Part shown: positions 1-34,029 of the stretch, in pieces
Numbering within the stretch: the first letter of the stretch is position 1
How the letters are laid out: each line of letters opens with the position of its first letter
Assembly: GCA_020201275.1 (NCBI GenBank)
Contig: JAIVHB010000007.1
Span: 1-34,029 of the forward strand
Origin: Rhodothermaceae bacterium
GTDB taxonomy: Bacteria > Bacteroidota > Rhodothermia > Balneolales > Cyclonatronaceae
Reading direction: 5' to 3'
Length of the DNA: 34,029 bases
Translations under genes and position numbers: made by a program
The notes under the pieces: generated by a model
What the model was told of the DNA's origin: nothing
The model's database searches: none
What the model saw: the letters and a program-made list of their open reading frames with translations, nothing else

Positions 1-330
1 GTCGTAACCGGTCGTTCCAAGCCGGTTGTGTACAGGAACCACGCGGAAAGCCGTATCCGCGAATATGGTGGCAATCAGCAGCAGGGCCGGTACAGAAAGG
101 GTGTACGGCATGAATTCGGGAGCAGATACCAGCACGATGGCTGTACTCAGCTCGGTGAGCATAAGCGGGCCCACAATGAATGTGATGCGTGTGCTGTGAA
201 AATGGTGAAACTCCGGAAATTGACGGGGATCGGTAAACCGTATGGAAGGGTAATGAACAAGCTGTACCATCCAGGCAAGACCGGTCATTAGCAGGGTGGC
301 GGCAAATCCAATCAAAAAAAGTGTGAACAT
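1..330 (-). CDS. Small integral membrane protein, partial (runs off the left edge)
   Basis: The minus strand reads open from an ATG at 328-330 to the window edge, giving 110 residues with no stop. The protein starts with a hydrophobic helix (MFTLFLIGFAATLLMTGLAW), then a histidine-rich loop with YPSIRF and FPEFHHFHSTRIT, then two further hydrophobic segments (around residues 50-68 and 75-92). It resembles small uncharacterised multi-helix membrane proteins common in Bacteroidota and related phyla, but I cannot name a family with confidence. It is divergent from aspS with 109 bases between the two starts. The C-terminus is missing because of the window edge. The function is unknown; the conserved HH/H cluster near the membrane could bind metal, which is speculation. 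Confidence 0.7.
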   Translation of the reverse strand, partial: MFTLFLIGFAATLLMTGLAWMVQLVHYPSIRFTDPRQFPEFHHFHSTRITFIVGPLMLTELSTAIVLVSAPEFMPYTLSVPALLLIATIFADTAFRVVPVHNRLGTTGYD

Positions 331-377
331 AGTGGTTATTATGAGAATCGGGACAGGCGATTAGTCGGAAGATTATG

Positions 378-385
378 TATTTTTG
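378..385 (+). promoter_or_regulatory. Bacteroidota-type -7 promoter element for aspS
   Basis: TATTTTTG matches the Bacteroidota -7 consensus TAnnTTTG and lies 54 bases upstream of the aspS ATG. The next bases (GCTGTCTTT) are almost the same as those after the matching element upstream of rpmH (29179). A convincing -33 TTG was not found at the usual distance. Confidence 0.5.
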
Positions 386-439
386 CTGTCTTTGCGAAAA
401 ATGATTATCAAAATTAACTGAATAGGAGCAGAACGTTCA

Positions 440-2036
440 ATGTCGCTCAAGCGCACCCATACCTGCGGAGAACTCAGGAAAGTAGAAACCGGAAACGAAG
501 TCGTATTAAACGGATGGGTTGACAAACGCCGTGATCTTGGCGGGGTCATCTTTATTGACCTGCGCGACCGCTACGGTGTAACCCAGGTGGTTTTCTCACC
601 CCAGGACAACAGCGAAGCCCACGGCCTGGCCGATCAGCTGCGCCCGGAATTCGCCATCGGCATAAAGGGCGTTGTACGTGAGCGCAGCCGCGAAACCGTG
701 AACCCGAACCTGGGCACCGGCGAAATTGAGGTACGGGTGATGGAACTCACCATCTATTCACGCTCGGAAACCCCACCGTTCGAAATCAGGGATGACCTCA
801 AAGCCAACGAGGATATCAGGCTCAAGTACCGCTATCTCGACCTGCGCCGCCCGGCAATGCAACGGAACATGCTGCTGCGGTCGAAACTCTACCAGGTTGT
901 ACGCTCCTATTATACCCGGAATCAGTTCGCCGAGGTCGAAACACCCGTACTCATGAGAAGCACCCCCGAAGGTGCCCGCGACTATCTTGTACCCAGCCGG
1001 GTTAATCCGGGCCGGTTTTTTGCCCTGCCACAGAGCCCGCAAACCTACAAGCAGATTCTGATGATCGCCGGCATGGACCGCTATTTCCAGATCGTAAAGT
1101 GTTTCCGGGATGAGGACCTCAGGGCCGACCGCCAGCCGGAATTCACCCAGATCGACGTGGAGATGAGCTTCGTGAACGAAGAAGATATCTATGAAATGAC
1201 CGAAGGCCTGCTTAAAGAGATACTCAGCGAAACGATCGGTGTGAAAGTGGAAACCCCGTTCCCCCGCATGACCTACAGCGAGGCCATCACAAATTACGGC
1301 ATCGATAAACCTGATCTCCGGTTTGGCCTGCGCTTTGTCGATTTTTCAGCCATTGTGGGCGGATCGGAGTTCCGTGTATTCTCCAAAACCGTTGACGATG
1401 GCGGTGCTGTGGTCGGTTTTGTTGTTCCCGGTATGGGCTCGCTCGGCCGCGGGGTGATGGACCGCCTCACCAACCGTGCCAAGGAGGAGACCGGTGCCGG
1501 CGGGCTCATACGAGCTGATAGACGAATCGAAATTCAATCTGCTCTGGGTTACCGATTTCCCGCTTCTCGAGTACGATCCCGAACAGGCACGCTATTTTGC
1601 CATGCACCACCCCTTTACCTCGCCAAAACCGGAAGACCTTCACCTTGTTGAAGAAAACCCGGCCGCCATCCGGGCCCGGGCGTACGATATTGTGATGAAC
1701 GGCAGTGAAATCGGCGGCGGATCTATACGTATCCACGACCGCGAACTGCAGCAGAAGATGTTCGGTCTGCTGGGCATCGGCGAAGAAGAAGCCCAGGAAA
1801 AATTTGGGTTCCTGCTTGATGCATTCCGCTACGGTGCGCCACCGCACGGCGGCATCGCCCTCGGCCTCGACCGCATCGTGATGCTGCTCACCGGCGCACG
1901 GAGCCTGCGCGATGTAATAGCGTTCCCGAAAAACCAGCGGGCACAAAGCCTGATGGACAACTGCCCCGACGTGGTCGATACAAAACAGCTCGACGAACTG
2001 CATATTATGCTGAAACCGTCTGTTAAGCCGGTCTGA
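440..2036 (+). pseudogene. aspS: Aspartyl-tRNA synthetase, broken by an internal out-of-frame deletion
   Basis: This is a bacterial-type AspRS (class II, subclass IIb), which charges tRNA-Asp in the cytoplasm. The first frame (440 to about 1510) carries the OB-fold anticodon domain (residues 1-105), motif 1, motif 2 with the FRDEDLRADRQPEFTQID signature, and the start of the GAD insertion domain (SDKPDLRFG-like). The second frame resumes with [18 protein letters not shown] at 1509 and contains AMHHPFTSP, the [13 protein letters not shown] segment and motif 3 ([14 protein letters not shown]). The joined length is about 530 codons against about 590 for the family, so some 60 codons of the GAD domain are absent and the frame changes at about 1505-1510. 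This is not a simple one-base frameshift. ATG 440 has an AGGAG at 424-428. Because AspRS is essential, either the assembly has lost sequence here or an intact copy exists elsewhere. Confidence 0.9.
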
Positions 2037-2108
2037 TTATCACGTTCTGCTACAACTTCCGGATCCATGATTTACGCAAACGGAAAAGCTTTGCAATCGC
2101 ATGGGCCG

Positions 2109-2223
2109 AAAGTGGCCGGATCTAATGAGTCGGGATCAAATGAGTTTAAGTAAAAGAGTCGAAATCGAAAGATTCTGCTTATAAAGTGGCCGGGACTAAA
2201 ATGACTGTACCGAAAGTGGCAGG
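2109..2223 (+). repeat. Three copies of AAAGTGGCCGG upstream of and within the DUF429 start
   Basis: AAAGTGGCCGG occurs at 2109-2119 and 2183-2193, and as AAAGTGGCAGG at 2213-2223, where it encodes the KVAG of the DUF429 N-terminus. Each copy, read in the same way, gives K-V-A-G. Between the first two lies a near-duplication of GGATCTAATGAG / GGATCAAATGAG. The pattern suggests decayed local duplications of the gene's 5' end. Confidence 0.45.
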
Positions 2224-2871
2224 AATTGATGGTCCGATGCCGGGCTCAATGATCTGTTCATCGAATGTGACCGCATTTTTATTGATATACCCGTCGGCTT
2301 GTCAGATTCCGGTGCGCGTGCATGTGATGTTGAACTCAAAAAGGCCTTGCCGCCACGTAAAAAAGCATCCGTATTCATAACGCCAGTGCGCAGCGCAGTA
2401 TATGCGGCTGACTACCGTGAGGCATGTGACCTGAATTTTCAGGCGGCGGGCAAAAAAATTTCCATTCAGGCCTGGAATATCACTAAACGCATCCGCCAGG
2501 TTGATGAACTTCTAAGAGCCGACGCATCACTTGTTTCCCGCCTGTATGAATGCCATCCCGAATGGCAGTTTTATCAGTTTTCGGGCGTGGAGATGCCCTC
2601 CAAAAAGACCGCCGTTGGCATTGATGCCCGGTTGAAGCTGTTGGCGGGCCGGCTTCCCGGTGCACAGGAACGGTACGATGAAACCATGAGAGCAACCCTT
2701 AGAAAAGATGTGCAGCCCGACGACATCCTCGATGCAATGCTGCTTGTACATGTTGCCCGTTTAAGTGCAGGCGCAGCCTCAGTGCTATCATTCCCTGCAC
2801 AATTGCAGTATGACCCCTTTGGCCTGCCCATGAATATCTGGTATGTTGACGGGATCAGGAAGCAGTCTTAA
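2201..2871 (+). pseudogene. DUF429 (predicted RNase H-like nuclease) gene with a broken 5' end
   Basis: From about 2236 to the stop at 2871 the frame encodes a typical DUF429 protein: FIECDRIFIDIPVGLSDSG with the conserved acidic IDIP motif, CDVELKK, SVFITPVR, the ISIQAWNI..RIRQVDELL segment, HPEWQFYQFSG followed by KKTAVGIDARL, and the DDILDAMLL C-terminal part. The expected N-terminal strand (VAGIDG) is present at 2213-2232 after an ATG at 2201, but in a different frame, and the 20-25 residues that normally separate VAGIDG from the IDIP strand are missing. A TGA at 2227 closes the main frame upstream. The only in-frame starts left downstream, such as TTG 2299, would lose both first core strands. 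The family is predicted to have an RNase H fold; its physiological role is not established. It follows aspS on the same strand, 164 bases after its stop. Confidence 0.8.
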
Positions 2872-3004
2872 AAAGAACGTGAGAACCTCGCACATTAAAT
2901 CACTGTCAGGCTGGCGGACAAACAGTCCCACCAGTCAGTATTGGATATCAGGCTCGTGGGTTGCCCGTAGTGAGGCATTGGGCAAAACGGCGCGGCTGCA
3001 TCCG

Positions 3005-4468
3005 TTAATCGGTGATCCTGGTATCCGAAAGCAGTTTTCTGTACTTCACACCAGCCTTGTAGACCCGGTTTACACCGTTAAAGGCCGCAACGCGGTAGGC
3101 TTCCGAGTAGGTCGGGTAGTTCAGTATGTGGTTGATGAAATACCGGATGTCTCCGTTCCTGGCCATCACAGCCTGCCCGAGGTGAATGATCTCGCAGGCT
3201 TCATCCCCTACAATCTGTACACCGAGCAGCCTGAATGTAGCGGTTTCGAAAACCAGCTTCAGCAGGCCCGATTTACTGTTGTTGATGGCCGCTTTCGTAA
3301 GTGAATTGTAATAGGCACGACCAACAGTCACATCAAAGCCTTCAGCCCTGGCTTCTTCTTCGTTCAGGCCGATATTGGATATTTCGGGGATGGAGTAGAT
3401 GCCGAAGGGAACGTCGGCGCTTACCTTGCTTGCCGGTATATCAAACATCGCGCAGCTGACCAGCCGGCCCTGGTTGAACGAAGCGGATGCAAGTCCCGGG
3501 TAGCCGATCACATCACCCGCTGCAAAAATGTTGGGTGTAGCTGTGCGCAAGTGTTCATCCACTTTTATAAATCCCTCTTTGTCGGTTTTAATACCCACAT
3601 TTTCCAGACCGATTTTGGTGGTGTTGGGTATCCGCTTGCCGAAATACAGCACCTGTTCTGACTCGATAACCATCAGTTCATCCGATTTGCCCATCGTGAA
3701 ACGCACTTCGGTATAATTCCGGAGCAGATTAAAACTGATGCCTTTAAGAATTACACTGCTTTTAACCCCGATCCGGTTCTGTTCGAGTGTTGAAAAAAAT
3801 TCCTGGCGGATTTCATGATCGAGAAACCCGAGAAAGTCGTCGTTCAGGTTCAGGATGTTCACTTTTGTACCAAGCGCATTGAATATGGTGGCATATTCGA
3901 TCGCGTTGATCCCGGTGCCTACAATGGTAAGGCGGCGCGGGATGTGTGTCAGATTCATAAGTGAAGACAGATCCAGTATGGTCTCCTGGTTCACATCGAA
4001 CAGCGATGGCGGCCGGGGGCTGCTTCCGGTGGAAATCAGGATGAACTTGCCGGTATACTTCTTCACCTTGCCCAGGTGGTCGGTAACCTCAACGGTGTTT
4101 GGATCGGTGATCCTGCCAAAGCCGCGGGCCGTGTCGATCTCGTTTTTGATGAGATTGCGCTTGATCTCGCTGTTCTCGTGGTCAATTACTTTTGATTTGA
4201 ACTTCAAAAGGTCCTGCATCTGAAACAGGTCAAAGGCTTTCTTGCCGCCGAGGTCGCCAAACTGCTGGGTGAACTTATGAATGTTCATGGCCGCGTCGCG
4301 CAGGGCCTTGCTGGGCACCGTACCGGTGTTGATCCAGGAGCCGCCGAGCTGCTGCTGATGGGCTTCGACCAGCAATACTTTTTTGTCAAATTTGGATGCC
4401 TGCATCGCACCGGAAAAACCAGCCGGCCCGCTGCCTATTACGATCAGGTCGTACGTCTTTTTGCTCAT
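3005..4468 (-). CDS. sthA: Si-specific NAD(P)+ transhydrogenase, soluble (SthA type)
   Basis: This is a 487-residue flavoprotein of the pyridine nucleotide-disulfide oxidoreductase superfamily. It has the N-terminal FAD site (IGSGPAGFSGA, residues 11-21), a second dinucleotide site (IVGTGINAIEYA), the FAD ribityl motif (IFAAGDVIGYPGLAS) and the C-terminal dimerisation domain. The HLGQAVMARNGDIRYFINHILNYPTYSEAYRVAA segment closely follows the SthA/UdhA C-terminus, including NYPT. Soluble transhydrogenases interconvert NADPH and NADH in the cytoplasm. At the redox-active site the family of disulfide reductases has CxxxxC; here the segment reads GGSWINTGTVPSKALR with neither cysteine, which argues against dihydrolipoamide dehydrogenase or mercuric reductase and fits a transhydrogenase. 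It is transcribed divergently from sodA across a 241-base gap, so both could respond to redox stress. Confidence 0.85.
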   Translation of the reverse strand: MSKKTYDLIVIGSGPAGFSGAMQASKFDKKVLLVEAHQQQLGGSWINTGTVPSKALRDAAMNIHKFTQQFGDLGGKKAFDLFQMQDLLKFKSKVIDHENSEIKRNLIKNEIDTARGFGRITDPNTVEVTDHLGKVKKYTGKFILISTGSSPRPPSLFDVNQETILDLSSLMNLTHIPRRLTIVGTGINAIEYATIFNALGTKVNILNLNDDFLGFLDHEIRQEFFSTLEQNRIGVKSSVILKGISFNLLRNYTEVRFTMGKSDELMVIESEQVLYFGKRIPNTTKIGLENVGIKTDKEGFIKVDEHLRTATPNIFAAGDVIGYPGLASASFNQGRLVSCAMFDIPASKVSADVPFGIYSIPEISNIGLNEEEARAEGFDVTVGRAYYNSLTKAAINNSKSGLLKLVFETATFRLLGVQIVGDEACEIIHLGQAVMARNGDIRYFINHILNYPTYSEAYRVAAFNGVNRVYKAGVKYRKLLSDTRITD

Positions 4469-4709
4469 GGGAGAGATATTTCAAAGGTTGTAAACACGAT
4501 AACAACCAAAAGGTGCTATTCAACACCGGGCAGTACAACGTAATTAGCCCGGAAATCGTGATAATATACAGGTATAATTGAGACAGTACATTATAATTTC
4601 CGTCCCGGTTTTTCTTTTATCGGCTGATGGATGCTATATTACATTCTGCAAAGTGCTTAAATGTGCTGTCAGCTAACTGAAATATTTGCAAAGAAATCAT
4701 TGAGGAGTT

Positions 4710-5318
4710 ATGTCATATACATTGCCCGATTTACCCTATGCACACAATGCATTGGAACCACATATTGATGCCAAAACCATGGAAATTCACCATGGCAAAC
4801 ACCACAAAGGGTACGTGGATAAAGTTAACGCCGCGCTGGAAGGCCACGAATTCGCAAAAAAACCGATCGAAGAGGTCCTGAAAAATATTGACGCTGTCCC
4901 GGCCGATAAAAAGCAGGCTGTGATCAACAACGGCGGCGGTCATGCCAACCACTCGCTATTCTGGACCATTCTCTCTGCCGACGGGGGAGGTGCACCGGGC
5001 GGAGACCTGGCACCGGCCATCGATTCCACCTTCGGCAGTTTCGAGAAATTCAGGGATGAATTCGCGAACGCCGCCGCCACACGGTTTGGGTCCGGCTGGG
5101 CCTGGCTGTGCGTTGATGGCAGCGGAAAACTTAAAGTAATGTCTACCGCCAACCAGGACAGCCCCTATATGCAGGGCCTTACCCCGATTCTCGGCCTGGA
5201 TGTGTGGGAACACGCCTACTACCTGAATTACCAGAACCGCAGGCCCGACTACATTTCCGCATTCTGGAATGTGGTTAACTGGAAAAAAGTGAACGAACTG
5301 TACAAGGCGGCCAAATAG
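4710..5318 (+). CDS. sodA: Superoxide dismutase, Mn type
   Basis: This 202-residue protein dismutates superoxide to peroxide and oxygen. All four metal ligands are visible: His27 ([12 protein letters not shown]), His81 ([10 protein letters not shown]), Asp164 and His168 ([19 protein letters not shown]). Gln149 in the ANQDSP segment and the GGGHANHS context are typical of manganese enzymes rather than iron ones; cambialistic use cannot be excluded. There is no signal peptide, so it is cytoplasmic. The ATG at 4710 is preceded by GAGGAG (4702-4707) with only two bases of spacing. It is a single-gene unit closed by a hairpin at 5360-5388, and is divergent from the transhydrogenase gene. Confidence 0.95.
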
Positions 5319-5359
5319 CCGCCACAAATCGTACATTCACCAATCCTGAATTGCAACAC

Positions 5360-5388
5360 GAAAGGCTGCCTGCACAAGGTAGCCTTTC
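5360..5388. terminator. Bidirectional hairpin between sodA and the lipoprotein gene
   Basis: GAAAGGCTGCC at 5360-5370 pairs with GGTAGCCTTTC at 5378-5388 (11 bp with one G-T pair) around a 7-base loop. It lies between two convergent genes and ends one base before the stop codon of the minus-strand gene. The T-run is weak on either strand, so termination strength is uncertain. Confidence 0.6.
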
Positions 5389-6291
5389 CTATTTGCGCCT
5401 GTCGGCTAACTGAACCTTTACCCATCGCGAATAGGTTTCGTTCAGCTGATAGTACAGGGCCGGATTCGAAATCTGCTGGGTATTGTCGGGCCTGCTCCTC
5501 CCGTACGGATCGTACTGGCTCTGGCGTGCATCGGCCGTTGCCTGGGTCGGACTCTCGCCGGTAACATCTTCATAGGATGGCGGCTTGATTTCAAAACCGA
5601 GCAGAAATGTGTTGCCCCCGGGGTCGATGGCAAACTGCCGGGCACGGGTACCTGCGATGGGTATTTTCATCTCCAGGGTCATCACATTGCCGGTTCGGTT
5701 CATAACCAGTTCAAGGTCCTGCGCCCTCAGGTTATTGAAATTTACCGGCACGGGTATAATTGGTGCCTTCTGGTTCGACCGGCTGATGATTAACGCCTGC
5801 TCATGCATCTGATCTTCGATCGACTGCAGCATTCGGGCATTCTCGGGTATGGCCGCCCAGCCCGGATTCTCCAGGTATGATTTTCGTGCCCCGGGGATCG
5901 GCGACAGGCCGTGCAGTATACCCGCAGGGTACGTAATTCCGAACGACTGCTTAAAACCGGTGTCACCATCAAGGTAAACAGTAAATCCAAAACGCAGGGC
6001 ATTCTGGTAAAGGCGGTTATTTTTGAAATTGATGAGCAGGTAGACAAACTCATCATCGTTGGTCACATAGTAATCGAGCTCGCTCAGCTGCTCGCCGCGG
6101 CGTATCTCATCGGGCCACTGCGACAGGGCTCCGGTAACGGGCAGCGGCCCGCCGGCATGGGTTGTTCGTATGGTTTTTGACGGCCCGCAGGCAGACAGTA
6201 AGACCGATAACACCACCGCAAGCATGAGCGGAAAATATCCCGTGCGATTCAATGATGGATTTAGTTTATTGTACGGTGATGAAAGACTCAT
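5389..6291 (-). CDS. Lipoprotein, possibly with a CBM9-like/DOMON-like sandwich domain
   Basis: This 300-residue protein has a signal peptide ending in a lipobox (LLSAC, Cys35), so it is probably an envelope lipoprotein. The region at about residues 48-125 (LPVTGALSQWPDEI, YYVTNDDEFVYLLINF, FGFTVYLDGDTGFKQSFGITYP) has the arrangement of carbohydrate-binding-module-9-like beta sandwiches: a W after the first strand, then ND.EFVYL, then a Y.D.D segment. This fold assignment is by eye and not certain. No enzyme motif is visible. The tail is rich in Q, N and P (QATADARQSQYDPYGRSRPDN). The ATG at 6291 gives a long, 20-residue N-region; a TTG at 6252 (LNRTGYFPLMLAVV) would give a more ordinary signal peptide. 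It converges on sodA. Function unknown. Confidence 0.75.
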   Translation of the reverse strand: MSLSSPYNKLNPSLNRTGYFPLMLAVVLSVLLSACGPSKTIRTTHAGGPLPVTGALSQWPDEIRRGEQLSELDYYVTNDDEFVYLLINFKNNRLYQNALRFGFTVYLDGDTGFKQSFGITYPAGILHGLSPIPGARKSYLENPGWAAIPENARMLQSIEDQMHEQALIISRSNQKAPIIPVPVNFNNLRAQDLELVMNRTGNVMTLEMKIPIAGTRARQFAIDPGGNTFLLGFEIKPPSYEDVTGESPTQATADARQSQYDPYGRSRPDNTQQISNPALYYQLNETYSRWVKVQLADRRK

Positions 6292-6388
6292 AAAACTGAC
6301 GTATTTTTAGGAAATTTTTTACAGGTGCTTCGCGTTTAACCGGAATACCTGAACATATAATAAACGTAAACGGAAAAAAGAGATAATT

Positions 6389-6835
6389 ATGCAATTCGGA
6401 TTTGGCATTGGACCCGATACTTCGTGGATGAGAAAAGAACTTACAGATCTGGGTGTACAGGAAGTTACCACCCCCGAAGAAGTTGATCAGATGATGAAAG
6501 ATACATCAAAAGGAACAACTTTACTGATCATCAATTCCGTATGCGGTTGTGCCGCCGGCAATGCAAGGCCCGCTGTGAAGATCGCAATGGACAACAGCAA
6601 AAAGCCGGACCACATATTCACGGTATTCGCAGGTCAGGACAAGGAAGCTACAGCACAGGCAAGAAGCTATTTTTCCGATTTCCCGCCCTCATCACCCTCC
6701 TTCGCCTTCTTTAAGGATGGTGATATCAAAGCAATGATTCCCAGGCACCGGGTTGAAGGCCGCAGCGCCCAGGAAGTTGCACAGGATTTGCTTATGGTGT
6801 TCGACGCTTTCTGCGAAGAACCAGCAACCTCCTGA
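6389..6835 (+). CDS. BrxA/BrxB family bacilliredoxin
   Basis: This 148-residue protein has the thioredoxin-like YphP/YqiW fold signature. The CGC motif (SVCGCAAGNARPA, around residues 52-63) and the conserved HRVEGRSAQEVAQDL near the C-terminus are both present. Family members remove bacillithiol from S-bacillithiolated proteins after oxidative or electrophile stress in the cytoplasm. The length matches the family (about 145). No Shine-Dalgarno is obvious before the ATG at 6389. It is convergent with the mscS gene, with a single base between the two stop codons, so the two transcripts must overlap at their 3' ends. Which paralogue (BrxA or BrxB) it is cannot be decided. Confidence 0.9.
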   Translation: MQFGFGIGPDTSWMRKELTDLGVQEVTTPEEVDQMMKDTSKGTTLLIINSVCGCAAGNARPAVKIAMDNSKKPDHIFTVFAGQDKEATAQARSYFSDFPPSSPSFAFFKDGDIKAMIPRHRVEGRSAQEVAQDLLMVFDAFCEEPATS

Positions 6836-6836
6836 A

Positions 6837-8561
6837 TCAGGATTGACGCCTGAAAGCGGCAGAACCGAAATCGACCTCCTTGCCGTTATAGGTCAGCTTT
6901 ACGCCGCCAGGTGAGGATTTTCCGCCCTCAGGCCCGAACGAAGACACCGTCTCGCCGAGCTGTTCAACCGGTACATCCCTGCCAATCTGCCGGGGTTTGT
7001 CACCGTAGAAACTGTCGATATGCAGGGTTTGTGTTGGGTAGGCGAATTCAACCCCGACTTCTTTGGCCATCTTCAGAATTTCAAGAAAGATATTGTGGCG
7101 CTGCTGCAGCTCGTCGCTCCAGCTGGGTACTTTCAGAAATACATAGAACAGCACATCAAGGGAGTGCGAACCGAATTCGTTGAAGTGGATTTCGAAAAAA
7201 TCTTTCCGGGTGTATGGATTGGCCTGAACAATCGCCTTCAACCCCTCTACAAAGGCTTCCATCTGCTCGGGTGTGGTACTGTAGGTGAGGTTCAGCCGCG
7301 TGAGAATTCTCCTGAACTGCCGCATCCCGAGGTTGTCGATCGATGAGTCGGCAACACGGGCATTCGGTACACTCACCAGCGAGTTGTAGAAGGTTCTCAC
7401 ACGTGTGGTCCTGAACCCGACTTCTTCAACTACTCCCTCCATGTCGCCAATCTTGATCCAGTCTCCGATACGGAACGGCCTGTCGGCGAAGATGGTGATC
7501 GACCCGAAAAAATTGGCCAGGGTGTCGCGGGCGGCAAGCGCTACCGCCAGACCGCCGATACCCAGACCCGCCAGCACCGATGTTACGTTGATCCCCTTGT
7601 TCTGCAAAATGAACAACACGCCGATAACTATGATGAAAATTTTCAGTGTTTTTCGCAGCAGGGGTACAAGCTGCTCATCGAGCGTACTTTCCGTTTTTGC
7701 CGTTACCGAAGCCAGGTATTCCGACAACACATTAACCATTCCGTACAGCAGCCAGATCAGCGAGGCAAGCAGCGCCACTTCAAAGGTTGTACGCAAGAAG
7801 TAATTGACCGTTACCGGGAGCATCAGATTGGTGTAGGTGATCAGGTAAAACAGGATCATGACCACAAAACTGATGGGCTTGTCGGCCTCTTTCACTACCA
7901 GATCATCCCACTTGGTGCTCGTTTTCTGTGTGAGCTTGAGCGCATATTTATCCAGCAGGAAAATCGTTACACTGCGCAGTACCAGACCGATCAGAATCCA
8001 GAAAAACAGCGCGATATACTGCCACAGAGTGAGGCCGCCCAGCTCCCGGTGCATATACCCGGGAAGGTTATCAACCACCACATCCACAAAGATGGAAAAT
8101 GTGCTGCGGTACAGGTCCGGTATTATATCAACGGTCGATTTCGAGAATACCCAGACCGTATCCTGTCTTACCAGAAACACCTCCGGCAGCGTTTGAAAAA
8201 GGATGTAGGTATGCATACCGCTGAGGGTATCGGTGTATTCGCGCTCGCCGGGTATCGATTCCAGATCGATAATCAGGCCTCGGGCATCGAGCACCTTAAG
8301 CAGCTGCGATGCCCGGTCGATGCGTTCTTCAAGGTCAAGAGCGGGGTCGGCTATCATGGTGGTGGCGGCCAGTTCGGGCTGACGATGCCCTTTCATCTGC
8401 CAGTTTAAAAAGGTATGGACCGTTCTGCGGGGGTTATTGAGTAACCGTTCGTAGTCCTGGGCATCCGGTACTACCTGTGCACCGGCAGTGGCCGGACTCA
8501 TCGAGAGCAAACCGATCAGAAGTGCGATGAGTAGTGTACTGTTATATCCGGTTCTGTTCAT
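6837..8561 (-). CDS. MscS-family mechanosensitive ion channel with exported N-terminal domain
   Basis: This is a 574-residue protein. A cleavable signal peptide (residues 1-28, ending near TAGAQ) is followed by a soluble, probably periplasmic, region to about residue 170. Transmembrane segments lie around 180-203, 228-250, 258-282 and 305-322. The pore-lining helix of the MscS type covers about 325-352 (TSVLAGLGIGGLAVALAARDTLANFFGS, Gly/Ala-rich), followed by the beta domain (FADRPFRIGDWIKIGDMEGVVEEVGFRTTRVRT) and the alpha/beta vestibule. A tail of about 50 residues follows the vestibule. MscS channels release solutes on hypo-osmotic shock. The longer N-terminal region makes this an MscK/YbdG-like or plant-MSL1-like variant, not minimal MscS. 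It is tail-to-tail with the bacilliredoxin gene. Confidence 0.9.
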   Translation of the reverse strand: MNRTGYNSTLLIALLIGLLSMSPATAGAQVVPDAQDYERLLNNPRRTVHTFLNWQMKGHRQPELAATTMIADPALDLEERIDRASQLLKVLDARGLIIDLESIPGEREYTDTLSGMHTYILFQTLPEVFLVRQDTVWVFSKSTVDIIPDLYRSTFSIFVDVVVDNLPGYMHRELGGLTLWQYIALFFWILIGLVLRSVTIFLLDKYALKLTQKTSTKWDDLVVKEADKPISFVVMILFYLITYTNLMLPVTVNYFLRTTFEVALLASLIWLLYGMVNVLSEYLASVTAKTESTLDEQLVPLLRKTLKIFIIVIGVLFILQNKGINVTSVLAGLGIGGLAVALAARDTLANFFGSITIFADRPFRIGDWIKIGDMEGVVEEVGFRTTRVRTFYNSLVSVPNARVADSSIDNLGMRQFRRILTRLNLTYSTTPEQMEAFVEGLKAIVQANPYTRKDFFEIHFNEFGSHSLDVLFYVFLKVPSWSDELQQRHNIFLEILKMAKEVGVEFAYPTQTLHIDSFYGDKPRQIGRDVPVEQLGETVSSFGPEGGKSSPGGVKLTYNGKEVDFGSAAFRRQS

Positions 8562-8771
8562 TTCAGATCTTTGTTATTGGGTAATTGCAGGGTCAGGCAC
8601 CGGGAAGAATGTAGGGCCGTGTCCGGCCCGGTCCACACAGGGGTGGAGCCAGATGACGACATCCCGTACTCCGGTTGTCTGACCAGGGTTATAATTCAGC
8701 ATGAATATACGGTTCAGGGAAGTACGGAGCAGGCCGCGATGTGAAAAAACGTTCGCGTCCCGGGCCGCATG

Positions 8772-11294
8772 TCAGCGCGATGTCGTGAGCGTGGCGGCTC
8801 CGGCAAGGGCATAGGCCAGTGCCCCGGTTAGCAGAACGGTGCTGTACCCCCACTCGAGCGCCAGCCAGACCGCAAGTACCGTACTCACTACCGAGAAACA
8901 TCCGTTGATACCCCAGGCCCAGGGAACCTGCACAGAATCGGAACCCGACAGCCGCCGTATTCCCCCGGGAAACGGCACGCCCATCAGGAATCCGACAGGC
9001 GCTATGATCAGTACAGCGGCTGCAACCCTGACAGCCCCCGGCAAAGATATGCTCATACCGATAATGAAGGGCATTATAAACTGCAGCAGCCCCACCAACA
9101 CGGCCAGAACAATGAGCAAACCTTCAAGCCCGCGCCGGCGCCGGGTGATGTGCCTGCTGTAGTAACTCCCGGTACCGGAACTGATGAGCAGAATACCCAG
9201 CACCGCCGCAGTGGCGTATACGGGCTGACCAAAAAAGTGGATGAACTGCTGTATCAGGTTTATCTCCACAAACATAAATCCGGTGCCAATGCCCCCGAAA
9301 TAGATGAGGGTCCAGCTCTTTTTGCTGCCCCGCCAGCCCAGCCGGAACAGGGGCAGGATGATGAACAAAACCGCCGCGATAAAGATCTGTACTGCTGTGA
9401 GTAAAAGCACCAGGTAACCCAGCTCTATGAAAGGTAACGTTTGCCGGCCGTACCGGGAAAGCAGATCGCCTGTATTTTCGACTTTCAGGAACTGTGAGAA
9501 AAATGGCCGGTTATCGGTTGCCGGATCGATCCTGAACAGGTACTCATCGTAGAAGTCTGACCGGCCGCCCTGAACAATCGCATCCAGATAGCCGAAAAAT
9601 GAACGGTCAATTATGTTGTACCGTTGCCTCTCGCCATCGTTATCACCATCGCCGTAGCCATTGTCATTTCTTTCGCCATTACCGATGCGATCGTCATTGC
9701 CATTTCTATCGCTATTACCATCACCATCACTGATGCCATAGCCCTTATCCTTACCCTTACCCTTACCATCGCCGGGGCCTATGCCGGGCAGAAGAGCGGG
9801 ATCGAACTGTTTCTGTTCACAGAACGCACGTATGCGGGCTGTACTTTCATCGGTCAGCGGAGCGCGCGACAGGATAAAGGTAATCGTAGACCAGCTGCGG
9901 ATGGCCGCTATATGCGCTTCAGTATTCGAAATGCCGTTGCGCTCGGCCGTTTCGGCAAGTGTTGCAAGTATTCTCAGTGTGTTGCGCGGAGGCTGATCCA
10001 TCCAGGATGTGACCGCTATTACGCCGTCGTCAAGCAGCAGGTCCCACATCTGCCCGAAAGCCTCAAGGGTAAGGTCGTACTGCTCCTGCAGGGCATACAG
10101 ACCTGATGTGCCACCAAATGCATCCAGCGTGGGGAGAATGATGTGGGAGTAACCGCCCTCCGACCGGTTCAGCCACGCCCGGTTGCTCTGGTGTACAAGG
10201 TGTACATTTGTATGGTTGAGAATGCCTGCCCCATAGAAATCTTCGGATATCCGGCTGGCAAGGTCGGTAAGCCCCGGGTTGGCTTCAACCGCGGTTACAC
10301 GGTTCGCATTGTTGGCAACGGCATGAAATGCATGCCTGCCGGTACCTGCACTGGTTATGAGTACATTCCCGGCAGGCCTCACCAGGTAAGGCAGCTGCTT
10401 GGTGGTATGGGAGAATATATCGCGGGCAATTCCGGCGGGATCCTTTACCGGTCCCGACCAGTTTCCGTTCACAAACACCATGGGCTCAACGGGAATCGTG
10501 CCGGTGTAGTTCAGGCTCACTCCCGGTGCGTAACGGCTGGCATCGGTCTTAACGGCTGTGATAACCCCGTGCGGACCCGATTCGCGGATAAGCACTTCAG
10601 CACCGGGCAGGTTCATGGTTCCGCTCAGACCTTTGTACTGCGAAATGGTTATGTCGGGCGGGTTGAATAGTCCGGCACCGGCCGTGAGAAGTGCAAGCAG
10701 GGCCATGGGTGCCAGCCTTTTCCGGTTCCTGACCGAAGCGCTGATGTATGCGGCAGCCAGGGGCAGCAGGGCAAAAAAGGAGGTGAGCTGTTCAGGAAAC
10801 AGAAACCACATCGCAAGAACACCGGCCAGGCCACCAACGCCCGATCCCGCCATATTGAAAAAATAGATCCGGCCGATGTCGGCGGCATAGCGTGTCAGGA
10901 TCAGGCCGATAGCAAGAGCTCCCGTCAGAAAGGGGAGGGTATAAATCAGATAGACCAGAACAAGGCTCACGATCTCGCTGTTGTCGATGAACAGCAGCCA
11001 GGTGTCGAATCCTCCCACCACGTTTTCGACCAGGTAAACCGATGATGCCATGGCCAGGGAGGTGAGCAGCATCAGAAAGGGGATGAGGAAACCCGAGGCC
11101 GTGAGGAAATTTTTCCGGAAAAGAGCGAGCAGGGTTCCGCTGGCACCAAACCCCAACATGGCCACCGACAGCACCATATAGGCGAAATGGTGCCAGTGGG
11201 CAACAGAAAGAATCTGAATGAGGACGAGCTGCCAGGCTATAATCGCTGCTGAAAGAAGCCCAATCGCTATCCGGATTCTGTGCATCGCATTCAC
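8772..11294 (-). CDS. Spermidine-synthase-like integral membrane protein
   Basis: This 840-residue protein has about six or seven transmembrane helices (residues 1-210), a soluble Rossmann/SAM-binding region like polyamine aminopropyltransferases (about 220-600; NVLITSAGTGRHAFHAVANNANRVTAVEANPGL resembles the nucleotide-binding loop and acidic strand end) and a second membrane half (about 610-840). In the SpeE-like fold the aminopropyl-donor pocket normally has GGGDG; here it reads SAGTGRH, so real spermidine synthase activity is doubtful. Residues about 506-556 are a Gly/Asp/Asn/Lys-rich linker encoded by a degenerate short repeat (9630-9777). The start is GTG 11294, whose GTGA overlaps the stop of the pcm gene by four bases, or ATG 11285. 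Tight coupling to the exported isoaspartyl methyltransferase suggests a common envelope role, which is inference. Confidence 0.75.
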   Translation of the reverse strand: MNAMHRIRIAIGLLSAAIIAWQLVLIQILSVAHWHHFAYMVLSVAMLGFGASGTLLALFRKNFLTASGFLIPFLMLLTSLAMASSVYLVENVVGGFDTWLLFIDNSEIVSLVLVYLIYTLPFLTGALAIGLILTRYAADIGRIYFFNMAGSGVGGLAGVLAMWFLFPEQLTSFFALLPLAAAYISASVRNRKRLAPMALLALLTAGAGLFNPPDITISQYKGLSGTMNLPGAEVLIRESGPHGVITAVKTDASRYAPGVSLNYTGTIPVEPMVFVNGNWSGPVKDPAGIARDIFSHTTKQLPYLVRPAGNVLITSAGTGRHAFHAVANNANRVTAVEANPGLTDLASRISEDFYGAGILNHTNVHLVHQSNRAWLNRSEGGYSHIILPTLDAFGGTSGLYALQEQYDLTLEAFGQMWDLLLDDGVIAVTSWMDQPPRNTLRILATLAETAERNGISNTEAHIAAIRSWSTITFILSRAPLTDESTARIRAFCEQKQFDPALLPGIGPGDGKGKGKDKGYGISDGDGNSDRNGNDDRIGNGERNDNGYGDGDNDGERQRYNIIDRSFFGYLDAIVQGGRSDFYDEYLFRIDPATDNRPFFSQFLKVENTGDLLSRYGRQTLPFIELGYLVLLLTAVQIFIAAVLFIILPLFRLGWRGSKKSWTLIYFGGIGTGFMFVEINLIQQFIHFFGQPVYATAAVLGILLISSGTGSYYSRHITRRRRGLEGLLIVLAVLVGLLQFIMPFIIGMSISLPGAVRVAAAVLIIAPVGFLMGVPFPGGIRRLSGSDSVQVPWAWGINGCFSVVSTVLAVWLALEWGYSTVLLTGALAYALAGAATLTTSR
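9630..9777 (-). repeat. Degenerate hexanucleotide repeat encoding a G/D/N/K-rich linker
   Basis: On the coding (minus) strand the stretch is made of variants of GGTAAG, GGTGAT and GGCAAT. The purest part is a run of GGTAAG units near 9748-9770. It inserts about 50 residues, rich in G-D, G-N and G-K pairs, into the soluble domain of the spermidine-synthase-like protein. The plus strand shows the complementary CCATCG/ATTACC pattern. Such tracts can change length by slippage in steps of two residues. Confidence 0.75.
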
Positions 11295-11986
11295 TCTTCC
11301 GCTCGGGTGAAGGGCACGAATCGTACAGGCAGTACATTCCGTGTGCGCACACGCTCGCCGTCTTTTTCAACCAGCATCAGGTTCTGGGTAAAATAGGGTG
11401 AACCCACGGGGATAATCATCCTGCCGCCGGACGCAAGCTGCTGAATGAGCGGTGGCGGAATGTGTTCGGCGGCGGCTGTAACCACTATGGCATCGAAGGG
11501 TGCGTATTCTTCCCATCCGTGGTAGCCGTCGGCTATTTTCACGAGTACATTTGTGTATTCGTTTTCTTCAAGTACCCCGGCGGCAGTCATGCCAAGCGAC
11601 TCAACAATTTCGATGGTGTAAACCGTATCCACAATTTCGGCAAGCACAGCAGCCTGGTACCCCGATCCGGTACCGATTTCAAGCACGCGCATACCGGGCT
11701 TCGGCTCCACCAGCTCGGTCATCAGCGCAACGATGTAGGGCTGTGAAATCGTCTGCCCGTAGCCGATGGGCAGGGGGGAGTCGTCGTAGGCCTGTGAAGT
11801 CCGCTGCGGGGGTACAAACAGATGCCGCCTGACCGTACGCATGGCATCAAGGGTGGCTTCATCGCTGATGCCGCGATTTGCTATCTGCCGCTCGACCATT
11901 CTGTTCCGCTCGTTCTGGTAATCGTTCTGGGCAGAAATTACAGCCGGAAGAAAAAAGAAGCAGGCCAGTATGGTAATGGTTCTCAT
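11291..11986 (-). CDS. pcm: Protein-L-isoaspartate O-methyltransferase, exported
   Basis: This 231-residue PCMT repairs isoaspartyl residues by methylating them with S-adenosylmethionine. The diagnostic YGQTISQPYIVALMTELV segment is present, followed by SAM motif I (VLEIGTGSGYQAAVLAEI), the acidic strand (VYTIEIVESL) and FDAIVVTAAAEHIPPPLIQQLASGGRMIIPVG. Residues 1-19 (MRTITILACFFFLPAVISA) form a cleavable signal peptide, so the enzyme should work in the periplasm, unlike the classic cytosolic Pcm; signal-bearing versions are known in several phyla. A strong AGGAGG (complement of 11994-11999) precedes the ATG by seven bases, which settles the start. It overlaps the following membrane protein gene by four bases and lies 82 bases after the Rrf2 gene on the same strand, so a three-gene operon is likely. 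Confidence 0.92.
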   Translation of the reverse strand: MRTITILACFFFLPAVISAQNDYQNERNRMVERQIANRGISDEATLDAMRTVRRHLFVPPQRTSQAYDDSPLPIGYGQTISQPYIVALMTELVEPKPGMRVLEIGTGSGYQAAVLAEIVDTVYTIEIVESLGMTAAGVLEENEYTNVLVKIADGYHGWEEYAPFDAIVVTAAAEHIPPPLIQQLASGGRMIIPVGSPYFTQNLMLVEKDGERVRTRNVLPVRFVPFTRAEE

Positions 11987-12068
11987 TGATCATCCTCCTG
12001 TCTGTAGCAAAGATGATGAATGACCACATGGAATTCAACATATATCGGATAAAAGCGACGTAACCCGC

Positions 12069-12539
12069 TTATCCCGGAACGTTGTATCCCGTGCGTCTTT
12101 CGAATTTCAGACGCAGATTAAACCAGTTGTCGGTCATTTCACCGGAGGCTTCTGCAAAGGTAGTATTGGATAGCCACGTGCGAATCTCCGTCCTCATATT
12201 GGCCCAGTTTTCATGAAACGGGCAGGGTTCAATATGTCCGCATCCGGGTATGCCCAAAATGCACCGCTCGAAGAAATCGTTGCCATCTATAGCTTCCACA
12301 ACTTCAAGTATGGTGATCTGTGTTGGTTCCTTTTTCAGATATACACCACCATTGAGGCCGCGCCGGGTACTGAGAATGCCGTGAGGCACCAGCTTTGCCA
12401 GCGTTTGCGACAGGTATGCGGCAGGGCAGTTCAACGGTTTCGCAAGATCACCGGCCGAGATAGCTTTTCCCATGGGTTCCCGTGATAACGCAATGATTGC
12501 AGAAACGGCGTACTGAGCGCCTTGTGATAGTAGTTCCAT
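12069..12539 (-). CDS. Rrf2-family transcriptional regulator with Fe-S cysteine triad
   Basis: This 156-residue protein has an N-terminal winged helix (MELLSQGAQYAVSAIIALS, then ISAGDLAKPLNCPAAYLSQTLAKLVPHGILSTRRGLNGGVYL) and the Rrf2 dimerisation helix. The RRGLNGGVYL wing is characteristic. Cys93, Cys100 and Cys106 (CILGIPGCGHIEPC) are spaced like the [2Fe-2S] or [4Fe-4S] ligands of IscR and NsrR (here CX6CX5C), so it probably senses oxygen, nitric oxide or redox state. There is no isc/suf gene next to it, so its regulon cannot be read from context. A perfect 10-bp inverted repeat 54 bases upstream of the ATG (12593-12619) is a good candidate for its own operator. It probably leads the pcm operon. 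Confidence 0.9.
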   Translation of the reverse strand: MELLSQGAQYAVSAIIALSREPMGKAISAGDLAKPLNCPAAYLSQTLAKLVPHGILSTRRGLNGGVYLKKEPTQITILEVVEAIDGNDFFERCILGIPGCGHIEPCPFHENWANMRTEIRTWLSNTTFAEASGEMTDNWFNLRLKFERRTGYNVPG

Positions 12540-12592
12540 CTGATTTGTGCTTCCAGTTCAGGTTTAGTTTGTTTTAATATACACAGACTGAA

Positions 12593-12619
12593 TTATAATA
12601 TTGAAATTAAATATTATAA
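12593..12619. promoter_or_regulatory. Perfect inverted repeat, candidate Rrf2 operator
   Basis: TTATAATATT (12593-12602) and AATATTATAA (12610-12619) are exact inverted arms around a 7-base spacer. The total span of 27 bp is in the range of operators bound by Rrf2 dimers. It lies 54 bp upstream of the Rrf2 ATG, where a promoter is expected, in the divergent gap with the M3 peptidase gene, and could control both. There is no T-run and the arms are all A/T, so it is not a typical terminator. Confidence 0.55.
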
Positions 12620-12811
12620 ACATAACAAACCATTTCTGAGCCCGGAAACAGGGTGATATGTTGTTTTATATCTGACTACCATCATTTGCCGGCCCGTGTA
12701 GACAGGTGACAAATATTGAATAAACGGCCCTTCCGGTACCCGTTAGCGTTGGAAAAGGTTATATTCGCTCTGTCATCATTAACTACCGATAAAATCCAAA
12801 AGGCGAATATT

Positions 12812-14929
12812 ATGAAGACCACCATCTGCAGCCTTGTAACATTATTATTTCTAACCATTGCCTGTGGCGATACCGACCCGATGAAAAACAATCCATTCTC
12901 TGAGCCAAGTACACTGCCGTTTGAAGCACCCGATTTCAACCGGATAAACGACGATCATTTTCTTCCTGCCTACCGTGAAGGAATGCGCATAGAGATGGAA
13001 GAGATTGAAATGATTGCCACCAACCCCGGGCCGCCTACCTTTGGTAATACCATTGTTGCCATGGAGCAGACCGGTGAGCTGCTCACCCGTGTACGACGTG
13101 TTTTTTCAAACCTCACATCGGCCCACACCAATGAAAAGCTCCAAAAAATTCAGTCGGAACTTGCACCGGAACTGGCCGCCCATTCCGATAATATCTGGCT
13201 CAACAACGCACTGTTTGAACGCGTTAAAACCCTGTATGATAACAGGGAGCAGGCAGATCTTGACCCCTCATCCATGAAACTGCTTGAAGATACCCACCGC
13301 AATTTTGTGCGTGCCGGCGCCGAGCTGAACCCGGACCAGCAATCGAGGATGCGGCAGATCAATGAGCGCATCTCGTCGCTCACCACCAAATTCCAGGAAA
13401 ACCTGCTTGCCATGACACGCGAAAGGGCCGTCGTTCTCGACGACGAAGCACTGCTCGAAGGCCTGAGCCCTGATCGCATAGCCTCCGCCCGCGAAGCAGC
13501 ATCGGCGAGAGGGCATGAAGGGAAGTACCTGCTGTCCATCACCAACACCACCCGCGTACCCATCCTCTCCAGCCTCGACAACCGCGACGTGCGCAGGCAG
13601 GTATGGGAAGCATCGGCCAACCGTGGTATCGGTGAGGAAGGCGGCATTGACAACCGGCCTCTTGTTCATGAACTGGTAAGCCTGCGTGCCGAAAGGGCCA
13701 GCCTGCTCGGTTACTCCAGCTTTGCAGAGTTCGCCATTGAGCCCCAAACGGCCGGATCTCCCGAAAATGTACTGAACATGCTTTCCGGCCTCATTCCCGA
13801 CCTGCTTGCCAATACCGCAGCGGAATCGGAACTGATCACCGAAATGATGCGCAGGGATGGTATAAGCGATGACCTCATGCCCTGGGACTGGGAGTACTAC
13901 GCCGAAAAAGTACGTAAAGAGCAGTACGATATCGATGAAGAGGAAATTCGGCCCTACTTTGAGCTGAACCGGGTTTTGGAAGACGGGGTTTTCTATACCA
14001 TGAACCGCCTCTATGGTATCAGCTTTGAAGAGCGCCACGACCTGCCGGTCTATCACCCTGAAGTACGGGTATTCAATGTTTACGATCACGACGGATCGCA
14101 GCTCGGCCTGTTTTATGCCGATTATTTTTCAAGGGATTCTAAACGCGGTGGAGCGTGGATGAACTCGTTCGTGCTGCAGTCCGGGCTGTTGGAACAGAAA
14201 CCGGTCATAGCGAATGTGCTGAACATACCTCCGCCGGCAGAAGGCCAACCCGCCCTAATCAGTTTCGATAATGTTACCACGCTGTTCCATGAAATGGGTC
14301 ATGGCGTACACGGATTGCTCTCTGATGTAGATTATCCCTCGCAGGCCGGTACGTCGGTCCCCCGCGATTTTGTGGAGTTTCCGTCAACATTCGAAGAAGA
14401 TTGGGCTATTCACCCGGAAGTACTCAGCAACTACGCCGTTCACCATGAAACCGGTGAGCCGATTCCGCAGGAACTGCTCAGCCGGGTAATTGCGGCAAGG
14501 GGCTTTAACCAGGGCTTCGATACCCAGGAATACCTTGCATCAGCCCTCGTCGATATGGAGTGGCACATGCTCGCCCCGGGTGCGGAACCGGAAGATGTGG
14601 AAACCTTTGAAAATCAGGCCCTCGAAAAATACGGCCTGGATAACCCGGCCATACCGCCGCGGTACAAATCGGCTTATTTCTCGCACATCTTCTCCGGCGG
14701 TTACTCGGCCAACTATTACGCTTACATATGGAGTGAGATCCTTGCGGCCGATGCTTTCCGGTTCATGCAGGAAGAGGGCGGACTGACCCGCGAAAACGGC
14801 GACCGTTACCGCAGGTATATCCTCTCACGGGGAGGTACCCGCGATGCGATGGAAATGTACCGTGAATTTCGTGGCGTCGACCCCGATGTAACATATCTGC
14901 TCCAACGCCGGGGACTCGTTACCGGCTAA
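12812..14929 (+). CDS. M3 family oligopeptidase (Dcp-type), lipoprotein
   Basis: This 705-residue zinc metallopeptidase resembles peptidyl-dipeptidase Dcp and oligopeptidase A. The active site is His493-Glu494-x-x-His497 (HEMGHGVHGLLSDV), with the third ligand Glu522 in PRDFVEFPSTFEEDW. The C-terminal FSHIFSGGYSANYYAYIWSEILAADAF segment carries the conserved His/Tyr pair of the substrate site. The ATG at 12812 gives a short signal peptide with a lipobox (LFLTIAC, Cys18), so it is an envelope lipoprotein, as is common for M3 enzymes in this group; a longer frame from TTG 12716 would bury the signal and is less likely. It should cut short peptides during peptide uptake or turnover. A repeat-derived terminator lies after its stop (15061-15104). 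Confidence 0.92.
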   Translation: MKTTICSLVTLLFLTIACGDTDPMKNNPFSEPSTLPFEAPDFNRINDDHFLPAYREGMRIEMEEIEMIATNPGPPTFGNTIVAMEQTGELLTRVRRVFSNLTSAHTNEKLQKIQSELAPELAAHSDNIWLNNALFERVKTLYDNREQADLDPSSMKLLEDTHRNFVRAGAELNPDQQSRMRQINERISSLTTKFQENLLAMTRERAVVLDDEALLEGLSPDRIASAREAASARGHEGKYLLSITNTTRVPILSSLDNRDVRRQVWEASANRGIGEEGGIDNRPLVHELVSLRAERASLLGYSSFAEFAIEPQTAGSPENVLNMLSGLIPDLLANTAAESELITEMMRRDGISDDLMPWDWEYYAEKVRKEQYDIDEEEIRPYFELNRVLEDGVFYTMNRLYGISFEERHDLPVYHPEVRVFNVYDHDGSQLGLFYADYFSRDSKRGGAWMNSFVLQSGLLEQKPVIANVLNIPPPAEGQPALISFDNVTTLFHEMGHGVHGLLSDVDYPSQAGTSVPRDFVEFPSTFEEDWAIHPEVLSNYAVHHETGEPIPQELLSRVIAARGFNQGFDTQEYLASALVDMEWHMLAPGAEPEDVETFENQALEKYGLDNPAIPPRYKSAYFSHIFSGGYSANYYAYIWSEILAADAFRFMQEEGGLTRENGDRYRRYILSRGGTRDAMEMYREFRGVDPDVTYLLQRRGLVTG

Positions 14930-14943
14930 GGTTCTGAAACGTT

Positions 14944-15098
14944 GGATGTAACCCCTGGCCAGGTTCAGCGCCTGGCCCGACGAGTAAAGCTGAGGTTTGT
15001 GAAAGCCGGGATGTAACCGGTTCGCTGCAGTGTGCCCGAAGCAGTGAAAAGGCCGGATGTAACCGGTTCGCTGTATTGCACTCTAAGCAGTGAACCGG
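14944..15098 (+). repeat. Three GGATGTAACC-hairpin repeat units
   Basis: The 10-mer GGATGTAACC starts at 14944, 15009 and 15055. Each copy is followed by an inverted repeat. In the first, GGCCAGG/CCTGGCC (14957-14977) forms a 7-bp stem. In the second and third, CCGGATGTAACCGGTTCGCTG leads into a stem closed by CAGTGAA; those two units are about 46 bp and tandem. A related unit lies after yidC at 31857. The array fills the gap between two convergent genes. Confidence 0.7.
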
Positions 15099-15104
15099 TT
15101 TTTT
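15061..15104 (+). terminator. Rho-independent terminator after the M3 peptidase gene
   Basis: AACCGGTTCGCTG (15061-15073) pairs with CAGTGAACCGGTT (15088-15100), 13 bp with one G-T pair, followed by TTTT for a run of six T (15099-15104). This is the strongest terminator seen on the plus strand. Its T-run overlaps the stop codon of the convergent PrcB-like gene. Confidence 0.85.
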
Positions 15105-15630
15105 AACAATCCTGAATGAACTCGGTGCGTTCAAGCTCCACTTTATGCCCGGCAACCCCGCCGGTTATCTGCACATAGTGATAGGGCCAGGTAAGTACAG
15201 TGAGCAGCATGCAGTTCTCACCTGGTACAGTTTCAGTGGCAGATACCACAAGGGTACCGCCCTCACTACTAATGCTGTTAATGCGGATCCCGTACCCCGA
15301 CGATGGCCGCTGTCCGGCCGAAAGTGCAAGTACAATTTCGTTGTCAAAATCCGGACTGCTCAGCGGCTGCCTCTCATGCAGGTCGGGCATGGCCTGATCC
15401 AGATAGGCATCCCACTGTTCAGGCGACGTAAGTTTATGAATCTGAATAGTATCAGTATCCAGATTCAGCTCCCCCTTAACGGGATTGCTGAGGGTTCCCC
15501 GTGCGACGGTCGTGTATTCGATGGTCTGTGTATCCATGGATACCCTTGTTTCGTTAATTCTGCTGTTCCCGCACGCTTCAAGCAGAAGCACCGGTAATAA
15601 CAGGATGAGGCCGTTTAATCTGATGGTCAT
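15103..15630 (-). CDS. PrcB_C-domain lipoprotein
   Basis: This 175-residue protein starts at ATG 15630 with a signal peptide and lipobox (LLLEAC, Cys20). The C-terminal half matches the PrcB_C domain, first named from a spirochaete protease complex subunit: SPEQWDAYL, then LALSAGQRPSSGYGIRI, then LVVSATETVPGENC and a final TWPYHYVQI segment. In the family the SGGY.I turn and PG....T.PY strand are the hallmarks. The domain occurs in many lipoproteins and is thought to mediate protein-protein contacts; no catalytic site is known. The open frame runs further upstream to 15816, but only the 15630 start gives the signal peptide. It is convergent with the M3 peptidase gene. Confidence 0.8.
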   Translation of the reverse strand: MTIRLNGLILLLPVLLLEACGNSRINETRVSMDTQTIEYTTVARGTLSNPVKGELNLDTDTIQIHKLTSPEQWDAYLDQAMPDLHERQPLSSPDFDNEIVLALSAGQRPSSGYGIRINSISSEGGTLVVSATETVPGENCMLLTVLTWPYHYVQITGGVAGHKVELERTEFIQDC

Positions 15631-15763
15631 CGACGTTGATGTTAACATGATGGTCGTGGCAGGTAGCTGTTTCAAGATGGCTATACTAAATAATGAAAAC
15701 CCCGTGGTTAACGCAACAGAGCATTTTCCGGATCGGGAAATTGCATGGAACGCTATGCCTGTG

Positions 15764-16210
15764 TCAGCATCCGAATTGTTTAAGGTGATGATCGGTGTGA
15801 CGGTACAAAAGGGCACTCCAGCCGTTCCCGTCCATCGTTCCGGTCATGATATTGTCGGGCCAGTCAGTTTTATCACGCATTGACCCGAACTTCTCTGCCA
15901 GCATTTTTAACCGGTCGATGTCCTGATCCCAGTTATCGGGTTTGCTTATGCGCATCTCTTTGGGTGCTTTCAGCATGCCACGGGGAATTGGCGCATGGTA
16001 GATGGCAAACCACTTGAAAGGCTGGTACAGAAAGATGGATTTGCGTACCCTCACCGGTCTGGGATTCACAGCCATATTGTAATGGTCGATCAGATGGCAG
16101 ACCATATCGTGAGCTGTCATTTTTCCCCAACGGGCAGGTGTTGACGGTTCGAGTTTGTCGATTCTTGCAAGCAGGGCTTTGCGGATTTCCGCATTGAAAA
16201 TGTATTTCAT
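15764..16210 (-). CDS. DUF1569 (DinB-like four-helix bundle) protein
   Basis: This 148-residue protein starts at ATG 16210 (MKYIFNAEIRKALLARIDKL). The N-terminal ARWGKMTAHDMVCHLIDHYNMAV and C-terminal LLYRHTDHHLKQFGC segments hold the conserved histidines of the DUF1569 family, which belongs to the DinB/YfiT-like putative metal-binding bundle. By analogy the three histidines could hold a divalent metal in a thiol transferase-like site, but no reaction is established for the family. The reading frame extends to a GTG at 16288, which would add 26 unlikely residues. It is transcribed in the same direction as the gene upstream (16322-16939), 111 bases away. There is no signal peptide. Confidence 0.75.
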   Translation of the reverse strand: MKYIFNAEIRKALLARIDKLEPSTPARWGKMTAHDMVCHLIDHYNMAVNPRPVRVRKSIFLYQPFKWFAIYHAPIPRGMLKAPKEMRISKPDNWDQDIDRLKMLAEKFGSMRDKTDWPDNIMTGTMDGNGWSALLYRHTDHHLKQFGC

Positions 16211-16321
16211 GGGGTTGTGTTTATGCGAGATCGAAGCCACGCTCATCCGAAGCCGGCTCAGTCCCGACGGGGCTGTAATTGTGTTCACAGACTGTAACGG
16301 CCGGTGTGCCGTAACCTGATT

Positions 16322-16939
16322 TTATCGCGTTTCAATATACTCCACAAAAATGATTTCACAGGCACCGTCGCCGGTATCGGTTCTGCTGAGTGAACTGCGC
16401 CATCTGAACCCGTTTTTCCCCTCCACCAGTACAAGTTTGCCTGTTATGGCTACTATCTCACCTCTTCTCAACGATTTAAGCTGCCGTTCGATGCGGCTGT
16501 TGGCCGGTACCATGTGCATATTTGCCATGCTGCGGTTTATCTCTGCCTGCGAAAGCGGAACCGGCTTGTAGCGGTAATGTACCCACCGCCTTCCCTGGCG
16601 GAAGCTGAAGCGTTCAATGACGGATGAATCCGACATGCGGCCCCAGCCAAGTGCCAGGTCGATTGGGGAGATCGATGCACTCCGGTCGAAACGGTAGCGC
16701 CGTTTACCCAGAACCCGAGCCTCTATTTCAAATTCGGCGAGCGGGGTTACAAAAAAGCCCTCATGGATGAACGAGGTATTTCCCGGCAGCATCACCTGGG
16801 CAGGCTCCTCGCCAACAAGCACCCCCGGAGGATGGGAAACGGGAATATCCCTCACTAAATAGACAATCAGGAACAGACAGGCTGCTGCTGCGGCTACAAT
16901 TAATGGATTACTGTATATAAAATTCTTTACTTGGAGCAT
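16322..16939 (-). CDS. Membrane-anchored protein of unknown function
   Basis: This 205-residue protein has one N-terminal transmembrane anchor (residues 12-29, LIVAAAAACLFLIVYLV) and a soluble domain that is probably outside the cytoplasm. The conserved-looking core is DLALGWGRMSDSSVIERFSFRQGRRWVHYRY, then INRSMANMHMVPAN, then RRGEIVAITGKLV and a final FRWRSSLSRTDTGDGACEIIFVEYIE. I recall similar proteins in proteobacteria as conserved hypotheticals but cannot give a family name. The strong conservation of W, S-x-N-x-H and GACE motifs suggests an ordered functional domain. Its start lies only 15 bases from that of the divergent DUF2459 gene. Confidence 0.65.
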   Translation of the reverse strand: MLQVKNFIYSNPLIVAAAAACLFLIVYLVRDIPVSHPPGVLVGEEPAQVMLPGNTSFIHEGFFVTPLAEFEIEARVLGKRRYRFDRSASISPIDLALGWGRMSDSSVIERFSFRQGRRWVHYRYKPVPLSQAEINRSMANMHMVPANSRIERQLKSLRRGEIVAITGKLVLVEGKNGFRWRSSLSRTDTGDGACEIIFVEYIETR

Positions 16940-16954
16940 AAGCGTTACCCGTCT

Positions 16955-17614
16955 ATGAAAAACCCTGTCAAAATAATACTAATATTACTGACCGTTATAA
17001 CGGTTGTTTCTGCTTGTAATCGGCCGGTGTCTGATTTGTTTCCCCGGGATCCGGAATTGAGACCTGTGCGCATCTATGTTGTCAGCCACGGGTGGCATGT
17101 CGGAATTGTTCTGCCGACAAACGAGATATTCAGAGAAAACATGCCAGCGAACTATCACGGCCTGAAGTACCGCTACAATGAATTTGGCTGGGGCGACCGT
17201 GAGTACTATATGACCGAAAATCCGGGAGTCTGGCTCACACTGAAGGGAGCATTCTGGCCAACGCTTTCTGTAATTCATGCCGCCGGTTTCGACCGCGATG
17301 TCGGTGTTGAGTTCCGGGGGGTAAAAACGGTAGAGGTTATGCTGTCGGAAAATGGCTTCGATGCACTGTGTGCCGCTCTGGCTTCCGATCTGGCCTACGA
17401 CGGGGAGGGGCATGCTGTAATCCTCGATAGTGGATGGTATGCCGACAGCCGGTTTTATGCCTCCGACAGGCGCTATTTTCTGCCCCGCACAAGTAACAAA
17501 TGGGTTGCGGGGTTGCTGCGTGAAGCCGGCGCACCCATCACACCTTTTTATGGCTATACATCAGGAAATGTTATTTATCAGTCCCGCAAATTCGGTGAAT
17601 TAAAAGAAAATTGA
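16955..17614 (+). CDS. DUF2459 family lipoprotein
   Basis: This 219-residue protein starts at ATG 16955, giving a signal peptide with a lipobox (TVVSAC, Cys21). The family signature VRIYVVSHGWHVGIVLPTNEI follows (residues 38-58), then FGWGDREYYM, the VILDSGWYADSRFYASDRRYFLPRTSNKWVAGLLREAG segment and a C-terminal YTSGNVIYQ. DUF2459 proteins are annotated in some genomes as urease-region proteins, but no urease gene is nearby. The conserved H-G-W-H, C/S and N-x-W motifs resemble papain-like folds; that link is inference. A frame beginning at TTG 16931 is longer but places residues before the signal peptide. It is divergent from the membrane-anchored gene at 16322-16939. Confidence 0.8.
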   Translation: MKNPVKIILILLTVITVVSACNRPVSDLFPRDPELRPVRIYVVSHGWHVGIVLPTNEIFRENMPANYHGLKYRYNEFGWGDREYYMTENPGVWLTLKGAFWPTLSVIHAAGFDRDVGVEFRGVKTVEVMLSENGFDALCAALASDLAYDGEGHAVILDSGWYADSRFYASDRRYFLPRTSNKWVAGLLREAGAPITPFYGYTSGNVIYQSRKFGELKEN

Positions 17615-18001
17615 CGGTTATTGGATTATTAGAAACATTGAATACGTTCAAGATTACGTAATTATACTGATCCCATGATGCGGAAAGTGACCTATTTTAA
17701 AAAAGTTATAACGTAAAAATTAGTAGGTAAATAAGAACTACACCGTTGAAATCACATACTTTAGGACATCATCTATTTTTTGAATTGTTAAGTTTTTACT
17801 TGACTTGCAGGAATGAATAATTTAACATAAAAAGGAATCTGATTATCACATCTGTTCTTGTGAATGTTACTCAGGTCGAATTGCGTCACTTTATGTACAG
17901 AGCATGCTGAGTCGGGGAATGCGAGGTATATATGGTCAATATGATAATTGAAAACGAATGTAAGTTAACTGTAACCCTAAGGACTGTAAGGGAATAAATA
18001 A
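17615..18001. other. AT-rich intergenic leader upstream of the AP2 gene
   Basis: This 387-base stretch has no convincing gene and is clearly more AT-rich than its neighbours. Two palindromes sit side by side near its left end: TTGAA-TACG-TTCAA (17638-17651) and ATTACGTAAT (17653-17662). There is an E. coli-like TTGACT near 17801 with a TTTAAC about 15 bases on, but no clean TAnnTTTG. The stretch may hold the promoter and operator of the AP2 gene, or mark inserted DNA. Confidence 0.4.
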
Positions 18002-18499
18002 GTGGCAAGAACTAAAGATCCAGCGATGAAGGGCATAAGCCGTATCGATTCGAAAGGAACGCACGGATGGTATGTCCGCATATATAAGAACGGAAAAACA
18101 TACTCCAAGCTGTATTCCGACAGTAAATACAATGGCAAAGAGAGAGCCCTTAAGTTTGCCCAGAAAGCCAGAAAGATGGCTCTCGAAACCATGAAAAACA
18201 TACCGGATAAACCGGTAAGGCGTCTGGTAACCAGCGATAAACGTAACAAATCGGGTATTATCGGGGTGAGTAAAACAACAAAAACCAACCCAAATGGTAC
18301 CCGAAGCGATTACTTCCAGGTTACCTGGTCGCCCAAGCCTGGAAAAATCAAAAACAGGCAGTGGAGTGTGCGCAAGTATGGTGCAGATCAGGCTTTTAAA
18401 CTGGCCAAGGAGTTCCGCGATAAGGTTATGACCGATATCTATGGTGAACGCTATATCCAGTTGAAAGAGACTGATCAGACGGAACAGAGCGTAGCCTGA
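18002..18499 (+). CDS. Bacterial protein with two AP2-like DNA-binding domains
   Basis: This 165-residue basic protein appears to hold two AP2/ERF-type three-strand-plus-helix domains. The first is about residues 9-60 (MKGISRIDSKGTHGWYVRIYKNGKTYSKLYSDSKY followed by an ALKFAQKARK helix). The second is about 83-145 (KSGIIGVSKTT, DYFQVTWSPKPGK, QWSVRKYGADQAFKLAKEFRDKV). In plants AP2 domains bind DNA; bacterial copies are usually fused to HNH endonucleases or integrases, but this one has no room for a nuclease domain. The start must be GTG 18002, because an in-frame TAA sits directly before it; GTAAGGG upstream is a weak ribosome site. A DNA-binding role is inferred from the fold. It stands alone between a lipoprotein gene and ppc. 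Confidence 0.75.
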   Translation: MARTKDPAMKGISRIDSKGTHGWYVRIYKNGKTYSKLYSDSKYNGKERALKFAQKARKMALETMKNIPDKPVRRLVTSDKRNKSGIIGVSKTTKTNPNGTRSDYFQVTWSPKPGKIKNRQWSVRKYGADQAFKLAKEFRDKVMTDIYGERYIQLKETDQTEQSVA

Positions 18500-18530
18500 C
18501 ACATCGCGACCCGTTTGATTTCAATCAAAA

Positions 18531-18567
18531 GCCCGTTCCGCGTCTGAATTGACGCAGAAGGGCGGGA
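18531..18567. terminator. Hairpin between the AP2 gene and ppc
   Basis: GCCCGTTCCGCGTC pairs with GACGCAGAAGGGCGGG with a small bulge around the loop TGAATT. The core GCGTC/GACGC is exact. A smaller hairpin, TTTGATT/AATCAAA (18514-18529), precedes it. The two genes converge here, so this probably serves both strands; T-runs are poor. Confidence 0.5.
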
Positions 18568-18582
18568 TTGTATGCAGATGTG

Positions 18583-21390
18583 TTACCCTGTACTCTGCAT
18601 GGCAGCTGCTATACCGTTGATACTTGAAAAAAGTGAGTGCCGCAGTGCGTCGTCACCCTGGTGGCCCTGTTTTTTCCAGCGTCGCATCAGTTCGATCTGA
18701 ATCAGATTGAGAACATCGGTGTAGGGATTTCTCAGCCTGATCGATTTCTGTATTACCGGATTGTTGTCGAGCAGCTCTTTCTGGTCGGTTATGCTCAGTA
18801 TGGCATCCCGGGCCGTAATGAACTCATCGGATATGACTTCATGAAAGCCGGCATCGCCCTCCATGTCGGCATAAAAAGCGGAAATGAGCAGGTGGCACCG
18901 CGCCAGCTCCCGTTGTGCATTGTCCAGAATTACCCGGAAATACATCCACTCACTGTAGAGCTGTCTCAGGTTCGTCAGGTTACTGTCCGACTCATCAATC
19001 AAAGCTTTCAGGGCTGTACCTATCCCGTACCATCCCGGCAGATTGTACCGAACCTGAGTCCAGGCAAATACCCAGGGGATGGCCCTGAGGCTTTCAAAAT
19101 CGACTTCCGAGCCCGTTTTTCTTGAAACAGGCCGGGAGGCTATGGGCAGGCGGCTTATGTGTTCAATAGGCGTGATCCGTGTATACCATTCCCAGAGTCC
19201 GGGTCTGTGAATCAAATCGCGGTAGGTACGCATGGAAAGTGTGGCTATCCGTTCCATCATCTCAAAATGCCCGGCAGTGATCTCATCGCCAAGTGAACGG
19301 TTTACCTCGGCCGCACTGGTCGATCTCAGCATCGCATTGACGATCTGTTCCAGATGCCGTTTTGCGATGGCGGGAAGCGAGTACCGGAAGGAGATGATTT
19401 CACCCTGTTCAGTGAAACGCATCCGACCATTATGGCAGCTCTGTGGCAGCGACAGCACAGCCTGGTTGGCCCTGCCCCCGCCGCGGCCTACCGAGCCGCC
19501 CCGGCCGTGGAACAGCCTGAAATCCACCTTGTGTTTGTTGCACACTTCGGCAAGGTCACGTTCCGCCTTGTGCAGGGCCCAGTTGGCCATCCAGTAGCCG
19601 CCATCCTTGTTACTGTCCGAATAGCCCAGCATGATCTCCTGAAAACGCCCCCTGGCCTCTACCTGCAGAGAATAGACCGGATCGCTGAAGAGCTGCTCCA
19701 TCAGCTCCCGGCTGTTTTCAAGATCCTCAATGGTCTCAAAAAGTGGAACGATATCTACATGGCTGCGGAATTTGTCGCCCTCCGGTACTACCAGCTCGGC
19801 CTCTTTGCCGATGAGCATCACCTCGAGCAGATCGCTTACGTTATGCGTCATGCTGATGATGAGACTGCCGATCGATCCGGGTTCAAGCTTCACCGCTTTC
19901 CTGGCAACCAGAAAACAATCAAGTGTCGACCGGGATGAATCACTCAGTTTGGCATGCAGCCGGACCAGCGGCCTGGGATTGCGAAGCTCACGGCGTAACA
20001 GTTCACAGCGTGCATCCTCATCCAGCTTTTTGTAGCTCTTTTCCACACCGCTCAGCCTGAAAAGCTCGGCAACGGTATCCTCAAAAACCGCACTGTGTTG
20101 GCGTATGTCGAGGGCCGCAAGGCTGAAACCAAAGGTGCGGGCACGAATCAGAAGATGCCGCAACATGCCGCTTTCGGCAAGCGATTCGAAGCCCGATTCG
20201 GTCAGGCACTCATTGATCAGCTCTATATCCTGGATAAACTTTTCGGCATTATAGGTAGCCACTGTGTCAGTTTCCGATTTGCTGATCAGGCCTGTATCGA
20301 ATTCGGAGATCAGCTTCAGCTTTTCTATCATCAGCCCCAGCTTTATCCGGTAGGGTTCGTTCTCGTGCTGCCTTTCGATTTTGTCGGTGAGCACAACCAG
20401 GCTTCGGTCATTTTCGATCGATTGGTATAATTTGTCGGGTATCGATGTCTGTTTCTTCGATATGCTTAGTTCACTGCGCAGTTCCTGCAGATCGTTGCGG
20501 TATAACTCGATGGTGGCTTCCCGATGCATGTTCAGGGTCGACCGGGTAACCTCGGCGGTAACGGATGGATTGCCGTCTCGGTCGCCCCCGATCCATGACC
20601 GGTACCGGAGAATGATGGGCAGATCGGTGGTTTTGCCATAGTAAGCAATAAGCGATTTGTTGATGTCGTCGTAGATGCGCGGTACAACTTTCCAGATTGA
20701 GTTGGAGAAAAAATAGAGCCCGTTCCTCACCTCATCGGGTACCGTAATCTTTGCGGAGCGCACATCATCGGTGTTAAGTAGCAGTGTCACATTGTCGTAT
20801 ATGCTTTTTATGAGGCGGTCGGTTTCGTCGGGTGTAGGGTTTTGGATGGCCAGTTTATAAAGGCTGTACGCTATCCTTTTCTGAATGCTGAGCACGGTTC
20901 TGCGGCGCGCTTCAGTGGGATGGGCTGTGAGTGTGGGTTGTATGTCGATCCGGCGGATAATCCCCAAAGCTTCGTCGAAACCAAGCCCCAGCTTTTTCAT
21001 GCCAGCTATCGCATCGGCGATGGATTCAGCCCGTGGATTCTCCGGTGATGAGGAGTGTTCACGTTCCCGGTTTATCCTGACGATCTCCTCCTGTTCAGCT
21101 TTATTGACGAGATGGAAAAAGGATGTATAAGCTCTCAATAGCCAGTCAATCTCGGTATCCGACAGGCCTGATATGGTATCAAGAACCAGCTTACGCGTTT
21201 TGTCGCCGTCTGACTTGTAAGCACTTTTGCTCCGGGATCGCAGATCCTCAACAATACCGAATATCTCTTCGCCGGCCTGCTCGCGTATGGCATGCCCTAC
21301 AAGTTCTCCCAGCAGGTTAACATTTTTACTCAGGGGTTCAGATATGCCTTCACCTTCTGCCTCGATACTGAGGCCTTTCCACTTAATCAT
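18583..21390 (-). CDS. ppc: Phosphoenolpyruvate carboxylase
   Basis: This 935-residue enzyme carboxylates PEP to oxaloacetate, refilling the TCA cycle. The catalytic motifs are all present: TAHPTEARRRT (His157), SWIGGDRDGNPSVT at about residue 262, the FHGRGGSVGRGGGRA glycine loop with its catalytic His/Arg, and the C-terminal GIAAAMQSTG, which ends in the family's invariant-type TG (usually NTG). QxxxGYSDSNKDGGY (here EIMLGYSDSNKDGG) is also intact. The length is a little above the usual 880-930. It is a single-gene unit, convergent with the AP2 gene. The start at 21390 gives MIKWKGLSIEAEGEG; no strong Shine-Dalgarno is visible. Confidence 0.97.
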   Translation of the reverse strand: MIKWKGLSIEAEGEGISEPLSKNVNLLGELVGHAIREQAGEEIFGIVEDLRSRSKSAYKSDGDKTRKLVLDTISGLSDTEIDWLLRAYTSFFHLVNKAEQEEIVRINREREHSSSPENPRAESIADAIAGMKKLGLGFDEALGIIRRIDIQPTLTAHPTEARRRTVLSIQKRIAYSLYKLAIQNPTPDETDRLIKSIYDNVTLLLNTDDVRSAKITVPDEVRNGLYFFSNSIWKVVPRIYDDINKSLIAYYGKTTDLPIILRYRSWIGGDRDGNPSVTAEVTRSTLNMHREATIELYRNDLQELRSELSISKKQTSIPDKLYQSIENDRSLVVLTDKIERQHENEPYRIKLGLMIEKLKLISEFDTGLISKSETDTVATYNAEKFIQDIELINECLTESGFESLAESGMLRHLLIRARTFGFSLAALDIRQHSAVFEDTVAELFRLSGVEKSYKKLDEDARCELLRRELRNPRPLVRLHAKLSDSSRSTLDCFLVARKAVKLEPGSIGSLIISMTHNVSDLLEVMLIGKEAELVVPEGDKFRSHVDIVPLFETIEDLENSRELMEQLFSDPVYSLQVEARGRFQEIMLGYSDSNKDGGYWMANWALHKAERDLAEVCNKHKVDFRLFHGRGGSVGRGGGRANQAVLSLPQSCHNGRMRFTEQGEIISFRYSLPAIAKRHLEQIVNAMLRSTSAAEVNRSLGDEITAGHFEMMERIATLSMRTYRDLIHRPGLWEWYTRITPIEHISRLPIASRPVSRKTGSEVDFESLRAIPWVFAWTQVRYNLPGWYGIGTALKALIDESDSNLTNLRQLYSEWMYFRVILDNAQRELARCHLLISAFYADMEGDAGFHEVISDEFITARDAILSITDQKELLDNNPVIQKSIRLRNPYTDVLNLIQIELMRRWKKQGHQGDDALRHSLFSSINGIAAAMQSTG

Positions 21391-21570
21391 AGCGTTTCTT
21401 TAATTGGGTTGCCGATTTATATGTAATAGGTTGTCTTTATGTTAAGCAGATGAACCGAATAAACCCAAAGGGAATTCGTTGCAAGTAAGCCCCTGTAATG
21501 CTGAAAGAGAGCAAGCCAACCCCGCTCCGCTACGCTCAGGCCGTGCTCGGTATGACGGTTATCATCCATT

Positions 21571-21773
21571 CAAGTCTCAAGTCTCAAGTCTCAAGTCTCA
21601 AGTCCCAAGTCTCAAGTCTCAAGTCCCAAGTCCCAAGTCTCAAGTCTCATGTCTCATGTCTCAAGTCTCAAGTCTCATGTCTCATGTCTCAAGTCTCATG
21701 TCTCATGTCTCATGTCTCAAGTCTCAAGTCTCAAGTCCCAAGTCTCATGTCTCATGTCTCATGTCTCATGTCT
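21571..21773 (+). repeat. 29-copy heptanucleotide tandem array
   Basis: Exactly 29 units of 7 bases with three variants: A = CAAGTCT (14 copies), B = CAAGTCC (4) and C = CATGTCT (11). The order is AAAABAABBAACCAACCACCCAABACCCC, so A dominates the left and C the right. There is no spacer and no indel. On the plus strand all three frames stay open through the array (SLKSQVS-like heptads), while the minus strand hits TGA. It lies between ppc and the truncated DUF4405 gene. The 180 bases between ppc and the array (21391-21570) hold no gene that I can see. Confidence 0.97.
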
Positions 21774-21775
21774 GA

Positions 21776-21979
21776 ATCATAATGTGGCTTGCTCCCCACG
21801 GACAAGGCAGGGGGAGCGATCCTTATTTATTCAGCCTGACCCGTCATGACTGGGGTGATCTGCACCTGTATCTGGCCCTGACCGCGGTGATCATAACCAT
21901 AGTTCATGTGGTTATCGACTGGAAACCGTTCGTCAACTGTGTGAAACACGTGGTTACCACCCATCAGGGGGCCGGATAA
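21776..21979 (+). pseudogene. 3' remnant of a DUF4405 membrane protein gene
   Basis: The plus-strand frame encodes IIMWLAPHGQGRGSDPYLFS, then LTRHDWGDLHLYLALTAVIITIVHVVIDWKPFVNCVKHV. This matches the C-terminal half of DUF4405 proteins (cytochrome b561-like small membrane proteins): end of helix 2, APxGxGR loop, HxWGDLH motif, last helix with VH and DWKP. Family members have at least one more helix pair upstream, which is missing. In-frame TGA at 21773-21775 closes the frame exactly at the last base of the heptamer array. ATG 21782 could still start a 65-residue peptide, but a stable protein is doubtful. The 3' end overlaps the convergent AbgT gene by 16 bases. Confidence 0.7.
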
Positions 21980-23508
21980 ACATAAGTCGACTGAAGGCCC
22001 AGCGGAATGCCTATGGCCCAGTATGCCAGCAGGAAAATGGTCCAGATTACCAGCAGGCCAAAGAAATAGGGCAGCATCATCGATACGAGTGTTCCGATAC
22101 CCGTTTTTTTGACGTAGCGCTGGCAGAATACCACTACAAGCGGGAAATAGGGCAGAAGCGGTGTGATGATGTTTGAAACCGAATCGCCGACCCGGTAGGC
22201 CGCCTGTGTGAGGTCAGGAGATATTCCGTTCTGCATGAGCATGGGTACGAATATCGGGCTGATCAAAGCCCATTTTGCTGAAGCCGATCCAACCAGCAGG
22301 TTCACTACAGCAGTGAGCAGTACAATACCAACAATGGTCATCGCCGACGGCATGGCGAGTGCCTCCAGGAAATTGGCTCCCTTGAGTGCAATCAGCGCAC
22401 CAATGTTCGATTTGGCGAATGCGTCGATGAAAAGAGCACAGAAAAACGCCATGACCACGTAGTACGACATGCCCGACATCGCCTTGCTCATGCTGCCGAT
22501 CACCTCGTTGGAGGTGGTAAAGGTTTTCGACATATACCCGTATATCACCCCCGGCAGCCAGAACAAAAGGAAAATCAGCGGTACAATAGACTGCATTATG
22601 GGCGCGTCGAAGGCGGTGATTTCACCCAGAGGTGACCGCATGGCCGAATCCCCCGGGATTGTCCAGAAAATCAGTGCGACAATACCGGCCAGCATAACAA
22701 AGCTGGCTGCGAAAAAGGCCCTTTTTTCTGTGGATGAAAGCTCTTCCATTTTGGGCTCATCTTCAATTACATCATCAACCGGGGTCTGCCTGAGCCTGGG
22801 CTCTACTACCTTGTCGGTGAGGTACCACCCGACCGCTACCACAACGATGCTCGACATACTGGTGAAAAACCAGTTGTTAAGAGGGTTGAGCAATATGGCC
22901 GGGTCGAGTATCTGGGCCGCCGACTGGGTAAAACCCTGTAGCAGCGGATCGATGCCTGATGGGATGAAGTTCGCGCTGAACCCACCGGAGACTCCCGCAA
23001 AGGCCGCAGCAATTCCGGCCAGTGGATGCCTGCCGGCAGCATAAAAAATCACCCCCCCGAGCGGGATAACCAGCACGTAACCCGCATCAGCGGCTGTGTG
23101 GCTTACGATCGCAACGAGAATCAGCATGGGTGTGAGGAAAAGCTTTGGCGTGAAGCTCAGAACATATTTAAGCCCCGCGTTGATATAGCCGGAGTGTTCG
23201 GCCACACCAACACCCAGCATGGCCACCAGTACGATGCCAAGAGGCGCAAATGTGATGAATACCCGTACCATGTTGGCCAGGAACGACGCAAACTGGGGGC
23301 CGGTAAGCAGGTTCTGCACACGCAGATCATCGCCGGTACGCGGATCGATCTCTGTGAAGGATATGGGGGCAAGAAGTGCCGATATCACCCATACTGCCAG
23401 CATCAGAATTAAAAAAAGTACTGCCGGATCTGGCAACTTGTTCCCTGCCCATTCAATCGTATCCAGGAACCGGTTCAGCATGCTTTTTTGGTTGTTTTCG
23501 TCACTCAT
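21964..23508 (-). CDS. AbgT-family transporter (p-aminobenzoyl-glutamate/antimetabolite type)
   Basis: This 514-residue protein has about 11-13 hydrophobic segments and the AbgT/MtrF hallmarks. These are GNKLPDPAVLFL near the N-terminus, SHTAADAGYVLVIPLGGVIFYAAGRHPLAGIAAAFAGVSGGFSANFIPSGIDPLLQGFT, and in the second half NLLVGSASAKWALISPIFVPMLMQNGISP followed by YRVGDSVSNIITPLLPYFPL. The family includes E. coli AbgT (import of p-aminobenzoyl-glutamate) and MtrF/YdaH (drug or sulfonamide efflux); substrate and direction cannot be told from sequence. The start ATG 23508 fits the common MSDENNQKSMLNRFLDTIEWAGNKLPDP N-terminus. It is an isolated gene; its 3' end runs into the DUF4405 remnant. Confidence 0.93.
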   Translation of the reverse strand: MSDENNQKSMLNRFLDTIEWAGNKLPDPAVLFLILMLAVWVISALLAPISFTEIDPRTGDDLRVQNLLTGPQFASFLANMVRVFITFAPLGIVLVAMLGVGVAEHSGYINAGLKYVLSFTPKLFLTPMLILVAIVSHTAADAGYVLVIPLGGVIFYAAGRHPLAGIAAAFAGVSGGFSANFIPSGIDPLLQGFTQSAAQILDPAILLNPLNNWFFTSMSSIVVVAVGWYLTDKVVEPRLRQTPVDDVIEDEPKMEELSSTEKRAFFAASFVMLAGIVALIFWTIPGDSAMRSPLGEITAFDAPIMQSIVPLIFLLFWLPGVIYGYMSKTFTTSNEVIGSMSKAMSGMSYYVVMAFFCALFIDAFAKSNIGALIALKGANFLEALAMPSAMTIVGIVLLTAVVNLLVGSASAKWALISPIFVPMLMQNGISPDLTQAAYRVGDSVSNIITPLLPYFPLVVVFCQRYVKKTGIGTLVSMMLPYFFGLLVIWTIFLLAYWAIGIPLGLQSTYVYPAP

Positions 23509-23922
23509 GAGTTCAATTTTATTTCAAAGTTGGATAACCCGGTATTGTCCGGCAAAAGAGCAGACGAGAAATACCAAAAATTAAACCCTGATGCAAGCAC
23601 AGAGTAGCAAAAGATTACCCCGCGGCCATTAATAAGTTATAAAAAAAGCCCTGAAAGCTGTCAGGCCGTCAGGGCTGTTACGATTCGGGATTGATAGAGA
23701 ATGGTGTAATTGCCGGTATTGTATTCAATAAAAAAGATCGCTATGAAAAATCGGGTGATTTTACACGCCGGCTTTCCTGCATGCCGATGAGGTTAATGCC
23801 GATGTTAATCTTGTTGCATTCCAAACATACGTTTTCGATGTTACGGAGGTCTTATTGTATTGTTAAGAAACTGTTACCTCAAAGGTGCAGCAACCAGGCT
23901 GGCACATTCAACCTGAAACCAG
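23509..23922. other. Intergenic region with orphan terminator and possible small RNA
   Basis: This is a 414-base gap between divergent abgT and the ureohydrolase gene. It holds a strong terminator pointing left (23641-23676) and, on the minus strand, TATGTTTG (complement of about 23823-23830), which fits TAnnTTTG and could start a transcript of roughly 180 nt ending at that terminator. The open frames in the gap look unnatural, so I see no protein-coding gene. Confidence 0.35.
23641..23676 (-). terminator. Rho-independent terminator reading leftward, with no gene upstream of it
   Basis: On the minus strand AGCCCTGA ... TCAGGGCT (perfect 8-bp stem, 23669-23676 with 23647-23654) is followed by seven T (complement of 23641-23647). 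No annotated minus-strand gene ends here: the next gene to the right is on the plus strand. It therefore ends either an unannotated RNA or antisense transcription before abgT. Confidence 0.85.
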
Positions 23923-24879
23923 ATGTCACGTTTAAAAATGGGCGGCTACGGCCTCACCGACCCGGTAATTACGATGCCGGAAACCACAGATGATGACCCC
24001 CGCTGTGGCCATTTCATAACCCGGGGACTTGGCAGGCTAAAGAAGGGGGATCCTGTAATCATCGGATTCTGCTGTGATGAAGGGGTGAAGCGCAACAACG
24101 GCAGACCCGGAGCGGCAAAAGCGCCGGAACTCATCAGGAATGCTTTTTACAGGTTGACACCCGATCCGCTCAGATATTACGCTTTCACACACTGGCTGAA
24201 AAGGACCCACGATGCCGGCGATATTCACGCCGGAACGGATATGGAGCAGGCGCAGGAGCAGTTGGGCCGCCTGGTAGGAGATCTGCTCATGGCCGGAGCA
24301 TGCCCGATTGTGATCGGCGGTGGGCACGAAACTACATGGGGCCATTTTCTGGGCTATGTGAATGCAGGGAAAAGGGTAACCATGCTGAATATCGATGCAC
24401 ATCCTGATGTCAGGGAAAAAAAGGACGGGAAAGGACATTCCGGATCGGTATTCCGCCAGGCACTGGATCATGAAAGCGGCCTGTGTAACGGTTACCGCGT
24501 AGCCGGACTTCAGCCGCAATCGATCGCCAAAAGCCATCTCGATTTTCTGAAAAGCCGGAATGCAATGGTCAGGTATGCCTACGCCCTGAACAGGGAAGCC
24601 TTTGATACCCTGCTCGAAGATACCGATGCCGGCATACTGATGAGCATGGATATGGATGCAGTCGATTCCGCATTTGCACCGGGTGTAAGCGCCCCATCGT
24701 CAGCCGGCATATCACAGTCGATATGGCTCCACAGCGCATGGTCGGCCGGCCGCAACAGCAACGTTCGTTCGTTCGACCTGGTTGAGGTAAATCCTGAATA
24801 CGATGTCGACAACCGCACCGTTCGCCTCGCTGCACTCACGTTGTGGCAGTTTATCAGGGGCAGGGCGGAGGGTTCCTAA
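23923..24879 (+). CDS. Arginase/agmatinase/formimidoylglutamase family hydrolase
   Basis: This 318-residue ureohydrolase has the binuclear Mn2+ ligands in place: His135 (IVIGGGHETTWGH), Asp158, His160 and Asp162 (NIDAHPDVRE), then Asp243 and Asp245 (MSMDMDAVDSAFAPGVSAPSSAG). The GGGHE..WGH context, GCDEGVKRNNGRPGAAKAPE-like N-terminus and spacing are closest to formimidoylglutamase (HutG), the last step of one histidine degradation route; agmatinase or guanidinobutyrase cannot be excluded. No other hut gene is in the window. The ATG at 23923 has no clear Shine-Dalgarno. Its stop overlaps the stop of the convergent kinase gene by four bases. Confidence 0.82.
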   Translation: MSRLKMGGYGLTDPVITMPETTDDDPRCGHFITRGLGRLKKGDPVIIGFCCDEGVKRNNGRPGAAKAPELIRNAFYRLTPDPLRYYAFTHWLKRTHDAGDIHAGTDMEQAQEQLGRLVGDLLMAGACPIVIGGGHETTWGHFLGYVNAGKRVTMLNIDAHPDVREKKDGKGHSGSVFRQALDHESGLCNGYRVAGLQPQSIAKSHLDFLKSRNAMVRYAYALNREAFDTLLEDTDAGILMSMDMDAVDSAFAPGVSAPSSAGISQSIWLHSAWSAGRNSNVRSFDLVEVNPEYDVDNRTVRLAALTLWQFIRGRAEGS

Positions 24880-25628
24880 ACAACCTTGTTGTTAAACTGA
24901 TCTTCAGCACAAAGGGCGGCCCCCACAATTCCTGCATTGTTCAGAAATCTGGCAGGTACAAGGGGAGTTTTAATGTCGATGTAGGGAAAGGTTTTATCTG
25001 CCTTGTTGCTGAGACCACCGCTGATGATGAACAGGTCGGGGTGGAAAAGCTTTTCGTAGGAACTGAGCACCAGCTCAAGCCTTTTTGCCCATTTACTCCG
25101 TTTCAGCCCCTCCTCAACACGCGTTTTTTCGGACGCCCTCACACGGGCACTTATCCCGTTGATTTCGATATGCCCCAGTTCTGTGTTTGGTACCAGTACG
25201 CCGTTCATAAACAGGGCCGATCCGATCCCCGTGCCAACAGTCAGTACGATGACCAGGCCTTTGTGATTCCGGCCCTCTCCAAACCTTATTTCGGCAATCC
25301 CGGCCGCGTCGGCATCATTTACAACAGTAACAGGGCAATCGGTAATCTCCTCAAACAGCGTTGAGGCATCGGCATCAAGCCATGAAGAATCAATATTATA
25401 GGTGCTAAGTACAACACCGTTCCTCACCGGCTCCGGCAGGGTGATTCCGATGGGACCGCTCCATGAGTAGTGTTTCACCACTTCATGCACCCTGGCCAGA
25501 ATTTTGTGCGGAGAGGTGTCTTCAGGCGTGGGAATTCTGTAGCGTTCAGATAGCAGGCTGCCGGTTGAGGTATCAACCAGGCTTGCCTTGATTCCGGATC
25601 CTCCTATGTCGATTCCCAGAATTTCCAT
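24876..25628 (-). CDS. ROK-family kinase, polyphosphate glucokinase-like
   Basis: This 250-residue sugar kinase has the phosphate-1 motif (LGIDIGGSGIK, residues 4-14), PVTVVNDADAAGIAE with the catalytic Asp105, the phosphate-2 loop LTVGTGIGSALF (129-140) and ELGHIEI (150-156). The ROK zinc cluster of cysteines is absent, as is usual for polyphosphate glucokinases, and MEILGIDIGGSGIK..VD..TG.L..ER.RIPTP is the pattern of that group. It probably phosphorylates glucose using polyphosphate, perhaps also ATP. The start ATG 25628 lies seven bases after the secA stop, so the gene is likely cotranscribed with secA; an upstream frame inside secA (from 25733) is not real. It converges with the ureohydrolase gene. 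Confidence 0.85.
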   Translation of the reverse strand: MEILGIDIGGSGIKASLVDTSTGSLLSERYRIPTPEDTSPHKILARVHEVVKHYSWSGPIGITLPEPVRNGVVLSTYNIDSSWLDADASTLFEEITDCPVTVVNDADAAGIAEIRFGEGRNHKGLVIVLTVGTGIGSALFMNGVLVPNTELGHIEINGISARVRASEKTRVEEGLKRSKWAKRLELVLSSYEKLFHPDLFIISGGLSNKADKTFPYIDIKTPLVPARFLNNAGIVGAALCAEDQFNNKVV

Positions 25629-25635
25629 AGATACA

Positions 25636-28600
25636 TCAGGTAACTGCCGAACCGACTTTTTCGCAGTGCTTGAGTCCCTTGGCGCCACAGCAGTGTTTGA
25701 ATTTTTTGCCCGGATCAAGCGGGCAGGGGTCATTGCGGCCGAGTTTCGGGCCGGTAATCACGGGCTGCTGCTTCGGGGCATCCTCACTACGGTTCGCCTG
25801 CAAGTCGCCGTTTGCACCACGGAATCCCATATTTGTGGATTCAGCATGCTGTTCTTTCATGCGTCGTGTGTCGTAGCGCGCTCTGCGCTCATCGGGTACA
25901 GCCCTGCGAATCTGACCCTGATCGGATGCTTCTGGCATCGATTTCCAGATCATTGACAGGGTTTCCATATTGACCTCAACCATCAGCTGACCGAACGCAT
26001 TGAAGGCCTCGCGCTTGAACTCGATGAGCGGGTCTTTTTGGCCGAACGCTCTGAGGCCGATACCCTCTTTGAGGGAGTCGAGCTCCCGCAGGTGTTCCAT
26101 CCATTTTTCATCGATCACACCAAGTACAGCAGAACGCTCCAGTGCGCGTATAAATTCGCGGCCCTTCGTTTTCAGGGCTTTCTCCACATTAATGACCACA
26201 CCAACCCTGCGTTTTCCATCGGTAAAGATGGCCTGAACATTGTCGGGCAGTGCCGGGCTGTTATCCCTGAGCTGCTCGAGTGCCTTGTAGAAGGGTTCGG
26301 CCAGACGCGTCTCCTTGTTGCGGTACGCCTCAATAGCCTTTTCAAACATCAGGTCGATCACCCCGTCTTCACGCCGGTTCGACCAGTCGTCGCGGTCAAT
26401 TTCTACATTGACAGCCAGCATGCGGATCATTTTTTGCTGGATGCTCTCAAATTCGCCAAGACCGTAGTGCTCTTCCACAATCTGGGTCACCAGATCCTCG
26501 AGCATATCCATGATATCGTTGGTCAGCTTGTCGCCCTCAAGGGCGTGGCGCCGCCTTTTGTAAACCACAGTCCGCTGGTTGTTGAGCACATCATCAAATT
26601 CAAGCTGCCGCTTCCTGATACTGAAGTTGTTCTGCTCCACTTTCGACTGTGCACGCTCCAGCGATTTGGTTACCCACGGGTGCTGAATCACTTCGCCTTC
26701 GCCGAGCTTGAGCCGCTCAAGTACATTCGATATCCGGTCGCCGAACAACGCCATCAGATCATCTTCGATGGAGACAAAGAACTGACTTTCGCCCGGATCA
26801 CCCTGGCGCCCGGCCCGTCCCCTGAGCTGAAGGTCGATACGGCGCGATTCGTGCCGCTCGGATCCCAGAATGGCCAGACCACCAAGTTCGATCACCTCTT
26901 TGCCCAGCTTGATGTCGGTACCGCGGCCGGCCATGTTGGTGGCTATGGTAACGGCACCCTTCTGGCCCGCTTCCGCTACAATCTGGCTTTCGCTGGCGTG
27001 CTGCTTGGCATTCAGTACATTGTGTTTGATGGTGGAGCGCTTAAGCATCCGGCTCAGTGTTTCCGAGACCTCCACACTGGTGGTACCAACAAGTACCGGC
27101 TGCCCTTTTTCGTGATACTCTGCAATCTTGTCGAGTATGGCACTAAATTTTTCACGTTTGGTACGGAATACAAGGTCGTCGCGGTCGTCACGCGCTATCG
27201 GCTGGTTGGTCGGAATTTCGATGACCTCCAGCTTGTAGATTTCGAAAAACTCGGCCTCTTCCGTCACGGCAGTACCGGTCATACCCGCAAGCTTGTGGTA
27301 CATCCGGAAATAATTCTGCAGGGTTACGGTGGCGTAGGTCTGGGTGGCGGCCTCCACCTTCACATTTTCTTTGGCCTCAATCGCCTGGTGCAGGCCATCG
27401 GAGTAGCGCCGGCCCGACAGTACACGTCCGGTATGCTCATCCACAATCATCACTTTGCCGTCTTGAACGATGTATTCATCGTCGCGTTCGAACAGGGTGT
27501 ACGATTTGAGAAGCTGATTCACGGTATGGATGCGTTCGCTGCGCTCGGCAAACAGCCTGTACAGATCCGACATTTTGTCGTTGCGTTCCTTGCGCAGGTC
27601 TTCTTTCAGCTCGGCAATTTTTTTCTCCTGGTATTCACGGCTCCATGCCTCATTGGCCAGAATTTCGTCGCTTCTCTCTTTTTCTTGCCTGGCGATCGCC
27701 TCTTCCAGATTGGAGGTTTCCAGCCCGAGGTCGGGAATTACGAAAAACTCCTTGTCTTCCTGGTCGGCGGTGATCAGGTCACGACCCATGTCGGTCATCT
27801 CGATGGTGTTCTGCTTCAGGTTCACCGCATAGTACATGGCCTCATCAACAACGGGCATGTTGCGGGCGTTGTCCTGCAGATAGAAGTACTCGGTTTGTTG
27901 CAGCAGCTTCTGGTTTGAGGGCTCCTGCAGCATTTTCTGCAGTTTCTTACTCTTCGGGAAACCGCGCTGGGCCCTGAGCAGTGCAAGACCGGCTGTCTCC
28001 TCATCGCCGTTTTTCAGGGCTTCTTCGGCCTCGCTGAGGAATTTAGCTATCAGGCGTTTCTGGGCTTCTACAAGGGTGTTTACCCTCGGTTTGTATTCTA
28101 CATATTTCTGGGTCTGGTTGTCTTGCGGTACGGGACCTGAAATAATAAGCGGTGTACGGGCCTCATCAATAAGTACGGAATCGACCTCATCAATAATGGT
28201 ATAGTGGTGATGGCGCTGTACGAGCTGGTTGGGATCGAATACCATATTATCGCGGAGGTAGTCGAAACCGAATTCGTTGTTCGTTCCGTAGGTTACATCA
28301 GCCCGGTAGGCTTTCCGGCGTTCAGCGGAGTTGGGCTGGTAGCGGTCGATGCAGTCGACAGTAAGCCCGTGGAAATTGAAAATCGGTTCGTTCCACTCGG
28401 CATCCCTCTGCGCCAGGTAGGTGTTCACTGTTACCATGTGTACACCGCGGCCAACAAGGGCGTTGAGATAGGTCGGGAAGATGGCGACAAGGGTTTTACC
28501 TTCACCGGTCTTCATCTCGGCGATTTTACCCTGGTGCAGTACGATAGCACCAACCAGCTGCACATCATAGGGAACCATGTTCCATTCGAGTTCATTGCCG

Positions 28601-29004
28601 GCAACCATCCATTTTTTGCCGACATGCCTTTTACAGGTCTCCTTGAGAACGGCGAAGGCCTCCGGCATAATTTCGTCGAGTACGTCTTCGGCGGTGTCGA
28701 GCCAATCCTGATCGAGCTGGTCGAGCTGATCGCTCAACTGCCGGCGTTCCTCGATGGTGATGGTGGCCTGCATATCTTCGATCCGGTCACGTATCTCCTG
28801 AATCTCACGGTCAATATCGGAAGTGGCCTCATGGATCATCTCCTTGAAGCGCACCGTGTATGCCTTCAGTTCATCATCTGTCTTTTCTGAGATCTCGGGT
28901 TCAAATGCTTTGATCTGTTCGAGAATGGGAAGGATTTTTTTTACGTCTTTTTCACTTTTTGAGCCGAAAAGCTTGGAAAAACCCTTTAGTAGTTTATCAA
29001 ACAT
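25636..29004 (-). CDS. secA: Preprotein translocase ATPase SecA, long form
   Basis: This 1122-residue motor drives secretion through SecYEG. It has Walker A KTGEGKT (165-171), Walker B with DEVDS (272-276) and [12 protein letters not shown], the second nucleotide domain ([44 protein letters not shown]), the helical scaffold and the C-terminal linker. Compared with E. coli (901 residues) there is a coiled-coil-like insertion at about 60-110 and a much larger charged one between about 300 and 500 (including [19 protein letters not shown]), as is usual in Bacteroidota and relatives. The C-terminal zinc/SecB motif, normally CPCGSGKKYKxCHG, reads [14 protein letters not shown]: the second zinc cysteine is Leu. 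The gene is divergent from rpmH and followed by the kinase gene after seven bases. Confidence 0.97.
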
Positions 29005-29178
29005 TGTTGGTAGCTGCTGTTTATTTCTTCGAAGTTGGGAAATTACGGGTATTATTGTGCCCGTTCAATTAAATATCGATACCCGGTCAGAGATGAATTA
29101 CGTTCAAACCGGCGGTTTATGCTGCCGCACTGAAAAAAATGGTATACTGCAGGGCTTCATATTTACTGAAATTTATGT

Positions 29179-29186
29179 TATTTTTG
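29179..29186 (+). promoter_or_regulatory. Bacteroidota-type -7 promoter element for rpmH operon
   Basis: TATTTTTG fits TAnnTTTG, 50 bases upstream of the rpmH ATG. The context TATTTTTGCGGTCTTT matches that upstream of aspS (378) at nearly every base. Confidence 0.55.
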
Positions 29187-29236
29187 CGGTCTTTCGAAAT
29201 TGCAGACTATCTCATTCACTATTTCCAGCACACATC

Positions 29237-29392
29237 ATGAAAAGAACTTATCAACCAAGTCGCAGGAAACGGGCTAACAAGCACGGTTTTCGCGCTCGGA
29301 TGGCAGATGCCAACGGTCGTAAAGTACTAAAGCGCCGTCGCGCAAAGGGGCGGAAACGCCTTACCGTTGCCGATGAACGCCCGTCGAAGTAA
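29237..29392 (+). CDS. rpmH: 50S ribosomal protein L34
   Basis: This 51-residue, very basic protein starts [22 protein letters not shown] and continues [21 protein letters not shown], which is the canonical L34 sequence throughout. L34 binds 23S rRNA in the large subunit. The family is usually 44-52 residues, so this is full length with a short DERPSK tail. A longer frame starting inside secA is not real; the ATG at 29237 is fixed by family alignment. It leads the classic rpmH-rnpA-yidD-yidC cluster and its last 20 bases overlap rnpA. Confidence 0.98.
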
Positions 29393-29789
29393 TCCTGATC
29401 TTAGCAATAAGCTGCCCCGCACCATGATTTTGCGGGGCAAAAATAATTTTGTCAGGATTTTTTCTGAAGCCAGGCCGGTTTACGGGAAACATGTTGACAT
29501 GCGGTACATTTTTTTTGACAATCCTGCCGAAGGTTTCAAAATGGCATTCATTGCCGGCAAAAAAACCGGTAAGGCCGCACGCAGAAACCATATTAAACGG
29601 TTGATGCGGGAAGCATACAGGCTGAACCGTCATACTTTTGAACATGCCGTGGCGGAATCAGGTGTCGGTTTTCACGGAGCACTCATAGCCAGAAGATCAG
29701 ATACATCGTACAAGGCTGTGGAACAGGATATCATCAAATTACTGGACAGGGTTGCCAAAGACCCGAAAATAGCAGGTGCTGGCCAATGA
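29373..29789 (+). CDS. rnpA: Ribonuclease P protein component
   Basis: This 138-residue protein helps the RNase P RNA process tRNA 5' ends. The family signature [18 protein letters not shown] (the RNR motif) is present at about residues 69-86, after [14 protein letters not shown]. The N-terminal [23 protein letters not shown] is typical. The ATG at 29373 lies inside the end of rpmH (20-base overlap), as often seen for this pair; a later ATG at 29424 would drop the conserved LPR lead-in. Its stop overlaps the yidD start by four bases (ATGA), so translation is probably coupled. Confidence 0.93.
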
Positions 29790-30025
29790 AGCACATACTC
29801 ATATTTTTTGTTCGTGTCTATCAACTGATGATCTCGCCCTACCTGCCCCCCAGCTGCAGATTTAACCCTACCTGCAGCAGTTATGCCCTCGAAGCACTTA
29901 AAACCCACGGGGCCCTCAAGGGATCATGGCTTGCCATCAAAAGGGTAGGCCGCTGTCATCCGTGGAGCGAGGGTGGATATGACCCTGTTCCCGGTACAAC
30001 AGCAGATGAAACACCCCAAACATAG
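29786..30025 (+). CDS. yidD: Membrane protein insertion efficiency factor
   Basis: This 79-residue protein has the YidD signature [60 protein letters not shown], including the conserved cysteines and the RCxPW segment. YidD sits at the inner face of the membrane and helps YidC insert proteins. It overlaps rnpA by four bases and is eight bases ahead of yidC. Length is normal for the family (70-90). Confidence 0.96.
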
Positions 30026-30033
30026 GAGAGAAT

Positions 30034-31854
30034 TTGGATCGCAATACCGTAACGGGCTTACTACTAATTTTTCTGGTCTTCCTGGTGTGGATTTATTACA
30101 CCACGCCAACACCGGAAGAGATGCAGCGGCAGGCCCGAGAAAGAGCCATTCAGGACAGCCTCAGGGCTTCACAAACCGAACAGTTCGACGACCGTGAACT
30201 CCAGGAACCGGAACTGACGGCTACAGAACAGACCGCTTCGGCACTGGGGTATTTTCAGGTGGCCGCCGAGGGTGATACCACCCTGTTCTCGGTTCAGACC
30301 CCGAAATATGAGGCCGTTTTTACCAATGCCGGCGGCGGACCGGCCCTGATCAGGCTTCTTGAACATCAGAAATACGATGGTTCCATTGTTCAGCTAATAT
30401 CCGACTCCTCACGCTCGGCCTATTCACTCGGTTTCCTGTCCACGCAGAACTACGATATTGAAACCGACAGACTGCTGTTCCGCCAGGTAACGCCCGGTAA
30501 CCGGATGCAGCTTCAGGAGGGTGAAACCGCCACCCTTGAATATGTTCTGGAAGTTGAAGACGGCAAACGCCTCTACTTTACCTATACCTTTACGGGCAGT
30601 CAGTATGATTTCAACCTGGATATCCGATTTTCCGGTATTGAGGAGCTGATAAGCGGTAATGTGTTCGATTTTGCCTGGGTTCCCAGCCTTGTGCCCACCG
30701 AGCAATCCCGCAAGTCGGAAAGCATGTACACCGGCGCCTACTTCAGAACCGGCAACACCATCAGCGATCTTACTCTTACGGATACCGGTACCGAGGTAGA
30801 GAACCATACCGGCAACATCACCTGGGTGGCCACTAAAACGAAATTTTTTACCCAGATCGTTAAGGCCAATCAGGAGACCGATGGTGCTATCCTGCGCGGA
30901 ACGGTAATTGGGGATCCGAATTCAGAAGAGGGGGTACTCGAGTATTCCGTCTTGCTGAGAAACAGGATTCAGCCCGACATGGTCTCATCCTTCGGGCTCT
31001 ACGCGGGCCCGCTCGAGTTCCGCAATCTCAGAGATTTCGACGATAAAGCCTATGAAATGGTCGATACAGGCTTCGGTTTTATGCGCTGGTTCTCCGACCC
31101 GTTCGTGAAATATATTATCGTTCCGTTTTTTGGATTTATGGGTGGCCTGGTCGGTAATTATGGCCTGGTGATTATCATCTTCGGTATTGCCATCAAACTG
31201 GTTCTCTACCCGCTTACCAAGAAAAGCTTTGAAAGCATGGCCGCCATGCGCGAGCTGCAGCCTGAAATGAAGGCGCTCCAGGAGAAATACAAAGACAACC
31301 CGCAGGCGCAGCAGCAGGCTACCATGAAGCTGTTCAAAAAGGCCAAAGTGAATCCGCTCGGCGGATGTCTTCCGAACCTGCTTCAGATGCCCGTACTTAT
31401 TACCCTGTGGCGCTATTTCCAGAATTCGATCGAAATACGGCAGGAGTCGTTCCTGTGGGCGGCCGACCTTTCCGCGCCCGATCCCATCATTCACCTGCCG
31501 TTCACAATCCCCTTCCTGGGCGACTTCCTTAGTGGTTTTGTGCTCCTGATGACGGTGAGCATGGTGGTACAGATGAAAATCTCGGGGCAGTCGGGGGCAT
31601 CAAATCCGCAGATGAAAGTTTTCCAGTACGTACTGCCTGTTGTTTTGCTCTTTTTCTTTAATACATTATCATCCGGCCTGAGCCTTTACTACCTGGTCTA
31701 CAATGTGCTTTCCATTGGTCAGCAGTTTATGATCAACAAGAGGATCGATCATGTGAAACTCATGGGAACGGTCGACAAGAAGAAGGCAAAGGAGATGGCC
31801 AGGGAACAGAGGCTGGAAGCGAAGAAAAGCCAAACCGACAAGAAGAAAAAGTGA
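30034..31854 (+). CDS. yidC: Membrane protein insertase YidC
   Basis: This 606-residue insertase has an N-terminal membrane anchor (MDRNTVTGLLLIFLVFLVW), a large periplasmic beta-sandwich domain (about residues 60-340) and the conserved five-helix core from about 355, including YGLVIIIFGIAIKLVLYPLTKKSFESMAAM, GGCLPNLLQMPVLITLW and the C-terminal helices ending in a lysine-rich tail (KKKAKEMAREQ...KKSQTDKKKK) as expected for ribosome contact. The start is TTG 30034: AGGAG at 30024-30028 is five bases away, and MDRNT is the family's standard N-terminus. It closes the rpmH-rnpA-yidD-yidC cluster. A GGATGTA-type repeat follows directly after the stop. Confidence 0.97.
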   Translation: MDRNTVTGLLLIFLVFLVWIYYTTPTPEEMQRQARERAIQDSLRASQTEQFDDRELQEPELTATEQTASALGYFQVAAEGDTTLFSVQTPKYEAVFTNAGGGPALIRLLEHQKYDGSIVQLISDSSRSAYSLGFLSTQNYDIETDRLLFRQVTPGNRMQLQEGETATLEYVLEVEDGKRLYFTYTFTGSQYDFNLDIRFSGIEELISGNVFDFAWVPSLVPTEQSRKSESMYTGAYFRTGNTISDLTLTDTGTEVENHTGNITWVATKTKFFTQIVKANQETDGAILRGTVIGDPNSEEGVLEYSVLLRNRIQPDMVSSFGLYAGPLEFRNLRDFDDKAYEMVDTGFGFMRWFSDPFVKYIIVPFFGFMGGLVGNYGLVIIIFGIAIKLVLYPLTKKSFESMAAMRELQPEMKALQEKYKDNPQAQQQATMKLFKKAKVNPLGGCLPNLLQMPVLITLWRYFQNSIEIRQESFLWAADLSAPDPIIHLPFTIPFLGDFLSGFVLLMTVSMVVQMKISGQSGASNPQMKVFQYVLPVVLLFFFNTLSSGLSLYYLVYNVLSIGQQFMINKRIDHVKLMGTVDKKKAKEMAREQRLEAKKSQTDKKKK

Positions 31855-31856
31855 CG

Positions 31857-31895
31857 GGCCGGATGTACCGGTTTCTGAACTGCACTGGAGCCGGT
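31857..31895 (+). repeat. Degenerate copy of the GGCCGGATGTAACCGGTT hairpin repeat
   Basis: GGCCGGATGTACCGGTTTC at 31857-31875 matches the units at 15006-15098 with one missing A, and continues with TGCACT and a closing CCGGT. The stem (ACCGG/CCGGT) is short and there is no T-run, so termination here is doubtful. It fills the gap between yidC and the HsdR_N-domain gene. Confidence 0.55.
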
Positions 31896-31896
31896 A

Positions 31897-32961
31897 ATGA
31901 AAAGTGTATGTACACATCACTATCCGCAGATCGCCTATCGTAACAGCGAAAGGATGCTGTGGAACCCGGTTATGAAAAAACCGGCTGTAAACCTGCCCGA
32001 AGAGAGGGTCAGGCTCCGGTTTGTGGAAGCCCTGCTGCATGAAAGCACCGTCTCGCAGGCGCGTATCGCCACGGAAAAGGGCCTTTACCTCGGGGCTGAT
32101 CAGGCAGGGCGAACCGATATACTCTGCTATGACCGTACTGTTCAGCCGCTCCTGCTCGTCGAGTGCAAAAATGAAAAAATCAGGCTCGATGAGGCCGCTG
32201 CCTTGCAAATAGGGCGATATAATTACCAGATTCAGGCCCCGTTCATGGTGCTCACCAATGGTAGCGCAGACTACTGGTTCCGCCGCGACACACATTCCGT
32301 ACTCACCGGGCTCGATAATCCGCCCGAAAGCATCATCCCCGGAAATAAATCCACAACCCGCAATGCCGAATACTGGATGCAGCGCGGATTTTTGGGCCGC
32401 GAAACAGATAATGAGCTGCAAAACGGGCTGGTTGCAATGCTTGAAGGCTCCTTCGTAGCAGGAGGTGCCAATGCTGCTGTTGATGCCGGCGGTGCTGATG
32501 CTGCCAATAATGCCGGTGCCAATGCTTCTGGTACTGCCGATAATGCCGGTTCCAGTACTTCTGATGCTGCCGATACTGCCATTGCTGCTGATGTTCGATA
32601 CCTCAACATCCCGCCTTCAAAAAGCATCCCCGATCTTGCCCACTACTACCACATTCTGAGCTGGCCTGATGAAAAACTGAGCATCGGCACATCCTGCATA
32701 GCCACCCGACGGGGCGCAACCCTTATTGTGGCAGTGGCAGTGCAGAATGGTGAACCCCTGGCCCTTCTCGAAGTGAGGCCGTCGCTGATGGGGGAGAAGG
32801 GCAGGCCGAATGCGTTCATGCACGCACGTGAAACCGATGAGCACTTCGACATAACCGGAAAAACCGGCTGGACAATCAACCCTGACAATCCCGACGGGCT
32901 CAGGGATCTTGCTGAAATTACCAAAACGCTGCTCTCGCAGTACCAAATGCTTACACCATGA
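31897..32961 (+). CDS. HsdR_N-domain protein with low-complexity linker and unknown C-terminal domain
   Basis: This is a 354-residue protein. Residues 33-130 form the PD-(D/E)xK-type domain called type I restriction enzyme R N-terminal: PEERVRLRFVEALL, ADQAGRTDILCYDRTVQPLLLVECKNEK with Asp74, Glu89 and Lys91 as candidate catalytic residues, then AALQIGRYNYQIQAPFMVLTNG. Most such single-domain proteins in this group are about 150 residues and lack a helicase. Here the domain is followed by an A/G/N/D/S-rich linker (about 189-234, repeat-encoded) and a C-terminal region of about 120 residues (YLNIPPSKSIPDLAHYYHILSWPDEK... DLAEITKTLLSQYQMLTP) that I do not recognise. No hsdM or hsdS is nearby, so it is not part of a normal restriction system. 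The stop overlaps the next start by four bases (ATGA). Confidence 0.75.
   Translation: MKSVCTHHYPQIAYRNSERMLWNPVMKKPAVNLPEERVRLRFVEALLHESTVSQARIATEKGLYLGADQAGRTDILCYDRTVQPLLLVECKNEKIRLDEAAALQIGRYNYQIQAPFMVLTNGSADYWFRRDTHSVLTGLDNPPESIIPGNKSTTRNAEYWMQRGFLGRETDNELQNGLVAMLEGSFVAGGANAAVDAGGADAANNAGANASGTADNAGSSTSDAADTAIAADVRYLNIPPSKSIPDLAHYYHILSWPDEKLSIGTSCIATRRGATLIVAVAVQNGEPLALLEVRPSLMGEKGRPNAFMHARETDEHFDITGKTGWTINPDNPDGLRDLAEITKTLLSQYQMLTP
32461..32598 (+). repeat. Degenerate GCTGATGCTGCC-like repeat encoding an Ala/Asn/Gly linker
   Basis: The stretch is built from variants of AATGCC/GATGCT/GGTGCC triplet pairs and encodes a 46-residue low-complexity linker (GGANAAVDAGGADAANNAG and so on). The unit is a multiple of three, so length changes would keep the frame. 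Confidence 0.7.
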
Positions 32962-34029
32962 CCGATCAACACAGAAAGAAAATATTCAGTCTTTTCAAAG
33001 ACAAGGGGAGTGCACTGATTTACCTGAAAGGTGCCGATGTGGCGTACCGCTATGATACCGATTTTGAATACCCGTTCAGGCAGGAATCGAATTTTCTCTA
33101 TCTCACCGGTATTCAGGAACCCGGTTTTCATCTTGTTCTGGATCCGGAAAAGGAGGAATACCTGCTGTTCGTGCCCAAACGTGATGCCATGTTCGCGGTC
33201 TGGAACGGCATTGTGCGGTCTGCAGAGGATTACGCCCTGACCCTGAAACCCGACCAGATTTTCTTTGATGAAGACCTGTACGGTGAGATCAGTAAAAGAA
33301 GCCCCGAGAGCGTGCACTGCCTGAACGTTTCGCAGGCAGCAGTGATCGATGATATGGGGTTTCAGACCGAAACGGGCTGGCTGAAGGATGCGCTCGCATG
33401 GTGCCGGTGCCAGAAAACCGATCCCGAACTTGATATGCTGCGTAATGCCTCCAGGGTGGCATCCCAGGCCCATATTGCTGCGATGAAGGGGCTCAAACCG
33501 GGCATGTTCGAATATGAGATGAAAGCGCTCTACGAATTTGAAGTAGTGCGGCGCGGACTGGTGCACCATCCGTATAACGGCATCCACGGAAGCGGGGAAA
33601 ACAGTGCCATACTCCACTACACGGAATCGGCCAGAAGAATTGATGAGGGTGACCTCTACCTGATTGATGCCGGTGCAGAAAGCAACGGCTACGCAGCCGA
33701 CATCACCAGGACCTATCCTGCCGGCGGCAGATTTTCAGGTATTCAGGCCGCCATTTACGATACCGTGCTGATGGCGCTCAACAACTCGATAGAAATGGTG
33801 AAACCCGGTGTGGCCATGGAAGACATCCATCTTGCTGCCAGTCGTACCATTCTGGAAGGGCTTAAAGATACCGGGCTTGTTACCGGCGATACCGATACCC
33901 TGATGGAGAAAAATATCTTCGCCCTCTTCTTCCCACACGGACTGGGACATTTTCTGGGCCTCGACACCCACGACGTAGGCGGTTATCCCAAAGGGGTGAA
34001 GCGCATCGACCGGCCTGGTATCAGGTACC
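32958..34029 (+). CDS. Xaa-Pro aminopeptidase/prolidase of the M24 family, partial
   Basis: The frame is open from ATG 32958 to the window edge (357 residues, no stop). The N-terminal domain (about 1-150) includes YPFRQESNFLYLTGIQEPG. The pita-bread domain carries the metal ligands Asp237 (LYLIDAGAE), Asp248 (YAADITRTYP) and His331, within FFPHGLGHFLGLDTHDVGGYP, plus the supporting His327 and His338. The two glutamate ligands near the C-terminus, expected some 40-80 residues later, lie beyond the window. The HGLGHFLGLDTHDVGGYP..V.RID.PG segment is closest to prolidases and aminopeptidase P enzymes, which cut bonds involving proline. It is translationally coupled to the HsdR_N-domain gene by an ATGA overlap. 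Confidence 0.92.
   Translation, partial: MTDQHRKKIFSLFKDKGSALIYLKGADVAYRYDTDFEYPFRQESNFLYLTGIQEPGFHLVLDPEKEEYLLFVPKRDAMFAVWNGIVRSAEDYALTLKPDQIFFDEDLYGEISKRSPESVHCLNVSQAAVIDDMGFQTETGWLKDALAWCRCQKTDPELDMLRNASRVASQAHIAAMKGLKPGMFEYEMKALYEFEVVRRGLVHHPYNGIHGSGENSAILHYTESARRIDEGDLYLIDAGAESNGYAADITRTYPAGGRFSGIQAAIYDTVLMALNNSIEMVKPGVAMEDIHLAASRTILEGLKDTGLVTGDTDTLMEKNIFALFFPHGLGHFLGLDTHDVGGYPKGVKRIDRPGIRY

Follow-up and report, generated by a model that had tools for sequence, protein, structure and literature searches.

A stand-alone protein of two predicted AP2 domains in a Rhodothermaceae bacterium: a vertically inherited, putative chromosomal regulator

The chromosome of this Rhodothermaceae bacterium encodes, within the 34,029-bp stretch of DNA that was analysed (the window), a small basic protein that is modelled as two AP2-fold domains with little else, and whose gene is conserved, under purifying selection and vertically inherited. 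AP2 is a DNA-reading module best known from the regulators of plants and malaria parasites, and by analogy with the Plasmodium falciparum ApiAP2 protein PfSIP2 we give a probability of roughly 55% to the window protein being a sequence-specific chromosomal regulator, a monomer that would recognise a bipartite site with one domain on each half-site. The features of the locus are listed in Table 1.

Table 1. Features of the tandem-AP2 locus (positions in the window; E, strand and H, helix of the AlphaFold model, in residues).
Feature	Position	Strand	Description
AT-rich upstream region, presumed promoter	17615..18001	+	387 bp; 68% AT
Tandem-AP2 gene	18002..18499	+	ORF; 165 aa, GTG start, pI 10.2
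AP2-like domain 1 (three strands and a helix)	18035..18193	+	E4-9, E12-21, E24-31, H38-56
Basic linker between the domains	18194..18265	+	pLDDT 59-64 in the model; net charge +4
AP2-like domain 2 (three strands and a helix)	18266..18442	+	E81-87, E93-104, E107-114, H120-139
C-terminal helix/tail, variable between relatives	18446..18493	+	H141-156; length differs among relatives

The open reading frame, of 165 codons with a GTG start, is a real, translated and constrained gene, because synonymous changes are in clear excess over nonsynonymous ones (dN 0.027 and dS 0.60 against the same genus). The resulting dN/dS ratio of 0.045 stands beside values of 0.055 for the nearby PEP carboxylase gene and 0.033 for the Rrf2 gene. 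The GTG start is plausible, since the N-terminal basic stretch gained with it (VARTKDPAM) has its counterpart in the same genus and in family f5, where a K/R-rich 'xDPxM' stretch likewise follows the GTG. The gene is preceded by a DUF2459 gene and followed, in convergent orientation, by PEP carboxylase; farther away in the window lie genes for an Rrf2 regulator, an M3 peptidase, an AbgT transporter, an arginase-family protein, SecA and YidC, and the locus is ordinary chromosome. Neither Rfam families nor tRNA genes were found in the window, and no PADLOC defence system was assigned to the window protein. The closest named relative of the genome is Balneolaceae bacterium DLM2.Bin41. The window also holds an ORF of 840 aa (8772-11294, minus strand) with 80% identity in the same genus and no Pfam family at E 1e-5.

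The AlphaFold model of the window protein, based on an alignment of 29 rows, has a pLDDT of 85 and is composed of two beta-beta-beta-alpha units (domain 1 modelled alone, pLDDT 87). Both domains are predicted to adopt the AP2 fold, in which an antiparallel sheet of three strands packs against a helix, and their adjacent placement in the model corresponds to the tandem arrangement of PfSIP2. They carry net charges of +11 (domain 1) and +8 (domain 2), and their profiles match each other (hhalign, p 2e-5), which indicates that the two domains are related. A Foldseek search of the whole protein against the PDB returned tandem-AP2 chains of PfSIP2 at ranks 1 and 2 (E 1e-4 and 2e-4, probability 1.00), in a match that spans both domains, followed by mitoribosomal proteins of Toxoplasma. 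The whole-length TM-scores are low (0.24-0.34) and the rmsd values large, so the match does not extend to how the two domains are placed relative to each other. When domain 1 was searched alone, the top entries were mostly AP2-type, with integrase arm-binding domains besides; it reached TM 0.54-0.59 to the entries matched by the whole protein, with weak E-values of 0.3-1, no single one of them being significant. The sole phmmer match of the window protein was the same PfSIP2 chain (6sy0), at a weak E of 0.059. The earlier note's reading of the whole protein as two AP2 domains is borne out, for almost all of its length, by the model, the hhalign comparison and the Foldseek match.

Among Pfam families AP2 (PF00847) is the best for the window protein, with 22.4 bits (E 1.6e-4), yet under the gathering score of 33.3; the best stretch (residues 109-141) lies in domain 2, which also aligns to 6sy0. 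AP2 was reported at E≤1 for 26 of the 29 aligned relatives (best 8e-7), and the cut-off was passed, with 34.9-41.3 bits, by four (L062, L063, L064 and L124) of the ten distant or unusual relatives scanned. Judged by these profiles the family as a whole would belong to AP2, though the window protein itself stays below the cut-off. The profile search that the earlier note had proposed for confirming both domains was accordingly positive for some relatives and sub-threshold for the protein itself; both regions are modelled with the AP2 fold, and the AP2 assignment thus survives the refuting condition that the same note had set. Its statement that there is no HNH or recombinase part agrees with our scans, in which no HNH or other nuclease domain (Pfam, NCBIfam and PADLOC) and no catalytic recombinase domain (Pfam) were found in the 165 residues. 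Matches to the PmbA/TldD, GarL and TRAP-delta profiles were weak or under cut-off and were taken as chance. The window's genome holds one AP2 gene; a further PF00847 match falls in what looks like the gene for the GTPase HflX and was likewise attributed to chance.

The leader upstream of the gene had been described in the earlier note as AT-rich and palindromic. The first part of this description is correct (68% AT vs 48% for the window), but the second had to be rejected, with nine 6-bp palindromes against 7.9 expected (p 0.41) and no inverted repeat with arms of at least 7 against 1.8 in shuffled sequences. The predicted RNA fold has a z-score of +1.1, and therefore no unusual RNA structure is indicated. 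Over its full length the leader is about 80% identical within the genus, and no alignment was obtained beyond it. Two blocks (17645-17674 and 17975-18001) reach 96-97% identity in the same genus, vs about 80% overall, and the former contains a 10-bp palindrome, ATTACGTAAT. In a k-mer enrichment, TACGTA was present upstream of 6 of 16 relatives, several of these six being homologous copies, against a background of mostly coding DNA. No conserved operator was found upstream of the tandem-AP2 genes, whose upstream regions align within the genus only, and autoregulation is therefore without support. The leader is presumed to be, as far as can be told, a normal promoter region.

Relatives of the tandem-AP2 gene were detected by profile search in 43 of the 396 sampled genomes of the phylum, some of them in other families of the class or in groups farther away, and are present in 33 of the 60 sampled genomes of the order. 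Two ancient, paralogous groups can be distinguished, which separate in the tree. Subfamily A, the window type (MKGISRID...), shows approximately 58-96% identity over the aligned core and occurs in families f1, f2, f5 and one f3 genome, with a more divergent version (approximately 48% identity) in two further f3 genomes; the same-genus protein has 96% amino acid identity to that of the window, and the rest of subfamily A approximately 58-78%. Subfamily B (MKNISRIDQPSKN...) has approximately 40% identity to the window protein. Both are found together in six genomes of genus g5, of the same family, and in three f3 genomes, and the split would fit a duplication that predates the order. The tree comprises 75 relatives, with quick-mode SH-aLRT support, an arbitrary root and one row (L067) that is a mis-extracted fragment and should be disregarded; the host-family label changes 22 times along it, the minimum being 16 and the mean of shuffled labels 52.5. 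The gene is old, chromosomal and vertically inherited in the Balneolota and their relatives.

The count of paralogues and neighbours that the earlier note had called for gives, beside these numbers, a picture of housekeeping neighbourhoods that are kept within families and differ between them. The neighbours are a DEAD-box helicase and glutamate dehydrogenase in g5, and a class II tRNA synthetase and a pseudouridine synthase in f5; for subfamily B they are gamma-glutamyltranspeptidase and nitroreductase in f3, and a UmuC-type polymerase in g5. In f23/f39 (L133-L138) the gene comes directly after a moxR ATPase gene and, at four of the six loci, before a DUF58 gene; there it sits within a MoxR-DUF58-type cluster. 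No consistent target genes were seen among the neighbours, and the tandem-AP2 gene behaves as an independent single-gene unit rather than as part of one fixed operon.

Several relatives combine AP2-like domains differently. At L129 (7090-8034, minus strand) a protein of 315 aa has an AP2-like N-terminus followed by an HNH nuclease C-terminus (Pfam HNH, 2e-9), in the same order as the window; PADLOC matches it weakly to a type IV restriction enzyme. In two f23 genera, which belong to the same phylum (L116, 7582-8235, and L118, 7240-7920, both on the minus strand) an N-terminal AP2-like domain is fused to a cytidine deaminase (dCMP_cyt_deam_1, 7e-19 and 6.5e-12, respectively). The gene directly after this fusion encodes thymidine kinase, and the fusion protein might be an enzyme with control over the pyrimidine-salvage operon to which its gene belongs. 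A protein of 687 aa at L122 (6591-8651, minus strand), matched by the tandem-AP2 profile at several places and assigned to no Pfam family, is possibly a multi-repeat expansion. The joining of one AP2-like domain to HNH or cytidine deaminase is consistent with a nucleic-acid-targeting module.

Among known systems, PfSIP2 is the closest in arrangement. Like the window protein it has two AP2-fold domains side by side, joined by a short linker, and domain 2 of both proteins has a similar '(W/F)S..K.G...A...A..F' ending. It differs in being a large eukaryotic protein with further parts and only about 18% identity, and its structure (6sy0) is that of a tandem AP2 bound to a bipartite DNA site. PfSIP2 depends on its two adjacent AP2 domains together and on each of the two 6-bp half-sites (PMC2829057). 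The plant AP2/ERF factors of the AP2 subfamily, such as AINTEGUMENTA, are also tandem AP2 proteins, and AINTEGUMENTA-type factors are cited as needing both domains for a 16-bp site (work cited in PMC2829057); plant AP2 structures gave no sequence-level match to the window protein in the searches made. Stand-alone proteins of 147-175 aa, homologous by profile to the window family and over the Pfam AP2 cut-off, are named 'AP2 domain-containing protein' in RefSeq on plasmids of Agrobacterium/Allorhizobium and Desulfocapsa, and a relative on a Methylobacter plasmid is named 'hypothetical protein'. They differ from the window protein in being plasmid-borne in other phyla, with about 34% identity, and their records state no function. 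The earlier note's description of an uncharacterised kind of protein applies to function, but stand-alone bacterial AP2 proteins as such had already been named.

For the window protein we infer DNA binding, bipartite reading and a regulatory role. Its basic charge suggests nucleic-acid binding, and as a stand-alone DNA-binding protein, with its two AP2 domains joined by the short basic linker, it would lay the three-stranded sheet of each domain into the DNA major groove to read about 5-6 bp. Because PfSIP2 needs both domains and both half-sites, the two domains of the monomer would by analogy recognise a bipartite site of about 12-16 bp. Since no other domain is present, the most likely role is that of a chromosomal transcription regulator of its host, acting as a repressor or a site-specific architectural factor. 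Of the readings offered in the earlier note, that of a chromosomal DNA-binding regulator is the favoured one.

It is unlikely, but deserves consideration, that the tandem AP2 instead binds structured RNA, such as rRNA or a ribosome-assembly intermediate. Four mitoribosomal proteins of Toxoplasma are AP2 proteins, and AP2 proteins of this ribosome bind RNA and have no role in transcription (PMC11652630); chains of the Toxoplasma mitoribosome are among the best structural matches of the window protein, which is itself very basic. The likeness is one of fold only, to proteins that bind rRNA in a eukaryotic organelle ribosome. The tRNA synthetase and pseudouridine synthase next to the gene in f5 and the helicase in g5 would suit an RNA-related function, but elsewhere the neighbours are unrelated to it (PEP carboxylase, MoxR-DUF58, the UmuC-like polymerase, gamma-glutamyltranspeptidase), absence from many genomes of the same order would be odd for a part of the ribosome, and the HNH fusion points to DNA. 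An abundant, weakly specific nucleoid-associated protein that shapes the chromosome is quite unlikely. Small size, high basicity, strong conservation, the lack of a sensor domain and the single independent gene would all be expected of it; patchy distribution, the presence of HU-family proteins in the genome and a structural template that binds specifically would not. Codon adaptation is unremarkable as well (0.741, with 0.70-0.81 for ribosomal proteins and 0.65-0.78 for other genes of the window) and does not point to high expression, although this test has low power.

The suggestion of a domesticated piece of a mobile element, raised in the earlier note, is contradicted as far as a recent remnant is concerned, because dN/dS is near 0.045, the tree agrees with host taxonomy, the neighbours are housekeeping genes and no viral relatives were confirmed. 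Neither patchy non-vertical spread nor mobile neighbours, which would mark a mobile element, were observed. Among 2.9 million viral contigs no relative could be confirmed; the sole phage match, partial and weak, is to a phiPMW protein that is 'hypothetical' in one record and an HNH endonuclease in the other. It is, more generally, improbable that the protein is a leftover or domesticated DNA-binding portion of a homing endonuclease or integrase. HNH enzymes and integrase arm-binding domains have the AP2 fold too, one distant relative (L129) has the architecture of the homing-type AP2-HNH endonucleases of phages and bacteria, and there is the phage match; on the other side stand the same vertical tree, constraint, syntenic neighbourhoods and absence of confirmed viral relatives, together with the lack of a partner nuclease or recombinase domain and the single AP2 gene in the genome. 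The AP2-HNH endonucleases share an AP2-like DNA-binding domain with the window protein, which lacks their nuclease part and is chromosomal and vertically inherited. Arm-binding domains of tyrosine integrases (PDB 3jtz and 3rmp), with three-stranded sheet and helix, are among the fold matches of domain 1, but these matches are weak only and the catalytic domain of the integrases is absent from the window protein. Given the common fold, a very ancient common origin with, or domestication from, AP2-bearing enzymes may lie further back.

The window protein has a known fold, by model, and falls within a loosely annotated bacterial kind already present in RefSeq, the window family being an uncharacterised variant of it; no functional description of this family was found in the literature searched. 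AP2 is among the rarest of the transcription-factor families counted in prokaryotes, with 77 members in one survey (PMC7017128), and the window protein would be overlooked by family counts that apply Pfam's curated cut-off. We tentatively consider it possible that a vertically inherited family of tandem-AP2-only regulators is carried by the Balneolota, by their relatives at class level and by some other groups of the phylum. Through descent or convergence it would be a bacterial counterpart of the plant and apicomplexan AP2 factors, and its domain would also have been recruited to pyrimidine salvage in the AP2-cytidine deaminase fusion. If this is true, bacteria came to use AP2 domains as chromosomal regulators independently of mobile endonucleases, and such a family would be relevant to the question of whether an origin from homing endonucleases was necessary for AP2 transcription factors. 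A bacterial tandem-AP2 family that is conserved and vertically inherited would be a testable counterpart of the plant and apicomplexan regulators, and the window protein is small enough for direct structure solution and assay.
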